A DNA stretch of 64,000 nucleotides. Origin: Bacteroidota bacterium (GTDB taxonomy: Bacteria; Bacteroidota; Bacteroidia; JAFLBG01). A program made the position numbers and the translations under genes. The notes under the pieces are model-generated. The model worked only from the letters and a program-made list of their open reading frames with translations, ran no database searches and was not told the DNA's origin. This document shows positions 1 to 64,000 of this stretch, piece after piece (position 1 is the first letter of the stretch; each line of letters opens with the position of its first letter). The DNA lies in NCBI GenBank assembly GCA_017303975.1, contig JAFLBG010000017.1, positions 1-64,000 on the forward strand. The letters run 5' to 3'.

Positions 1-3000
1 TGTAACGTTGTACTCTGACCTTCGGTAATTGTGCTATTATTTCCGGCATCTGCAATTGGTGTTACTATAGAGACAATTACTTCATCTGTATCATGACACA
101 TATTGTTATATACGGTTACTGTGTAGATACTTGTATTACTAGGAAGTATAGAAATTGAAGATGTGGTAGCTCCATTACTCCATAAATAGAATCCTCCACC
201 GGTAGCATTTAATGTAGCTGTAGCCAAAGCACATATAGTTTGGTCAGCTCCTGCATTGGCAGATGGAGTTGGGTTAATTGTTATGGTTACAGAATCTACT
301 TTTGCACAAAAGCCATTCGAAACAGAAACCGTATATACTGAATTTACTGTCGGACCGACAGATATAGACGAACCTGTGTTTCCATTACTCCATTGATAGG
401 TTAAACCTCCGGAGGCTGTTAAGGTTGCAGTCTGTCCACTACAAATTGAATTGTTTGCACTTACAGAAACAGTAGGAGTAGGGACAACGTTTACAGATGT
501 AGTTGCTGTACTATTACAAATTCCATTTGTTACTGTTATAGAATAAATAGAATTGATTGCAGGTAAGATAGAAATGGAAGATGTTGTTGCACCGGTATTC
601 CACAAATAGGCACCACCCCCAGTTGCACTTATAGTTGTAGTATCTCCACTACATACAAAATTCGGACTAGTGAATACAATTACAGGAGATGCTACAACAG
701 AAACATGCGTACTGTCGTAAACAGTGCATCCTGATTGACTTACAGCTACGGTATAAGTAGTGCTTTGTGTGGGTGTTGCTAACGGATTAAATATTCCTGA
801 GTTACTAATTGATAGGGAAGGAGACCAACTATAACTTGTTCCTCCGCTTGCACTAAGTTGAGCAGATGTTCCGGAACATATAGTTGTATCATTACTTACA
901 GTGGAGTTTATGTTTGTAGTTACTGTTACCGGAATTACGATAGAGTCTAACGGACAACTAACTTTTAATTTAACTTGGTAAACTCCCGGAGATGAATACG
1001 TGTGAGTAGGAGTTTGGAGTGTGGATGTATTTCCATCTCCAAAATCCCATTGCCAATTGTTTATAGGGTCCCATAAATTACATTGGTCAATTGTGTCTGT
1101 AAATACAATAGGAGAGCCACAAGTAGGGGTAGGGGAATGAATAAATCCTACATTAATTTTTTGTTGCAATTTAAATACTCCTACAGTAGTTTGATTATTT
1201 CCAATTAGCCAATTGGGCTGAAAAACACCAGTTGTGGTAGGAAATTTAATTGCGCTTCCTACTGCCCAATGCCCAACAATAACCCTAAAATTGCAACCGG
1301 AGCCAATGGTTTGCATGCTTGTTCTTTGCGAGTTGTAAGAGGTTCCGAAACCAGAGCAAGAAATTAAGGTAGAAAGCGTAGGATTCATTTTTGCTACATA
1401 CGATGTTCCATGTGGTAAAATTCCACCACCACATTTTGGTATACTATCGTAACCATAACCGGAGAAGAATACTTCATTTGCAGAATTAATGATAATACTT
1501 TCTGCTCTTGTTACCCATCCGTTATGACCAAATAAGGTAGAGTTAAGCAGTGTATTTCCATTTGAATTTAATTTCACAACAAATGCTTCCCATAAATTAT
1601 TATCATAGGTGTTGTCATAAGCTCCGAGAGTAATCGGAAAATTGATTGATTCTGTTAAGCCGCAAATATATACATCTCCAGTTGTAGTAACAGCAAGATC
1701 GGCAGCCATATCTATATCAGCTCCACCAATGAATGTCGCCCAAATCATGTCTGAACTTCCGCCTCCAGCAGGATTCAATTTGCATGCAAACGCATCCGAC
1801 ATACCCCCAAATACAGTTTGATACGCACCGGGAGTAACAGGAAAATCCGTAGAGGTTGTTTCTCCAACTAAATAAATATTTCCGGAAGCATCTAAGTGTA
1901 ATCCTTTTCCGGTTGAGTGGTCATAATTAGAAGCCCCTGGAACATCCAGTCCGTTTGCTCCTCCAATGTAAGTTGAATAAATAAGAGCGGAGCCGGTATT
2001 GTTTAACTTAGAAATAAATGCATCAAATGAATTGGAGGTAACATCAAACGCTCCCGGTGTGGTTGGAAAATCATTACCAACTCGAGATGTTTGACCAGAT
2101 ACAACAGCTTCTCCGTTGGCATTAATTCTAATGTTGTGGCCTAAATCAAACCCTAAACCACCTAAATAGGTACTATAAAGCAGCGTATTTCCTGCGGCAT
2201 TTAACTTAAATACAAATGCGTCTGTGCTATCGCCTCCGGCACCACCGCCATCTATAACAGTACTAAATGCACCGGCTGTAGTAGGAAAAGGAATGGAGCT
2301 AGAGAAAAAGCAATCACAAATACTGTTATATATTTTGGGGATTGTATATCCGGTAACATAAACCTCTTGTGTTGCATTATCAACGGTAAGTCCATAGCCT
2401 CCTTCAGAACCATCTCCTCCAACAGTGGTTGACCATAGTAAACTAGAACCTGTTGGGTCAAGTTTGAAAACAAAAACATCCAATTCCCCCATAAACACTC
2501 CACTTGTTACAGGAAAGCTGGAATAATAATATCCTGTTCCATACACATTACCTACGTTGTCAATTTCCATATCCCATAAAGGAGATTGATTTCCTGCAGT
2601 TGTAGGTCCAGCATATGTTGACCATTCAAACACAATGGGATCGATTATTAACGGAATACGTGTGTCGTATTTGCCTGAAATTACAAAGCCATACGTGTTT
2701 TCATTAACTAACGTAAACGCGGATGCAATTTCTGTTTTTTGTCCGTTAATAATTTGGTAAGTGTAAGGAGCTTTTTCGGTTAGTGTTCCCCAAGCGTTTC
2801 TTATTATCAAATCTCCGTTCGAATCAATTGATAGCTTCTCTGTTTCTTTACACACAAACTGAATTTCTTTATAATTCGCTCCGGGATTTAATACGATATC
2901 GTATTTTAAATTGCCTCCATGTTCGTAATACACAATGTCTGTATTAGAATAAATATTTTTATAGGTAACAGAAGCATAGTTGGCTACGTTTACAATATTT

Positions 3001-3353
3001 TTCTTTGGATTTCCGCTTCGTATAAAATTACTTTTAGTTATTTTTTGTTCACCGGCAACTAATTTGGCATTCGGATTGTGATTAGCAAATTCAATGTTCC
3101 ACACCAATTGCTGTGTTTTATTTTTAACATTTATCGTTTTTGTGATACTGTCTGATTTAATTTGTGCAAACACAATTTTATTATTCATGAACCCTATGTT
3201 CATTCCGGATGAGTGTGTTTGAAACAATATGTTTGCATTCCATTGTCCCTTATTTTCAGTGAATAGTAATGGAAATAGGTGTGTGCTTTTGCCATTAGAA
3301 AAAAGGGGGAACAACAATATAAGTAGTAAAACGGCAAAGATTTTATTTTTCAT
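1..3353 (-). CDS. Giant secreted SBBP-repeat / Ig-like / PKD protein, 3' end outside window
   Basis: The frame opens at an ATG (3351-3353) and stays open to the left edge, giving at least 1117 residues. An N-terminal signal peptide (MKNKIFAVLLLILLF) is followed by a DUF7948-like domain beginning ENKGQW. A long SBBP beta-propeller region comes next (about residues 240-700), with repeated 'STYxGG...GN.YV.G.T...FP' units. A PKD domain carries WDFGDGNTS (about 735-800), and then several Ig-like repeats of the 'ICSGxxxxLxASGG..YxW' kind run to the edge. The architecture is that of Bacteroidota surface or secreted proteins exported by T9SS. A C-terminal sorting domain would lie outside the window and is inferred only. 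No enzymatic motif is visible; adhesion is a guess. Confidence 0.85.
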   Translation of the reverse strand, partial: MKNKIFAVLLLILLFPLFSNGKSTHLFPLLFTENKGQWNANILFQTHSSGMNIGFMNNKIVFAQIKSDSITKTINVKNKTQQLVWNIEFANHNPNAKLVAGEQKITKSNFIRSGNPKKNIVNVANYASVTYKNIYSNTDIVYYEHGGNLKYDIVLNPGANYKEIQFVCKETEKLSIDSNGDLIIRNAWGTLTEKAPYTYQIINGQKTEIASAFTLVNENTYGFVISGKYDTRIPLIIDPIVFEWSTYAGPTTAGNQSPLWDMEIDNVGNVYGTGYYYSSFPVTSGVFMGELDVFVFKLDPTGSSLLWSTTVGGDGSEGGYGLTVDNATQEVYVTGYTIPKIYNSICDCFFSSSIPFPTTAGAFSTVIDGGGAGGDSTDAFVFKLNAAGNTLLYSTYLGGLGFDLGHNIRINANGEAVVSGQTSRVGNDFPTTPGAFDVTSNSFDAFISKLNNTGSALIYSTYIGGANGLDVPGASNYDHSTGKGLHLDASGNIYLVGETTSTDFPVTPGAYQTVFGGMSDAFACKLNPAGGGSSDMIWATFIGGADIDMAADLAVTTTGDVYICGLTESINFPITLGAYDNTYDNNLWEAFVVKLNSNGNTLLNSTLFGHNGWVTRAESIIINSANEVFFSGYGYDSIPKCGGGILPHGTSYVAKMNPTLSTLISCSGFGTSYNSQRTSMQTIGSGCNFRVIVGHWAVGSAIKFPTTTGVFQPNWLIGNNQTTVGVFKLQQKINVGFIHSPTPTCGSPIVFTDTIDQCNLWDPINNWQWDFGDGNTSTLQTPTHTYSSPGVYQVKLKVSCPLDSIVIPVTVTTNINSTVSNDTTICSGTSAQLSASGGTSYSWSPSLSISNSGIFNPLATPTQSTTYTVAVSQSGCTVYDSTHVSVVASPVIVFTSPNFVCSGDTTTISATGGGAYLWNTGATTSSISILPAINSIYSITVTNGICNSTATTSVNVVPTPTVSVSANNSICSGQTATLTASGGLTYQWSNGNTGSSISVGPTVNSVYTVSVSNGFCAKVDSVTITINPTPSANAGADQTICALATATLNATGGGFYLWSNGATTSSISILPSNTSIYTVTVYNNMCHDTDEVIVSIVTPIADAGNNSTITEGQSTTL

Positions 3354-3667
3354 TGCTATAAATTAGTAGTTGGACCTATACACTTTCAATTATTCATTTG
3401 TGTATAAAAATTTACAAAAGAAAATTAACATTTAAACAAACAAGCAGCATATTAACGAATGGTGCGGTAATATACTGGTATATTTAGTAATTATCTATTC
3501 TTAGACAAACAGGTTCGAAATCTTCATTACTCAGTTTTAAAACTTAGTCTGGCTTTAAAGGAAGTGAGGAGAGAGTGCTTTCTCAATTAACTAGATATAA
3601 CCATATAAACACAATTAACCCTTTATTCTATTTAACATAATGTTAATTATAAGGTAATTGTTTTACT
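3354..3667. other. Intergenic region upstream of the giant SBBP gene
   Basis: About 310 bases between the SBBP gene start and the terminator of the next gene. It should hold the SBBP gene promoter, but I found no exact TAnnTTTG element on the minus strand. No small ORF, RNA or repeat stands out. The part near 3500-3600 is less AT-rich than the rest. Confidence 0.4.
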
Positions 3668-3670
3668 AAA

Positions 3671-3702
3671 AAAGGAGGCTGTTCTAAAAAACAGCCTCCT
3701 TT
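3671..3702 (-). terminator. Perfect 13-bp hairpin terminator after the FN3/GEVED gene
   Basis: AAAGGAGGCTGTT (3671-3683) pairs perfectly with AACAGCCTCCTTT (3690-3702) around a 6-base loop. It lies 27 bases beyond the stop of the minus-strand gene ending at 3729. The A/T-rich arm ends let it work in either direction. Confidence 0.85.
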
Positions 3703-3728
3703 AAATCTAATATTAAACTTCTAAAGGT

Positions 3729-5330
3729 TTAATTCTTTTGTAGCTTATGAGTTTGAAATTTATTGTTAGCATCCTGAACAGTAAGAATATAAATTCCTTT
3801 TGGGAAATTACTTAAATCCAATTGAAATTGATTATAGCTATCGTTTACAGATACGTTGTTCACAATAACTTGTCCGTACATATTTGTTACTGTATAAGAC
3901 TTTATAGTATTGTCGATTGGCATTTCGAATGTAAATTCGCCATTTGATGGATTTGGGTAAACCAAACCTTTTGTATCTAGCGAACCAGTGTTTTCATTAT
4001 CTGTTTTATTCGAACCTGTAACCAATGTTACATTGTAATCTTCTACTTCGCCTTTAAAGTTAGTTGCGCAAGGTGTAATATTTGAATTTGATCTGCGCAT
4101 TATAACTCTCATTTTACAAAGACCTTGAGTTGCTGTTGTAGGAATAGAAATATTGAAATTATAAACAGCCGACCCACTATTAACGTATGTTGGACTAACA
4201 ACTCTTTCGCCTGCATCTGTAAAGCTTCCGTTACGGTTAAAATCTATGTATATGGCATAATATTCGCCAAAAACAATTCCGGGATTAAACCCTGCACTAA
4301 ATTGTCCTGCATTGTTAGAGCCTATTACTAAATTTGTATTTAAATTTGTATTTACATATCCACCGGTTTCTTTTCCTGATGTTCTTGTTATACTACCAAT
4401 TTTAAAATAATCAATAAACTCGCTGCTGTTTGCTCCATATGCAGCACAAACAGATGAATAAGTTGTAAACTGGCTTGTAATATAGGTGCTTGTACCTGAT
4501 GCACATGTTGCTTTTACACGAATATCATATAATGTAGATGGTGTTAAACCACTCAAGCTTGTATTGTTTGCACTTGTAACAAGTGGAGTTGACCAATTAG
4601 AACTATTAGCTGTTTTATACTCTACAGAATAAGTTAATCCTCCTGAAACTCCTGCCCACGAAACATTTGCGGTAGATGATGCAACATTGCTTAAAATAAG
4701 GTTAGTTGGTGCATCACAAGGTAAATACGCAGTGGTAAATTGACCATAAACGTAATTTCCATTTGCATACATGCAGCTTTGATATACTCGCCATTCGTAG
4801 GTTGTACTCGACAATAAACTTGTAACATTTTTTGTTGGACTAGAGGTGTGTCCTAATGATATCCAAGAGTTAGATGTATTGGCTAGTCGATAAGAAACAA
4901 CAAAGTCTGAAGTGTTTGTATTATAACCCGATTCAGGCACCCAGTTTAATGTAGCGCTAGTACCGGTAATATTTGAAACTGATAACGAAGCTGGCTCAGG
5001 GCAAGGTGTTGAATAAGGTTGGGTTGCAGAGTATGCACTTACCGCATTGCCACAATCGGCATTTACTCTCCATTCTAATGGAGCAGTTTGAAATATTCCA
5101 GATATACTAAATGAGTTGACAGAAACGGTTGCAAGTGGTGTAAATTGGCTATCCCATTGAAATTTTAGTTCGAGATTATATGCGTTTGCTCCGCTTACAT
5201 TATCCCACGTAAAAGTAGAAACGTTATTTGAATAACTTGCATTTAAATTAACGGGGGCATCGCATTGCGCAAAAGATTTAGCAGCAAAAGCTCCTAAAAG
5301 CATTAGTACAGAGAGGGCATTTTTTTTCAT
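3729..5330 (-). CDS. T9SS type A sorting domain protein with FN3 and GEVED domains
   Basis: A 533-residue secreted protein. I chose the ATG at 5330 because it begins directly with a signal peptide (MKKNALSVLMLLGAFAAKSFA). An upstream in-frame start at 5375 adds 15 polar residues and would precede the promoter-like element at 5373-5380. Three fibronectin type III domains each start with CDAP or CPEP (about residues 22-115, 116-200 and 203-290). A GEVED domain follows (about 340-440; 'YIDFNRNGSFTDAGERV', ending 'KGEVEDYNV'). The C terminus is a type A sorting domain (about 455-533; 'YPNPSNGEF' to 'GIYILTVQD'), the signal for T9SS export and surface anchoring. GEVED is common in metalloproteases, but no HExxH is present, so the role is binding or structural at most. 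Confidence 0.88.
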   Translation of the reverse strand: MKKNALSVLMLLGAFAAKSFAQCDAPVNLNASYSNNVSTFTWDNVSGANAYNLELKFQWDSQFTPLATVSVNSFSISGIFQTAPLEWRVNADCGNAVSAYSATQPYSTPCPEPASLSVSNITGTSATLNWVPESGYNTNTSDFVVSYRLANTSNSWISLGHTSSPTKNVTSLLSSTTYEWRVYQSCMYANGNYVYGQFTTAYLPCDAPTNLILSNVASSTANVSWAGVSGGLTYSVEYKTANSSNWSTPLVTSANNTSLSGLTPSTLYDIRVKATCASGTSTYITSQFTTYSSVCAAYGANSSEFIDYFKIGSITRTSGKETGGYVNTNLNTNLVIGSNNAGQFSAGFNPGIVFGEYYAIYIDFNRNGSFTDAGERVVSPTYVNSGSAVYNFNISIPTTATQGLCKMRVIMRRSNSNITPCATNFKGEVEDYNVTLVTGSNKTDNENTGSLDTKGLVYPNPSNGEFTFEMPIDNTIKSYTVTNMYGQVIVNNVSVNDSYNQFQLDLSNFPKGIYILTVQDANNKFQTHKLQKN

Positions 5331-5372
5331 ATTTTGGTAGTTTAAGTTTTGGTTAAGAATTTTTATTCGAAA

Positions 5373-5380
5373 CAAAATTA
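5373..5380 (-). promoter_or_regulatory. TAATTTTG -7 element with nested inverted repeat upstream
   Basis: The plus strand reads CAAAATTA, so the minus strand has TAATTTTG, matching the Bacteroidota TAnnTTTG -7 consensus, 43 bases before the ATG at 5330. Just upstream, ACTACCC (5402-5408) and GGGTAGT (5414-5420) form an inverted repeat, enclosed by CCCAAC (5382-5387) and GTTGGG (5423-5428). No clear -33 TTG is present, so control by a protein binding the repeat is plausible but inferred. Confidence 0.5.
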
Positions 5381-5515
5381 GCCCAACCTACTCCGTGGCG
5401 TACTACCCCTAATGGGTAGTTTGTTGGGTTAAAGTTGAATTGTTTTTAACATAAAATTGTTAAATCATTGATATCTAATTGAAAGCATGAATATCTTCCT
5501 ATAAAGAAGAAAATG

Positions 5516-5523
5516 TATATTTG
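5516..5523 (+). promoter_or_regulatory. TATATTTG -7 promoter element of the DUF1761 gene
   Basis: TATATTTG matches the Bacteroidota TAnnTTTG -7 consensus exactly and sits 25 bases before the ATG. No good -33 TTG was found at the expected distance. Confidence 0.55.
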
Positions 5524-5548
5524 ATATCAAACCAAAAAAACAAACAAA

Positions 5549-6052
5549 ATGATGCAAATTAACTTTTTAGTATTAGCCTTAGCGGCTTTAGTTCCAATGG
5601 TTGTTGGATTTATATGGTACAACCCAAAAGTATTAGGCAATGCATGGATGAATGCGGCCGGATTAACAGAAGAAAAACTGAAAGGCGCTAATATGGCGTT
5701 GATTTTCGGACTGAGCTATTTGTTTGCTTTCTTTTTGGCAATGTCAATCAATTTTATGGTTATTCACCAATTTCACATGCAGTCTATTTTGATGAATGAG
5801 CCTGGATTTCAAGAAACAGGTTCTGAAATTAATTTAATGCTTACAGATTTTTTAGCAAAATACGGTTCAAACTTTAGAACTTTTAAGCACGGTGCGTTTC
5901 ACGGAATTATTGGTGGAATATTTACTGCACTGCCTATTCTAGCAACAAATGCTATGTTTGAACGCAAAGGATTTAAATACATAGCTATAAATGCAGGATA
6001 TTGGATTTTAACCTTTGCTTTAATGGGCGGAGTTATTTGTCAATTTGCTTAA
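5549..6052 (+). CDS. DUF1761 domain-containing membrane protein
   Basis: A 167-residue integral membrane protein of the DUF1761 family. It begins with a hydrophobic helix containing the family signature 'GFIWYNPKVLGNAWM' (about residues 20-34). Further membrane segments lie near 50-75, 120-138 and 145-165. A second Met follows immediately, so the start could be one codon later. DUF1761 proteins have no known biochemical role. The stop overlaps the stop of the convergent dehydrogenase gene by four bases. The gene has its own TATATTTG element and appears monocistronic. Confidence 0.85.
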   Translation: MMQINFLVLALAALVPMVVGFIWYNPKVLGNAWMNAAGLTEEKLKGANMALIFGLSYLFAFFLAMSINFMVIHQFHMQSILMNEPGFQETGSEINLMLTDFLAKYGSNFRTFKHGAFHGIIGGIFTALPILATNAMFERKGFKYIAINAGYWILTFALMGGVICQFA

Positions 6053-7260
6053 GCAATATAATCGGACAAATACGTAAATCGTTCCATTAACTTACCATTA
6101 CTAGCAATAGTAGCTCTTTCAATAATGCCTTCTTTATCTTCGCGGAATAAGGAAGGCATTATTCCGTTTAACAACTCTTTACCAAAATCTTCTGAAGCAT
6201 CACGAGGCAATTCACAAGGTAAATTATCTACTGCCATTACCGTTACAGAATGATTTCTAAATGGAATATCTTCTTGCTCTGTAGTTGGATTGTATCCATA
6301 AAATGGCTCATTTATAGTACTTGCCCTAACTGTACTTGGAATCGAACCATTAATATCACAGGTAACATCGGCTATTACGCTTATTCTAAAATCGGAACTG
6401 CGCATGTTATCTTTTGTAAAAAGTGCCGGAGTTCTGCTATCCCAAAAATGCCCGGTAATGAGCAAATCACACACCTTTGTGTAGGGAACAAAATTTGAAA
6501 CGTAACTATCCGGATGTAAATAAAAGTCTTTCATGTTCCATGAACTGCCATCTTTAGCCGAATAATAATCTTTGGAGTGTAATTGACAATAAACAGGTTC
6601 TCGATACGAATTGTGTAAAAATTCATACGGTGTAACTTTTCTAATTTTTAAGGAGCTTACTGTTTCTACACAACCATTGGCAACACGCCCACCACCGGTA
6701 ATTAAAATTTTAATATTGGGCAATTTTACACGTTTCAACTCCTCCTCTATCTCTGCCCTATCTCGGCATTTATTGGCAGGTTTTATATGAAATAAATCGT
6801 ATTTTTTTCCATAGCCTAGCAATCCATTGTATGCTCCTACAATTCCTGCATATCGTCCAAATCCTATTAATCGGTTGTGCTCTTTATCTGTTAATGTTTC
6901 ATAATCAACAAGTGTAATTCCTTTTTGGATAATGGCTTGTAGCAGTTTTTTATTGTGCGGTTGCTTTTTAATGGTGTGCGAAAAAAAGAAATATTTTTTA
7001 TTAGGAATAAGCTTATCTATTGGAATTTCCTTTACTCCCATCAGAATATCGCAATTGCTTAAATCTTCTTGTAAAGTGAGCCCAAAGCCTAAATATTCAG
7101 AATCTTCATAAGAACGTATGGTAGATGGTTGAATGTATATTTCTAGATTCGGATATTCCTTCAAAAGCTCAGTGCATTGCAAAGGCGTAAATGGTACACG
7201 CTTATCCGGTGGATTTTTTTCTTCTCTTACAATTCCAAGTTTTATGGTAGAAACTGACAT
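6049..7260 (-). CDS. AlaDH/PNT-type NAD(P)-dependent dehydrogenase (saccharopine dehydrogenase-like)
   Basis: A 403-residue protein of the alanine dehydrogenase / transhydrogenase N-terminal superfamily. The N-terminal half starts 'LGIVREEKNPPDKRVPFTP', which carries the Arg and Lys that bind the carboxylate substrate in this superfamily. A nucleotide-binding segment 'KILITGGGRVANG' lies near residues 181-193. Length and the 'HFWDSRTPALF' region resemble lysine-forming saccharopine dehydrogenases and their Bacteroidota relatives, usually annotated only as NAD(P)-dependent oxidoreductase. The exact substrate cannot be read from sequence. The gene converges on DUF1761 with a 4-base overlap and diverges from tmRNA. 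Confidence 0.8.
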   Translation of the reverse strand: MSVSTIKLGIVREEKNPPDKRVPFTPLQCTELLKEYPNLEIYIQPSTIRSYEDSEYLGFGLTLQEDLSNCDILMGVKEIPIDKLIPNKKYFFFSHTIKKQPHNKKLLQAIIQKGITLVDYETLTDKEHNRLIGFGRYAGIVGAYNGLLGYGKKYDLFHIKPANKCRDRAEIEEELKRVKLPNIKILITGGGRVANGCVETVSSLKIRKVTPYEFLHNSYREPVYCQLHSKDYYSAKDGSSWNMKDFYLHPDSYVSNFVPYTKVCDLLITGHFWDSRTPALFTKDNMRSSDFRISVIADVTCDINGSIPSTVRASTINEPFYGYNPTTEQEDIPFRNHSVTVMAVDNLPCELPRDASEDFGKELLNGIMPSLFREDKEGIIERATIASNGKLMERFTYLSDYIA

Positions 7261-7438
7261 ATTAGCGTTATTTAGGTTAAAGGTACGTTTTTTGCTACTT
7301 TTACAAATAAGTTCACTAGTTTAAAGTTTCAAAGTTGATTATGTATTTAACTAGTTGAGTTATTTTGTTCTTTGTTTTATTATGAATTGAACTATTGTTT
7401 TTCTCTTTGTCTTATTAATATTTAGAGTTTAATTCCTT

Positions 7439-7803
7439 GGGGTCGACATGGTTTTGACAGCGAGAGAAATGGTGTGTAAGCATGCCGAGTGTTGTGAATA
7501 TGACTCGTAAATCCTAATTCTCAAACAAATAACAGGCGAGTATAACTACGCTATGGCTGCATAATACTAAGTATTAGCAACCTTTGTTTCACGGAAAGCC
7601 ACTCCTAACAGCGTTCCGATACGAAACATTATAAAAGTTGGGATTGTTTGCTCTATATCTCTACAGTAAACAATATCAGAGGTTAAGGATTAGTTTTGGT
7701 TGGTGTTTTATACGAGCTAATCTCGAAAATTAAAAAACAATAAGCATGTAGAAAGCTCATTAATTCCTTGTTTGGACGTGGGTTCGAATCCCACCGACTC
7801 CAC
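7439..7803 (+). ncRNA. ssrA: Transfer-messenger RNA (tmRNA)
   Basis: The one-piece tmRNA rescues stalled ribosomes and tags their products for degradation. The 5' end has the conserved GGGG-TCGACATGGTTTTGACAG start, and the 3' end has the T-arm GGTTCGAATCC followed by CGACTCC. The acceptor stem pairs GGGGTCG (7439-7445) with CGACTCC (7795-7801), including one G-U. CCA is not fully encoded, so it must be added after transcription. The tag reading frame runs 7535-7564 and encodes GEYNYAMAA then TAA. Size (about 365 nt) is normal. Confidence 0.97.
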
Positions 7804-7805
7804 TT

Positions 7806-7847
7806 GGAGGGAAGATTCTGAAAACTCAGATTTCTTCCCTCCTTTTT
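7806..7847 (+). terminator. Terminator of tmRNA
   Basis: GGAGGGAAGA (7806-7815) pairs perfectly with TCTTCCCTCC (7833-7842), followed by a run of five T. It starts four bases after the mature tmRNA end. Confidence 0.9.
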
Positions 7848-7883
7848 CGTTAAAAAAAGTTGGTCTAATAATTTTTTAAAAAT

Positions 7884-8294
7884 ATGAAATCAAAAATATT
7901 TATCAATTTAGCAGTAAAAGACCTTGCAAAATCGGAAAATCTGTATTCGCAAATAGGCTTTACCAAAAACCCTCAATTTTCTGATGATACGGCTTGTTGC
8001 ATGGTTTTTAGCGAAGAAATTTTTGTAATGTTATTGACTCATGAAAAATTTAAAACCTTTGCTACTAAACCAATAGCAGATACAAAAAACAATTTAGCCG
8101 GAATATTCGCCCTTTCTGTTGATAGCTTAACTACCGTAACAAAAATTGCAGATAATGCTGTAAAAGCCGGTGCTACCGAACCAAGACCATTTACGGATTA
8201 TGGCTTTATGCAAATGAGAGTAATTGAAGATTTTGATGGACATACATGGGAAATTTTTTATATGGATATGAGTAAATTCCCTCAAGGTCAATAA
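7884..8294 (+). CDS. VOC (glyoxalase/dioxygenase fold) family protein
   Basis: A 136-residue single-module vicinal-oxygen-chelate protein. It begins 'KIFINLAVKDLAKSENLYSQIGF', the classic first beta-alpha unit of the family. It ends with 'MRVIEDFDGHTWEIFYMDMSKFP', where the Gly-His-x-Trp-Glu segment holds the usual metal ligands. Related genes are often annotated as glyoxalase or bleomycin-resistance-like, but the substrate is unknown. It lies 11 bases upstream of a second VOC-fold gene, so the two are probably co-transcribed from the region after the tmRNA terminator. Confidence 0.85.
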   Translation: MKSKIFINLAVKDLAKSENLYSQIGFTKNPQFSDDTACCMVFSEEIFVMLLTHEKFKTFATKPIADTKNNLAGIFALSVDSLTTVTKIADNAVKAGATEPRPFTDYGFMQMRVIEDFDGHTWEIFYMDMSKFPQGQ

Positions 8295-8305
8295 TAATAA
8301 ATCAT

Positions 8306-8728
8306 ATGACAGAATCCATTTATCCGTGTTTATGGTTTGATAACAATGCCAAAGAAGCTGCTACTTACTACTGCTCTATTTTTAAAAATTCACAAATAAT
8401 TAACGAAACTCCCTTTGTAGTTATTTTTGAAATTAATGGAAGTAAATTTATGGGGCTAAATGGTGGCAACGAGTTCAAATTTAACGAGGCAGTATCTTTT
8501 GTAGTTAACTGCGAAAATCAACAAGAAATAGATTATTATTGGGGCAAACTTACCATTGATGGACAAGAAGGAAAATGCGGCTGGTTGAAAGACAAATATG
8601 GAGTTTCATGGCAAATTGTGCCAAGCATTTTAGGTAAGCTAATGAGTGATGCCGAAAAAGCACCCAAAGTGATGTATGCTTTTATGCAAATGAAAAAATT
8701 TGACATCGAAAAGCTTCTTAGTGTTTAA
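8306..8728 (+). CDS. PhnB-like VOC family protein
   Basis: A 140-residue protein of the PhnB / '3-demethylubiquinone-9 3-methyltransferase' (PF06983) branch of the VOC superfamily. Diagnostic segments are 'YPCLWFDNNAKEAATYYCSIF' near the N terminus, 'FMGLNGG', and 'CGWLKDKYGVSWQIVPSIL' in the second half. The family name is misleading: no methyltransferase motif is present. It probably forms an operon with the upstream VOC gene. Function is unknown. Confidence 0.85.
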   Translation: MTESIYPCLWFDNNAKEAATYYCSIFKNSQIINETPFVVIFEINGSKFMGLNGGNEFKFNEAVSFVVNCENQQEIDYYWGKLTIDGQEGKCGWLKDKYGVSWQIVPSILGKLMSDAEKAPKVMYAFMQMKKFDIEKLLSV

Positions 8729-8805
8729 GTTAATTCTGGTTAAAGTTATTTCACCCCTCAATTTTATTACAACTATTTGTTTAGTACATTACAACAAATA
8801 ATTGT

Positions 8806-10119
8806 ATGAACCACTCTGAAATTTTATCGCGCTTTAATATTGATGCATTAAATAAAATGCAAGTTGATGTTGGAAAAGCTATTATCGACAATAATTCGGT
8901 AGTGCTAATTTCCCCAACAGGATCGGGAAAAACATTGGCGTTTTTATTGCCATTGTTACGGTTAATCAACTCGCAAGCAAACAATACACAGGCTTTAATT
9001 CTTGTTCCTTCTCGCGAATTAGCCATACAAATAGAACAAGTATTTAAGCAAATGAAAAGCGGTCTTAGCATAACTTGTTGTTATGGCGGACATTCAACTC
9101 AAATAGAAAAAAATAATTTAGATGCCAATCCACATATTGTTGTTGGCACTCCGGGACGCATAGCACATCATATAAAAAGAGGGACAATTTCTAGTCTAAC
9201 GATACACACACTTATTTTAGACGAATTTGATAAATCTTTGCAAGAAGGATTTCATCAAGAAATGTCTTTTATAATAAATTATTTGCGCAACATTACAAAA
9301 CGCATTTTAACTTCTGCTACCGAGTTAAAACTTATTCCAGATTTTGTTGGAATTGAAAATCCGACAGTGCTTGATTTTACAACGCCATCGCAAGATACCA
9401 AGCCTACATTAAAAATGAAATTTACCAGAGCAAAGGGTGTAGATAAATTCAATGCATTGTTTTTATTGTTGGGTAGCATTGGTAATCAATCAAAGATTGT
9501 GTTTTGCAATCATAGAGATACTGTTGAAAGAATTTCAGAGCAATTAACCAAACTAACTATTGAGCATGGCATTTATCACGGGGGATTGGAACAAATAGAT
9601 AGAGAAAAGACATTGATAAAGCTAAGAAACGGAAGCATTCAGTTAATCGTTACTACCGATTTAGCCTCCAGAGGACTTGATATACCTGAGCTAGAAGCTA
9701 TTGTTCATTATCAACTGCCAACCACGCAAGATGTAATGATTCACCGAAATGGCAGAACCGCGAGAATGAATGCAAGTGGAACAGCCTACTTCTTATTGGA
9801 CGAAGGAGATTATCTACCTCCGTTTTTAGACACTAAACCGGAAGAAATTGATTTACCGAAAAAGTTAATTATACCTGAACCTTGCAATTGGAAAACACTT
9901 TACATTGCAGCCGGCAAAAAAGATAAAATAAATAAAATGGATATTGTGGGAATGCTATTAAAAAAGGGTGGATTGCAAAAAGAAGAGTTGGGAAAAATTG
10001 AAGTGCTTGACCACTCGGCATATGCAGCCATAAAAAGCGATAAAATTGTAAATACGCTTGATATGGTAAGAAATGAAAAAATTAAAAACAGAAAAATTAA
10101 AATGGAAATTTCTAGTTAG
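8806..10119 (+). CDS. DbpA-type DEAD-box RNA helicase with a DEFD motif II
   Basis: A 437-residue ATP-dependent RNA helicase. Visible motifs in order: SPTGSGKT (36-43), PSREL (68-72), GTPGR (114-118), DEFD (139-142), SAT (170-172), then 'TTDLASRGLDIP' and 'HRNGRTAR' in the second RecA domain. The C-terminal 70 residues ('LYIAAGKKDKINKMDIVGMLLKKGGL' onward, ending 'IKNRKIKMEI') match the DbpA RNA-binding domain, which in DbpA recognises hairpin 92 of 23S rRNA. A role in large ribosomal subunit assembly is therefore inferred. Motif II is DEFD rather than DEAD; both catalytic acidic residues D and E are kept. Confidence 0.9.
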   Translation: MNHSEILSRFNIDALNKMQVDVGKAIIDNNSVVLISPTGSGKTLAFLLPLLRLINSQANNTQALILVPSRELAIQIEQVFKQMKSGLSITCCYGGHSTQIEKNNLDANPHIVVGTPGRIAHHIKRGTISSLTIHTLILDEFDKSLQEGFHQEMSFIINYLRNITKRILTSATELKLIPDFVGIENPTVLDFTTPSQDTKPTLKMKFTRAKGVDKFNALFLLLGSIGNQSKIVFCNHRDTVERISEQLTKLTIEHGIYHGGLEQIDREKTLIKLRNGSIQLIVTTDLASRGLDIPELEAIVHYQLPTTQDVMIHRNGRTARMNASGTAYFLLDEGDYLPPFLDTKPEEIDLPKKLIIPEPCNWKTLYIAAGKKDKINKMDIVGMLLKKGGLQKEELGKIEVLDHSAYAAIKSDKIVNTLDMVRNEKIKNRKIKMEISS

Positions 10120-10136
10120 TGAAATTTATCTCTCTT

Positions 10137-10178
10137 AAAAACACAAAGCCCAAACAGTTGTTTGGGCTTTGTGTTTTT
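10137..10178. terminator. Perfect 19-bp bidirectional terminator
   Basis: AAAAACACAAAGCCCAAAC (10137-10155) pairs perfectly with its complement at 10160-10178 around the 4-base loop AGTT. The A-run and T-run let it stop both the helicase transcript and the convergent glutamine synthetase transcript ending at 10196. Confidence 0.92.
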
Positions 10179-10195
10179 TATTGAATAAGAAACTG

Positions 10196-12475
10196 CTATT
10201 TTGCAAATAACATTTCTCTGTATTTTGGCAATGGCCACATCTCATCATCAATAAGCAATTCCAGCTTATCTACATGGTAACGGATAGTTTCAAAATACGG
10301 TTTTACTTTCTCGCAATAAGCAACAGCTTTCTTTTTTTGATCTTCAATATTATTTGCTTTTTTTCTTTCTTCTACCATTTCATCCACACTGTTTTTGATA
10401 ACAGAAATATGTTCGGAAATATCATTTATCATATCCAACTGAGTTGCCGAAGCATCCATCCATGCCGAACTATTTGATTTTTTTGACTTTAAACTATCAT
10501 CATCATATCCTGCACCGGCAGTTTGCATTTGTTTAGACTTTGTACTTTCCATGGTTGCAACACCAAATACATCTTTCAACCCTCGAACATTTTCAATTAA
10601 AAAATTCTGGTACTTAATGGCAGTTGGAATAATATGATTTATCGCTAAATCACCCATTACACGAGATTCTATCTGAATTTTCTTTGTGTATGTTTCTAAA
10701 TAGATATCGTATCTGGCATGTTGCTCGCGGTCGTTCAAGATGCCATTATCATTAAATAACTTTATTGATTTTTTTGAAACGAAAGCATCTAACGCATCCG
10801 GAGTAGTTTTAATATTATTCAAGCCGCGCTTCTTCGCTTCTTTTACCCATTCTTCGCCATACCCATTTCCTTCGAACAAAATATTTTTAGTGGCAACTAT
10901 ATAATTTCGTAATACTTGGAATATAGCCTCGTCTTTTTCTACATCTTTTGCAATAAGAGCATCAACCTCTTTTTTAAACTGTACCAATTGATCGGCCATA
11001 ATGGTATTCAACACCATCATTGGTCCTGCACAGTTTGCAGAAGACCCAACAGCACGGAATTCGAACTTATTTCCTGTAAACGCAAAAGGAGAAGTTCTGT
11101 TTCTGTCTGTATTATCTAATAAAATATCGGGGATTTTTCCAATATTTAATTTCAGAGCTGTTTTTTCATCAGGCGTCATTTTTCCTGATTTTACACGCTT
11201 TTCAAGCTCTTCTAACACTTGCGTTAACTGTGTTCCAATAAAAACAGACATAATAGCAGGAGGCGCTTCGTTTGCTCCCAAGCGATGATCGTTACCTGCC
11301 GAAGCAATACTCGCACGCAATAAATCTGCATTATCGTGAAATGCTTTTATCGTATTTACAAAGAATGTTAAAAACTGGAGGTTGGTTTTTGGTGTTTTAC
11401 CCGGGCTTAACAAGTTTTTCCCGGTATTTGTTCCCATCGACCAGTTATTATGTTTACCCGAACCGTTTACGCCTGCGAAAGGTTTTTCGTGTAAAAGCAC
11501 TCTAAAGTTATGACGCTTTGCTACCTTCTCCATCAAATCCATTAATAACTGATTATGGTCAACAGCTAAATTAGCTTCTTCAAATATTGGAGCACATTCA
11601 AATTGATTAGGAGCAACCTCGTTATGGCGAGTTTTAATTGGAATACCTAAGCGCAACGCTTCTATTTCAAATTCTCTCATAAATGCAGTAGCTCTTTCAG
11701 GAATTGATCCAAAATAATGATCTTCTAATTGTTGTCCCTTTGCAGGTGCGTGACCAAACAACGTTCGTCCTGTCATCATTAAATCCGGACGGCAATTGTA
11801 TAATGCGGTATCAATTAAAAAATACTCCTGCTCCCACCCTAGCGTTGCTTGCACTTTAGTAACATTTTTGTCAAAATATTGACAAACATCTACAGCTGCT
11901 TTATCTAAAAAATGTACGGCTTTTAATAGTGGTGTTTTAAAATCAAGCGCTTCGCCTGTATAAGACACAAATATGGTAGGAATACAAAGTGTTTTTCCCA
12001 TCAAAAATGCCGGAGATGTAGGATCCCAGGCGGTATAACCTCTTGCTTCGAATGTATTTCTAATTCCTCCATTCGGGAAACTGGATGCATCCGGTTCTTG
12101 TTGCACCAATTGTCCTCCTCCAAATTTCTCCATTGCTCCACCACCCGGCAAAGGCTCAAAAAAAGCATCGTGCTTCTCGGCAGTAGTACCAGTAAGCGGC
12201 TGAAACCAATGTGTATAATGTGTTGCCCCTCTTTCTATTGCCCACGATTTCATTCCGGAAGCAATTTGATCGGCCATTTTGCGGTCAACCTTTGTACTAT
12301 TTTCAATAGCGCTTTTAACGCTTTCAAACGCCTCGTCCGACATATACTCGCGCATTGCTTTCATGCCAAAAACATTTTCTCCAAAAAAATCAGATACGCT
12401 TTTTTCGGGCGTATTTACGGTAACAGGTGTTCTTGAAAGTGCTGTTTCTAATGCTTTAAATCTGAATGTAGACAT
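10196..12475 (-). CDS. glnN: Type III glutamine synthetase
   Basis: A 759-residue GSIII. It makes glutamine from glutamate, ammonia and ATP in the cytoplasm. Recognisable family segments include 'TLGWEQEYFLID', 'LRLGIPIKTRHNEVAPNQFECAPIFEEAN' (metal and glutamate site), 'NGSGKHNNWSM' (ATP and ammonium site) and 'FEFRAVGSS'. Length is a little above the usual 725-735. The ATG at 12475 (MSTFRFKALETALSR) is chosen. The frame extends to 12571, but that extension runs over the promoter and terminator. The promoter has TATTTTTG with TTG 20 bases upstream. No PII (glnB) gene is adjacent. Confidence 0.96.
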   Translation of the reverse strand: MSTFRFKALETALSRTPVTVNTPEKSVSDFFGENVFGMKAMREYMSDEAFESVKSAIENSTKVDRKMADQIASGMKSWAIERGATHYTHWFQPLTGTTAEKHDAFFEPLPGGGAMEKFGGGQLVQQEPDASSFPNGGIRNTFEARGYTAWDPTSPAFLMGKTLCIPTIFVSYTGEALDFKTPLLKAVHFLDKAAVDVCQYFDKNVTKVQATLGWEQEYFLIDTALYNCRPDLMMTGRTLFGHAPAKGQQLEDHYFGSIPERATAFMREFEIEALRLGIPIKTRHNEVAPNQFECAPIFEEANLAVDHNQLLMDLMEKVAKRHNFRVLLHEKPFAGVNGSGKHNNWSMGTNTGKNLLSPGKTPKTNLQFLTFFVNTIKAFHDNADLLRASIASAGNDHRLGANEAPPAIMSVFIGTQLTQVLEELEKRVKSGKMTPDEKTALKLNIGKIPDILLDNTDRNRTSPFAFTGNKFEFRAVGSSANCAGPMMVLNTIMADQLVQFKKEVDALIAKDVEKDEAIFQVLRNYIVATKNILFEGNGYGEEWVKEAKKRGLNNIKTTPDALDAFVSKKSIKLFNDNGILNDREQHARYDIYLETYTKKIQIESRVMGDLAINHIIPTAIKYQNFLIENVRGLKDVFGVATMESTKSKQMQTAGAGYDDDSLKSKKSNSSAWMDASATQLDMINDISEHISVIKNSVDEMVEERKKANNIEDQKKKAVAYCEKVKPYFETIRYHVDKLELLIDDEMWPLPKYREMLFAK

Positions 12476-12518
12476 TGTTATGATTTTTTTAATGAATACT
12501 AATTTTAATACAACGGAG

Positions 12519-12549
12519 CAAAAATACCACAATTTTAACAAACCGACAA
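12519..12549 (-). promoter_or_regulatory. glnN promoter (TTG-N20-TATTTTTG)
   Basis: On the minus strand, TTG (12547-12549) is followed after 20 bases by TATTTTTG (12519-12526), a good match to the Bacteroidota -33/-7 promoter. The ATG is 43 bases downstream. This rules out the longer reading frame starting at 12571. Confidence 0.65.
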
Positions 12550-12550
12550 C

Positions 12551-12607
12551 AAAAAACGGGGGTCTTCTCAAAAAAAATATGTTTTTTTTGAGAAGGCCCC
12601 CGTTTTA
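12551..12607 (-). terminator. Long hairpin terminator after the SprB-repeat gene
   Basis: An arm AAAACGGGGGTCTTCTCAAA (12552 onward) pairs with the complementary arm ending CCCCCGTTTT at 12607, with a single G-T wobble. It lies 23 bases past the stop at 12630 and just upstream of the glnN promoter. Confidence 0.88.
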
Positions 12608-12629
12608 AATACACAAAACCACCTAAAAG

Positions 12630-15600
12630 CTATTTTACAACATTTACATGCCCCACAAATACCTTTCTTATACCTTCCAAATCCTTTACCTGTATTTGCC
12701 AAACATACGTATCTTCTTGCACCCAGGTTCCATTAATCTTACCATCCCAACCTGCATTAACACTTTGAGTTTCCCAAATTAACTCCCCCCATCTATTAAA
12801 AATCTTTAGACTATAACTTCCCTCTTTTATTCCAAACACAGTGGGTGCAAAAAATTCATTTATTCCGTCACCATTAGGTGAAAATGTGTTAGATATATAT
12901 AATATAAAATCTGGTGTAACGGTTACTTTCTTTGTAACAGAATCTATACAGCCGTACTGATTTGAGACTACTTGCTTAATGATATAAGTGCCCGTATCGG
13001 CAAATACAACAATAGGATTTTGTTCTGTAGAAAATGAATTGTTCTCGTTAGAAAAACTCCAAAACCAATTAACAGCCCCAAAAGACAAGTCATCAATTTG
13101 AATTTGTCCTTCCGATAAATTAATAGTAGCCGGGTTAGGTTCAAATCCTGCTAAAGGAATAGGATAAACTTGTATTGTTTGAGAATACAACATTGTGTTA
13201 CTACATCCATTATTATCAAAAACGATTACTGCGGTTTGATAGGAACCACTTTGAGTAAAACAATGTGTTGGACTATTAATAGAAGATGTATTCCCATCTC
13301 CAAACTGCCAATTTACCGACTGAGTATTTGGCGTGGAATTATCAAATACAACACATAGAGAAGGGCAACCAGCTGTATCGCTTGCGCTTATTGACATAAC
13401 AGGAAGTTGATTTACCAGAACAAATACATCTACAGTATCGGAAGGTGTTCCGCAATTGTCGTTTACGATAACAGTGTAGGTTGCTGAAAGTGTTGGGGTA
13501 AGAATAAAAGCAGCTCCATTTGCATTGGATGGAATCCAAGTAAATGTATAATTTCCATTCCCTCCTGTTGCATTCACTGACAGTGTAGTTTGATCACCTG
13601 CACATACAGCTACAGAAGGGGAAGCTATTGCCTGTAATGGCAATCCTACATCAATTGTGGTTGTTATAGATGCATTACATGAGCGTGAATCAATAGCAGT
13701 TATTTTAAGCACCGTATCAACACTTGGTGATATATTTAACACTGCGGATGTCTCTCCTGTGGACCACCAATATTGATATCCAGGGATTCCACCAGAACTC
13801 GCAGCAGTAAGCGAAACCGATTGACTCAAACAAATTGTTGTTGGTCCCGATATATTTACAACTACCTGACTTGGTTCTGTAATTTGTACGGTTGTAGTTG
13901 AAACACAATTTAATCCATCTGTTACGGTAACAGCATAAATTCCTGCGCATAAACCCGTTGCGTTAGATGCAGTTTGAGCCGGAATAGAATTCCAATAATA
14001 TGTAAATGGTAAATTTCCTCCTACCGTTTGTACAAGTGCACTTCCATCGCAAGAGGCAAAGCAAGTAGCATCGGTTTTTGTGCTATTTAAAATCAATGCA
14101 GGCGGTTGACTGATTTGAACACTAGTAGTTGCTGTACAATTGTTGGCATCCTTTACCTCTAAGGTGTAGGTTCCTGCTGCTAATCCCGTAGCTGCAATAG
14201 TACTTTGCCCATCACTCCACATGTAGGCATAAGTCGGAGTTCCACCTAAAGCAGTTATAACTAAAGCACTACCGTTATTGCCGCCATTGCAACTTACATT
14301 TGTAAGACCCACAGAAACGCTCAATACAGCCGGCTCAGTAATTACAACATACTGAAGTGCACTACAATTATTCCCATCTGTAACAGTTACTGAGTAAGTC
14401 CCTGCAACTAATCCAGTGTTTGTAGCACTTATGGCGGCATTGCTCCACAAATACGAATAAGTACCCGTACCCCCTAATGCAGAAACCGCTGCCCAACCAT
14501 CATTTAAACCAAAGCAGCTTGCGCTTACTTGATTCAAAACACTTACACCTAAAGCTAATGTTGGCTGCAAAATAGATACCGTATTTGTACTACTACAACC
14601 AAATGCATCTGTAACTATTAAACTATATGTTCCAACAGATAATCCGGAAACGCTTTGTGCAGTAACATTTCCCGGTTGCCACAAATACGTATAAGGAGAA
14701 ATTCCATTCCCTGCCGAAACTACTGCACTACCATTGTTACCCCCATTACATTGCACATTACTTGGTGTAATCGTTGAAGTAGGTAGGGAATTGATAGTTA
14801 TAGTTGCGGTTGTAGTATCTCTATCCCCTCCGGAATCACTTAAAATTACGGTATAAGTACTGGTTGCTAAAGGGCATGCTGTTATAGTTTTAGTAGTAGC
14901 ACCTGTATTCCACAAATAAGAATAGTTTCCAAGCCCTCCAATGCCGTTTGCCGAGACAGTAGCACATGCACCTGCACATACTGTATCTCCGGTTGCAGTA
15001 ACTGTAACGCAAGGCACAACAGTTATAGTATCAAATACCTCCGTACTACAAAAAGGAGAAAATTTTACAACTTTATGAGACACAACAAACTGTCCGGATA
15101 CGCTAAACGTAAAGGCTAAGCTTGTTGACCAAGCATTACCCACAACTGCATTACTGCTATTTTTTACAGCCCATGAATGCATATAACCGGATCCTACAGA
15201 ACCAGTATTAGTAAATGTTACGAAACTACCCAAACATACTGTTGTTAATGAAGGTGTAAAACTTGCATTTAAAGGAGGGCCATTACCAACACCAATAGAG
15301 TACGTTGACACTTTTGCACAACCGGCAAAATCGGTTACTGTAAGTGAATAAACTCCAACTGTAAGGGTATTAATTGACCCTGTAGTTGCACCGGTATTCC
15401 ACAAATATGCATACCCAAAATTTATATTATTGGGGGTACCTCCGGAAGCACTTACACCTATAAAACCGTTGTTGGGCAAGCCACAGTCCGTATTTGTAAC
15501 ATTTGCAGTAACCGTTAAAATTGGAGGTTGAGGTAGATTATAAACCGATGAAGCTGAACAACCACTTGCATCTGTTACGTTTAGTGTGTATGAACCGGTT

Positions 15601-18224
15601 GTTAACCCTGTTGCAGCAGATGTTGTTTGACCGTTACTCCAAACAAACGAATACCCCGGATTACCTCCCGTAGGAGCAACGGCAATGCTTCCATTGGTTC
15701 CGCCATGGCAAGCAATTCCATTAAAGGAAGTAATATTTCCTGTGGTTAGTATTGGCGGTTGAGTAATTTGAATCATACCCATTCCTGTGCAGCCATTTAC
15801 ATCTTGTATGGTTACGCTATAGTTTCCTGCCGGGAGTGCTGTGGCAGTTGCAGTGGTTTGTCCATTGCTCCATACATATGAAAGGGCACCTGTACCTCCT
15901 GTTGCACCTACCGTTGCTATTCCTGTGGCACTACCAAAACAACTTACATTACTTACAGTAGGCGTGGTTACCGTAATTCCACTATTATTTAGAATAACAA
16001 CCGTTTGCGTATTAAAACATCCTGCATTATCCGTTACAGCCACGGTATATGTTCCTGCGGTTAGCCCTAAAGCCATTTGCTGGGTAGAACCATTGTTCCA
16101 CAAATACGTAAAAGGAGAGTTGCCACCAACAGGTGTTACAGTAGCACTGCCCTGTAATCCACAATTTACATTGGTTTGACTCATGTTTAATACAGCCCCG
16201 TTAGCACTATTAATTGTAACAACCGTTGTATCTGTAAAATTTGGACAAGAAGCATCTGCTACATAAAGCGTATACGCTCCTGCGGACAAACCAGTTGCTA
16301 ATGAGTTGGTTTGCCCATTACTCCAACTATAACTGTATGGTGCAGTTCCATTTGTAGGAGTTACCGTGGCAGAACCATTGCTACTTCCACAAACGGGAGC
16401 AACAATGCTAATTGTTGTATTTAACGGTGGATGTATGCAAGGTGCTACAAGTTGACCTAAAGACTGTACAAATTTATCGCCACATACTATTACTTCGTTA
16501 GTTGCACTAACATATACATCGTAAACCGCCCCAGGAGAAGCAGCTGAAGTAACAAAGTTTAAGTTTTGATCGTACACTGTTACTCCAGTTTGTGTTCCTA
16601 CATAAATGTATTCGCATTTATCTACTTCAATTCCTGAGTTTCTTAATGCTATAGCGCCAAAAACATTTACACTTGAAATTAAATTTCCTGTTACGGCATC
16701 CCGTTTTTTTAAATTCACACCCTCATAAGTATATACGTAGCAATTAGAAGCAGCAATAGAATTATTAGATGCCAACGTTATCAAATCTTTATAAATAGCG
16801 CAATAATATGCAAAGGTTGTATAGCCAGAAGGCACACTCCAGTTTTGAACAAGAGAAGGAGAAAAGCTTCTAACAAATCCTTGACTTGTAGTGCTGGGTT
16901 TACTACTGGCTATAGAATATACCTTTCCGTTAGGAGCCTGCGCAATTGATTTTATTTCACTTCCGGTTGTAGATAAACTTAATTGAGCTGTGTTAGCTCC
17001 TGTGGCGGGATTTAAACTTCCGATAGCTTCTCGACCCGAAGCTCCGGCTATAATTAATCGATTAAGTGTATTATCAAATTGCAACCCCCAAGGTTCGCCA
17101 CGCAATAGATTATCGCCAGTAAACAAAGGTCCCCAAAGAAGAGTACCTGCCGTATTAAGCTTAATATATCCCTGATTAGTATAAGCGCCATAAGAATTAC
17201 CTGCATTATCAACAGCAAAATCTCCATATCCATTTGGGATTCCGACTGTAAGATATGTCCATTGCGGAACTCCGGCAGAATTAAGCTTCTCTATTTTCCA
17301 AGGAGACCCCGAACCAGATACATAAATATTACCAGCTGCATCTACGCCCACATCATACGCCTTATTTACGGTTGCAAAAGTGGGGTTTGTAACCCAAGGG
17401 TCGATTACAACCATTTTTGTAGTATCGTATTTTCCTAGCTTAAAATAAATGGTACTGTCAGACACATAAAAACCAGATGGAATATTTCTTTTATCGAAAT
17501 CATAAAATGTTATGGGGGCATGATCAACCACATCTCCAAACGCTGTGGCAAAAAGAATATTTCCCGATTCATCTTTTGTTATTTTTTTTGCTCCGGTATA
17601 CTTCATAGCCACCTGAGAAGGATTGGCTCCGGGATGAAGAATTAATGAATACTTTATTCCTTCTACTTCATGAAAAACATACTCTACATCAATATTGGGA
17701 TATATATTTTTATAAATAATTTTTCTAAAGGTGTGTGCGATAAAAGTTTTGGGGTTGGATTTACTCGATAAATCGGGATACGTAAAATAGTGCGCAGACG
17801 GAATCTCCGCTAAAATTGTTGGATTAGCATTTGCATTTTGCCACTCCATGTGCAGCAGGAATATCTTAGGAACTTCATCCCCCTCTAGTTTTTCTATATT
17901 TACAGATTCTTTGTTTTTCCTCTCCCTTTCTTCCTTCTCTTTGTCTATTACTTCTAATTTATCATGACGAAATGTTAATCCTTTGGTAGTAAAATAAATT
18001 TGAACACCGCCATTATCTATTGCATATAAAATACTATCATTTCTAAAATTAGTTTGCGCTGTAAATTGTCCAACGTTTTCAATAAACTCTTTATGTTCAA
18101 ATGGTTTGTTTATCCATTTCTTCTGATTTAGTGAAACTGATTGAGAGTCTGAGTATAGATACAACAATATAAAGAAGTACAATAAGATTCCTTTTTTTAA
18201 AAAAAATGTACCTCTTTCACTCAT
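12630..18224 (-). CDS. Giant SprB-repeat protein with T9SS type B (gliding-type) C-terminal domain
   Basis: An 1864-residue secreted protein. A Lys-rich N terminus and hydrophobic signal segment (about 8-28) precede a DUF7948-like domain ('FIENVGQF', about 45-275). A beta-propeller-like 'D..GNIYVSG' region runs to about 600. About nine SprB repeats follow (roughly 610-1475), each of the form 'NGSA.V...GG..PYTY.WSNGQTT...TGL.AGTY.VTVTD..GC'. Two PKD-like domains lie near 1607-1766, one with WQFGDGNTS. The CHU_C/type B sorting domain is at 1767-1864 ('NTFSPNGDGINEFF...IFNRWGELIWE'). SprB-repeat proteins include the gliding adhesin SprB, so a cell-surface adhesin is the likely role. It lies 71 bases downstream of a second giant gene. 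Confidence 0.93.
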   Translation of the reverse strand: MSERGTFFLKKGILLYFFILLYLYSDSQSVSLNQKKWINKPFEHKEFIENVGQFTAQTNFRNDSILYAIDNGGVQIYFTTKGLTFRHDKLEVIDKEKEERERKNKESVNIEKLEGDEVPKIFLLHMEWQNANANPTILAEIPSAHYFTYPDLSSKSNPKTFIAHTFRKIIYKNIYPNIDVEYVFHEVEGIKYSLILHPGANPSQVAMKYTGAKKITKDESGNILFATAFGDVVDHAPITFYDFDKRNIPSGFYVSDSTIYFKLGKYDTTKMVVIDPWVTNPTFATVNKAYDVGVDAAGNIYVSGSGSPWKIEKLNSAGVPQWTYLTVGIPNGYGDFAVDNAGNSYGAYTNQGYIKLNTAGTLLWGPLFTGDNLLRGEPWGLQFDNTLNRLIIAGASGREAIGSLNPATGANTAQLSLSTTGSEIKSIAQAPNGKVYSIASSKPSTTSQGFVRSFSPSLVQNWSVPSGYTTFAYYCAIYKDLITLASNNSIAASNCYVYTYEGVNLKKRDAVTGNLISSVNVFGAIALRNSGIEVDKCEYIYVGTQTGVTVYDQNLNFVTSAASPGAVYDVYVSATNEVIVCGDKFVQSLGQLVAPCIHPPLNTTISIVAPVCGSSNGSATVTPTNGTAPYSYSWSNGQTNSLATGLSAGAYTLYVADASCPNFTDTTVVTINSANGAVLNMSQTNVNCGLQGSATVTPVGGNSPFTYLWNNGSTQQMALGLTAGTYTVAVTDNAGCFNTQTVVILNNSGITVTTPTVSNVSCFGSATGIATVGATGGTGALSYVWSNGQTTATATALPAGNYSVTIQDVNGCTGMGMIQITQPPILTTGNITSFNGIACHGGTNGSIAVAPTGGNPGYSFVWSNGQTTSAATGLTTGSYTLNVTDASGCSASSVYNLPQPPILTVTANVTNTDCGLPNNGFIGVSASGGTPNNINFGYAYLWNTGATTGSINTLTVGVYSLTVTDFAGCAKVSTYSIGVGNGPPLNASFTPSLTTVCLGSFVTFTNTGSVGSGYMHSWAVKNSSNAVVGNAWSTSLAFTFSVSGQFVVSHKVVKFSPFCSTEVFDTITVVPCVTVTATGDTVCAGACATVSANGIGGLGNYSYLWNTGATTKTITACPLATSTYTVILSDSGGDRDTTTATITINSLPTSTITPSNVQCNGGNNGSAVVSAGNGISPYTYLWQPGNVTAQSVSGLSVGTYSLIVTDAFGCSSTNTVSILQPTLALGVSVLNQVSASCFGLNDGWAAVSALGGTGTYSYLWSNAAISATNTGLVAGTYSVTVTDGNNCSALQYVVITEPAVLSVSVGLTNVSCNGGNNGSALVITALGGTPTYAYMWSDGQSTIAATGLAAGTYTLEVKDANNCTATTSVQISQPPALILNSTKTDATCFASCDGSALVQTVGGNLPFTYYWNSIPAQTASNATGLCAGIYAVTVTDGLNCVSTTTVQITEPSQVVVNISGPTTICLSQSVSLTAASSGGIPGYQYWWSTGETSAVLNISPSVDTVLKITAIDSRSCNASITTTIDVGLPLQAIASPSVAVCAGDQTTLSVNATGGNGNYTFTWIPSNANGAAFILTPTLSATYTVIVNDNCGTPSDTVDVFVLVNQLPVMSISASDTAGCPSLCVVFDNSTPNTQSVNWQFGDGNTSSINSPTHCFTQSGSYQTAVIVFDNNGCSNTMLYSQTIQVYPIPLAGFEPNPATINLSEGQIQIDDLSFGAVNWFWSFSNENNSFSTEQNPIVVFADTGTYIIKQVVSNQYGCIDSVTKKVTVTPDFILYISNTFSPNGDGINEFFAPTVFGIKEGSYSLKIFNRWGELIWETQSVNAGWDGKINGTWVQEDTYVWQIQVKDLEGIRKVFVGHVNVVK

Positions 18225-18260
18225 TTAGGGATTTACTCATTTGCAAGTAAGTAAATATAT

Positions 18261-18296
18261 ACCATTTCTACGCCTTATTCAAGACATAGAAATGGT
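18261..18296 (-). terminator. Weak hairpin at the stop of the 2035-residue gene
   Basis: ACCATTTCTA (18261-18270) pairs with TAGAAATGGT (18287-18296), and the outer arm touches the stop codon. Only a broken T-rich stretch follows on the minus strand. It may attenuate rather than stop transcription, so the two giant genes could share an operon. Confidence 0.4.
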
Positions 18297-21200
18297 TATT
18301 TCCAATGAATTTCGATATATCCCTTATACGTTTTATCTTCTATTGTAAGTATAAAATAATAGGTACCGGCTACCACTTTATTATTCCCAATTTTTGCCGA
18401 AGATACATTTACTGTTCCATCCCAATCATTTGCATAGTTATCTTTAGAATAAACAACATCGCCCCATCTATTAAACACTTCAAACTTATTCCTACCCCAC
18501 TTTGTTAGATTTTTAACTACAAACAAATCATTTATTCCATCTCCATCCGGGCTAAATGCATTTGGAATATTAATAGAATAGTCTTCGTTTACAACTACAA
18601 TTTTCTGAGCAGTTGCGGAACACCCATATTGATTTGTAACAACTAACGTAACAACATAGCCCGACAAATTAGTTGCTTGGTAAGTGTGAGAAGGGTTTGC
18701 ATTCACCGAATCCAACGTACTATTATCACCGAAATTCCATGCCCACGAACTATAATCAGAACTTGTATTTGTAACTTGAATAACCGGATTAGCCATATCT
18801 ACCACACTTGGTGTGACATTAAAACTAGCCTGAGGGCTTGAATAAACTGTAATCCCCCCTCCTAACGTAGTGCTTGCAACACAACCAGCCGCAGTATTTA
18901 TGGTAAGACTAACTGTATAAACACCTGATGAATCGTAACAAATATTTTGTGGACTTTGCAAATTAGAAGTTAACGAATTTCCGAAATTCCAACTCCAAGA
19001 TGTTATGTTATCTCCGGGATAAACCATTGACAAATCGTTAAAATTAATACACGTTTGCATACAAACACTGTTATCGCTAACACTTACAGATGCTGTTGGT
19101 GCTGTAGCTACAAGTACTCGAACGCTATCATTTGCTGAAGGACAAACTCCGTTTACAACTGTCCAAACAAACTGGTAGGTACCCACCGATAAATTACTAA
19201 CCAAAGATGTAGGCGAAACAGAATTAGAGATTACTGCCGTAGTTGCTCCCGAAGATTGAACCCAAGCACCAGTTGACAATCCGGTTAAAGGAGTCGCTCC
19301 AAAGGAAGCAGATGCATTAGGAGCACAAATCGAAATATCTGCGCCCGCATTTGCAATAGGCACGTTGTACGTTTTAATTTTAACAGTATCTTTTGCTGCG
19401 GCACATACCCCATTATTTACAGTCCAAACAAAATCATATGTTCCTTCTTGCAAACCGGTAACATTCGTATTCGCATTTGCAGGAACTGCAAAAGTTGCAT
19501 TGGTGGGTGCTCCAACCAACTGACTCCACATACCTGTAGAAGAACCTTGCGTATTTGTGCCCGTCATAAGTACGCTATTAGCGGCACAATAAGAAGAATC
19601 AACACCTGCAAAAGCTACAGGTTTATTATACACTACAACTGTTGCAGTATCAATTGAACTGCAATATCCGGCACGATTTACAGTAACCGTATAAATAGTT
19701 GTTAATGGATTTATACCTGAATTAGTAGCCGTAAACACCGGATTTGCAATAGCAGTATTACTTAGTCCGGAAGAAGAATTCCAACTATAAGTATATCCAA
19801 TAATTGGATTAGCTCCAATAATAGCAGCTTGTCCATCGCACAAGCTTGTATCTGTTGCTTGATTTCTTAGAGGCAGACTAAATGGCAATTGAGCAGGGTC
19901 GCAAACACAAAAGCTCGTTGCCGGATTTACCACAACAATCATTCTACAAGCAACACCTGCCGGAAAATTAAATACTGAACTATAAGGGAACACTGCATTA
20001 TTACCTGGAATAATAGTATTAATTGTATCTGTTGCAATTAAATTATCTCCAATATCAACAATACCGTTATTATTCAAATCAAAATAAAAACCTAATATCG
20101 TATTAAACCCGGGCGCAACTGTTTCTCCCGAATTAACGATATCAAAAGAAACATGTGCTGTTTCTCCATTAGGTGGATTAGGAACACTATACCCCGAAAC
20201 ATTAGTAAAAGTAAGTAGTGATTTGAGTGAAAAAATATCTAATGTATCTAGCCCTGTTAAGACACTAATTCCACACATTTGATTACTTGCTACACAAAGT
20301 ACGTTGGTGGAAGTTGTTGTTCTTGCATAAAACTGATACACGTTACACGATAAAACATTTGCTGCAGCTTGAAACCCAATAGTAAAAACGGTACTATCTC
20401 CTGCCAATACACCAGATGGCAATAACCACGAAACGTACTGGGAGCCATTAAATATATAGGAAATTGGATTTGTATTTACAGGTGAATTATGAACTCCTAT
20501 AAATGAAGCAGGCGTGTATGTTACACCAAGTGGCAACATAACCGTAACAGAATCCTGTCCTCCAAATGCTAAGGGTCCATTATTTTTTACACGAACTCTC
20601 AATATTTGACTACCATTACATGGAGTAATATAGTTTAGCTCTTTTAATTTTACATCTGCAAAATAATTTGGAGTAGCCCCAGTAATTGAAAGCTGTGAAG
20701 ACAATGTTACTAAACGCCCTGCGGGTGAGCCACAAAAACTCTGAGCTTGATAATAAAATACAGCTGTGCTCCCCGACAAGTAACTGCAATCTGTAGTTAC
20801 TTGAAACTTAACTTTTATAGCATTTAAAGTCGGAGATAAAATTCCTTGTAATCCATTTCCTCCGATTGTAGAATTTAATGTTGAAATATTCCACTGCCAA
20901 TTTGTGCCACCAACATTTGTTGGATTTGTTAATGGAACATATCCTGATGTTATTGGATATAAAATTTGGCACGACCCAGGGACAATTGTTACTCCAACCG
21001 GTAATTGGGCATTGAGTAATACCGAATAGGCATTTCCCATTTGAATATTCTGCCCCTCTACAACAAAGGTAGATGTGTCGCATAAGTTAATAGAACTTGA
21101 GGGTGAAATGACATTAGTTACTAATAAAGGCGTCTGAGGAAATACTTTAAGTTTCATTGATTTAGGCGACACACAAGTATTAGCGTTGATGTTTGCCGGA

Positions 21201-24200
21201 TACCCATTGCAATTCCAACTTTGAACCAGTATTAAACTGTCAGGGGTGCAACCCAAGTAAGAAGTACAAACTTGGTAATTCTTTGTGGCTCCCGCATTTA
21301 AAGTTCCTAATTGGTAAATTCCTCCAACAGGTGAAATTACATTATTATTAGACAAGTCCTTAATGGCAGTAATAACTACACCTGTATTACCTTGTGAAGC
21401 AATCCATGTATTTGGAGCGTTATTATTAGTAACATTAGAGACTGAAATATTCCAACACACCACCGAACTAGTTGCAACTTGAGATGGGTAGTCGGCTTGT
21501 AGAAAAAAGTTGGGACCTGAATACAAAACACCATCGCCATTAGTACTTATCAACCTTGATGTTGAAGAATCTAGTTGAGCAGAAGGATTAAACTTCCATG
21601 TATACAATATATTCGAAGTTGTATTTTGTACCACATTGCAATTAGGCGAAATTGTAATAGTGAAAATTCCATAAAACCCATCATCGCTTCTATGTATTGT
21701 AGGATTAATACCCGAGTATAAATTTCCTACTGGAAACACCAATATGTTAGAGCTAGGATTTATTGGAGTTATTGCCAAAGTAGATGTTAATGCCGTAACT
21801 TGAGTTCCTGCCGTTTGATACTCATAAATACTCGCAGCCTTAAAGGAGTATCCAGTAGGTATAGTAACTGTCATGGTATCAATAAAGCTCCAAGATCTGT
21901 ATTCATAAGGGAATAAATTTCCTCCAGCATAGTTGGAACAACAAGGACCAATACTTAAATAATAATTTTGTGTAGCTACTAAATCATTACAACCAATAGA
22001 ATTGTACGCCCCAGGACCATAATTGGTAAAATAATAACCAATAATTGTAACATAGCCATTAAACGTATTGCACGAAAACTTATTAACCGAACTTACGGGA
22101 TTAGCTATATTGGCTAAATAAAAACTGTTGCTTATCTGCGCTGTAATACTTGGATTACCGGTAGAGCTTCCGTTGTATTGATTTTTAACAACTCTATATC
22201 TTGGCTTAAAAACTAATGAATCGTTATTCAGATATAAAAAGTTGGATGGAACACATCCATTAGCAATTAAAACCGAAGCACTTAAATCATAGTTGAATGT
22301 GACAGAGGTAGAAGTTACAGCTTGTGATATACTACAAGTAGCAAACAATGCGTTGTTTCTATATATTTTCAAATCCCCTCCAATATAATTTAAGTACTCT
22401 CCATTTGTAATGGATGAAGATGCGTAACAATAATTCCAAGTGGGATAAACACTATTTGTTTTTACAGTTGCAAAAAATGATGTTTCTAACGTATCGTGAT
22501 ACATTAATCTGTCACGCCTAATCAAACTCGTATTTATGTTACCAGAGGCATCCTCTACCCCATTATTGTCGTTATCAGGTAATCCGTAATTAGATCTTAA
22601 TGCAGTAAAATTTTTAAAATTTAAACCAACACAACTTTGAGGGCATACTACATTGGTGTAGCCTGTATCGGCCATAATTAGCATTTCACAAGAACACGAT
22701 GTTGTTGTTGGTAAATAAGATAAATATAATTCAACACTGGAAACTCCGCCTGCACAAGAAGAGCAATTTGCGCCTAAATCAATCATCACCTCTGCTTGAT
22801 CAGAAACAATACTTGTAGTAAAAGTAGCTACAACAGAATTTCCTGTAACTGCAATTGAAGTTGGATTATGAGTAATTGTACCAACGGCATTTCTAATTCT
22901 TATATTAGAAACTGAATTCGTAAATGTAATACACGGAGATAGCACGAACAAAGCTTTCCATTGCTTAGATGTTGGAGCCGGATATGAATTCTGATAACCG
23001 GAAATTAAAAAATTAAACACGCCCGTTGATCCGGAAACTATATTTGCAGGTGAAATATTATTTGAAAGAGTTCCTCGTATGGACTTGAATGACTTCCCAG
23101 TCTTCTCAACCAAGGTTATCACATTAGAACAAATATCTGAATAGCTACCTTTATAATTCCACCCCCCAATATATGGATCGGCACAACATGAAAATTGATT
23201 CCATCGGATTATAACAGAGTCTCCCGCATTAATAAGAGGGATTACGAAAGTTGCTCCTCCAATCGTATTCCCGTTCAAACATGAAACATTTTGGTTTTGC
23301 TTTGTTAACGTTGGTGTTAGCGGAGCAAATACACCATTATTTACTTTTATCTCAAACGAATTAAAAGACGATTGAAATGAAGGAGAGAATCCGTTGCTTA
23401 GCGATTGAAAAATTTCGATAGAAACATTAGATGCAACTCCTGCTCCAATATTTTCAATAAGTAATTGCTGTTGATCTCCGGTTCCTACTCCTAAGCAATT
23501 AGACAAACTAGATTTCGGAGTTAATTTTAAACTGGGGGTTAAACCATTAAATGTTACATTGCCTACAGTTTCTGCTTCCTGACACGTTTGACCACCACAT
23601 CCCCACTGAGCTTTAATAGTAGAAGCAACCGAATTACAACCATTAATTTTCACATTTTCACATATAACAATACTCTCCCCACTTTCCAACAACGCATTTC
23701 CATTTCCTACTCCGGTAAAATGCGCTCCGTTAAGTAGAATAGTTGTTAATGATGAAGTATTGGAAGTTATCGTACCGTTTGTAACTGAAGTTATTTGAAT
23801 ATCTCCACCATGAGCATCCGACAACGTAAACTGGCTAATAGCACCCAAACCCCCATTTGTAATTGTTAAACATCTAGTAAAAGTTCCGCCAACACTACCT
23901 GCAAACGATTGATTTGAAAAGTTTGTTATGGATAAATTAGGTTCCTTTATTTGATAATTTAGTGATGTACTTGATAAAGTGTACGGTGCAGAATTTGCAA
24001 TATAATTGACAGTATATGTGTTTTCAATTGGATTCCCTAAAGACAAATAACCTAAAACACTACATTCTACAGAAGCAGAATAGGTTATTACAACAGAACC
24101 ACCCTGAGCTAAACTCGCTAAAGTAAAAGTTGGAGCACTTAAATTAGCAATTGATGACTGCCCAAAGCCTGTTACTGACCCAGGCACATAATTAACACCC

Positions 24201-24403
24201 GTAGGCATAGCAACACTAACAGAAAAATTAGTCAAATTAAACGTAGATGGATTATTAATTGTTAATGAAAACAACTTACTCTCTCCACAAATTGTTATAT
24301 CCGAAGGAACTGTACTTGATACTGATATAAAATTTGTTTGAGAGGAAAGCGTTTTTATAAAAAAAACAACTATTGATATAAAAAATGATATTTTTCTTTT
24401 CAT
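18296..24403 (-). CDS. Giant T9SS type B sorting domain protein with DUF11-like and PKD domains
   Basis: A 2035-residue secreted protein. The N terminus is a signal peptide (MKRKISFFISIVVFFIKTLSSQ). Most of the chain consists of beta-rich DUF11-like modules, such as 'SLTINNPSTFNLTNFSVSVA' near residue 48 and a later 'RVRVKNNGPLAFGGQDSVTV'. Ig-like 'DTSLCDGQAAI' modules follow. Two PKD-like domains lie near 1768-1857 ('SWSWNFGN') and 1858-1938 ('SWAWNFGDNST'). The last 95 residues are the type B (CHU_C) sorting domain ('NAFSPDGDGINDLF', 'VFNRWGDVVY'). It is rich in Ser, Thr and Asn with many paired Cys. A surface structural or adhesive role is inferred; no catalytic motif is visible. Confidence 0.92.
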   Translation of the reverse strand: MKRKISFFISIVVFFIKTLSSQTNFISVSSTVPSDITICGESKLFSLTINNPSTFNLTNFSVSVAMPTGVNYVPGSVTGFGQSSIANLSAPTFTLASLAQGGSVVITYSASVECSVLGYLSLGNPIENTYTVNYIANSAPYTLSSTSLNYQIKEPNLSITNFSNQSFAGSVGGTFTRCLTITNGGLGAISQFTLSDAHGGDIQITSVTNGTITSNTSSLTTILLNGAHFTGVGNGNALLESGESIVICENVKINGCNSVASTIKAQWGCGGQTCQEAETVGNVTFNGLTPSLKLTPKSSLSNCLGVGTGDQQQLLIENIGAGVASNVSIEIFQSLSNGFSPSFQSSFNSFEIKVNNGVFAPLTPTLTKQNQNVSCLNGNTIGGATFVIPLINAGDSVIIRWNQFSCCADPYIGGWNYKGSYSDICSNVITLVEKTGKSFKSIRGTLSNNISPANIVSGSTGVFNFLISGYQNSYPAPTSKQWKALFVLSPCITFTNSVSNIRIRNAVGTITHNPTSIAVTGNSVVATFTTSIVSDQAEVMIDLGANCSSCAGGVSSVELYLSYLPTTTSCSCEMLIMADTGYTNVVCPQSCVGLNFKNFTALRSNYGLPDNDNNGVEDASGNINTSLIRRDRLMYHDTLETSFFATVKTNSVYPTWNYCYASSSITNGEYLNYIGGDLKIYRNNALFATCSISQAVTSTSVTFNYDLSASVLIANGCVPSNFLYLNNDSLVFKPRYRVVKNQYNGSSTGNPSITAQISNSFYLANIANPVSSVNKFSCNTFNGYVTIIGYYFTNYGPGAYNSIGCNDLVATQNYYLSIGPCCSNYAGGNLFPYEYRSWSFIDTMTVTIPTGYSFKAASIYEYQTAGTQVTALTSTLAITPINPSSNILVFPVGNLYSGINPTIHRSDDGFYGIFTITISPNCNVVQNTTSNILYTWKFNPSAQLDSSTSRLISTNGDGVLYSGPNFFLQADYPSQVATSSVVCWNISVSNVTNNNAPNTWIASQGNTGVVITAIKDLSNNNVISPVGGIYQLGTLNAGATKNYQVCTSYLGCTPDSLILVQSWNCNGYPANINANTCVSPKSMKLKVFPQTPLLVTNVISPSSSINLCDTSTFVVEGQNIQMGNAYSVLLNAQLPVGVTIVPGSCQILYPITSGYVPLTNPTNVGGTNWQWNISTLNSTIGGNGLQGILSPTLNAIKVKFQVTTDCSYLSGSTAVFYYQAQSFCGSPAGRLVTLSSQLSITGATPNYFADVKLKELNYITPCNGSQILRVRVKNNGPLAFGGQDSVTVMLPLGVTYTPASFIGVHNSPVNTNPISYIFNGSQYVSWLLPSGVLAGDSTVFTIGFQAAANVLSCNVYQFYARTTTSTNVLCVASNQMCGISVLTGLDTLDIFSLKSLLTFTNVSGYSVPNPPNGETAHVSFDIVNSGETVAPGFNTILGFYFDLNNNGIVDIGDNLIATDTINTIIPGNNAVFPYSSVFNFPAGVACRMIVVVNPATSFCVCDPAQLPFSLPLRNQATDTSLCDGQAAIIGANPIIGYTYSWNSSSGLSNTAIANPVFTATNSGINPLTTIYTVTVNRAGYCSSIDTATVVVYNKPVAFAGVDSSYCAANSVLMTGTNTQGSSTGMWSQLVGAPTNATFAVPANANTNVTGLQEGTYDFVWTVNNGVCAAAKDTVKIKTYNVPIANAGADISICAPNASASFGATPLTGLSTGAWVQSSGATTAVISNSVSPTSLVSNLSVGTYQFVWTVVNGVCPSANDSVRVLVATAPTASVSVSDNSVCMQTCINFNDLSMVYPGDNITSWSWNFGNSLTSNLQSPQNICYDSSGVYTVSLTINTAAGCVASTTLGGGITVYSSPQASFNVTPSVVDMANPVIQVTNTSSDYSSWAWNFGDNSTLDSVNANPSHTYQATNLSGYVVTLVVTNQYGCSATAQKIVVVNEDYSINIPNAFSPDGDGINDLFVVKNLTKWGRNKFEVFNRWGDVVYSKDNYANDWDGTVNVSSAKIGNNKVVAGTYYFILTIEDKTYKGYIEIHWK

Positions 24404-24628
24404 TGCGTGAATAGTTTATTCTACAATGATAATATACATTATATTTTCTATTTCCGATTAATAAAAAACAAAAGAGTTAAGGAATCTAAACACAAATAAA
24501 AAAGAATAAAATAGATATAAGTAATTGATAATCTACAAGTTAATCCAATAATAAAAGATAAATATCTTATATAGATAAACCTAAACTAGTTTTTCACAAA
24601 TAAAATATTAGATCAGACTAATAATTTA

Positions 24629-25399
24629 TTATTTCCCTTGTCGAATAGACTTTACCTCCACTTGCAACGCTTTTAGCATGTTTAAGATACTGGCAGGATT
24701 CAGTTCGTCTTCCTTGTATGCCCCAATATTTAAAGAACAAATATATTCCCACACCTCTAAAACATCTTCCGCTTTTACCTCGTATGGATGATATACTTTG
24801 TTATCGGAATGCAAATGAAATATGTGTTTATTTTTAGGGTCTCTAAATACACGCTTATATACAACACCTTCAGTCCTCGTAAGCATTACATATGTATTTC
24901 CATCCTTTACATCGTTTATCGATTCAACATACTTTCCTACCACAAAAGAGCCTTCGCGCAATGGCGGCATAGAATCTCCTTTTATACCAAACGCTCTGTG
25001 CTTACCGGCAGGCACAAAGGGCAAACTCATTCGTGGTACTGAATCAAAATACTCGGGATCTGCATAGCCATTCAAATAGCCTGCAGATGCTTTTAGCGGG
25101 ATAAGCTCTATTAATTCATTGTTGTCTTTATCCAACATTACCGGGAACAACAATCTATTCTCTCCTACCTTAAACAATGATTTTATATCGGTTCGCCTCA
25201 AATCTGATTTTATCAAGGCATCAACAGCAACATGAAAAAATTTAGACAATTTAATCAGTGTTTCAATATTGGGTTCGGCTCTACCTTCTTCATAAGAAGA
25301 AACCTTACCTCTTGTTATCCCTAAGTTTTCTGCTAAATTTTCTTGCGATATCCCTAGTAAAGAGCGCAAATGAGTTATATTTTGTGATATTACAGACAT
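24629..25399 (-). CDS. XRE-family HTH / S24 (LexA-like) transcriptional regulator
   Basis: A 256-residue regulator. Residues 1-66 are an HTH_3 DNA-binding domain ('LRSLLGISQENLAENLGITRG', then 'SSYEEGRAEPNIETL'). Residues about 100-215 are an S24 peptidase fold. Candidate catalytic residues are Ser143 (GDSMPPL) and Lys182 (VVYKR), with an Ala106-Gly107 bond upstream. The spacings (36 and 39 residues) are close to those of LexA, so self-cleavage is plausible. The ATG at 25399 is chosen because it starts the HTH domain. A perfect inverted repeat covers this start. Targets are unknown; a damage- or stress-responsive repressor is inferred. Confidence 0.88.
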   Translation of the reverse strand: MSVISQNITHLRSLLGISQENLAENLGITRGKVSSYEEGRAEPNIETLIKLSKFFHVAVDALIKSDLRRTDIKSLFKVGENRLLFPVMLDKDNNELIELIPLKASAGYLNGYADPEYFDSVPRMSLPFVPAGKHRAFGIKGDSMPPLREGSFVVGKYVESINDVKDGNTYVMLTRTEGVVYKRVFRDPKNKHIFHLHSDNKVYHPYEVKAEDVLEVWEYICSLNIGAYKEDELNPASILNMLKALQVEVKSIRQGK

Positions 25400-25440
25400 T
25401 GCTAATTTATTTAGCATCAATATACTGAATAAATTAGCAA
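25399..25440. promoter_or_regulatory. Perfect 13-bp inverted repeat, probable operator of the HTH/S24 gene
   Basis: TTGCTAATTTATT (25399-25411) and AATAAATTAGCAA (25428-25440) are exact reverse complements separated by 16 bases. Centre-to-centre distance is 29 bases, about three helical turns. The repeat abuts the regulator's ATG, the expected place for autorepression. A partial extra copy, ATAGCAAG, follows at about 25441. Confidence 0.7.
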
Positions 25441-25563
25441 ATAGCAAGTACTATCTTTACAACTAATTTGCACCCAACTTTTAATTGCTTTCTACCCTTC
25501 ACTTATTTTGAATAGCTTTCAAAAATACGTAATTTGAGCTGCGTTTATAAAAAAGAATTTTCT

Positions 25564-26340
25564 ATGTCTGTCATTACAAGTCAACACATCAATAAAGTCT
25601 TGAAAATTAGCCTAAATAGACCTGATAAAGCCAACAGCTTTAATAGAGAAATGGCGTTGGCATTGCAGCAGGAACTAGACAAAGCGGCTGCTGACAAAAC
25701 TGTTCGAGCTATATTACTAACCGGCTCGGGCAAAGCATTTTGTGCAGGGCAAGATTTGGCTGAAGCCACCAACATGGATGCGGCAACAATCGAAAAATTT
25801 GTTAGAGAACATTACAATCCAATAGTATTAAAAATACGTGCGTTAGAAAAACCTGTTGTATGTGCCGTAAATGGTGTTGCTGCAGGAGCCGGTGCTAATA
25901 TTGCATTTGCATGCGACTTAGTAATGGCATCATCCACAGCTTCATTCATACAATCTTTCAGTAAAATTGGCTTAATTCCCGATAGCGGTGGAACTTTTTT
26001 CTTACCACGATTAGTTGGCTTACAAAAAGCAACAGCAATGACTTTTTTAGCTGAAAAAATTTCGGCATCCGAAGCTGTTGAGTTAGGTTTAATTTACAAA
26101 TCCATTGATGAAAACCAACTAGAAACAGAATCGTTAGCACTAGCAACTAAACTTAGCAATATGCCAACAAAAGGCTTGGCATTAACAAAAAAACTTTTGA
26201 ATCAATCTTTTAATAACACGCTTAACGAACAACTAAATCAAGAAGCATTTGCTCAAGTTGAGGCAGGACTGACTGCAGATAGCAAAGAAGCAATAAATGC
26301 ATTTTTAGAAAAACGAGAACCTAATTTTAAAGGCGAATAA
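25564..26340 (+). CDS. paaG: Enoyl-CoA hydratase/isomerase family protein, PaaG-like
   Basis: A 258-residue crotonase-fold enzyme. The oxyanion-hole segments are 'GKAFCAGQDL' (about 58-67) and 'NGVAAGAGANIAFACD' (about 104-119). The active-site segment 'GLIPDSGGTFFLPRLVG' has Asp in the PDSGG position, as in PaaG (2-(1,2-epoxy-1,2-dihydrophenyl)acetyl-CoA isomerase), rather than the Glu pair of true hydratases. The end 'FLEKREPNFKGE' is typical. The ATG at 25564 is preferred over an upstream TTG. The Paa ring-epoxidase genes are not in the window, though a PaaJ-like thiolase lies 8 kb away. A general enoyl-CoA isomerase role remains possible. Confidence 0.85.
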   Translation: MSVITSQHINKVLKISLNRPDKANSFNREMALALQQELDKAAADKTVRAILLTGSGKAFCAGQDLAEATNMDAATIEKFVREHYNPIVLKIRALEKPVVCAVNGVAAGAGANIAFACDLVMASSTASFIQSFSKIGLIPDSGGTFFLPRLVGLQKATAMTFLAEKISASEAVELGLIYKSIDENQLETESLALATKLSNMPTKGLALTKKLLNQSFNNTLNEQLNQEAFAQVEAGLTADSKEAINAFLEKREPNFKGE

Positions 26341-26371
26341 TTAAATCTATTAATCAAAACCTAATTATACA

Positions 26372-27331
26372 GTGAAAAAATTCCCTTACACAGAAAAAAA
26401 AGACACTCGCTCGGGCTTTGGTGCCGGGCTTTTAGAAATAGGAAAAAAAGATGAACGTGTGGTAGCACTTTGTGCCGATTTAACCGGATCTCTAAAAATG
26501 GACGCTTTTCAAAAAGAATTTCCTAATCGATTTTTTCAGGTTGGAATTGCCGAAGCTAATATGATGGGAATGGCTGCAGGAATGACTATTGGTGGCAAAA
26601 TACCATTTACCGGTACTTTTGCTAATTTTTCTACAGGACGTGTGTATGATCAAATACGCCAATCTATAGCTTATTCAGGGAAGAACGTAAAAATATGCGC
26701 ATCGCATGCCGGACTTACATTAGGCGAGGATGGAGCTACACACCAAATACTAGAAGATATTGGAATGATGAAAATGTTGCCGGGAATGACAGTTATAAAT
26801 CCTTGCGATTACAACCAAACAAAAGCAGCCACCATGGCTCTTTTGCACCATGTTGGCCCGGTTTATTTACGTTTTGGGCGACCTACAATTCCAAATTTTA
26901 CACCTGCCGACCAAAAATTTGAAATCGGAAAAGCTATTATGCTAAACGAAGGAACGGATGTTACGATTTTTGCAACCGGTCATTTGGTTTGGAAAGCAAT
27001 TGAAGCAGGAGAAATATTAGCAGAAAAAGGAATTTCTGCTGAAATTATTAATATTCATACCATAAAACCTTTAGATACAGTATCCATTTTAAAATCTGTT
27101 TTAAAAACAAAGTGCGTTGTTACTGCCGAAGAACACCAGCGCAACGGAGGTTTAGGTGATAGTGTTGCTCAGTATTTGGCATTAGAAAAACCTACTCCAA
27201 TAGAAATGGTAGCTGTAAACGATAGTTTTGGAGAAAGTGGCACGCCCGACCAATTAATGAAAAAATATGGCTTGGACACTACTAATATTGTAGATGCTGC
27301 ATTAAAAGCAATTTCTAGAAAAGCGAAATAA
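26372..27331 (+). CDS. Transketolase C-terminal subunit (split transketolase)
   Basis: A 319-residue protein corresponding to the pyrimidine-binding and C-terminal domains of transketolase/DXS-type enzymes. Visible segments are '[22 protein letters not shown]' with the TPP-activating Glu, '[14 protein letters not shown]', '[11 protein letters not shown]' and '[19 protein letters not shown]'. In split transketolases the other half binds the TPP diphosphate, and the two subunits form the active enzyme. That partner is not adjacent here: the upstream gene is PaaG. The start is GTG at 26372, which fits the family's N terminus ([19 protein letters not shown]). The preceding stop is 31 bases away, so co-transcription with paaG is possible. 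Confidence 0.88.
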
Positions 27332-27416
27332 TTTATTATCAGATTAAACCTTTTCTGTTTTGTTTTGTCAAATCGCATATAATTGACAGAACTCTTCAAT
27401 TGAATACAAATAACGA

Positions 27417-27968
27417 ATGCTTGATTCCGAAGACAAAGAACTCTTAACTAAATTCAGAAATCAAGATACCAGGCACTATGCCTTTAATTTACTGGTGCGC
27501 AAATACCAACAGCGTGTTTATTGGCATATTCGCAGAATTGTAATTAGCCATGATGATGCAGATGATGTGGTACAAAACACATTTATTAAAGTATGGAAAG
27601 GGCTAGATAACTTTAAAGAAGACTCGCAATTATATACTTGGTTGTACCGAATTGCCACCAACGAATCCATCACTTTTCTAAATCAAAAAAAAACTAGGAT
27701 GTTCGTTTCGTTAGACGGAACAGAAGCTGCGTTAGCCAAAAACTTGGAAGACGACCACTTTTTTAAGGGAGATGAAATTCAGAAAAAATTGCAATTAGCC
27801 ATTCTAAAACTTCCGGAAAAGCAACGAATTGTATTTAACATGAAATACTACGATGAAATGAAGTACGAAGACATGGCAGAAGTGCTAGACACCTCTGTTG
27901 GTGCGCTAAAAGCGTCATATCACCATGCAGTAAAAAAAATAGAAGAATATGTTACGAATATAGATTAA
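27417..27968 (+). CDS. ECF-type RNA polymerase sigma factor
   Basis: A 183-residue sigma-70 family protein with only regions 2 and 4. Region 2 (about 25-90) shows 'DADDVVQNTFIKVWKGL' and 'LYTWLYRIATNESITFLNQKK'. Region 4 (about 125-178) shows 'LPEKQRIVFNMKYYDEMKYEDMAEVL' and the HTH 'SVGALKASYHHAVKKI'. It is followed by a single-pass membrane protein and a Spy-like periplasmic protein, the usual layout of an ECF sigma with its anti-sigma and sensor. The signal it answers to cannot be told. Confidence 0.9.
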   Translation: MLDSEDKELLTKFRNQDTRHYAFNLLVRKYQQRVYWHIRRIVISHDDADDVVQNTFIKVWKGLDNFKEDSQLYTWLYRIATNESITFLNQKKTRMFVSLDGTEAALAKNLEDDHFFKGDEIQKKLQLAILKLPEKQRIVFNMKYYDEMKYEDMAEVLDTSVGALKASYHHAVKKIEEYVTNID

Positions 27969-28063
27969 ACCTTTTGTAAATAAATCAGTCTAAAACACAT
28001 AATAATCAATCTTTCATTCCTTTTTTTTACAAGAATAAAGGGATATGAATAAGACAAAAACTA

Positions 28064-28723
28064 ATGGAGCTAAATAAAAACATACCGGAAGATTTTGATA
28101 ACCTAGAAAGGTATGCTCCTACTCTATTTAGTATTCCTAAAACAAATGCATTTCTTACTCCGGAAAATTATTTTTCGCAACTTACCGAAATTACTATTGC
28201 GCAGACCAGCATACCACAATTAGATAAAACGGAACTTCAAGTACCTGATGGTTATTTTCAAAAACTCCCCGATTTTCTAACTACTTCTATTAAACTAGAA
28301 GAGCTTAAAAATGAAAAAACATTCGAAGTACCGGCCTATTATTTTGATGAGCTGCCAACTAGAATACAGCAACTTATTGGAGCACAAACATCGTCATTTA
28401 GTCTATGGAATTGGCTGCAACAACTACTGTCGCCCAAAATTTTTGCACCTGCAACATTCGTTATCGTTTTGTTATTAGGATTTTACAGCGCAACCAATTT
28501 AACTAAAAACGAAACTAATAATAACACACTGTTATCTGCTGATAAAACTTCTATAGAAAATTATACAGATAACTCCGAAATTGAAGAAGCACTTTTAATA
28601 GAGGAAAGCGATATTGATGCTATCTCGACCGCTTTTGCAGACGCAAATGCTAATACAGATGAAATAACAGAATACTTGGCAGAATCTACAATTGATATTA
28701 ATACGATTGCAAATGAATTATAA
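28064..28723 (+). CDS. Single-pass membrane protein after the ECF sigma gene, probable anti-sigma factor
   Basis: A 219-residue protein I do not recognise as a named family. The first 120 residues are polar and should be cytoplasmic. They hold three spaced copies of a PxxYFxxL motif: PENYFSQL, PDGYFQKL and PAYYFDEL (about residues 33, 61 and 90). A single hydrophobic helix spans 126-146, followed by an acidic, Thr/Asn-rich periplasmic tail. Position directly after an ECF sigma gene, size and topology suggest an anti-sigma factor, but no ZAS zinc motif is present. Its end overlaps the start of the Spy-like gene by 11 bases, implying translational coupling. Confidence 0.7.
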   Translation: MELNKNIPEDFDNLERYAPTLFSIPKTNAFLTPENYFSQLTEITIAQTSIPQLDKTELQVPDGYFQKLPDFLTTSIKLEELKNEKTFEVPAYYFDELPTRIQQLIGAQTSSFSLWNWLQQLLSPKIFAPATFVIVLLLGFYSATNLTKNETNNNTLLSADKTSIENYTDNSEIEEALLIEESDIDAISTAFADANANTDEITEYLAESTIDINTIANEL

Positions 28724-29153
28724 AAATACACTTATTCTAATCACGCTTATTTTGCTGCTTTGTACAGGGCTACTCCATGCTCAACAAGGCAATGGCAAAG
28801 AAAGAATAGAATCATTAAAAGTAGCCTTCATTACTAAACGCATTGATTTAACTAGCAAAGAAGCACAGCAGTTTTGGCCTTTGTACAATGAGTACCAACA
28901 AAAACGAGAAGATTTGAAAATTGTACAACGCCAAAATAGAAAGAATTTAAAAGATAGCTACGAAGGCATGCCCGATAAAGAAATAGAAGCAATGATTGAT
29001 GATGATATACTTTTAAAACAAAAAGATTTGGACTTACAAAAAGAACTTCACAAAAAGCTTAAACTCATTTTATCTTCAAAAAAAATTGCGCTACTTTATA
29101 AAGCAGAGGATGATTTTAAAAGAGAATTATTAAAACAACTAAAAGAAAAATAA
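28713..29153 (+). CDS. Spy/CpxP-like periplasmic protein
   Basis: A 146-residue exported protein. A signal peptide (about residues 1-23, ending LLHAQQ) precedes an all-helical, highly charged chain. 'IDLTSKEAQQFWPLYNEYQQKREDL' resembles the LTxxQ-type helices of the Spy/CpxP/heavy-metal-sensor group, and Bacteroidota sensors of this kind share the 'FWPLYNEY' phrase. Such proteins are periplasmic chaperones or stress sensors. The ATG at 28713 overlaps the preceding gene by 11 bases. With the sigma and membrane genes it likely forms an envelope-stress operon; this is inferred from order. Confidence 0.75.
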   Translation: MNYKNTLILITLILLLCTGLLHAQQGNGKERIESLKVAFITKRIDLTSKEAQQFWPLYNEYQQKREDLKIVQRQNRKNLKDSYEGMPDKEIEAMIDDDILLKQKDLDLQKELHKKLKLILSSKKIALLYKAEDDFKRELLKQLKEK

Positions 29154-29154
29154 A

Positions 29155-30288
29155 ATGAGTAGAGCTTTTTTATTAATTCTTGTTGTTGTATTCACAGGTC
29201 GTTTATCTGCAAATGATTCAACAAATGCCAAGATACCTAAACATTATTTTAAAAATACTTTCTACTCTAATTATTACTCTACACCCAACAAACAGTCAAA
29301 CAACAAACAAATCGGAAGCTATGGTTTTTCAAGCGTAAGCAGCGGATTTATTATTCCTCTACTTACAAAAGATTATTTTGAGAAAGATTCCGTAACCATT
29401 AAAAACTTCCATTTATTGGCAGTTGGAAACTATTTTATCGGCACGCCATACATTTCTAACCTTCCTACCCATTATCAGTTTTCAAAAATCAGTATTGGCT
29501 TAAGGGCTATTTATAATACAGGCAAAAAGAATACATGGTTTTACAACTTTTCTCCATTTATGGTTTATAATAATATCGACAACAAAGGAGAACTTAGGTA
29601 TGCATCTGTTTTAATTTTCAACCGCACTGTAAATAAAAATTTTAGTTATCGTTTTGGAATTACCAAAACATTTTTATTCGGGAATCGATACAGGCTTCCA
29701 ATTATTGGGTTTAGATTTGGAGCATTGGATGGTATTCATTTGAATTTAACATTACCTAGAAATATTTCGTTGATAATTCCGGTAAATAACTATGTTTCGT
29801 TTAGCTTGTTTACCAAACCAACAGGCGGATTATATACAATTAGTAACATAGATACACTCTATAATGCAAATGAAAAAACGATTCAGTTTGCCCGTTACGA
29901 GCTAACCTCCGGCTTCAATTTCTTTTTTATTCCTACAACAAATTTATCTTTCTTTTTTGGAAGTGGCATTGCAAGAAACAGGCAAGTAGCTGTCTCTTCG
30001 TTTGGTTATAGTACAAATAAAAAGGGAATTGTTAAACCCTTTTTAAGATCTAAGATAGAACCTAGCTTATTTGTAAACGTAGGACTTACCTTACGCTTTG
30101 GGAAAACTAAAAAAGTATATAATAACTTCACAATGTATGATGCGTTAGACATAAACTCGCAAATTGACCCAACTGACAACAATGATGTAATTGGTTCTGA
30201 AATACCCCGAAAATTAAAAGAGAAAGAAATTAGAAAAATAAAATATAAGGACGTTGCAGACTTAATTGAAATGCAGGATATCTACTAA
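29155..30288 (+). CDS. DUF6268 family outer-membrane beta-barrel protein
   Basis: A 377-residue protein with a signal peptide (about 1-19, ending RLSA). Many alternating-hydrophobic strands follow, as in an outer-membrane barrel. 'NKNFSYRFGITKTFLFGNRYRLPIIGFRFG' and 'LPRNISLIIPVNNYVSFSLFTKPTGGLY' match the DUF6268 family. The start follows the preceding stop by one base, so it belongs to the sigma operon. The last 60 residues after the barrel are charged. The stop overlaps the convergent Maf gene by four bases. Function is unknown. Confidence 0.75.
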   Translation: MSRAFLLILVVVFTGRLSANDSTNAKIPKHYFKNTFYSNYYSTPNKQSNNKQIGSYGFSSVSSGFIIPLLTKDYFEKDSVTIKNFHLLAVGNYFIGTPYISNLPTHYQFSKISIGLRAIYNTGKKNTWFYNFSPFMVYNNIDNKGELRYASVLIFNRTVNKNFSYRFGITKTFLFGNRYRLPIIGFRFGALDGIHLNLTLPRNISLIIPVNNYVSFSLFTKPTGGLYTISNIDTLYNANEKTIQFARYELTSGFNFFFIPTTNLSFFFGSGIARNRQVAVSSFGYSTNKKGIVKPFLRSKIEPSLFVNVGLTLRFGKTKKVYNNFTMYDALDINSQIDPTDNNDVIGSEIPRKLKEKEIRKIKYKDVADLIEMQDIY

Positions 30289-30875
30289 AAACGAATTAAC
30301 TCTTCGTATAATTCTTTAACAGGCAATCCCATTACATTAAAGTAAGAACCATCTATACGTTCTACGCCAATTAACCCAATCCATTCTTGTGCACCGTAAC
30401 TACCCGCTTTATCATAAGGTTTGTAGGTTTCTACATAAAAAGTAATTTCTTGCTCAGTAAGTGTTTTAAAAAAAACTTTAGTGCAAGCGTAAAAACTTTT
30501 TTGCTTGTGCTTCGATTGAATAGTAACTCCGGTAAATACTTCATGCATTTTTCCGGATAATGTTTGAAGCATATACTTGGCTTCCTCAAATGACTCGGGC
30601 TTATTTAGCGCTTTACCATTAATCCACACTATAGTATCCGATGTAATTATCACTTCATCATTACCTAATTCATCCCTAAATGCATCTGCTTTCTTTTTGC
30701 TTAAATAAAGTGGAATTTCTTCTGCACATAAATTAACGGGGAATGATTCATCAACATCTTTGGTACGAATTTCAAAATCAACACCAAGCTCTTTTAGCAA
30801 ATATTGTCTGCGAGGCGATTTTGAAGCTAAAACATATTTATATCCTTTTTGCAAAAGAGGATTCGTTGCGTTCAT
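30285..30875 (-). CDS. maf: Maf family nucleotide pyrophosphatase
   Basis: A 196-residue Maf/YhdE-type nucleoside triphosphate pyrophosphatase. It hydrolyses non-canonical or excess NTPs to NMPs. The signature 'LASKSPRRQYLLKELGVDFE' is at the N terminus, with 'ITSDTIVW' (catalytic Asp) in the middle and 'YDKAGSYGAQEWIGLIGVERIDGSYFNVMGLPV' near the end. The length is usual. It is the last gene of the minus-strand operon starting with the thiolase, 8 bases after ubiA. Confidence 0.93.
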   Translation of the reverse strand: MNATNPLLQKGYKYVLASKSPRRQYLLKELGVDFEIRTKDVDESFPVNLCAEEIPLYLSKKKADAFRDELGNDEVIITSDTIVWINGKALNKPESFEEAKYMLQTLSGKMHEVFTGVTIQSKHKQKSFYACTKVFFKTLTEQEITFYVETYKPYDKAGSYGAQEWIGLIGVERIDGSYFNVMGLPVKELYEELIRF

Positions 30876-30883
30876 CGATTAAA

Positions 30884-31885
30884 TTATTTTACAAAACTTA
30901 TATAAATTACCGCTGAATACATAACCCCCAAAAACATAATTACTTTTGTAATTAAGGAAGGAAGCCAAAAGCTTTTATATTCAACACTTCTAAAAACACT
31001 TACAATCAATACAAAAAGAGGAACTTGAACTGCAAAAAGTAAATAATAAAAAGACAAAACAGCTCCGTCTGCATATTGCGATTTCATCAGGTATCCAATA
31101 CATCCAATAGTTACAACACATAAACTATAAAGTACCAACTTAGCTTTCTTTATTCCCCACTTTATAGGCAAAGTCTCACAACCATAAGCCTTATCTCCCT
31201 CTATATCTTGCACATCTTTTATCAGTTCTCGAATAAGTGTAGTTAAGAATGCAAAAAACGAAAAAGCGATAATGGCTTTATACATAAATGATATATCAAT
31301 ACCTGTCTGTATAAACAGATAGCCGTACTTTTTAAGTAGCAATGGAATTTCAAAAAGTCCTACCAAAATTGGAACAAGCGCAGTAAATAAGGCAACTAAA
31401 ACATTACCTATTAAAAATTGCTTTTTAAATGTTGTTGAATAAAACCATAATCCGCTGGCACACATAAAATAGATAAGTCCAACTATTTTCCACGTATTTG
31501 TTAAAAAGCCTAAATAGAGTGCAATTAAAAGGGCTGAAATGTTTAAAACCCAGTGCCACATAATAGCAGCTCTACGAGAAATTTTCACATCAATTAATAC
31601 ATCATCGGGTTTATTTATTCTATCGAGTTTTACGTCAAAATAATCGTTTATAATATAACCTGCAGCTGCAATCAACACAGTGGAAAATACAATTAAAAAA
31701 AAGTTAAACTCACTCAATTGCATAGAAATAAGAGTTTCGCGTACAATGTCGGGATACAATTGATGCAAAACGGAGTTTACGTAATGCAAAACAGGATAAA
31801 TAACACCCCATCTAATTGCGTATTGAGTAAACGCAATAATCAACAAATTTGGCCAACGTATAAGTTTAAGAAATGAAAATACCAT
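30884..31885 (-). CDS. UbiA-family prenyltransferase (geranylgeranylglycerol-phosphate geranylgeranyltransferase-like)
   Basis: A 333-residue polytopic membrane protein with about eight hydrophobic segments. Both Asp-rich prenyl-diphosphate/Mg motifs are present: NDYFDVKLDRINKPD (about 80-95) and 'KDVQDIEGDKAYGCETLP' (about 216-233). Bacteroidota members of this length are usually named geranylgeranylglycerol-phosphate geranylgeranyltransferase, but the aromatic or lipid acceptor is not evident from sequence. The ATG lies three bases after the KdsC-like stop, so it is part of the same operon. Confidence 0.85.
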   Translation of the reverse strand: MVFSFLKLIRWPNLLIIAFTQYAIRWGVIYPVLHYVNSVLHQLYPDIVRETLISMQLSEFNFFLIVFSTVLIAAAGYIINDYFDVKLDRINKPDDVLIDVKISRRAAIMWHWVLNISALLIALYLGFLTNTWKIVGLIYFMCASGLWFYSTTFKKQFLIGNVLVALFTALVPILVGLFEIPLLLKKYGYLFIQTGIDISFMYKAIIAFSFFAFLTTLIRELIKDVQDIEGDKAYGCETLPIKWGIKKAKLVLYSLCVVTIGCIGYLMKSQYADGAVLSFYYLLFAVQVPLFVLIVSVFRSVEYKSFWLPSLITKVIMFLGVMYSAVIYISFVK

Positions 31886-31888
31886 GCT

Positions 31889-32392
31889 TTAATTTACCCA
31901 TTTATTATGCAACCGCAAAACTTGCTCAATCACATCTCTTACACAACCTTCGCCTCCTTTGAATGGCGAGGTGTAATCACATATTGCCCTTACTTCATGC
32001 ACCGCATCAGCAGGGCAAGTTGAAGCCCCACATTTTTGCATACATTCCATGTCTGGCACATCATCTCCCATATACAACACCTCTTCAAAATCAATATGAT
32101 TAGAAAAAACAAAATCGGTTAGTGATTCCAGTTTATCAAATGATTTCAAATAAATATCGGTAATCCCAACCTCTTTCAAGTGTAGTTTGATATGCTCTGA
32201 AGATGCTCTTGTAATAAGCGTAATTTTATAACCCTTACTCACGGCTTGATGCATAGCATATCCATCTTTTGCATTCACAGTTCTTATGTGCTCCCCATCA
32301 GGCATAAGAGTAATAGTGCCATTTGTAAGCACCCCATCAAAATCAAATGCAAATGCCTTTATTTTATTGAGTTTTTCTTTAAAGTTTGCCAT
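31889..32392 (-). CDS. KdsC-like HAD phosphatase (KDO-8-phosphate phosphatase family)
   Basis: A 167-residue HAD superfamily IIIA enzyme. Motif I is 'AFDFDGVLTNG' with the nucleophile Asp near residue 16. Motif II is 'LITRASSE', and motif IV is 'VLYMGDDVPDMECMQKCG'. The lack of a cap domain and the size match KdsC, which removes phosphate from KDO-8-phosphate in lipopolysaccharide core synthesis. No other kds gene is nearby, so the substrate is inferred by family. It begins 7 bases after the crotonase gene. Confidence 0.85.
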   Translation of the reverse strand: MANFKEKLNKIKAFAFDFDGVLTNGTITLMPDGEHIRTVNAKDGYAMHQAVSKGYKITLITRASSEHIKLHLKEVGITDIYLKSFDKLESLTDFVFSNHIDFEEVLYMGDDVPDMECMQKCGASTCPADAVHEVRAICDYTSPFKGGEGCVRDVIEQVLRLHNKWVN

Positions 32393-32398
32393 ATCAAA

Positions 32399-33160
32399 CT
32401 ACCTAGCTCCTGTTTTAAATTTAGCTATTGCATTTCTAGTAAACTCCGACAAAACAAGAGTTCCACTCATTTGTGCACGTTCAAGTAATAATGAATCCCA
32501 GTTTTCTGTTCCCTCCCAAAAAACGCTCTTTAATTGGCTCATTGCTTCAGGACTTGAGTTAGAAAGCTTTTCAGCTAAACCAATCACTGCAGCATCCAAT
32601 TCTTCTAGTGTTTGAAATGTATTAATATACAATCCCTTTTCTTTAGCCCATTCAGCGGAAAACCATTCCGTTGCATTAATTGACATGGCTGTGAATGCAG
32701 ACTTACCAACTTTTCGCTCTACTGCCGGTCCAACAACAAATGGGCCAATACCTACAGCTAGTTCACTTAGTTTTACTGAAGCAGAATCATGTGCCAACGT
32801 ATAGTCCGCTGCACTAGCTATTCCCACTCCCCCACCTACAGCTTTTCCCTGAACACGAGCAATTACAAATTTTGGCGCTTTTCTAATAGAATTAATAACA
32901 GAAGCAAAGCCTGAAAAGAATTTTTTCCCCTGCTCCATGCTGCTTATTGAAACAAGCTCATCAAAAGAAGCTCCTGCACAAAACGCTTTGTCTCCTTCAC
33001 TTTTTAATACAATAACACGAACATTGCTGTCTTCTCCGGCTTTTGCAATATGTTGCGACAACTCTTGCAAGATAGCTCCCGGCAGCGAATTACTTTGAGG
33101 ATGAAAAAATGTAATTGTGGCTATTGAATTTCTAATCTGTGTCTTTACGAACGCTTCCAT
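32399..33160 (-). CDS. Enoyl-CoA hydratase/isomerase family protein with degenerate active site
   Basis: A 253-residue crotonase-fold protein. Oxyanion-hole segments are 'DKAFCAGASFDEL' (about 57-69) and 'QGKAVGGGVGIASAADY' (about 103-119). The usual 'PExxxGxxPGxGG' active-site stretch is changed to 'SELAVGIGPFVVGP', so the second catalytic Glu is not visible. It may be an isomerase, hydrolase or lyase variant rather than a standard hydratase. It sits between ridA and the KdsC-like gene, preceded by a short pentanucleotide repeat. The operon context with a PaaJ-like thiolase suggests acyl-CoA catabolism. Confidence 0.82.
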   Translation of the reverse strand: MEAFVKTQIRNSIATITFFHPQSNSLPGAILQELSQHIAKAGEDSNVRVIVLKSEGDKAFCAGASFDELVSISSMEQGKKFFSGFASVINSIRKAPKFVIARVQGKAVGGGVGIASAADYTLAHDSASVKLSELAVGIGPFVVGPAVERKVGKSAFTAMSINATEWFSAEWAKEKGLYINTFQTLEELDAAVIGLAEKLSNSSPEAMSQLKSVFWEGTENWDSLLLERAQMSGTLVLSEFTRNAIAKFKTGAR

Positions 33161-33172
33161 ACTTAATACAGT

Positions 33173-33196
33173 TTTAGTTTAGTTTAGTTTAGTTTA
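33173..33196. repeat. Pentanucleotide tandem repeat TTTAG x4.8
   Basis: Four exact TTTAG units and a final TTTA fill most of the 37-base gap between the RidA stop and the next gene's ATG. Read on the minus strand, it lies just upstream of the crotonase start. Confidence 0.8.
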
Positions 33197-33197
33197 T

Positions 33198-33581
33198 TTA
33201 AGAAATAATTGCCGTAGCTTCAATTTCTACTAGCAATTTTTTATCAATCAAGGCACTAACTTCAACCATAGAAGTTGAAGGTTTTATATCTTTAAAAAAC
33301 TCTAAATGAGCTTTTGCTACCTCTTGCCACGCTGTAATATCTTTTACAAAAATCCTTGTTCTAAGTATATTTTCCATTTTACCCTCAGCTTGCTCTATAG
33401 CAGATTTGATCTTTTTAAGAATAAATTTAGTTTGCGTATAATAATCGTTTTCGCCTACTACATTACCATCTTCATCTACTGCAGTGGTGCCTGACACCTC
33501 TATAAGATTGCCAACACGCACTGCCCTGCTATAGCCAACTATTTCTTCCCATTTTGCTCCAGATGAAATATTCTGTCTCAT
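33198..33581 (-). CDS. RidA family protein (enamine/imine deaminase-like)
   Basis: A 127-residue RidA/YjgF-fold protein. Typical segments are 'SRAVRVGNLIEVSGTTAVDEDGN', 'QTKFILKKIKSAIEQAEGKMENILRTRIFVKDI' with the catalytic Arg in RTRIFV, and 'PSTSMVEVSALIDKKLLVEIEATAI'. RidA proteins hydrolyse reactive enamines; others in catabolic operons act on pathway intermediates. The ATG at 33581 follows the thiolase stop by a single base. This fixes the start and indicates co-translation; an in-frame TTG 15 bases upstream is less likely. Confidence 0.9.
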   Translation of the reverse strand: MRQNISSGAKWEEIVGYSRAVRVGNLIEVSGTTAVDEDGNVVGENDYYTQTKFILKKIKSAIEQAEGKMENILRTRIFVKDITAWQEVAKAHLEFFKDIKPSTSMVEVSALIDKKLLVEIEATAIIS

Positions 33582-33582
33582 A

Positions 33583-34788
33583 CTATACTTTCTCAATTAC
33601 AACAGCATACCCCTGACCCACGCCAATACACATAGTTACAAGCGCATATTTTTTATTTTGCTCGTGTAATTCTATGGCGGCTGAATTTAAAATACGAGCT
33701 CCACTCATTCCAAGTGGATGCCCAATGGCAATAGCGCCTCCATTAGGATTAATACGCGCATCGTCATCTTTTAATCCCCAACAGCGAATACACGCCAACG
33801 ATTGGGCTGCAAATGCTTCATTTAACTCTATAATGTCAATATCCTTCCATGATAACCCCGCTTTTGCAATTGCCTTGTTTGCTGCCTCGACAGGACCTAT
33901 GCCCATTATACGGGGCTCTACACCTACTGCGGCAGATGAAATAATTTTTGCTTTAGGTATTAAATTATATTTTTTCACTCCTCTTTCCGATGCTAACAAA
34001 ACCGCAGCGGCTCCATCATTCAATCCGGATGCATTGCCCGCTGTAACACTTCCCTCTTTTCTAAACGAAGGTTTTAGCTTTGAAAGTCCCTCCATCGAGG
34101 TGTCTTGTTTAATAAACTCATCAAAAGCAAAAATTTTAGGCTCTCCTTTCTTTTGAGGAATAGAAACAGGAACAATTTCCTTGGCTAATCTACCCGATTT
34201 TACTGCCCTAGTAGCCTTTTGTTGACTAGCAAGTGCAAACTTATCTTGATCTTCTCTGGATATTTTGTGAATATCATTTAAATTCTCGGCCGTTTCTCCC
34301 ATGGCATCAACACCGTATTTTTCTTTCATTATAGGATTTACAAAACGCCATCCAAAGCTACTGTCAAACAACTGCGCATCTCTGCCAAAAGGAGTAGATG
34401 TTTTAGACATAACCCAAGGTCCTCTTGTCATATTTTCTACTCCACCGGCAATCATCAAATCTGCATCGCCAACTTGAATGGCTCTACTTGCGGCTACAAC
34501 AGCAGACAATCCTGACGCACATAATCTATTAACGGTCTCTCCCGGAATAGAAAATGGCAACCCTGCTAATAGAAGCGCCATTCGAGCCACGTTTCTATTA
34601 TCTTCTCCCGATTGATTTGCACATCCCATAATCACATCTCCTACATCTGCCCAATCAACCGATTTATTTCTGTTGGTAAGTTCTTTTAATACAAGTGCAG
34701 CCAAATCGTCCGTACGAATGGTAGAAAGCGTACCTGCAAAATTTCCAATCGGAGTTCTAATACCGTCAATGATATATGCTTGGTTCAT
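33583..34788 (-). CDS. Acetyl-CoA C-acyltransferase, PaaJ/PcaF-like 3-oxoadipyl-CoA thiolase
   Basis: A 401-residue thiolase. The active-site Cys is Cys90 in 'VNRLCASGLSAV'. The catalytic His357 lies in 'GGAIAIGHPLGMSGAR' and the second Cys387 in 'TMCIGVGQG'. The stretches 'GCANQSGEDNRNVARMALLLAGLP' and 'WGLKDDDARINPNGGAIAIG' are closer to beta-ketoadipyl-CoA thiolases (PcaF/PaaJ) than to acetoacetyl-CoA thiolases. It should cleave 3-oxoadipyl-CoA to succinyl-CoA and acetyl-CoA. ATG 34788 is chosen over an alternative start three codons upstream. It is the first gene of a six-gene minus-strand operon. Confidence 0.88.
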   Translation of the reverse strand: MNQAYIIDGIRTPIGNFAGTLSTIRTDDLAALVLKELTNRNKSVDWADVGDVIMGCANQSGEDNRNVARMALLLAGLPFSIPGETVNRLCASGLSAVVAASRAIQVGDADLMIAGGVENMTRGPWVMSKTSTPFGRDAQLFDSSFGWRFVNPIMKEKYGVDAMGETAENLNDIHKISREDQDKFALASQQKATRAVKSGRLAKEIVPVSIPQKKGEPKIFAFDEFIKQDTSMEGLSKLKPSFRKEGSVTAGNASGLNDGAAAVLLASERGVKKYNLIPKAKIISSAAVGVEPRIMGIGPVEAANKAIAKAGLSWKDIDIIELNEAFAAQSLACIRCWGLKDDDARINPNGGAIAIGHPLGMSGARILNSAAIELHEQNKKYALVTMCIGVGQGYAVVIEKV

Positions 34789-34904
34789 AATCAACAAATT
34801 ATAAATAACTAATAAATTAGAAATACTTGGATTAAAAGTAATACAAATGAATTACTTACTACATAAAAAAAGCAAAGCAAATTTGACTTTACCATCCATA
34901 TTTG

Positions 34905-34934
34905 TTGCATAATTCACTAAAAAATATACATTTG
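34905..34934 (+). promoter_or_regulatory. Promoter of the lipoprotein gene (TTG-N19-TACATTTG)
   Basis: TTG at 34905-34907 and TACATTTG at 34927-34934 are separated by 19 bases, an almost ideal Bacteroidota promoter. The ATG at 34962 is 27 bases downstream, which excludes starts further upstream. Confidence 0.75.
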
Positions 34935-34961
34935 TATGGTTATAAATCAAATTTTACAAAA

Positions 34962-35486
34962 ATGAAAAAAGCCTTATTCATTATATCAAGCGTACTGTTT
35001 TTGTATTCTTGCAAAAATGGGAATAAAAATGAAGAACAAACTACTACCGCAGATACTACTCAAACGCAACAATTAGACCCTCAAAAACAATTGGTTGGAG
35101 AGTGGCAAAATACCGTATTAAAAGTAACTGTGAATACTGCACGAAACACAGACTCAACGGGTATTGTAGATGTAAACGAGCAAAATTGGGCAGATGTATT
35201 AAAAACGAAACCTATTAAAATGTCCTTTACTGAAGATGGAACATTTAACACCGAATACAGAAATCTAAAAGATGAAATGATTAATGGAGGTTCTGGTAAC
35301 TGGTATATTGTAAATGATACATTAGTAATGAATCAAAAACAACCTGATATCGTTTCTACATTTTACAAAGTAGCTTTTTCAAATGAAGGAACAGTTGAAC
35401 TATCTGGTGTTGTTGATTGGGAAGGCGATGGAAAAGTGGATGATAACTACATGGGAGTTCTTAAAAACATTTCAACAGCTAAATAA
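34962..35486 (+). CDS. Lipoprotein of unknown function
   Basis: A 174-residue lipoprotein. The signal peptide ends in a lipobox (LYSC, Cys17), so the mature protein is anchored by lipid. A Thr/Gln-rich linker (about 18-42) precedes a beta-rich domain with 'LVGEWQNTVLKVTV' and 'MSFTEDGTFNTEYRN'. This pattern resembles lipocalin-like proteins of Bacteroidota, but I cannot assign a family firmly. It has its own promoter and terminator, so it is monocistronic. Confidence 0.8.
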   Translation: MKKALFIISSVLFLYSCKNGNKNEEQTTTADTTQTQQLDPQKQLVGEWQNTVLKVTVNTARNTDSTGIVDVNEQNWADVLKTKPIKMSFTEDGTFNTEYRNLKDEMINGGSGNWYIVNDTLVMNQKQPDIVSTFYKVAFSNEGTVELSGVVDWEGDGKVDDNYMGVLKNISTAK

Positions 35487-35507
35487 AAAAATATTCCTTA
35501 TTTTTAA

Positions 35508-35540
35508 AGGGCTCAGTCTATTGATTGGGCCCGATTTTTT
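35508..35540 (+). terminator. Terminator of the lipoprotein gene
   Basis: GGGCTCA (35509-35515) pairs with TGGGCCC (35526-35532) with one wobble, followed by GA and a run of seven T. It separates the lipoprotein from the E1 dehydrogenase gene. Confidence 0.8.
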
Positions 35541-35578
35541 TAACCCCGGTATAATTAATTTCTGTGAGTACAATAAGC

Positions 35579-37648
35579 ATGCTTAACAAAGAAAAAAAAG
35601 TAGTAACAAACGATATTTTAGTAAAAGCATTCGAGCTTATGTGCACAGCCAAAACCATGGCGGAGTTGTACGAACAAAATAAAGAAATTACTGCAAAGTA
35701 CGTTCACGCAACTTCTCGAGGACACGAAGCAATACAACTGGCACTTGGGATGCAATTAAAACCCCAAGATTATTTATCTGCCTATTACCGAGACGACAGC
35801 ATATTACTAGCTATTGGAATGCAACCATACGAATTAATGTTGCAACTATTAGCAAAACGAGACGACCCATTTTCTGGTGGACGAACATATTACAGTCACC
35901 CTAGTTTGAAAAGGGACAATATGCCCAAAATTCCCCATCAAAGCTCAGCTACAGGGATGCAAGCAATACCAACCACTGGCATTGCAATGGGAATTCAATA
36001 CCGTGAAAAATTAGGAATACCTGAATATACAGGACCAGACAAGGCTATTGCCGTTTGTTCACTCGGAGATGCCTCTATTACAGAGGGCGAGGTTGCGGAG
36101 GCATTTCAAATGGCTGTTCTTAGAAAATTACCAATCTTATACTTAGTACAAGACAACGAATGGGATATATCGGCTCATGCAAGAGAAATTCGTTCGATGG
36201 ATGCTACCGAATATGCCAAAGGATTTAAAGGACTAGAAGTAAAAACAATTGACGGTACAGATTTTATAAAATCGTTCGAAACGATTGCTGAAGCCATTTC
36301 TATTATTAGAAACGAACGCAGACCGGTTTTGGTGCACGCAAAAGTTCCATTATTAAATCATCATACATCCGGTGTGCGCAAAGAATGGTACCGAGACGAC
36401 CTAGTTGAAGCAGCTAAAAGAGACCCTTACCCAAAATTAAAAAATCAATTGCTCGTTGCTGGAATTGAAAACTTTCAGCTAAATAAAATAGAAACCGAAG
36501 TTTCAAAATACGTTCAAGCTGAATACGAAAAAGCATTAAACGCAGAAGATCCAAAGCCGGAAGACTTATTCACACACGATTTTGCACCAACTCCAATTAC
36601 AGAAGAAAAAGGAAATCGTATCCCTTCTAATAGAGAAAAAACAGTAATGGTAGATTGTGCTCTATTTGCTATTCAAGAGCTTATGCACAAACACAAAGAA
36701 TGTTTGTTGTATGGACAAGACGTAGGAGCTAGATTAGGTGGCGTTTTTAGAGAAGCAGCCACCTTGGCTCAAAAATTTGGAGACGATAGAGTATTTAACA
36801 CCCCAATTCAAGAAGCATTTATTGTTGGAAGTACTGTTGGAATGTCTGCAGTTGGACTAAAACCAATTGTGGAAGTTCAATTTGCAGATTACATATGGCC
36901 GGGACTTAACCAACTTTTTACAGAAGTTAGCAGATCATGTTATTTGTCAAATGGCAAATGGCCGGTAAGTATGATTTTAAGAGTACCCATAGGTGCTTAT
37001 GGTAGTGGCGGGCCTTATCACTCCTCCAGTGTAGAAAGCGTTGTGGCAAACATAAAAGGCATTAAAATTGCCTATCCTTCTACTGGTGCCGATTTGAAAG
37101 GGCTTTTGAAAGCTGCATATTATGACCCTAATCCGGTTGTGATATTTGAGCACAAGGGCTTGTATTGGTCTAAAATAAAAGGGACAGAAGATGCCAAAAC
37201 GATAGAACCGGATGAAGATTATATTGTTCCCTTTGGAAAGGCCAGAATAGTTCAATCTGTTGAGCCAACAAAAGATAATACCACCCTCACAATAATTACC
37301 TATGGAATGGGCGTTTATTGGGCGAAAACAGCCAGTGCCAATTTTACAAACAGAGTTGAAATTATTGACTTACGCACATTAAATCCACTAGATACAGATA
37401 CTGTATTTAACTCCGTAAAAAAACATGGAAGATGTATTGTTCTTTCAGAAGAAACTCTTAACAATAGTTTTGCCCAAGCATTAGCAGGAAATATTTCGGA
37501 AGTATGTTTTAGTTATTTAGATGCTCCTGTAACAACCATAGGTGCGGAAAACATGCCTGCAATACCACTAAACTCAACACTAGAAGCTACCATGCTTCCC
37601 AATGCCAATAAGCTAACTAGTGTTATAGAGAGTTTACTTCTGTACTAA
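35579..37648 (+). CDS. Fused alpha/beta E1 component of a branched-chain 2-oxoacid dehydrogenase
   Basis: A 689-residue protein joining both E1 subunits. The alpha half (about 1-330) has 'TSRGHEAIQLALGMQL' and the TPP/Mg motif 'GDASITEGEVAEAF' ending 'QDNEW'. The beta half (about 350-689) has 'LYGQDVGARLGGVFREAATLAQKFGDDRVFNTPIQEAFIVG', 'EVQFADYIWPGLNQL' and 'PIGAYGSGGPYHSSSVE'. It should decarboxylate a 2-oxoacid and pass the acyl group to E2 lipoate; branched-chain specificity is inferred by similarity. No E2 or E3 gene is adjacent. An in-frame GTG at 35564 could add five residues (MSTIS). Confidence 0.9.
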   Translation: MLNKEKKVVTNDILVKAFELMCTAKTMAELYEQNKEITAKYVHATSRGHEAIQLALGMQLKPQDYLSAYYRDDSILLAIGMQPYELMLQLLAKRDDPFSGGRTYYSHPSLKRDNMPKIPHQSSATGMQAIPTTGIAMGIQYREKLGIPEYTGPDKAIAVCSLGDASITEGEVAEAFQMAVLRKLPILYLVQDNEWDISAHAREIRSMDATEYAKGFKGLEVKTIDGTDFIKSFETIAEAISIIRNERRPVLVHAKVPLLNHHTSGVRKEWYRDDLVEAAKRDPYPKLKNQLLVAGIENFQLNKIETEVSKYVQAEYEKALNAEDPKPEDLFTHDFAPTPITEEKGNRIPSNREKTVMVDCALFAIQELMHKHKECLLYGQDVGARLGGVFREAATLAQKFGDDRVFNTPIQEAFIVGSTVGMSAVGLKPIVEVQFADYIWPGLNQLFTEVSRSCYLSNGKWPVSMILRVPIGAYGSGGPYHSSSVESVVANIKGIKIAYPSTGADLKGLLKAAYYDPNPVVIFEHKGLYWSKIKGTEDAKTIEPDEDYIVPFGKARIVQSVEPTKDNTTLTIITYGMGVYWAKTASANFTNRVEIIDLRTLNPLDTDTVFNSVKKHGRCIVLSEETLNNSFAQALAGNISEVCFSYLDAPVTTIGAENMPAIPLNSTLEATMLPNANKLTSVIESLLLY

Positions 37649-37684
37649 CTCAAATCCTTTGATGCAGAATTAGCAACTATCCAT

Positions 37685-37692
37685 TATATTTG
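37685..37692 (+). promoter_or_regulatory. TATATTTG -7 element of the psd gene
   Basis: TATATTTG lies 15 bases before the ATG at 37708, with a TTTG (37658-37661) 23 bases upstream. It overlaps an in-frame TTG at 37690, which therefore cannot be the start if this promoter is used. Confidence 0.6.
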
Positions 37693-37707
37693 CCAAAATA
37701 TTTTACT

Positions 37708-38364
37708 ATGTACATTCATAAAGAAGGATTTCCAACCATTGCAATAACAGTTTTATTTATAGCGCTACTTAACGGAACAACACTGTATGCATTTCCCAAC
37801 AGTGGTATTGTGCATATTATATCTGTTTTAGTCAGTTTATTTTTACTTATTACTGTACTTCAATTTTTTAGAAATCCGAAACGAAATACTATTCAAAATT
37901 CAAATGCAATTATTGCTCCGGCAGATGGAAAAGTGGTAGTAATTGAAGAAACTACTGAAACAGAATATTTAAAAACCAAGTGTATTCAAGTTTCTATATT
38001 TATGTCGCCCATTAATGTGCATGTAAATAGATATCCTATTTCAGGCACAGTGAGTTATGCAAAATATCATCCGGGAAAATATCTTGTTGCATGGCATCCA
38101 AAATCTTCAACTGAAAACGAAAGAACCAGTATTGCTGTTAAACATACCAAAGGCTACGAAATATTATTCCGCCAAATTGCGGGTGCCTTAGCCAGAAGAA
38201 TTGTTTATTATGCTAAAGAAAATGATACAGCGATGCAGGGAAGTGAATTTGGCTTTATCAAATTTGGTTCTCGTGTTGATTTATATCTTCCATTGACTGC
38301 AAAAATCAAAGTGGAGTTGAATCAAAAAACTATTGGCGGAGAAACAATTATTGCTGAGGTCTGA
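37708..38364 (+). CDS. psd: Phosphatidylserine decarboxylase family protein
   Basis: A 218-residue short-type (archaeal-like) phosphatidylserine decarboxylase. It makes phosphatidylethanolamine at the inner membrane. Two hydrophobic segments at about 8-29 and 33-52 anchor it. 'APADGKVVVIEE' and 'SIFMSPINVHVNRYPISG' are family signatures. The chain is expected to cleave itself between Gly187 and Ser188 in 'IKFGSRVDLYLP', turning Ser into the pyruvoyl cofactor. No CDP-diacylglycerol-serine synthase gene is adjacent. Confidence 0.92.
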   Translation: MYIHKEGFPTIAITVLFIALLNGTTLYAFPNSGIVHIISVLVSLFLLITVLQFFRNPKRNTIQNSNAIIAPADGKVVVIEETTETEYLKTKCIQVSIFMSPINVHVNRYPISGTVSYAKYHPGKYLVAWHPKSSTENERTSIAVKHTKGYEILFRQIAGALARRIVYYAKENDTAMQGSEFGFIKFGSRVDLYLPLTAKIKVELNQKTIGGETIIAEV

Positions 38365-38383
38365 TAACTATCAGTAAACAATA

Positions 38384-38414
38384 TTGTTATTTGGGTATTA
38401 ATTTGGTACATTTG
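38384..38414 (+). promoter_or_regulatory. Promoter of the Cys/Lys-rich protein gene (TTG-N20-TACATTTG)
   Basis: TTG (38384-38386) and TACATTTG (38407-38414) are 20 bases apart. The ATG is 34 bases downstream. Confidence 0.65.
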
Positions 38415-38448
38415 TTGTAAGTATATAACTAAACTAAAACATACCATT

Positions 38449-38742
38449 ATGAAAAAATTATTTTTATTGTTAGCATTCGCAGGAATTGTTGGTGCTACAT
38501 CATCTAATATGATTGCTGCTAGCTTTGGAACAAAAGCTACTGTTGTTAATCATGATGACAAAAAAGACAAAAAGAAAGATTGCTGCAAAAAAGGCGATAA
38601 AAAAGCTTGTGCTAAAGATGCAAACGGAAAAGCTTGCGCTAAAGACGAAAAATCTTGTAGCAAAGGTGAGAAAAAAGCATGTTGCAAAAATAAATCAGCA
38701 GAAGCTGCTCCTGCAAAAACAGAAGAGAAAAAAGCTGAATAA
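38449..38742 (+). CDS. Small secreted Cys/Lys-rich protein, possible metal binder
   Basis: A 97-residue protein I do not recognise. Residues 1-24 are a signal peptide (MKKLFLLLAFAGIVGATSSNMIAA). The mature part is about one-third Lys and carries seven Cys in a repeated pattern: DCCKK, ACAKD, ACAKD, SCSKG, ACCKN. It ends in an Ala/Glu/Lys-rich tail. Low complexity and paired Cys suggest metal or redox binding in the periplasm; this is inferred. A good promoter and strong terminator flank it, so it is a real single-gene unit. A second long frame one base out (38513-38749) is only a by-product of the Lys/Ala codons. Confidence 0.75.
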   Translation: MKKLFLLLAFAGIVGATSSNMIAASFGTKATVVNHDDKKDKKKDCCKKGDKKACAKDANGKACAKDEKSCSKGEKKACCKNKSAEAAPAKTEEKKAE

Positions 38743-38756
38743 CATTTAATTCTTAT

Positions 38757-38799
38757 AAAACACGAGAGGCTGCTCCAATAGGGCAGCCTCTCGTGTTTT
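38757..38799. terminator. Strong bidirectional 17-bp terminator
   Basis: AAAACACGAGAGGCTGC (38757-38773) pairs perfectly with GCAGCCTCTCGTGTTTT (38783-38799). It ends the Cys/Lys-rich gene and also lies 50 bases past the convergent crtB stop. Confidence 0.92.
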
Positions 38800-38848
38800 A
38801 TACTATACTATTCCCTTAAATCATTCTCCGTACATTTTACGAATAGAT

Positions 38849-39691
38849 TTATAATAAATTGAAATTATGTCTTACATACGAATTAAGTAATAACATAACT
38901 TTTTCGGAATTTGGTATTCTTATTCGCTCTGTCATAACCCTTTCTGGCTTTACCCGTTTTATTTTGTTAAACAAGGAACGGAAATATACATATGCCAAAT
39001 AAACCCCAAATCGTGAACTTTTTGGAAGAAGTAAAATTCCTTTATACCCCTCGTCAAAATCAGCCTCAATATCTTTTTCAATTGCACGTTTCGTTTCTTC
39101 GTCAAATTTTGTAATATCAATTCCCGGAAAATATGCTCTATCTAAATCAATTGTATCTTGCTTCAAATCTCTTAAAAAATTAATTTTCTGAAAAGCAGAG
39201 CCTAAGCTCATAGCATAATCTTTCAACTGATTGTACTGAGTTTCGCAACCCTCGCAAAAAACCTTTAAGCACATTAATCCAACTACTTCTGCCGAGCCAA
39301 GAATATATTTATCATATGCATCTTTTGTGTACGATTTTTTATTCAAATCCATCTCCATACTATCCAAAAAAGTATCTATTAAACTCAAATCAATAGAATA
39401 CTCGTTTACTGTTTTCTGAAAACTATTTAGTATTGGATTAAGGCTGATACCTTGCTTTATTGCTTTATAGGTATCTAACCTAAACGATTGCAATAAATCT
39501 GCCTTATCGTACTCATGAAACGTATCTACTATTTCATCTGCAAATCGAACAAAGCCATAAATATTAAAAATCGGTTCATGAAATCTTTTGCTCAGAAATT
39601 TAATACCCATTGAAAAAGATGTACTGTAGCTTAATGTCGTAAGCTTACTGGTTTTGTAAGATATTTTATCAAACAATGCTTTTGTTGCCAT
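38849..39691 (-). CDS. crtB: Phytoene synthase (squalene/phytoene synthase family)
   Basis: A 280-residue prenyl synthase. It joins two geranylgeranyl diphosphates into phytoene. The two Asp-rich motifs are 'FVRFADEIVD' (about 47-56) and 'QKINFLRDLKQDTIDLDRAYFP' (about 167-188). 'YSTSFSMGIKFL' at the N terminus is also typical. It follows crtI by six bases, which favours phytoene rather than squalene synthesis. Length is normal for the bacterial enzyme. Confidence 0.93.
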   Translation of the reverse strand: MATKALFDKISYKTSKLTTLSYSTSFSMGIKFLSKRFHEPIFNIYGFVRFADEIVDTFHEYDKADLLQSFRLDTYKAIKQGISLNPILNSFQKTVNEYSIDLSLIDTFLDSMEMDLNKKSYTKDAYDKYILGSAEVVGLMCLKVFCEGCETQYNQLKDYAMSLGSAFQKINFLRDLKQDTIDLDRAYFPGIDITKFDEETKRAIEKDIEADFDEGYKGILLLPKSSRFGVYLAYVYFRSLFNKIKRVKPERVMTERIRIPNSEKVMLLLNSYVRHNFNLL

Positions 39692-39697
39692 AAAAAT

Positions 39698-41191
39698 TTA
39701 ATTAAAGTCTTTTATTATTTGAGTAGCTGCAACTTTCCCCGAAATAAGAGCGGGAGGAACTCCTGGCCCCGGAACAGTTAACTGCCCGGTAAAATATAAG
39801 TTCTTAAGTTTTTTGCTTTTTAATTTGGGTTTTAAATTTGCTGTTTGCCAAAGTGTATTAGACAGTCCATACGCATTTCCTTTAAAGGCATTGTAATCTT
39901 TTACAAAGTCAGTAAATGCGTAATCTTTCCTATAAACAATATTTTCTTTTATTCGTTCTCCTGTTTTTTTCTCCATGCGAGCAATTACTTTTTCAAACAA
40001 ACTCTCTCGCACCTCTACCGTATCAATCAATCCGGGGGCAACAGGAATCAAAATGAATAAATTTTCACATCCCTCTGGCGCAACAGTTGAATCTGTTTTA
40101 GATGGAGCGGAAACATAAAACAATGGGTTATCAGGCCATTTAGGCTTGTCGTAAATATCTTTAGAATGAATATCAAAGTTTGTGTCGAAAAACAAATTAT
40201 GGTGAAGTAAATTATCTAGTTGCTTATTTACACCTAAATAAAATATAACACACGAAGGAGCTAGTTTCCGCTTATCCCAATATTCTGGCGTATATGACCT
40301 GCTGTCCTTTTCAAGCAAATGCTGCTCAACATGATGATAGTCTGCACCACCAACAAGTACATCACACACATAACTTCCCTTATCTGTTGTAACAGAAGCA
40401 ACTCGCCTACTTTCGGTATTTATTTTTGAAACAGTTTCAGACAACTTAATTTGTACACCTAATTCTTTAGCCAAACTTACCATCCCCTCTACTATTTTAT
40501 GCATTCCTCCTTTAGGATACCAAGTACCAAGCGACATATCAGCATAATTCATTAAACTATACAATGCGGGAATATCTTTGGGCTGCGCCCCTAGAAAAAG
40601 CACCGGAAATTCTAATAGCTGAATGAGCTTGGGGTTAGAAAAGTATTTTCTAACATAATCATGAAACGACTGAAAAATATGCAAACGAAAAACACCCGAC
40701 AAAACTCTTTTATCAATAAATTCTGATATAGATTCACCTGGTTTATAAACCAAATCATTAATACCTACATCATACTTATAGGCGGCTTCTTTTAAAAAAT
40801 CACGTAACTTATTCCCTGCCCCTTTCTCTGTTGCCTCAAATAAATTGTATAATCCATCTAAATCCGCAGGAACATCAACATGATCATTGTCTGAAAAGAA
40901 AACTCTGTAGGAAGGAGATAAACGTTCAAGTTGATAATAATCGCTTACTTTTTTTCCAAATGAGTTAAAAAATGACTCAAAAACATCCGGCATCCAATAC
41001 CAACTTGGTCCCATATCAAACGTAAACCCATTTGTTATAAATTTTCTAGCTCTGCCTCCTGCTTGATTATTCTTTTCCAAAATAGTTACAGAAAAACCTT
41101 CTTTTGCTAAATGGCAAGCAGCAGACAAACCCGCAAAACCTGCTCCTATTACAATAGCCGTTCTCTTTTCTAAATTATTTTGTTTAACCAT
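39698..41191 (-). CDS. crtI: Phytoene desaturase (CrtI-type)
   Basis: A 497-residue FAD-dependent desaturase that converts phytoene to lycopene. The N-terminal dinucleotide-binding segment is 'AIVIGAGFAGLSAACHLAKEGFSVTILEKNNQAGGRAR' (about 12-49), followed by 'FDMGPSWYWMPDVFE'. The C terminus has 'NLYFTGQLTVPGPGVPPALISGKVAA', the carotenoid-desaturase signature. It is the first gene of a crtI-crtB operon with its own TATATTTG promoter. No cyclase, hydroxylase or ketolase gene adjoins. Confidence 0.94.
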   Translation of the reverse strand: MVKQNNLEKRTAIVIGAGFAGLSAACHLAKEGFSVTILEKNNQAGGRARKFITNGFTFDMGPSWYWMPDVFESFFNSFGKKVSDYYQLERLSPSYRVFFSDNDHVDVPADLDGLYNLFEATEKGAGNKLRDFLKEAAYKYDVGINDLVYKPGESISEFIDKRVLSGVFRLHIFQSFHDYVRKYFSNPKLIQLLEFPVLFLGAQPKDIPALYSLMNYADMSLGTWYPKGGMHKIVEGMVSLAKELGVQIKLSETVSKINTESRRVASVTTDKGSYVCDVLVGGADYHHVEQHLLEKDSRSYTPEYWDKRKLAPSCVIFYLGVNKQLDNLLHHNLFFDTNFDIHSKDIYDKPKWPDNPLFYVSAPSKTDSTVAPEGCENLFILIPVAPGLIDTVEVRESLFEKVIARMEKKTGERIKENIVYRKDYAFTDFVKDYNAFKGNAYGLSNTLWQTANLKPKLKSKKLKNLYFTGQLTVPGPGVPPALISGKVAATQIIKDFN

Positions 41192-41208
41192 TATTAAATA
41201 TAATTAAA

Positions 41209-41239
41209 CAAATATAGTATATTAAACCATAAAAAGCAA
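41209..41239 (-). promoter_or_regulatory. crtI promoter (TTG-N20-TATATTTG)
   Basis: On the minus strand, TTG (41237-41239) and TATATTTG (41209-41216) are 20 bases apart. The ATG lies 17 bases downstream, giving a very short leader. Confidence 0.7.
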
Positions 41240-41292
41240 TTACGTTTAACATTTATTATAAATTATAAAACAAAAAACCATATCTATTAGCA

Positions 41293-41324
41293 TTGAAAAA
41301 ATAAAGTTCAATTCCTTACTTTTA
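41293..41324 (+). promoter_or_regulatory. Probable promoter of the zinc-ribbon gene
   Basis: TTG (41293-41295) and TACTTTTA (41317-41324) are 21 bases apart. The -7 element has A in place of the final G. The ATG is 37 bases downstream. Confidence 0.45.
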
Positions 41325-41361
41325 CGAAACATCAGCTTTTATTAATATATTACTGGCAATT

Positions 41362-41565
41362 ATGGCAACAAAAACTACATCAAAATGCCCTAAATGTGTT
41401 GGGGCGCAAATTACTGGAAAATCATGGGATCGATTTTTGGGGGAGTCGGCAGCCCCTCTTGAAATAGAAACATTTATGGAGCACACCTACCCACTTGTGC
41501 CAAAAATATGCACTAAATGTGGCTATGTTGAGTTTTATGCTCTTTTTCCTAAGAGGAAAAAATAA
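41362..41565 (+). CDS. Small zinc-ribbon protein
   Basis: A 67-residue protein with two CxxC pairs, CPKC (about 9-12) and CTKC (about 50-53), separated by about 37 residues. This is the ligand set of a zinc ribbon. The second pair is in '[15 protein letters not shown]', as in nucleic-acid-binding zinc ribbons. I cannot assign a named family. It lies 53 bases upstream of parE and may share its transcript. Confidence 0.7.
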
Positions 41566-41618
41566 TTTTTACCAATTTAGAATTTAGATATTACTATTTA
41601 GAATTTCAGTTATTTATT

Positions 41619-43472
41619 ATGTCAGATAAAGTAAAATACAACGAAGACAGTATTAAGACCCTTGAGTGGAATGAGCATATACGCTTACGCCCTGGTATGT
41701 ACATAGGAAAATTAGGAGATGGCTCTTCGCCTGATGACGGTATTTATATACTACTTAAAGAGGTTATAGATAACTGTATTGACGAGTTTGTAATGGGCAA
41801 TGGAAAAGTCATTGACATTACCATTAAAGATAAACTAGTAACAGTGCGCGATTACGGTCGAGGAATTCCGTTAGGAAAAGTAGTCGATGTAGTTTCTAAG
41901 ATTAATACTGGAGCTAAATATGACTCAGAGGCATTTAAAAAATCGGTAGGATTAAACGGTGTGGGTACGAAAGCTGTAAATGCTTTGTCTAGTGCTTTTA
42001 CTGTTCAATCTTTTAGAGAAGGTAAAACCAAATCTGCAGAATTTAATATTGGCAATCTACTTAAAGAATCTAAATTAACTAGCTCAAATGATAAGGAAGG
42101 AACTTTTGTGTCCTTTATTCCTGACGAAAAAATATTTGGCAAGTATCACTACATAAATGAATATGTAGAAAAAATGCTTTGGAACTACGCATACTTAAAC
42201 GTAGGACTAAAGCTTATTTTCAATGGCAACGAATTTATTTCAAAAAACGGATTGCTGGATTTGTTAAATCAAAATTTGAGTGGTCCGGTATTATATCAAC
42301 CAATACATCTTAGTGGTAATGATATAGAGGTTGCAATGACCCACGCAGAAACGCAGTATGGAGAAGAGTATTATTCTTTTGTAAATGGAGCGCATACTAC
42401 ACAAGGCGGAACACACCAAGCTGCTTTTAGAGAGGCAGTTGTAAAAACTATTCGGGATTTTTACAAGAAAGACTTTGAGGCAGTTGACATTAGAACATCA
42501 ATTATTGCGGCTGTAAGTATAAAAGTTCAAGAACCGGTTTTTGAATCGCAAACAAAAACAAAGCTTGGCTCGCAGGATGTTGGGCCCAAAGGACCTAGTG
42601 TAAAAGCTTTTATTGGCGATTTTTTAAAACAAGAACTAGATAATTATTTACATAAGCACCCCGAATTAGCACAAAACCTATTAGCAAAAATCCTTCAATC
42701 TGAACGCGAAAGGAAAGAGCTTTCGGGCATACAAAAGCTAGCAAGAGACAGAGCAAAAAAAGCATCACTACACAATAGAAAGCTACGTGATTGCAGAGTT
42801 CATTACGATACCAACCACGATAGACGTCTAGAAACAAGTTTATTCATTTGTGAAGGTGATTCAGCTAGTGGGTCTATTACAAAAGTACGCGATGTAAATA
42901 CACAAGCTGTATTTAGCTTAAAAGGTAAACCTCTTAACGCCTTCGGACTTACCAAAAAAGTAGTATACGAAAACGAAGAATTTAATTTATTGCAAAGTGC
43001 ACTAAACATAGAAGACGGACTAGAAAACTTACGTTATAACAATGTAATTTTAGCAACTGATGCCGATGTGGATGGTATGCACATTCGTTTACTATTACTA
43101 ACCTTCTTTTTGCAATTTTTTCCTGACTTGGTAAAAAATGGGCATTTATACATTTTACAAACTCCTTTATTTAGGGTTCGTAATAAAAAAGAAACCATTT
43201 ATTGTTACTCCGATGAAGAGCGCCAAAGAGCAATTCAAAAACTTGGCACAAAACCTGAAATAACCCGATTTAAGGGACTTGGAGAAATATCGCCTGATGA
43301 GTTTAAGAATTTCATTGGAAAGGATATTCGCTTGGAACCTGTAATTATTGGAAAGGAAACCACCATCTCAGAATTGCTTAGCTACTACATGGGTAAAAAC
43401 ACACCAGAACGCCAAGATTTTATTATTGATAATTTAAAAGTAGAAATGGACTTGGTAGAAGATTCTATTTAA
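41619..43472 (+). CDS. parE: DNA topoisomerase IV subunit B
   Basis: A 617-residue type IIA topoisomerase ATPase subunit. The GHKL site shows '[11 protein letters not shown]' (48-57), 'DYGRGIPLG' and '[15 protein letters not shown]'. The TOPRIM domain has 'EGDSASGS' (412-419) and DADVDG (481-486). Length is short for GyrB, matching ParE, which decatenates daughter chromosomes. The subunit A gene lies downstream with only a HIT gene between them, so the three are probably one operon. Confidence 0.93.
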
Positions 43473-43511
43473 TTAGAGAATTAGGTAATGTAGTGATTTG
43501 AAAATTTGAAG

Positions 43512-43982
43512 ATGAAAAAAATTGCTGATTGTATATTTTGTAAAATAGCTGCGGGAGAAGTTCCCTCCTATAAAGTTTGGGAAGATGAAAAGCATTTGGC
43601 TTTTTTATCTATTTTTCCTAACACTAAGGGCTTTACGGTTGTTATTCCAAAACAACATTATTCCAGTTATTGCTTCGATTTACCAGATACCGTTTTAACA
43701 GAACTAATACTTGCAACCAAAAAAGTAGGAAAACTGCTTGACAAATCATTTGAAAATGTTGGTCGTACAGCTATGATCACAGAAGGATTTGGGGTCGACC
43801 ACGTGCACACCAAGCTAATTCCGTTGCACGGCACCGGAGATATGACAACATGGAAACCTATCAACTCTTCAAATAAAAAATATTTTACACAATATGAAGG
43901 CTATGTATCTTCCCACGATTGCGATAAAGCAGACGATGCAGAATTAAAAATAATTGCAGAACAAATTAGACAAAATAATTAA
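43512..43982 (+). CDS. HIT family protein
   Basis: A 156-residue histidine-triad nucleotide hydrolase or transferase. 'CIFCKIAAGEVPSYKVWEDEKHLAFLSIFPNTKGFTVVIPKQHY' is the family N terminus with two zinc-type Cys. The HIT motif reads 'DHVHTKLIPLHG': the third His of the triad is Lys, a variant known in some bacterial and plant HIT proteins. It sits between parE and parC. The ATG at 43512 is chosen over a TTG six bases upstream. Confidence 0.9.
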   Translation: MKKIADCIFCKIAAGEVPSYKVWEDEKHLAFLSIFPNTKGFTVVIPKQHYSSYCFDLPDTVLTELILATKKVGKLLDKSFENVGRTAMITEGFGVDHVHTKLIPLHGTGDMTTWKPINSSNKKYFTQYEGYVSSHDCDKADDAELKIIAEQIRQNN

Positions 43983-43999
43983 TTGACCTTATTTAGTAT

Positions 44000-46621
44000 A
44001 TGTCAGAATTAACTAACAATTCAGAAGAAAACAATACAAACGAAAACCATAATATCATACACCTAAATGGTATGTATAAAAATTGGTTTTTAGATTATGC
44101 ATCCTATGTAATTTTAGAACGTGCTGTACCTTATGTTGACGATGGACTAAAACCAGTACAGCGAAGACTATTGCATTCATTGTGGGAATTGGAAGATGGT
44201 CGTTACAACAAAGTTGCCAACGTAATTGGGCATACGATGAAGTATCATCCACACGGAGATGCTTCTATTGGTGATGCTATGGTGCAAATAGGGCAAAAAG
44301 ATCTTCTTATTGATACTCAAGGTAACTGGGGAAATATACTAACAGGAGATAGCGCAGCTGCTCCACGTTATATAGAAGCTCGCTTATCTAAATTTGCGTT
44401 AGAAGTAGCCTTTAATCCTAAAACAACTGTTTGGCAATCTAGTTATGATGGAAGAAACAAAGAACCAATAGCCTTACCAATTAAATTTCCTTTGCTATTG
44501 GCACAAGGTGTTGAAGGAATCGCAGTTGGATTAGCTTGTAAAATTTTACCGCATAATTTCAATGAGTTAATCGATGCATCAATAAATATCCTTAAAGGGA
44601 AAAAGACTAATATTCAACCTGACTTTTTAACGGGCGGGATGGCTGACTTTACCGACTATAACGATGGATTGAGAGGTGGAAAAATACGTATTAGAGCCAA
44701 AATAAGCCAAGTTGACAAAAAGAACTTGGTAATTACTGAAATTCCTTTTTCTACTACAACCACATCTGTTATTGATAGTATTGTTGCTGCCAACGATAAA
44801 GGAAAAATAAAAATAAAAAAAGTTGAAGACAATACTTCTGAAAATGTTGAAATACTAATACATCTTATCCCGGGTACAGATATAGACAAAACGATTGATG
44901 CTCTTTATGCATTTACAGATTGTGAAATATCCATATCCCCAAATGCATGTATTATTGAAAATGATAAACCTCGCTTTGTTGGAGTTAACGAGATTTTAAA
45001 AGTATCTACAGATAGAACACTTCAGCTTCTTAAAAGTGAATTAGAAATTGAAAAATCTGAATTACAAGAACAATGGCATTTCTCTTCTCTTGAAAAAATA
45101 TTTATCAAGGAGGAAAAGTACATCGACTTTAAAAAATATTCCGACAAAAAAGAATTATTCGAATACCTCTATGAATGTTTTAAGCCTCATAAACGCAAAC
45201 TAATTAGAGACATTGCTGATGAAGATTTAGACAAGCTTACAAAAATACCAATGATACGTATTACTCGTTTCGACAGCATTAAAGCAGACGATGTAATGAA
45301 AGAATTGGAGGCAAGATTGGAGCAAGTAAATCAGCACTTAGCTAACCTAGTTGAATTTGCAATAGAGTATTTCAAAAATCTGAAAAAGAAATATGGAGAA
45401 GGACGCGAACGCAAAACAGAAATAAAAACATTTGATACTATTGTAGCTACACGAGTAGCTATTGCCAACGTAAAGCTTTATGTAAACAGAGAAGAAGGAT
45501 TTATAGGCACTTCGTTACGTAAAGATGAATTTGTGGTAGATTGTTCTGATCTAGATGATGTAATTGTCTTTAGAAAAGACGGAGTAATGAAGGTTGTTAA
45601 AATTTCTGAAAAAACATTTGTGGGTAAAGACATTTTGTATGTAAATGTTTTTAAAAAAAACGACACAAATACAATTTACAACCTCATGTACAGAGATGGA
45701 AAGAATGGATTAACAATGATGAAGCGCTTTACAGTTTCCGGTGTTACAAGAGACAAAGAATACAACTTAACAAAAGGTACAGACGACTCTCAGATAATTT
45801 ATTTTACTGCAAATCCAAATGGAGAAGCCGAATTAGTTAATGTGCAACTAAAACCTGTTGCAGGAGTTAGAAAACTAGATTTGGATGTAAACTTTGCAGA
45901 GCTAGCTGTTAAAGGGCGCGATTCTGTTGGGAATATTGTAACTAAATACGCTGTAAAAAAAGTTGTCTTAAAACAAAAAGGCAAAGCAGTTATTTCTGCA
46001 ATTAAAATTTGGTTTGACGATTCTGTACATCGCTTAAATACCGATGCAAGAGGAATTTACCTTGGAGAATTTTTGCCTGAAGATAAAATTTTAACAATTA
46101 CTCAATCCGGCAACTACAAACTTACCGGCTTCGATCTCTCTACTCATTTTGACGATGACATTGTTTTAATCGAAAAATTTTATCCTAAACAACCTGTAAC
46201 AGCAATTTATTTTGATGGAGAAGCAAAAACATATTTTGTAAAACGATTCCTAATTGAACCAACTGATAAGAAAGTATTATTTATTTCAGAAGCAGAAGGC
46301 TCTTACCTTGAAATTGCTACTACACATATTGCTCCTACTGTTGAAGTGAAATTTGCCAAAGTAAAGGACAAAGAAATACCAAGCGAAAAAATTGTATTGT
46401 CCGAATTTATTGAAGTAAAAGGATTAAAAGCAAAGGGGAACAAGCTGTCTAATAACAAAATAAAACAAGTTGACTTAACAAGCCTTATGCCTCTAAAAGG
46501 TTCAACTACAGATGATTTTGAAGATGACGAATTATCTCCAATGGAAAAGCTTCGAAAAGCAAATGATTCTGATAAAAAACCAGGAGGTAGTAATTCTGAG
46601 CAAATTAGTATGAATTTATAA
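44000..46621 (+). CDS. parC: DNA topoisomerase IV subunit A
   Basis: An 873-residue DNA breakage-reunion subunit. The quinolone-resistance region includes 'KYHPHGDASIGDAMV' (about 81-95). The catalytic Tyr is Tyr124 in 'AAAPRYIEARLSK'. The C-terminal third contains degenerate beta-pinwheel repeats and ends in an acidic/Lys tail ('DDFEDDELSPMEKLRKAND'). No GyrA-box (QRRGGKG) is seen, which supports topoisomerase IV rather than gyrase. It starts 17 bases after the HIT stop. Confidence 0.93.
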   Translation: MSELTNNSEENNTNENHNIIHLNGMYKNWFLDYASYVILERAVPYVDDGLKPVQRRLLHSLWELEDGRYNKVANVIGHTMKYHPHGDASIGDAMVQIGQKDLLIDTQGNWGNILTGDSAAAPRYIEARLSKFALEVAFNPKTTVWQSSYDGRNKEPIALPIKFPLLLAQGVEGIAVGLACKILPHNFNELIDASINILKGKKTNIQPDFLTGGMADFTDYNDGLRGGKIRIRAKISQVDKKNLVITEIPFSTTTTSVIDSIVAANDKGKIKIKKVEDNTSENVEILIHLIPGTDIDKTIDALYAFTDCEISISPNACIIENDKPRFVGVNEILKVSTDRTLQLLKSELEIEKSELQEQWHFSSLEKIFIKEEKYIDFKKYSDKKELFEYLYECFKPHKRKLIRDIADEDLDKLTKIPMIRITRFDSIKADDVMKELEARLEQVNQHLANLVEFAIEYFKNLKKKYGEGRERKTEIKTFDTIVATRVAIANVKLYVNREEGFIGTSLRKDEFVVDCSDLDDVIVFRKDGVMKVVKISEKTFVGKDILYVNVFKKNDTNTIYNLMYRDGKNGLTMMKRFTVSGVTRDKEYNLTKGTDDSQIIYFTANPNGEAELVNVQLKPVAGVRKLDLDVNFAELAVKGRDSVGNIVTKYAVKKVVLKQKGKAVISAIKIWFDDSVHRLNTDARGIYLGEFLPEDKILTITQSGNYKLTGFDLSTHFDDDIVLIEKFYPKQPVTAIYFDGEAKTYFVKRFLIEPTDKKVLFISEAEGSYLEIATTHIAPTVEVKFAKVKDKEIPSEKIVLSEFIEVKGLKAKGNKLSNNKIKQVDLTSLMPLKGSTTDDFEDDELSPMEKLRKANDSDKKPGGSNSEQISMNL

Positions 46622-46657
46622 TGGCGTAAAACTATCCCAAAAAATTGTGGACGAAGA

Positions 46658-48346
46658 TTAGTGTTCCAAATTACTATGCTCTAACAATCCGTTATAGTTT
46701 TTAGGAGAAACAATCTCTGGCTTACTAATTCCGTTGTATTGTATAATTAGTGGGTAATTACCAAGCTTTATTGTTTGTGAAGAAAGAAATTCGTCAAAAT
46801 CAAAAGAGATAGGCAATACAATGTATCTGTTTTTATGATGATTTAAATTTTGATTTAACAAAAGCTCATACTTCGCTTTTTGTTCTAAATCTTCTTTAAA
46901 TAAATTTTTCGGTTTTACTTTGTGGTACACATGATAATCAATAGCAATAAGCTCTTTAAGCACCGTATCATTCGGAAAATACTCATTAGCATACTTATCC
47001 AATATAACATACGTTTCTTCCAAAGAGTGTTTATGAAAATCGCTTACTAACTTAAAAAAATTACCTAATTCAATAAAAAAATCAAAAACACTGTATTTCG
47101 AAGTAACGTATTTCAGCGTATTAATTGCTTTTTTCTTATTCCAGTAAATCTCCAATATATTTTCTAAATCTACTATTTTAGTACGTTCTACTTTAGACAA
47201 ATATTTACTCTCTATAATTTGATACGGTGGCATTGGATCAAACACAAATTCATGTTGATTATGTTTGTCTCGCACCGGAGTACCTTTCAAAAACTTAAGA
47301 AACCCAAGTTGCAGTTCCGGAGCAAACAATTTAAATACTTCTTCAAAACTATATTTTATATCATCCCAATAATCTAACGGTAGCCCAACAATTAAATCGA
47401 GATGCATTTCAATTTTACTAGACAAGGCATTTATTACACCTTTTGTTTTTTCGAAATTTTGTTTTCTACTTACTTCTAAGTTTGCCTTTTGATTAACAGT
47501 TTGTATTCCTATCTCGAACCTAAACAAGTTTGGAGGCACATGTTCGTTTATATACTTAATAATGTCCGGATGAACAATATCGGCTGTAATTTCGAATTGA
47601 AAAACATTATCCGGATGATGATGTTCCAATATAAATTTGAATATATCAAGTGTGAAGTCCTTTTTTACATTAAATGTTCTATCTAAAAACTTAATTACCT
47701 TTCCATGTTTCATTAAATACAACAACGTTGCTTTAATACTATCGTTAGGTAAATAGCGAACTTTATTATCCAAACTAGCCAAACAAAATTCGCACTTGTA
47801 CGGACATCCGCGTGATGTTTCTAAATACAAAACTCTATTTTTCAACTCCTCAACATTGTCGTCTGAGTATGGATTAATATGTTCGAGCTCCTTTAAATCA
47901 AACATTACAGGAGCAGGATTATGCACTACACCTTCGGTTGTTTTTCTTACCAGCCCTGCAACATTAGTTACATTAGGGAACGATTCTATAAATTGTCTAA
48001 ATGGAATTTCCCCCTCCCCTACGATTATGTAATCAACCTCCGGCAATGCTATTATTTCTTGCCATTCATAACTTACCTCAGGACCGCCCAACACTATTGT
48101 AATGTGTGGATTTATTTTTTTTAATTCCTTTATAACGGCAATGGTAGGCGTAATATTCCAGATATAGCAACTAAATGCCACTACCGTATAACTAGAACAA
48201 TAATTTGCTATGTCAACTTTTGATTCTTTTATAGTAAATTCCTTCCACTCTAGCCCATCAAAGCTCTTGTTTAATTGGTACAACAACCTAATAGCTAAAT
48301 TAGAATGAATATATTTCGCATTAAGAGTTGTAAGAAGAATACGCAT
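46658..48346 (-). CDS. B12-binding-domain radical SAM protein, DUF4080 family
   Basis: A 562-residue protein. Residues 1-135 resemble a cobalamin-binding Rossmann domain ('VLGGPEVSYEWQE', 'DYIIVGEGEIPF'). The radical SAM cluster ligands are Cys181, Cys185 and Cys188 in 'SRGCPYKCEFC'. A DUF4080 C-terminal region follows. The substrate of this group is unknown. It begins 21 bases after the preceding minus-strand gene, so it may be the last gene of the YidD-containing operon. Confidence 0.88.
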   Translation of the reverse strand: MRILLTTLNAKYIHSNLAIRLLYQLNKSFDGLEWKEFTIKESKVDIANYCSSYTVVAFSCYIWNITPTIAVIKELKKINPHITIVLGGPEVSYEWQEIIALPEVDYIIVGEGEIPFRQFIESFPNVTNVAGLVRKTTEGVVHNPAPVMFDLKELEHINPYSDDNVEELKNRVLYLETSRGCPYKCEFCLASLDNKVRYLPNDSIKATLLYLMKHGKVIKFLDRTFNVKKDFTLDIFKFILEHHHPDNVFQFEITADIVHPDIIKYINEHVPPNLFRFEIGIQTVNQKANLEVSRKQNFEKTKGVINALSSKIEMHLDLIVGLPLDYWDDIKYSFEEVFKLFAPELQLGFLKFLKGTPVRDKHNQHEFVFDPMPPYQIIESKYLSKVERTKIVDLENILEIYWNKKKAINTLKYVTSKYSVFDFFIELGNFFKLVSDFHKHSLEETYVILDKYANEYFPNDTVLKELIAIDYHVYHKVKPKNLFKEDLEQKAKYELLLNQNLNHHKNRYIVLPISFDFDEFLSSQTIKLGNYPLIIQYNGISKPEIVSPKNYNGLLEHSNLEH

Positions 48347-48367
48347 GCTTTTAATTTAGAAACAAAG

Positions 48368-49225
48368 TTACATCAATAACGGGGTTAATTTAATTTTAAC
48401 TCGGCTATTGAATTCTTTCTTAATAACATCGTTTCTTTTTTCTGCTAAAAATTTCGACCTGCGAATGCCGCCTACATAAAACATTTGAAGCAAGCCGGTA
48501 CCAATTGTAAATGAAGAGAAATAATATTTATTGTACACCAACAAACCTGTAAAAGCAAAGCCGGACAAATTGAATACTGAACTCCAAATTCCTTCTTTTG
48601 TATATCCGGAATATACATGCCCCATTCCCGGTAAAAAAACAGATATATTCTCTGCCCTTCCGGGTATTTTAAGTTTAGGAAGCTTTTTGTCTGCATACTC
48701 ATTGTTTAGTAAGGAAAGCAAAGAATCTTTCATTGCAGAACTTAGTTGGTAGTTTTTTACGATAGATTGTATGTGTAGTTTGCAATCGCTCCATTTAAAT
48801 TTTTCATTTAAAATAAGTATATGCAATAGCTCGGAGTTCAATGTAAGCGCAGGATTTGTGACATCTAATTTAAGCTGCAATAATTGAGTTTCTGCTAAAT
48901 TAAAATTTGAGTTTAAATACGAACACAATGCCAATTGAAACCGACACTCCGCAGCCAAGGTGTCAGAAATTTCAGTAAAAACTAATCTCGAAAGAGTTGC
49001 TTCTGCTTCCGGATAACATCCCAATTGCTTATAACAATTTGCCTTTTTTAATAACGACTTATCAAAATCAATCGAAGTTTCAGATTGATATGCAAGTCGC
49101 TCGTAGGCAACTACAGCATCACTATACAGCCTAATAGAAAATAAACTATCTGCATCTAAAAACGTAGTTGCAAATAAACTATTTGTAACGGTTATAAGAA
49201 TTATATATGTCAAACAAAATCTCAT
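48368..49225 (-). CDS. Membrane protein with TPR-like N-terminal region and PGMGHVYSGY motif
   Basis: A 285-residue protein of no named family. A signal peptide (about 1-19) precedes a TPR-like helical region ('DADSLFSIRLYSDAVVAYERLAYQ', 'KANCYKQLGCYPEAEATLSRL'). After residue about 190 comes 'FLPGMGHVYSGYTKEGIWSSVFN' and hydrophobic helices ending near a 'GGIRRSKF' turn. The PGxGxxYxGxxxxG phrase resembles TM2/DUF5683-type membrane proteins. The upstream neighbour carries the same C-terminal layout, so the two look like diverged paralogues. The start overlaps that gene by 47 bases. Confidence 0.7.
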   Translation of the reverse strand: MRFCLTYIILITVTNSLFATTFLDADSLFSIRLYSDAVVAYERLAYQSETSIDFDKSLLKKANCYKQLGCYPEAEATLSRLVFTEISDTLAAECRFQLALCSYLNSNFNLAETQLLQLKLDVTNPALTLNSELLHILILNEKFKWSDCKLHIQSIVKNYQLSSAMKDSLLSLLNNEYADKKLPKLKIPGRAENISVFLPGMGHVYSGYTKEGIWSSVFNLSGFAFTGLLVYNKYYFSSFTIGTGLLQMFYVGGIRRSKFLAEKRNDVIKKEFNSRVKIKLTPLLM

Positions 49226-50051
49226 TATCTATCTCTTTATACTTATCAGCTCTTTTAAGTTTTACACTATAGGCACTTCCAACAATACTTCCAAGGTAAA
49301 ATGTGGTAAACAGCGACCCAAAAATGTAGGTTTGCGGTGTATTTAAACCATCTCTATAAATAGACTCTGCTGTGGCAGTTGCAAATATTAAGTTTGGCAT
49401 AAATGACGATAATGCCTTGCCACTGTACCCTGCATACATTTTGCCCGATCCGGGAATAACAGCGGATAGCAATCCGGCTACAAATGGCGATTTTCGTTTA
49501 ATTTTTTTCAAATCCACATAGTACATCAAAATATCTTTTTCTTCTTTAGCTAGTCTATAATCTTTTTCGCCAAACCTACTCGAAATAGAATCGAATGACC
49601 GCCAATTTCTATTCAAAAGTGCACTTGCCGCTTTTTGATAATTTATAAAGTGGTTCATATCATCTGTTGTATCTACTTTAATAGAATGAACAATACTATC
49701 GCCCAACATTCTTTTTCCGGTAAATAAATAACTATATGATAGCAGCAACGCGCTTTTTGTTTTTAAAGATGGAGAACTTATGTTTTTTAAATAAACAATA
49801 CAGCTATCAAATTTTTTCGATTTATGATAATTACTTGCAATAATAAAATCAATAGAATCAACTGTTGTACTTGAAATTTCCGGATATGTGGTTTTACATT
49901 TTTTTAACACATAATTAGCATCTTCCAACAAATTATTGGACAATAAATACCTTACAAAAGAAAACTCTTCTGCAATGCTTGTTTGTGAATGTAAGATGTT
50001 TGTAATTACAATAAAAAAAGCAATCAGCTTATATGTTTTGTAGCGTCTCAA
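49179..50051 (-). CDS. Membrane protein with PGSGKMYAGY motif, paralogue of its downstream neighbour
   Basis: A 290-residue protein of no named family. A signal peptide (ending HSQTS, about residue 25) leads to a helical region of about 170 residues. 'AVIPGSGKMYAGYSGKALSSFMPNLIF' and two to three hydrophobic helices follow, ending 'GSIVGSAYSVKLKRADKY'. The start must be TTG: the frame has no Met before residue about 115, and the TTG forms a TTGA overlap with the TGA stop of the YidD gene (50048-50051), a signature of translational coupling. Exported or inner-membrane location is predicted; function unknown. Confidence 0.7.
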   Translation of the reverse strand: MRRYKTYKLIAFFIVITNILHSQTSIAEEFSFVRYLLSNNLLEDANYVLKKCKTTYPEISSTTVDSIDFIIASNYHKSKKFDSCIVYLKNISSPSLKTKSALLLSYSYLFTGKRMLGDSIVHSIKVDTTDDMNHFINYQKAASALLNRNWRSFDSISSRFGEKDYRLAKEEKDILMYYVDLKKIKRKSPFVAGLLSAVIPGSGKMYAGYSGKALSSFMPNLIFATATAESIYRDGLNTPQTYIFGSLFTTFYLGSIVGSAYSVKLKRADKYKEIDNEILFDIYNSYNRYK

Positions 50052-50506
50052 TAATGCAGATGTTGATAGGTTTCAACAGAATCGATAATTCTATTTGATG
50101 TTTCTCTAAGATGATAATAATTGAAATCTCTTTTTGCCATTGCAGTGCATCTTGTAAGCCTATCTGCCGTAAGCGGAATTCCTTTTAGCAATCCGTAGGT
50201 GCGTATTACTTGGCGACTAAAAGACGAACAGCTTATTTCATAAGGACAATCTGCACCTAATTGTTTCGAAATATATTTTTGGTAAACAAATAACGAGCCT
50301 CCAAAAAACAAACTCACAGGATTGTACTTTACAAAAACATTTTTTTTGTCGGCAAACAAGTACGAAACTTTTCTTTCGTTGAATCGACTATCCGGAAACT
50401 CTTTGCTTAACGCTATACCCCAGTCACTCTTTGTTTGAGCAACAGATAAAAGTGCAAATACTTGCAGCAACACACTACTTCTTAGGACTCGTAACCACTT
50501 TTGCAT
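50048..50506 (-). CDS. YidD-domain protein with an N-terminal signal peptide
   Basis: A 152-residue protein. The YidD (PF01809) core lies at about 73-127: 'YQKYISKQLGADCPYEISCSSFSRQVIRTYGLLKGIPLTADRLTRC', including Cys87, Cys93 and Cys120. Ordinary YidD is about 70-110 residues, cytoplasmic-face and next to rnpA/yidC, helping membrane protein insertion. Here the domain is preceded by a clear signal peptide (about 1-24) and a 45-residue extension. No rnpA, rpmH or yidC is near. An exported, diverged YidD-like role is inferred. The start overlaps the upstream gene by 32 bases. Confidence 0.82.
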   Translation of the reverse strand: MQKWLRVLRSSVLLQVFALLSVAQTKSDWGIALSKEFPDSRFNERKVSYLFADKKNVFVKYNPVSLFFGGSLFVYQKYISKQLGADCPYEISCSSFSRQVIRTYGLLKGIPLTADRLTRCTAMAKRDFNYYHLRETSNRIIDSVETYQHLHY

Positions 50507-51185
50507 TCGAAGGAATAATAAAATCAATTAACTTAGAATCTGCCTGCTCATTAAACATCGGAGACGAATAGGTTCTTTTGGTAATACTTGAATCTTGAGG
50601 AGTCATAAATGTAATTTCAGTAACCGACATCGGAAAATTAATATTCCCAACCTTTTGGTAATTTCCAAAGTAGGTTTTGTTGTCTATTTCCTTTTTAGGA
50701 TTGTAAATACCAATATAAATAGGCAAGTTGTTTTCATATACAAGTTCGGCAGTTGCAGCACCTGCTTTAGATACTATAGAGCCAATCCAGTTTTTAATTA
50801 GTAGTTTATCTTCTGTTCTTACATCGCTTAGCTTAAAGCCAAGATTAGGCAGTCCCATATCGCTGGTTTTATTAGCCATAAAGCAGTTTATAAAGCTGTA
50901 TTTGGAGCTGTATTCCATTCCCAATTCTCTAATAACCGTATTGGTAGCAGGATCGTACATTTTATAATCTCCTTTGGCATCGGTTACAATGTATCGCTCC
51001 ATAGGTTTGCTAAAGTAGGTTACCATTTTTCCGTCTATATTTTTATAGCCAACCTTACCTTCTGCCGAAATATACTTTGCTTTATACAGGGTTTTTGCTG
51101 TCATATTTATACTTAGTTGATAAATTGGCGCAAAAGATGCAAAAGTGAAAACAATACAAATACAAAAAATGAAACGAATAAACAT
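50475..51185 (-). CDS. Exported protein, possibly LolA-like, first gene of the YidD operon
   Basis: A 236-residue protein with a signal peptide (about 1-20). The mature part is beta-rich, with features reminiscent of LolA/LolB-like or DUF4412-type proteins: 'GKVGYKNIDGKMVTYFSKPMERYIVTDAKGDYKMYDPATNTV', then 'NKTYFGNYQKVGNINFPMSVTEITF'. I cannot place it firmly. The ATG at 51185 is chosen because it opens the signal peptide and lies after a TACATTTG promoter element; the frame extends to 51242, which would cross that element. It overlaps the YidD gene by 32 bases. Confidence 0.7.
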   Translation of the reverse strand: MFIRFIFCICIVFTFASFAPIYQLSINMTAKTLYKAKYISAEGKVGYKNIDGKMVTYFSKPMERYIVTDAKGDYKMYDPATNTVIRELGMEYSSKYSFINCFMANKTSDMGLPNLGFKLSDVRTEDKLLIKNWIGSIVSKAGAATAELVYENNLPIYIGIYNPKKEIDNKTYFGNYQKVGNINFPMSVTEITFMTPQDSSITKRTYSSPMFNEQADSKLIDFIIPSNAKVVTSPKK

Positions 51186-51204
51186 ATAATTCCGTATTGG
51201 ATGG

Positions 51205-51212
51205 CAAATGTA
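51205..51212 (-). promoter_or_regulatory. TACATTTG -7 element of the YidD-containing operon
   Basis: The minus strand reads TACATTTG, 19 bases before the ATG at 51185 and downstream of the terminator at 51231-51264. A -33 TTG at the usual distance is not obvious. Confidence 0.55.
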
Positions 51213-51230
51213 TAATAAACTAAGTGCATA

Positions 51231-51264
51231 AAAAAGCCCCAATCAAAATGATTGAGGCTTTTAA
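51231..51264 (-). terminator. Terminator of the beta-barrel protein gene
   Basis: AAAAGCC-C-CAATCA and TGATTG-A-GGCTTTT pair with a single C-A mismatch around a 3-base loop. On the minus strand the hairpin is followed by a T run. It lies 19 bases past the stop at 51283. Confidence 0.78.
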
Positions 51265-51282
51265 AACCCATTAAATGTTTGT

Positions 51283-51903
51283 CTAAAATTTTAAATTTAA
51301 TCCCATCATTGCATAATAAGGTGAGCCAATTGCACCTTCTAAATTAAATCCAATGTTTTGAGTAAAAAAGTAGCGCATCCCAACTAGTGCTTGGAATGTT
51401 GGACGTGAGTTAAACTGATTAATAAATTCACCTGTATTATCTCCTGTTACAGACCAAAGTGTATAAGAAATTCTTCCACCTGCATACATATCTAAATTTT
51501 CACTAGTTCCACCAAAGTGAAACAATGGTCGAACACCAATATTAGTTCTGGAAATGGTAGTTTTAAAATTACCAACAAAATAATATCCATTGTCATCATA
51601 ATAATCTGAATATTTTGATGTAAGGCTTTGATAAGAAGCCGCAACACCTAAGCTAAATACTTTTGCTACACCATAGTCAAGCATTACGTTCATACCGGGA
51701 GTTACACTAATACTTGCGCTGCTTCCGGAAGTATTTACTGATTCTTTAGCTAAATTGGCAAGTAGGCCAACTAGACTAAAACTAGCACCGCCAGTAACTA
51801 CAATATCTCCTTTTTCTTTTTGAGCAAAAACAGAATTTGGTTTAACTAGCCAACTAATAGCAATTATTAAAGCAATGGTTTTAATGGTAATTTGTTTGTT
51901 CAT
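51283..51903 (-). CDS. Outer-membrane beta-barrel protein
   Basis: A 206-residue protein with a signal peptide (MNKQITIKTIALIIAISWLVKPNSVFAQ). Strands of an eight-stranded small barrel follow, such as 'KVFSLGVAASYQSLTS', 'TISRTNIGVRPLFHFGG', 'LDMYAGGRISYTLWSV' and 'GFNLEGAIGSPYYAMMGLNLKF' at the end. It resembles OmpA/OmpX-like barrels of Bacteroidota. The ATG at 51903 is chosen because it opens the signal peptide. No partner domain is present. Confidence 0.75.
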   Translation of the reverse strand: MNKQITIKTIALIIAISWLVKPNSVFAQKEKGDIVVTGGASFSLVGLLANLAKESVNTSGSSASISVTPGMNVMLDYGVAKVFSLGVAASYQSLTSKYSDYYDDNGYYFVGNFKTTISRTNIGVRPLFHFGGTSENLDMYAGGRISYTLWSVTGDNTGEFINQFNSRPTFQALVGMRYFFTQNIGFNLEGAIGSPYYAMMGLNLKF

Positions 51904-52085
51904 TTTATAAGTTTTTGTTTGTTCTAATATACATTTTTTGTCGTTTAACACCAATATACTCTCCAATAAAGGCATTGCTAAAAATTACAGATATTCTTTC
52001 TAGGATATAAACATGAGCTGCAAAACATCTTGCATTTCAACTATTTTAAATTCTGCACTGCATTCACAATAATAGAGTAAATAAA

Positions 52086-52163
52086 AAATCCCCACACCTC
52101 GAAGGTGTGGGGATCCTAAAAACCATGGCATTGGTTTTTATAGTCCGGCTTATCTAAGCCGGA
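52086..52163 (-). terminator. Three consecutive hairpins after rpsA, the last a terminator
   Basis: In transcript order after the rpsA stop: TCCGGCTTA/TAAGCCGGA (52144-52163, perfect 9 bp, 2-base loop), AAAACCA/TGGTTTT (about 52129-52139 region, 6-base loop), and ATCCCCACACCT/AGGTGTGGGGAT (52088-52114, perfect 12 bp, 3-base loop) followed by a T run. The last is a normal terminator; the first two may protect the 3' end. Confidence 0.85.
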
Positions 52164-52179
52164 TTATTACTTTGAAAAA

Positions 52180-54009
52180 CTATTCTTTAGAATCACCTTT
52201 TTTTTCGGTTTGTTCCATTTCTTTCTTCAAATTAGAAAGAACAGACAAATCTCCTAAGGTTGTTTTTTCTTGGTTATCTTTTACTTTTTTAACAGCTGAT
52301 TTAGTTTCGTTAAATGCTGCTTTTTTCTCAGCAGTTTTAGCTACTTTTTCTTCAACCATTTTAGCATCGTTAATCTTTGCATGAGAAACGATTATCTTTC
52401 TGTTTTCTTTTGAAAACTCAAGAACCATAAAATCTATAACCTCATCAACACCTGCTGATTTTCCATCTAACTTAACCAAATGACGAGTTGGAGCAAATCC
52501 TTCTACACCGTATGGTAATGAAATAACAGCACCTTTATCATTTACACTTAAAATTGTTCCTTTGTGAATAGAATCAACAGTAAACACTGTTTCAAATACA
52601 TCCCAAGGATTGTCTTCTAATTGTTTATGACCTAAGCTTAATCTTCTTGTTTCAGCATCTACTTCTAGAACTACAACCTCTAACTTATCGCCAGCTTTTG
52701 CAAATTCTAATGGATGTTTTATTTTTTTAGACCAAGACAAATCAGAAATGTGAACTAATCCATCTACACCTTCTTCTAACTCAACAAATATACCAAAGTT
52801 GGTAAAGTTGCGAACTGTACCGGTATGTTTAGAACCTTTTGGATATTTATTGATAATGTCAGCCCAAGGATCCGGAGAAAGTTGCTTAACGCCTAAAGAC
52901 ATTTTTCTTTCTTCTCTATCTAGAGTTAAAATTTGTGCTTCAATTTCGTCACCTACTTTAAAGAAGTCTTGTGCACTTCTTAAATGTTGAGACCATGACA
53001 TTTCAGAAACGTGAACCAAGCCTTCTACGCCAGGAGCTATTTCTAAAAATGCACCATAATCAGCAATAACAACAACTTTACCTTTTACTTTATCGCCAAT
53101 TTGTAATTTAGCATCTAAAGCATCCCAAGGATGAGATGTAAGTTGTTTCAATCCAAGTGCAATTCTCTTTTTATCGTTATCAAAATCAAGAATTACTACG
53201 TTTATTTTCGAATCAAGTTTTACAATTTCTTCAGGATGGTTAATTCTACCCCAAGATAAGTCGGTAATATGGATTAATCCATCTACCCCACCTAAATCGA
53301 TAAACACACCGTAAGAAGTAATGTTTTTAACAGTACCTTCTAATACTTGTCCTTTTTCTAATTTAGAAATAATATCTTTTTTCTGTTGTTCAAGTTCTGC
53401 CTCGATAAGAGCTTTGTGAGAAACAACAACGTTTTTAAATTCGTTATTAATTTTAACAACCTTAAACTCCATTGTTTTGTTAACGTAGATATCGTAATCT
53501 CTAATTGGTTTAACATCAATTTGAGAACCCGGTAAAAACGCTTCAATTCCAAATACATCAACAATAAGACCACCTTTGGTACGGCATTTAACCAAACCTT
53601 TAATAATTTCGTCATTGTTAAGCGCATCGTTAACTCTGTCCCATGATTTCATGGCGCGAGCTTTTTTATGCGATAAAACTAATTGACCGGTTTTGTCTTC
53701 TTGGTTTTCGATATAAACTTCAACAGTATCGCCAACTTTTAAGTCGGGATTGTATCTAAATTCTGAAAGAGCAACAACTCCGTCAGATTTATATCCAATA
53801 TTTACAACTACTTCTTTGTTGTTTTTCGTAACAACAGTACCTTCCATCACCTCTGCATCCGAAATAGTTCTTAATGTCTTTTCGTAAAGAGACTCTAATT
53901 TTTCTTTCTCAGCTTTTGTGTAATTGTTGTGTTTGTTTCCAACCACATCCCAATTGAAATCTTCTAATGTAGCAACATCTGCTACTTCTTGTGTTTTTGT
54001 TTCTGCCAT
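52180..54009 (-). CDS. rpsA: 30S ribosomal protein S1
   Basis: A 609-residue S1 with six S1 (OB-fold) RNA-binding domains. The last four are most regular: 'EGTVKNITSYGVFIDLGGVDGLIHITDLSW', 'KGKVVVIADYGAFLEIAPGVEGLVHVSEMSW', 'TGTVRNFTNFGIFVELEEGVDGLVHISDLSW' and 'KGTILSVNDKGAVISLPYGVEGF'. The tail is Lys/Glu/Ala-rich. S1 brings mRNA to the 30S subunit, which matters in Bacteroidota because Shine-Dalgarno pairing is weak there. It is monocistronic, with a TATATTTG element and a multi-hairpin 3' end. Confidence 0.97.
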   Translation of the reverse strand: MAETKTQEVADVATLEDFNWDVVGNKHNNYTKAEKEKLESLYEKTLRTISDAEVMEGTVVTKNNKEVVVNIGYKSDGVVALSEFRYNPDLKVGDTVEVYIENQEDKTGQLVLSHKKARAMKSWDRVNDALNNDEIIKGLVKCRTKGGLIVDVFGIEAFLPGSQIDVKPIRDYDIYVNKTMEFKVVKINNEFKNVVVSHKALIEAELEQQKKDIISKLEKGQVLEGTVKNITSYGVFIDLGGVDGLIHITDLSWGRINHPEEIVKLDSKINVVILDFDNDKKRIALGLKQLTSHPWDALDAKLQIGDKVKGKVVVIADYGAFLEIAPGVEGLVHVSEMSWSQHLRSAQDFFKVGDEIEAQILTLDREERKMSLGVKQLSPDPWADIINKYPKGSKHTGTVRNFTNFGIFVELEEGVDGLVHISDLSWSKKIKHPLEFAKAGDKLEVVVLEVDAETRRLSLGHKQLEDNPWDVFETVFTVDSIHKGTILSVNDKGAVISLPYGVEGFAPTRHLVKLDGKSAGVDEVIDFMVLEFSKENRKIIVSHAKINDAKMVEEKVAKTAEKKAAFNETKSAVKKVKDNQEKTTLGDLSVLSNLKKEMEQTEKKGDSKE

Positions 54010-54097
54010 GATTCGGCTTTTAAAAATGTGTTTATTTAGTAGGTATCAATAAACATGTTTTACATCTGCACCCTACTTGCAGTTTTTTATCAGGAAG

Positions 54098-54105
54098 CAA
54101 ATATA
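54098..54105 (-). promoter_or_regulatory. TATATTTG -7 element of rpsA
   Basis: The minus strand reads TATATTTG, 88 bases before the rpsA ATG, implying a leader of about 80 bases. A small CTGCA/TGCAG hairpin lies in that leader near 54068-54085. No TTG was found at the usual -33 distance. Confidence 0.5.
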
Positions 54106-54373
54106 TCAAAACAGCCGAAAGTAAACTAGTTATTTGTAAAATTTAACAATAAAAAGCTCATGCATTACTCTATTCAGGCGCAAATGGCTCATTATTAACA
54201 ATGTAAGTTTAATTGTTAATAACTTGAAGCTGTTAAATTTATTAAAAAATTCATGTGTATTGATAATCAGCAACTTAAAAATTTTAGAGATTTTTTGTTC
54301 ACAAGCTATCAACTTGCAATTAAAAATTAGGATGCCTAATTTTAACCACAAATTTACAACTCCAATTAGTATC
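54106..54373. other. Divergent intergenic region between rpsA and the TPR membrane protein gene
   Basis: Together with the rpsA leader this is about 360 gene-free bases, very AT-rich. A TAATTTTA element (54337-54344) on the plus strand could serve the downstream gene. I see no conserved RNA or repeat here. Confidence 0.4.
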
Positions 54374-56226
54374 ATGTTTTCAAGAAAAGGCTATTTGTTT
54401 ATTCTCCTGTTGGTTATAACGGTTGTTTTGTTTTTACCTACACTAAACAATAAAAGCATAAACTTAGACGACCCTCAATATGTTTTTCAAAATACTGATA
54501 TTCAAGATTTTAAAATAAATAATATAAAGTTGTTATTTAAGTCTACTTATGTCGGAAATTACCAGCCCATAAGTATGTTTACTTATTTGATAGACTATAA
54601 AATTTGGGGTGCAAACGCTAAAGGGTTTCACTTAACAAATTTAATCTTTCACACCATAAACACCTTGCTACTTTTCTATTTAATAACCTTTTTATTTAAA
54701 AATAGCCAGATAGCATTTATATCAGCTTTGCTGTTTAGCATTCATCCAATGCATGTTGAATCGGTGGCATGGATTTCGGCACGCAAAGATTTGGTTTATG
54801 TGTTTTTTTCTTGCTTTCAGTTGTTTTTTACCTGTTATTTAAACAAAAAGGGCAAAAATTGCTGTTTTTTCTTTCGTTAATTGCGTTTGTTTTTTCAATT
54901 CTGTCGAAAGCGCAGGCGGTTATTTTGCCTTTTGTTTTGATTTTGGTGGATATGCTAATTTTCAAGAATGCACTTTCTCGGAAAAATTTACTTCAAAAAA
55001 TTCCACATTTTATTATCTCTCTTATTTTTGGAGGATTGGCCATTTATATTCAAAAAAAATCTGGGGCTGTTCAAGATTTTGAATATTTCTCGTTTTTTAC
55101 ACGAATTTTATTTTCATGTTACGGCTTTGTTCAATATTTGTCTAAGCTAGTATTGCCAATTAATTTATCGTGTTTTTACCCTTATCCCGAAACCAACGAC
55201 AAAATAAATTCAAACTGGGTTTATGTAGCACCTTTTATAATTTTAGCACTTGCTTCAATTATCTATAAATTAAAAAAAAGAGATTCTGTATGGATTTTCG
55301 GACTCTTATTTTTTGTAGTTACTATTGGTCCTGTTCTACAACTCATTCCTGTTGGAGATGCAATTATTGCAGATAGATACACTTATTTACCGTACATTGG
55401 TTTGTTTATTATAATTGCGCATGAATTTGAAAAATTAAAATGGAGAACATTAGTTAAAAACACAACAATTTGTGCAATTGCTGTGGTATTGTTGTTTTTA
55501 AGTTTTAATAGAATTTTAAAATGGAAAGATAACATTACACTTTATACCGACTCGTTAAAAAAATATCCTGCGCCTATAATTTACAATAATTTGGGTGCTG
55601 CTTATGCCGAATTAGGCGATTATAAAAAAGCCCTTCCTTGCTTTACGGAATTAGTAAAGTTAAAATCAAGATATCCGAGCGGTTACAAAAACAGAGCTAT
55701 TACAAATCATAAACTAAGCAATTACGATGCTGCGGTTGCTGATTATACAGAGGCTATAAAGCAAGACCCAACTAACTTACAAAACTACTTGAGTCGTGGT
55801 GATAGTTACAAAACCAAAAACGATTTTACAAATGCTATAAAAGATTTTGATTACGTACTTTCTAAAGATTCAAACAATATAGATGCATACTATTCAAGAG
55901 GAGAATCTTTAGGAAAGAGTGGTAAAATGCTAGAAGCATTAAACGATTACAATATAGTTATAAGACGAAAGCCAAACTATGCAGAGGCTTATAGTAACAG
56001 AGGAATTGTAAACAGCATACTTACCAACTACACCGCTGCTATTGCTGATTTCACGAAATCTATCGAGCTAAAAGCGGATGGATGGAGCACATATATGAAT
56101 AGATCTATTGCATTAAAATCTACCGGAAACTATACCGATGCGCTTAAAGATGCACTAGTAGCTCAAAAAAATGGATATAATGTAGATCCTCTCTATATAG
56201 AAGATTTACAAAAAATGGGGAAGTAG
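54374..56226 (+). pseudogene. TMTC/GT39-like TPR membrane glycosyltransferase, split by a frameshift at a T7 run
   Basis: Two overlapping frames make one protein of about 617 residues. The first (54374-54880) has membrane helices and 'NYQPISMFTYLIDYKIWG', 'FSIHPMHVESVAWISARKDLVYVFF', then drifts into a nonsense tail. The second (open 54769-56226) continues the family sequence with 'FFLLSVVFYLLFKQKGQK', 'SKAQAVILPFVLILVDML', more helices and 'AIIADRYTYLPYIGLF', then about six TPR units (from 'PAPIIYNNLGAAYAELGDYKKAL'). The family is TMTC-like O-mannosyltransferase / GT-C with TPRs. The switch point is the seven-T run at 54803-54809; one extra T would restore the frame. It may be an inactivated gene, a phase-variable tract or a sequence error. 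An ATG at 54332 is an alternative start. Confidence 0.82.
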
Positions 56227-56248
56227 CTTTTTAATACTGCTTAATGTT

Positions 56249-56256
56249 TACTTTTG
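56249..56256 (+). promoter_or_regulatory. TACTTTTG -7 element of the T9SS type A gene
   Basis: TACTTTTG matches the Bacteroidota -7 consensus and lies 33 bases before the ATG at 56290. No clear -33 TTG is visible. Confidence 0.5.
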
Positions 56257-56289
56257 CATTAAAAAAAATTAAAATTACAAATTGATACA

Positions 56290-57558
56290 ATGAAAAAATT
56301 AGTACTTGCTTTATTTTTTATTAGCGCTACATTACTAGTAAAATCACAAAATAAAATTCATCAAATAACAAGCGATCAAGCTATTGCAGTAAATCAGTTT
56401 GCTGATTTTGACAGTATAATTTATAGCTATGATTTAAGTTGCAGACCAACAAAAACTACCTGGTACAGAAGAAACCCCGGAAACAACATAATGACACTTA
56501 AGCAAGTTGAAGAATATAAAAATTATGATTCTTTAAATAGACACACCTATTATTCGTTAGTTACGTATGACATAACTACCGGATTAACCCAATTCGGAAA
56601 TTTATTTTACTATAAATACGTAGCAGACAAAAAAGAACGAGATACCGTATTTATTTTAGACAACACAGGCGCCAACTGGTTGCTTTATGGCGTAAACAGA
56701 TGGTTTTATACAGGAAACCGATTAGATTCTATACACAGGTACAATGCAGACTACCCTCCTACTTTTGCTCCTGAATTAAATTATAGAACCATAAGTACAA
56801 GTTTTAACAGCAATCAAAAGGTAACAAGCAATATTGCCTATTATAATCCAAATATTGGAGTAAGTGCACCTGTTTGGGGATTCAGTTCAATAGACACAAT
56901 GGCATACGGCCTAAACGATTCCCTAATTTATTTTGAGAATTTTTTATACTACAATGGAGGTTTTAATCCGTTGTATAAATACATTTACACACAAAATGAT
57001 AGTGCACGGTATGACTCTATATTTTACTATAATTGGAGTCAATCCCAAAGTCAGTATAAATTATTTTCTAGTACCTATAACTATTTTGGGAACCAAACAC
57101 TTTTGGATAGCAGTAATTTTATTAAATATGATATTAGCCAACCTGGAACTGTGATAGACGATAACTACAAATTCTATAATACCTACAATAGCAATAATGA
57201 AATTACCTACCAATTAACTAAATTGTTTTTTACCGGTAGTTTTATAGATTATACAAAACAGTATTACTCCTATTTTAATTGTGCATCGGTTGGTATAAAT
57301 GACTTGAATAGCAGCAATACACCAACTTTTTCTATATATCCCAATCCTTCGATTGGTAATAGCCCAATTAACATTTCTGCACAAACACCTATTTCAAACT
57401 TAACTGTTTATAATACATTTGGAGCAGTAGAAATTTCTGTAAAATCTAGTAGCAAAAATATATTATTAGATACCCACAAGTTGAATAAAGGAGTCTATTT
57501 TGTTGAAATAGAATTGGAGAATATGAGACAGGTTGAAAGGCTTGTTGTTACTGACTAA
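56290..57558 (+). CDS. T9SS type A sorting domain-containing secreted protein
   Basis: A 422-residue secreted protein. The signal peptide is MKKLVLALFFISATLLVKSQ. The middle (about 30-335) is a Tyr/Asn/Asp-rich beta region with repeated phrases such as 'DSIIYSYDLS', 'LDSIHRYNADY' and 'ARYDSIFYYNWSQSQ', recalling RHS/YD-like strands. The last 80 residues are a type A sorting domain ('FSIYPNPSIGNSPINI', 'LTVYNTFG', 'KGVYFVEIELEN'). It should be exported by T9SS and anchored or released. No enzymatic motif is visible. Confidence 0.85.
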   Translation: MKKLVLALFFISATLLVKSQNKIHQITSDQAIAVNQFADFDSIIYSYDLSCRPTKTTWYRRNPGNNIMTLKQVEEYKNYDSLNRHTYYSLVTYDITTGLTQFGNLFYYKYVADKKERDTVFILDNTGANWLLYGVNRWFYTGNRLDSIHRYNADYPPTFAPELNYRTISTSFNSNQKVTSNIAYYNPNIGVSAPVWGFSSIDTMAYGLNDSLIYFENFLYYNGGFNPLYKYIYTQNDSARYDSIFYYNWSQSQSQYKLFSSTYNYFGNQTLLDSSNFIKYDISQPGTVIDDNYKFYNTYNSNNEITYQLTKLFFTGSFIDYTKQYYSYFNCASVGINDLNSSNTPTFSIYPNPSIGNSPINISAQTPISNLTVYNTFGAVEISVKSSSKNILLDTHKLNKGVYFVEIELENMRQVERLVVTD

Positions 57559-57616
57559 AAAATTGCAGTAACAGCAATACTTTTTGTCAAAAGAAAAATT
57601 GATTAGTAGATACGGT

Positions 57617-58246
57617 TTACTCTGCGTAATCGCTTTCCGATTCAGTATCGCTAAACTCCCCTCCTGCTTCTTCTTCGCCATCGGCAGTTTCTTCGTCATC
57701 TCCTTCAGTTAAAACATCATCGTCTTCGGAAGCATCGTCTGTATCATACGCTTCTTCTTCGTTGAATATTTTTTCTTTATGATTCTTTTTTTCATGTAAC
57801 TCATCGTCCTCTTCATCCACAACAGGCGGTGGTGTATTGTTTTTATATTGTTTAGGAGCTACACCAACAGATTTGCTTATTTTAGGATACGTTGCTTTTG
57901 CATCAATTTCAATAATTTTAAGCAACTCGATATAAAAAGTCCAACCGAAACTAAAATCGTATAGGTAAATAAATTTTTGATGTGGATCGTCAATTAGAGA
58001 GGCCAATTTGGTGGTACTCATTAATTTTTTCGATTTATCAGCTTCCTTCTCTGCAGTTAAAATAACTTCGGTTCCTTTCTTCCACAAGTCGGTACTTTGA
58101 AAAAAGGATGCATTGTGTTTATTATCAAAACCAACAGACTCTTGAATAGAAGTGTGCAAGTCTTTAAATGTTTGGCTTGATTTAATATCAATCTCTCTCA
58201 CAACATCTTCATAATCTTCGAATACAACTCTAAAACGATAAATCAT
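57617..58246 (-). CDS. Plasmid pRiA4b ORF-3-like protein with acidic tail
   Basis: A 209-residue protein. Residues 1-125 match the pRiA4b ORF-3 (PF07929) fold: 'IYRFRVVFEDYEDVVREIDI', 'FKDLHTSIQESVGFDNKHNASFF', 'FIYLYDFSFGWTFYIELLKI'. The last 60 residues are highly acidic ('DTDDASEDDDVLTEGDDEE'). The family is often found with mobile DNA but is also chromosomal and lacks a known activity. ATG 58246 begins the domain; a TTG at 58297 overlapping the pbpC end would add 17 residues. Confidence 0.82.
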   Translation of the reverse strand: MIYRFRVVFEDYEDVVREIDIKSSQTFKDLHTSIQESVGFDNKHNASFFQSTDLWKKGTEVILTAEKEADKSKKLMSTTKLASLIDDPHQKFIYLYDFSFGWTFYIELLKIIEIDAKATYPKISKSVGVAPKQYKNNTPPPVVDEEDDELHEKKNHKEKIFNEEEAYDTDDASEDDDVLTEGDDEETADGEEEAGGEFSDTESESDYAE

Positions 58247-58283
58247 AATATCTGGTTTTACCTTTCTAATATATAAAAAAGTA

Positions 58284-60659
58284 TTATTGTTTTCCAATTA
58301 TTTCAAATTTATGAGACAACGAAAATCCATTGTCATCAAGAATGGTAAGCTCATGTTCTCCAATAGTGGGATTAATAGCTATTTGATGTATAACTGATGT
58401 GCTAGCAATATATTGCTCATCTATATGCCAAAATATTTTTGCTTTGTTGTTTCTGTGCGCTACTTCAAAAACAACTTTCCCTTTTTCTCCTTTCAAATCT
58501 ATTGGAATAAATATTTTAGAAGCTTGCTTTGGGTATACCAATTCCATAGGAACTTCCGCATTCGTTTTACAATCGGGTCGAAAATTAGGGAGTGTAGAAT
58601 AAGTTGGGTGCTTCAACTTATAAAAATATTCAAGACTTGGAGGGAGCACAAACCATGGTTTTGAAACCATATTCTCTACAGGCTCGCATTCGTTTGTAAC
58701 TTGCCATTTTTCTGTTTTGTCTAAATGCACTGTAATATGATATGGACAAACTTTTGATGCAATGCCCTTCCGTTGAATTTTTATTGTATCTATTTCATTA
58801 CATACTTGAGATGCCAAATATCCACTTTGCTTGCAAACAATGGCTTCCGTATAAGCATCGTGAGGCTTTTCGAACCAATTAGTTGGTGGAAGTTTTTTTA
58901 AGATATCAAACATAATTGGTGCAGCAGTCAAAATTCCGGTAAGCCCTGCTCTGCCCTCTCCACTTGCATTTCCAACCCACACACCAATAACATAAGTAGG
59001 GGTTACTCCCACACACCACCCATCCCTAAATCCATAACTGGTACCAGTTTTCCATGCTACTTTTTGTGGAGCACCATACAGTTGCCAATTTAATTCTTGC
59101 TCGGGCCTGTAGGCTTCTACCATTGCATCAAAAGTTAATTTAATAGATGCTGCATCCAATAAATAGTTCTCGCTTGTACTTTGCTCTTGCTTTGGCTTGT
59201 TTATATATGTTGGGGGATGAATATCGGCAGCAGAATACTTACCTCCGTAGGCTGCATAATTAGATACAATTCTACCCATACTTGAATACATACCTACCAC
59301 ATCCCACAAATTGGCTTCTGCACCGCCTAATATTAATGACAATCCGTAATGCGAGGATGGCTTAGTAAGTGTTGTCATACCAAGTTTTCGGAGCATAATA
59401 GAAAACCTATCTACACCGTAAGTTTGTAATAGTTTAACAGCAGGCACATTCAACGACCTCGCCAATGCAAGCTTTGCAGGCACAGCACCTTCGTAGTCCA
59501 ACGTAAAATTTTTAGGAGAGTATGAACCTATTTGTGTTGGCACATCCGGAATTAGTGAGTTTACAAGCAATTGACCATCGCTCAAGCAAGAAGCCAATAA
59601 AAAAGGCTTTAAAATACTGCCGGTACTTCTTGGCGAGGAAATTATATCCACATCATTTCCATACTTGGTTTCGCTATTCAATTTTACATTTCCAACATAC
59701 GCCAATACATTGCCGGTAGAAGTATTCAGAACGATAGCAGCTGCATTATTAATTTGGTTCCCTTTTAAAACGGAATGATGTTGCTCAACGATGGCTTGTA
59801 CATTTTTCTGCAACTGAGCATCAATGGTAGCATGTATATACGTACCTTTTAATCCATCATTAATAGCTCTATTTAAAAGATGCTGTGTTGTATTGGGCAT
59901 TCTAAAAGCTGCCGTTGGCAAGGGTTCTTGCATAGCCAAGTTGGCAGTTTCAGCATCAATGATAGAAAGAGCTTGCAACTTTTTGAGTAATCTATTTCTT
60001 TTAACCAGTAATTTTTTTTGATTTTTACCAGGATAGATAAGAGCCGGACTGTTAGGCAATACAGCTAGTGTAGCTGCTTCGCCCCAAGATAGCTGTTCGG
60101 GTTTGCGACCAAAATAGCGCCATGCAGCAGCAGACAAACCAACGGTATTGCCTCCAAATGGCGCATGAGCACAATACAATGCTAAAATCTCTTTTTTTGA
60201 ATACGATAATTCTAAACGAGTTGCCAATGAGAATTCGATACACTTTTCAACAAAAGTTCGATTTCTATTTTTTCTAGAAAGACGTATAACCTGCATTGTA
60301 ATAGTACTTCCTCCACTTACAATTTTATTTCTTTTAATATTCTGTACTAAAGCTCGAGATAAGGATATAGGATTTATGCCGGGATGCTTGTAAAAATAAT
60401 TGTCTTCAAACGCCAAAATACATTTTTCAAACTTAGATGGAATATCATAATTAATGGGAAACCGCCACTGCCCATCCTGAGCTATTTGAGCCGAAAGTAA
60501 TTCATGATTCTCATCTACCATAACGGTAGAATAATCTGCTGTAAATAAATGTTTGGGTAGGCTAAACCAGTACAGAACAAAAAGTAGACAAAAGATAAAA
60601 ACTAAATACCTTTTTTTTCTTTTTAAGAACTGTGCCAACAAGAGGAATCTCTTTTTCAA
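58284..60659 (-). CDS. pbpC: Penicillin-binding protein 1C
   Basis: A 791-residue bifunctional peptidoglycan synthase anchored by a helix at about 17-37. The glycosyltransferase (GT51) domain shows 'LAFEDNYFYKHPGINPISLSRALVQN' with the catalytic Glu, and 'GGSTITMQVIRLSR'. The transpeptidase domain has the SxxK serine in 'STGSILKPF', SLN in 'ARSLNVPAVKLL', and KTG in 'AWKTGTSYGF'. A BiPBP_C domain ends the protein (about 700-791). The start must be TTG (60657-60659): no Met occurs before residue 47, which is beyond the anchor. The TTG forms a TTGA overlap with the preceding stop. Confidence 0.93.
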   Translation of the reverse strand: MKKRFLLLAQFLKRKKRYLVFIFCLLFVLYWFSLPKHLFTADYSTVMVDENHELLSAQIAQDGQWRFPINYDIPSKFEKCILAFEDNYFYKHPGINPISLSRALVQNIKRNKIVSGGSTITMQVIRLSRKNRNRTFVEKCIEFSLATRLELSYSKKEILALYCAHAPFGGNTVGLSAAAWRYFGRKPEQLSWGEAATLAVLPNSPALIYPGKNQKKLLVKRNRLLKKLQALSIIDAETANLAMQEPLPTAAFRMPNTTQHLLNRAINDGLKGTYIHATIDAQLQKNVQAIVEQHHSVLKGNQINNAAAIVLNTSTGNVLAYVGNVKLNSETKYGNDVDIISSPRSTGSILKPFLLASCLSDGQLLVNSLIPDVPTQIGSYSPKNFTLDYEGAVPAKLALARSLNVPAVKLLQTYGVDRFSIMLRKLGMTTLTKPSSHYGLSLILGGAEANLWDVVGMYSSMGRIVSNYAAYGGKYSAADIHPPTYINKPKQEQSTSENYLLDAASIKLTFDAMVEAYRPEQELNWQLYGAPQKVAWKTGTSYGFRDGWCVGVTPTYVIGVWVGNASGEGRAGLTGILTAAPIMFDILKKLPPTNWFEKPHDAYTEAIVCKQSGYLASQVCNEIDTIKIQRKGIASKVCPYHITVHLDKTEKWQVTNECEPVENMVSKPWFVLPPSLEYFYKLKHPTYSTLPNFRPDCKTNAEVPMELVYPKQASKIFIPIDLKGEKGKVVFEVAHRNNKAKIFWHIDEQYIASTSVIHQIAINPTIGEHELTILDDNGFSLSHKFEIIGKQ

Positions 60660-61546
60660 CTATTTAGTCCTTTCTGGGCTTCTAGTTCAGCTCTTAGCTG
60701 TTTAGATGTTTTTTTGCTGCCATCGTGGCTCCATCCGGGAGGGCCAAAAACATACAGAAGCTTATGTTTAAGCGATGGTGTTTTTTTCATGTCTTGCCAA
60801 ATATTCTTCCATTCATGGAAAACGAGTTGCAACGGATGGTTGGTGTTGATATTTTCCGTAAGCCCATATTTTACAGTTTCTTCCTCACGTTGAAAAGTAC
60901 CAAATAATTTATCCCAAATAATAAAAACCATGCCCATGTTTTTATCTAAATATTTTACGTTAATCCCATGGTGCACACGATGATGCGATGGTGTAGCCAT
61001 AAACCATTCTAAAAAGCCCAATTTTCCAACAAACTGTGTATGAATTAAAATGCCATAAATTTGAGTACTCGCATACATCAACATTATATCTATACCTTTA
61101 AAACCTAGTAACGACAGCGGAATAAAATACACAAACCGATACATTGGCTGAAATACAGACGACCGAAAACCTACTGTTAAATTAAACTCTTCGGAAGAGT
61201 GGTGAGTAACATGCACAGCCCAAAAGAGCCTACAATAGTGATCTACGTAATGCAATAGGTAATACAAAAAATCTTCTGTAATAAATAAAACTAGCCAATA
61301 CCAAAACGTGGAAGTAATTTCAACAAAGTGAAAGGTGTAAAAAAAATCAAGTATTACTAAACAAACTCCACGCATTATTATATCTAACCCCATATTTAAA
61401 GCCGACAAATAGACATTGGCTAAAACACCTTTGGTAGAGTAAAACTTTTTGTGATGAATGTTGCTAAGTATAATCTCAAGCCCAATTAAAATAGCATAAA
61501 TGGGGGTAGAAATTAAAACAATATATTTTTCGCTAAAGGTTTCCAT
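60656..61546 (-). CDS. Sterol desaturase / fatty acid hydroxylase family protein
   Basis: A 296-residue membrane di-iron enzyme. The three His clusters are 'HYVDH', 'HVTHHSSEEFN' and 'HRVHHGIN', the set that binds two irons in this family. About four hydrophobic segments fill the first 170 residues, with another near 155-180. The substrate could be a lipid, sterol or carotenoid; carotenoid hydroxylases share the fold, but this gene is 20 kb from crtIB. It is translationally coupled to pbpC by a TTGA overlap. Confidence 0.88.
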   Translation of the reverse strand: METFSEKYIVLISTPIYAILIGLEIILSNIHHKKFYSTKGVLANVYLSALNMGLDIIMRGVCLVILDFFYTFHFVEITSTFWYWLVLFITEDFLYYLLHYVDHYCRLFWAVHVTHHSSEEFNLTVGFRSSVFQPMYRFVYFIPLSLLGFKGIDIMLMYASTQIYGILIHTQFVGKLGFLEWFMATPSHHRVHHGINVKYLDKNMGMVFIIWDKLFGTFQREEETVKYGLTENINTNHPLQLVFHEWKNIWQDMKKTPSLKHKLLYVFGPPGWSHDGSKKTSKQLRAELEAQKGLNS

Positions 61547-61563
61547 AATTTCCGCAGCAATTA

Positions 61564-61920
61564 CTATTGCAAATCACGCTTTTTAACAAGAAAATAAAAA
61601 TTATTTTCTAAAGGTAAATAACCATAATCATAACAATAATAATACGTATCGCCTTTTTTTGTTGTGTAAGTACTTGTAAAATACGCAAAATTAAAACCTT
61701 TATCCGATAGTTTTGCTTTAGATGTTTTTGCGGTTTCTTCGGGAACTAACTCTTCTAGTATTCGTCTATTTTTTCGTAAAATATTATTTACATTTCGCAC
61801 ATAATTTACCGAATCGCTATTTAAACGGTTATTAAAACTGTTTCGACAAAGGTCGGAACAGAATTTTTTATCTATACGTCCTTTTATAACCTCTTTGCAC
61901 TCTAAACATTTCTTTTCCAT
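61564..61920 (-). CDS. DUF2116-like Zn-ribbon protein
   Basis: A 118-residue protein. The N terminus 'MEKKCLECKEVIKGRIDKKFCSDLCRNSF' holds a CxxC...CxxxC zinc-ribbon of the DUF2116 type. The rest is charged, with a Tyr-rich C-terminal segment ('DTYYYCYDYGYLPL'). Function is unknown; nucleic acid contact is typical of such ribbons. The ATG at 61920 opens the ribbon. It lies 17 bases upstream of the sterol-desaturase-family gene and diverges from ssb. Confidence 0.78.
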   Translation of the reverse strand: MEKKCLECKEVIKGRIDKKFCSDLCRNSFNNRLNSDSVNYVRNVNNILRKNRRILEELVPEETAKTSKAKLSDKGFNFAYFTSTYTTKKGDTYYYCYDYGYLPLENNFYFLVKKRDLQ

Positions 61921-62114
61921 GCTGTTAGATTTAAAGTAAAGATACAAATTATCCGATAACAAACGACTACAAACTCTTACATTCGTATGTAAATACTTAA
62001 AAACCGAATAACCTTTGCGCCTTGTCGCAATTTTGCATCGTCAATCGTTTGAAGCGCTTCACAAAAAAAACGATGAAAACTAAAACAAGTAATAACAATT
62101 TAAAATCTAGAAAA

Positions 62115-62456
62115 ATGAACACATTAAGAAACTCAGTACAATTAATTGGAAACTTAGGTATGAACCCGGAAGTAAAAATGTTAGACAATGGCAAAAAATT
62201 AGCTAAAATGAGTATTGCTACTAACGAGATATATAAAAATAACAAGGGCGAAAAAGTAACAGAAACCTACTGGCACAACTTAATTGCGTGGGGAAAAACA
62301 GCCGATATTATTCAGAAATATGTGAACAAAGGCACAGAAATAGCCATAGAAGGCAAGTTGGTAAATAAATCGTACACCGATAAAGAAGGCATAAAGCGCA
62401 ACTATACCGAAATAGTAGTAAACGAGCTTCTGGTATTAGGCGCTAAGAAACAATAG
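62115..62456 (+). CDS. ssb: Single-stranded DNA-binding protein lacking the acidic tail
   Basis: A 113-residue OB-fold SSB. 'NSVQLIGNLGMNPEVKMLDNGKKLAKMSIATNE', 'TYWHNLIAWGKTADIIQKYVNKGTEIAIEGKL' and 'EIVVNELLVLG' are classic. The chain stops right after the OB fold, so the usual flexible linker and acidic tip (DDDIPF-like) that recruit repair proteins are missing. This suggests an accessory SSB rather than the main replicative one. ATG 62115 begins the domain; the frame extends upstream to 62022 without family similarity. A strong terminator follows. Confidence 0.9.
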   Translation: MNTLRNSVQLIGNLGMNPEVKMLDNGKKLAKMSIATNEIYKNNKGEKVTETYWHNLIAWGKTADIIQKYVNKGTEIAIEGKLVNKSYTDKEGIKRNYTEIVVNELLVLGAKKQ

Positions 62457-62478
62457 TTGGTTGTAAGCCCTGATTTGT

Positions 62479-62525
62479 ATAAGCAGCTAGACAAAAATTA
62501 CTTTGTCTGGCTGCTTATGTTTTTT
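62479..62525 (+). terminator. 17-bp terminator after ssb
   Basis: ATAAGCAGCTAGACAAA (62479-62495) pairs with TTTGTCTGGCTGCTTAT (62502-62518) with one G-T wobble, followed by G and a T run. Confidence 0.88.
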
Positions 62526-62566
62526 AAAAGAATAGCAATAGGAGTAAACACAAAACATATAGTACA

Positions 62567-63106
62567 ATGGAAAACAAAGAAGAACCAGTAATGATATCAG
62601 ATAGTAGTATAATTAATCAGATATATTTTATTAGAAGACAAAAGGTAATGATAGATAGGGATTTGGCAATACTTTATGGAGTTGAGACGCGAACCTTAAA
62701 ACAAGCTGTAAATAGAAATATGCAACGTTTCCCAGCTGATTTTATGTTTGAAATGAGCATTACTGAATTTGAGAATTGGAGATCACAATTTGTGACCTCC
62801 AATTCTGACAAAATGGGTTTGCGTCACAAACCTTACTGCTTCACAGAGCAAGGTGTAGCAATGTTATCAAGTATTTTGAAAAGCGAAAAAGCTATTTTAG
62901 TAAACATTCAAATTATTAGAATATTTACACGCCTTAAACAAATGCTTATTGATAGCACAGAAATACGACTAGAAATAGAACAAATAAAGCAAAAACTAGG
63001 CAATCAGAGCAAAAACATTGAACTGGTTTTTCAGTATTTAGATAAACTATTGGAAAAGAAAGAGAATAAACAGGAAAGACCTAAAATTGGATACAAACTT
63101 ACCTAA
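62567..63106 (+). CDS. ORF6N domain-containing protein
   Basis: A 179-residue protein with an ORF6N (KilA-N-related) DNA-binding domain at about 15-105. Typical phrases are 'IYFIRRQKVMIDRDLAILYGVETRTLKQAVNRNMQRFPADFMFEM' and 'KPYCFTEQGVAMLSSILKSEKAILVNI'. The last 70 residues form a coiled coil ('EIRLEIEQIKQKLGNQSKNIELVFQYL'). Such proteins are common on phages and accessory islands and probably act as transcription regulators. It stands alone between the ssb terminator and a repeat-bearing gap. Confidence 0.88.
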   Translation: MENKEEPVMISDSSIINQIYFIRRQKVMIDRDLAILYGVETRTLKQAVNRNMQRFPADFMFEMSITEFENWRSQFVTSNSDKMGLRHKPYCFTEQGVAMLSSILKSEKAILVNIQIIRIFTRLKQMLIDSTEIRLEIEQIKQKLGNQSKNIELVFQYLDKLLEKKENKQERPKIGYKLT

Positions 63107-63113
63107 AAACCTT

Positions 63114-63175
63114 ACTAAGCCATTACGCACAGTAAGCTTTAAGCTGAAGCCATGTCTGTGTAATAGTGCTAAGTG
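63114..63175. repeat. Repeat copy R1, imperfect palindrome
   Basis: The core GTAAGCTTTAAGCTGAAGCC (from 63132) resembles the copies at 63367-63385 and 63977-63995. It sits between imperfectly complementary arms at 63114-63132 and 63156-63175, so the whole could fold as a long hairpin. Confidence 0.6.
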
Positions 63176-63340
63176 TGAAGCAAATATTGTAAGTTGCACC
63201 TGCTTTTATGCTTTTACAATTCCATTAAAGGCTGATAAATCAGCCGAATGAATGTAGACTTTACAGTAAAAACGAAAATAGCTCAATACCTATAGATGGA
63301 CAATAAATAAGCAGAGCTTATGGAGATATATTATAAAGAC
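63176..63340. other. Gene-free gap between repeat copies R1 and R2
   Basis: Together with R1 and R2 this is about 295 bases without a gene. A perfect small hairpin GGCTGAT-AA-ATCAGCC lies at 63230-63245. I see no ORF, tRNA or promoter of note. Confidence 0.5.
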
Positions 63341-63343
63341 ACT

Positions 63344-63391
63344 AAGCCCAATCGCACAAATGCCAAGCTTCAGCTTAGCGCCTACTAGGGG
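63344..63391. repeat. Repeat copy R2, inverted relative to R1 and R3
   Basis: GCTTCAGCTTAGCGCCTAC (63367-63385) is the exact reverse complement of the copy at 63977-63995. The left flank ('CACTAAGCCC', 'CGCACAAATGCC') also resembles, inverted, the right part of R1. Confidence 0.75.
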
Positions 63392-63401
63392 GATTATATT
63401 T

Positions 63402-63899
63402 TCAAAACCCAGATTTATCCTCTCCATACAATTCCAAATATTCCTTTATGCAATCAAAGTATTTTAATTTCTCCGTTTTAGTTAGGGAGCTATTCATTTT
63501 TATATATTCTAAATATGCTTGAATTAAATTTGAAAAATCAAAGTATGCTATAAAACGAATTTCTTTGTTCTGATCCCTTATTAAGATATAATCAGTACTG
63601 TGTGAGCTATTAATTGCAAATAAAAATATTCCTGAATTAAAATAATCATCAGGATATTTCCCAATAGTTTTTGGTTGAACTGAACTTATTACATTGTTGA
63701 TTCTTATAGGATAAGAGGTGTCATTTGTATTAACTTCCTTATATGTTTTTAAAATTGAGTCTACCGTATTAAATAGAACAGGATCAAGCTTTTTATAATA
63801 AGATATTTCATTGCTAAATATATGTGTTTTGGTTTTTTGGGCATGTAAAAAACCCTGTGTAATCAACAAATGAAATATTATAATTAATCTATTCATCAT
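63402..63899 (-). CDS. Exported protein of unknown function inside inverted repeats
   Basis: A 165-residue protein I do not recognise. The N terminus is a signal peptide (MMNRLIIIFHLLITQGFLHAQ). The mature part is mixed alpha/beta with 'YPIRINNVISSVQPKTIGKYPDDYFNSGIFLFAINSS' and 'RFIAYFDFSNLIQAYLEYIKMNSSL'. The start (ATGATG at 63894-63899) overlaps the last codons of the upstream partial gene, so the two are translationally coupled. By layout it could be a partner (for example an immunity-like protein) of that gene; this is a guess. The frame extends to 63953, but that start lies inside the upstream gene. Confidence 0.65.
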   Translation of the reverse strand: MMNRLIIIFHLLITQGFLHAQKTKTHIFSNEISYYKKLDPVLFNTVDSILKTYKEVNTNDTSYPIRINNVISSVQPKTIGKYPDDYFNSGIFLFAINSSHSTDYILIRDQNKEIRFIAYFDFSNLIQAYLEYIKMNSSLTKTEKLKYFDCIKEYLELYGEDKSGF

Positions 63900-64000
63900 T
63901 GTTTTTTGCTTTATTTTTTTCTCCATACTCTTTGGCAGCGTTTGAACCCGCATTTATTGCTCCTTTATGTTCCCCCGTAGGCGCTAAGCTGAAGCCTTGC
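63889..64000 (-). CDS. C-terminal end of a gene entering from the right edge
   Basis: An open frame enters from the right edge and ends at TAG (63889-63891). It encodes at least 36 residues, beginning GFSLAPTGEHKGAINAG and ending AKEYGEKNKAKNNDE. The Gly/Ala-rich then Lys-rich tail looks like a genuine C terminus, and the downstream gene starts within it. The family cannot be judged from this fragment. The repeat copy R3 is part of this coding sequence and encodes GFSLAPT. Confidence 0.5.
   Translation of the reverse strand, partial: QGFSLAPTGEHKGAINAGSNAAKEYGEKNKAKNNDE
63977..63995. repeat. Repeat copy R3, inside coding sequence
   Basis: GTAGGCGCTAAGCTGAAGC is the exact reverse complement of R2's core, 610 bases away. 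With R2 it brackets the 165-residue gene. It probably continues past the window edge. Confidence 0.75.

Follow-up and report, generated by a model that had tools for sequence, protein, structure and literature searches.

YidD is normally a small protein that aids membrane building from inside the cell, and it is among the most widespread bacterial small proteins of unknown mechanism. The locus described here raises the question of what a YidD domain does when it carries a predicted signal peptide and is encoded among other exported proteins. The locus lies in a 64,000-nt stretch of DNA from a Bacteroidota bacterium (contig JAFLBG010000017.1), hereinafter referred to as the window. As a first-pass annotation of the window had stated, four overlapping genes were present, all on the minus strand: L (50475-51185; 236 aa from ATG, with a mature part of ~215 aa), encoding an exported protein of the LolA/LolB fold; Y (50048-50506; 152 aa from ATG, with an alternative TTG start at 50527), encoding the exported YidD-domain protein; B (49179-50051; TTG start); and its paralogue C (48368-49225). 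The overlaps were 32 nt for L/Y (53 nt with the TTG start of Y), 4 nt for Y/B (TTGA), and 47 nt for B/C. No homologue of the flanking genes, one outer-membrane-barrel-like (51283-51975) and one radical-SAM (46658-48346), was found beside the related cassettes collected, indicating that the conserved unit extends from L to C. Elsewhere in the window, at 54224-56226, a pair of ORFs (218 and 485 aa) overlaps in different frames; the two resembled one gene for a membrane/TPR protein that is interrupted by a frameshift around 54769-54880.

The Y protein passed the curated cut-offs of both YidD family models, PF01809 (49.7 bits against 27, 3e-13; Pfam) and TIGR00278 (61 bits against 40, 7e-17), and the hmmscan match was located at 50123-50290 on the minus strand, corresponding to residues 80-135 of the TTG-started ORF. 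A signal peptide was predicted at 50438-50506 (minus strand; MQKWLRVLRSSVLLQVFALLSVA), followed by a Gln codon (50435-50437). In an alignment of 44 exported Y proteins, Gln occupied one early column in 43 of the 44 rows, the residue before it was Ala, Ser, or Gly in 43 rows, and a hydrophobic stretch preceded this position. Gln immediately after the signal peptidase I cleavage site is known as the Bacteroidetes Q-rule (PMC5837995), and such a Gln was also present in about half of the B and L rows and in 43% of the C rows. The combination of a YidD domain with a signal peptide, which had been claimed in the first-pass annotation, was therefore retained, with export being supported as a prediction from the n/h/c signal-peptide pattern and the Gln at +1.

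Whether the same genome also has an ordinary yidD next to rnpA had been left to be checked, and such a gene was identified on another contig (G000:C2:131237) of this genome, whose size is 3.4 Mb and whose completeness is 99.8%. It encodes 74 aa, and its overlap with the rnpA stop amounts to 8 nt. The same gene order with overlapping rnpA and yidD occurs in E. coli, and the encoded protein has the ordinary C-terminus (RILSCNPWNKKSGYDPVP). Exported-Y genomes for which both genes were listed also carried an ordinary yidD copy. In the phylogenetic tree, a branch supported at 100/99 separated all 11 ordinary YidD proteins from exported Y. The idea that exported Y replaces ordinary YidD was rejected because the genome of the window has both.

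A total of 139 exported-type Y genes were collected, and the 126 with more than 2.2 kb of downstream sequence were counted for gene order. A B/C protein directly followed Y in 121 of the 126 loci and two B/C proteins did so in 116, while none followed ordinary yidD (0/11). Y and B overlapped in 110 of 131 pairs, by exactly 4 nt in 44 of them. Among 197 Bacteroidia genomes, 48 had both Y and B, one had Y only, and none had B only (Fisher 2e-45); a genome with a Y-B fusion (G091) was counted as having both. The single Y-only genome (G036) belongs to a family that has unlinked B-C. Further, in family f37, Y and B-C were located in separate loci of the same genome (L055/L219, L057/L220). The exported-Y profile was bimodal over the 197 genomes, with 48 exported-type genomes at E values from 4e-51 to 2e-23 and ordinary proteins at ~2e-22 and weaker, and the B set comprised 48 genomes at E<1e-20. 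The co-occurrence and gene order that the first-pass annotation had named as a check were thus borne out, and a chance association of neighbours was rejected on the 48/1/0 co-occurrence and on the recurrence of the arrangement in more than 100 genomes.

The cassette was also found outside the class, in families f69, f87, and f77, where the other neighbours differed (acyl-CoA dehydrogenase, ACT-domain protein), indicating that the Y-B-C trio is what is conserved. The contig scan for loci returned almost only Bacteroidota, and the survey was effectively within this phylum. A contig labelled Candidatus Parcubacteria (KatS3mg096; L184) carried a full L-Y-B-C-T cassette, in which T denotes the small exported proteins described below, and grouped inside Bacteroidota; it probably represents a mislabelled or contaminated bin. 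In another genome (G126; L223, 6170-6594), a second exported Y was broken into two frames; two T genes were located next to it and B/C-like genes on the other strand, and the arrangement was read as a decaying extra cassette.

B and C were found to be homologous to each other (hhalign 99.8%), in line with the earlier description of two related proteins sharing a PGxGxxYxGY phrase. Each has a signal peptide, a TPR domain, and a C-terminal hairpin, whose signature is PGxGK in B and PGxGQ or PGxGH in C. In the window, the motif reads PGSGKMYAGY in B (49425-49454, minus strand) and PGMGHVYSGY in C (48602-48631, minus strand). Its P, G, G, and Y did not vary across 35 B proteins; across 30 C proteins, the same held for P, G, and G and nearly so for Y. 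The B profile matched TPR structures, and C of the window showed a weak TPR_1 match. C is DUF5683-like: weak matches to PF18935 (DUF5683) were obtained for 24 of 30 C homologues (best 1.4e-6), and none was obtained in Pfam for B and C of the window themselves.

In addition, two natural fusions of Y, TPR, and hairpin were identified (L083, 402 aa; L113, 400 aa), so that Y and B form one polypeptide in two lineages, which was counted in favour of a Y-B-C platform. In the predicted structure of the fusion, the Y and hairpin domains were confident and their arrangement was unresolved (pTM 0.46); the prediction resolved no interface between Y and hairpin and gave no match in the PDB. The fusions also bear on the possibility that Y acts as a haemolysin-like or antibacterial peptide after secretion and its membrane partners provide immunity. 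The YidD family was formerly annotated as a haemolytic domain, and Y is exported, small, and cysteine-containing. Nevertheless, Y is single-copy as a rule, conserved across the phylum, fused to TPR-hairpin proteins, and free of hypervariability, unlike toxin-immunity loci, which makes this explanation highly improbable.

For L of the window, no Pfam family was matched, whereas 11 of 22 L homologues matched PF17131 (LolA_like; best 9e-5). PDB sequence searches with profiles of Y and L were uninformative. The AlphaFold model of L (pLDDT 90) was assigned by Foldseek to many LolA/LolB structures with a probability of 1.00; the best PDB match was P. aeruginosa LolA (8e-11), and P. gingivalis LolA3 and LolB were matched with a TM score of ~0.6. 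The LolA-like assignment, previously a guess from sequence, was therefore correct. Strong L matches were detected in 29 of the 197 genomes of the class, all of which had Y, and L was located directly upstream of Y. The L profile separated cleanly, with the strong set at E<=3e-65 and the next match at 2e-5.

Neighbour clustering revealed further components, the T and D families, which the first-pass annotation had missed, as it had the Y-B fusions. T proteins are small exported proteins with a hairpin, found at ~70 loci, frequently with several genes side by side; in L224, one single-strand operon reads T-T-L-Y-B-C-T. Two subtypes, T2 (TM2-like) and T6, were homologous by profile (96.6%), and PF05154 (TM2) was matched by 9 of 15 T2 members (best 4e-18). 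In the genome of the window, T was unlinked to the cassette (G000:C35:6425-6832; L218) and remained below the PF05154 cut-off (17.1 bits against 27.9). Homology between the B/C hairpins and the T hairpins was not supported by profile comparison. Family D, consisting of exported TPR-like proteins of ~306 aa with a WWxIISG motif, was observed near the cassette or beside T at about 31-34 loci (e.g., L041, 4147-5100; L230, 4862-5782). D was rejected as a core part, being absent from the genome of the window and strongly matched in 3 Y-negative genomes (14 of 17 D genomes had Y).

Strong T2 matches were present in 14 of the 197 genomes and T6 matches in 16, with one genome (G130) having both, giving a union of 29; the strong T2 set was unchanged at any cut-off from 1e-19 to 1e-25. 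L and T occupied an identical set of 29 genomes, all with Y, from 17 families (Fisher 3.5e-14 within Y-positive genomes), and these families often also contained genomes without any component. The L and T profiles were trained partly on Y-linked loci. Among genomes that contributed no T training sequence, T was found in 11/11 with L and 0/20 without L, and the association is thus not only circular. Related genomes enter these counts more than once, and the cut-offs were set after the scores were known. Moreover, the T subtype followed the Y clade: 42 T2-only and no T6-only cases were counted in clade I, against 1 and 11, respectively, in clade II. Genomes with two cassettes, one per Y clade, were also observed (L159, L161, L194, L203, L224/L040).

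Functional dependence can be argued from the joint presence of Y and B-C even when unlinked, the fusions, and the subtype pairing. These same features weigh against Y being simply a YidD paralogue that assists YidC-dependent insertion while located in the periplasm, with B, C, L, and T merely co-transcribed. Such a helper would account for the retained YidD domain and for the three Cys residues that were invariant across the 44 aligned exported Y proteins, but not for the near-perfect co-occurrence, and ordinary yidD was never found with these neighbours (0/11). We regard this explanation as quite unlikely.

We favour instead the interpretation that L-Y-B-C serves as a dedicated system for envelope assembly, which operates at the inner membrane on its periplasmic side and exists alongside the ordinary cytoplasmic YidD without replacing it; we assign it a probability of roughly 0.45. 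All four proteins would be exported. B and C would be anchored via their C-terminal TM2/DUF5683-like hairpins with the TPR domains in the periplasm, and Y may bind the membrane through the YidD amphipathic helix and dock on B/C, so that Y-B-C would form one platform. L would shield hydrophobic clients and hand them over. The clients would most likely include T, given its two-helix hairpin and the conserved motif after its signal peptide, although T may be a subunit instead. The anatomy, the export signature, the co-occurrence and gene order, the fusions, the pairing of T subtype with Y clade, and the fold of L rest on the observations above, whereas in the absence of biochemical data, the physical complex, the topology, the role of T as a client, and insertion or assembly as the reaction are all inferred. 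In addition, L and T were both absent from 20 of the 49 Y-positive genomes, and T therefore cannot be the only client. The first-pass annotation had suggested an envelope assembly system that differs from the insertion helper role of YidD; the difference holds for location and partners, whereas the biochemical activity remains an inference.

If T is a subunit rather than a client, it would be structural (pilin-like or a scaffold), and L-Y-B-C would be the route by which it is exported to, or assembled at, the outer membrane or the cell surface. The small T proteins are indeed exported and multi-copy; behind the signal peptide they share a conserved segment, and they contain a hydrophobic hairpin. 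One T6 member weakly matched a type IV secretion pilin family (0.0035). On the other hand, the pilin matches were below the cut-off, no outer-membrane channel was conserved in the cassette, and many Y-B-C genomes lacked T, leaving this possibility unlikely.

The main rival to an envelope-assembly system for proteins is a role in lipid trafficking, in which L would be a carrier of lipids or glycolipids fed by an MMPL/RND or MlaEF-type transporter, Y-B-C a docking or extraction site, and the T proteins small membrane adaptors. L has the LolA/LolB fold, a type of fold known to bind acyl chains. An MMPL/RND gene with a sterol-sensing domain was a neighbour at 15 loci, with T within 1 kb at 13 of them, and in the genome of the window this gene (G000:C35:4045-6318) was divergent from T at a distance of 106 nt. 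Moreover, mlaE- and mlaF-like genes were located directly upstream of Y and overlapping it in L058 (6007-7982) and L059 (4354-6304). However, this MlaEF neighbourhood was confined to family f12, and the MMPL family was present in 169 of the 197 genomes regardless of Y, for which reason the MMPL transporter was rejected as a dedicated partner. Further, the sole role reported for YidD relates to proteins (Yu et al., 2011, as cited in PMC8082313). Lipid trafficking thus appears doubtful, while being the strongest of the competing explanations.

Within the envelope-assembly interpretation, it may tentatively be proposed, at odds clearly short of even, that the cassette constitutes an undescribed route by which alpha-helical membrane proteins are carried after crossing the inner membrane, with a periplasmic YidD, a B-C platform, L as the carrier, and T clients specifying the cassette subtype. 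The component domains are known, and their combination was not found described in searchable papers; a literature search, which left most subscription papers outside its scope, yielded no paper on an exported YidD or this gene set. There is a real chance that the cassette represents a new kind of system. An exported YidD with fixed partners and possible clients offers a way to learn what the YidD domain does, since a partner, a fusion, and a client can be named, and cassette relatives are carried by the cultured organisms Filimonas zeae and Marinilabilia rubra. If L carries T, the LolA fold would be extended from lipoproteins to hairpin membrane proteins.

Compared with known systems, most C proteins have a PGxGxxY hairpin region that weakly resembles DUF5683 (PF18935), but is joined to an exported TPR domain; no published description of DUF5683 function was found in the literature search, which covered few subscription papers. 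T carries a TM2-like hairpin and differs from TM2-domain proteins (PF05154) in having, in addition, a signal peptide and a [YF]xhDExxhxxxF-like stretch that is conserved, with strong matches occurring only alongside L and Y. L has the same fold as the LolA/LolB lipoprotein carriers, but shares only about 9-15% identity with them, was found only in Y-positive genomes, and is encoded with Y-B-C-T rather than with LolCDE or other Lol genes. Y has the PF01809/TIGR00278 domain and the amphipathic N-terminal stretch of ordinary YidD, the insertion efficiency factor of E. coli, together with the CxxxxxCS...(R/K)C cysteine pattern common to most members. In contrast to ordinary YidD, Y has a signal peptide and a linker of ~40 aa in front of the domain, and the C-terminal RCxPWxxGGxDPVP present in the 11 ordinary YidD proteins is replaced. 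Y is not located beside rnpA/yidC, its neighbours being L, B, and C, and it forms its own clade with dedicated partners, in genomes where ordinary yidD is present besides. By the features tested, the cassette belongs neither to ordinary YidD nor to the Lol pathway.
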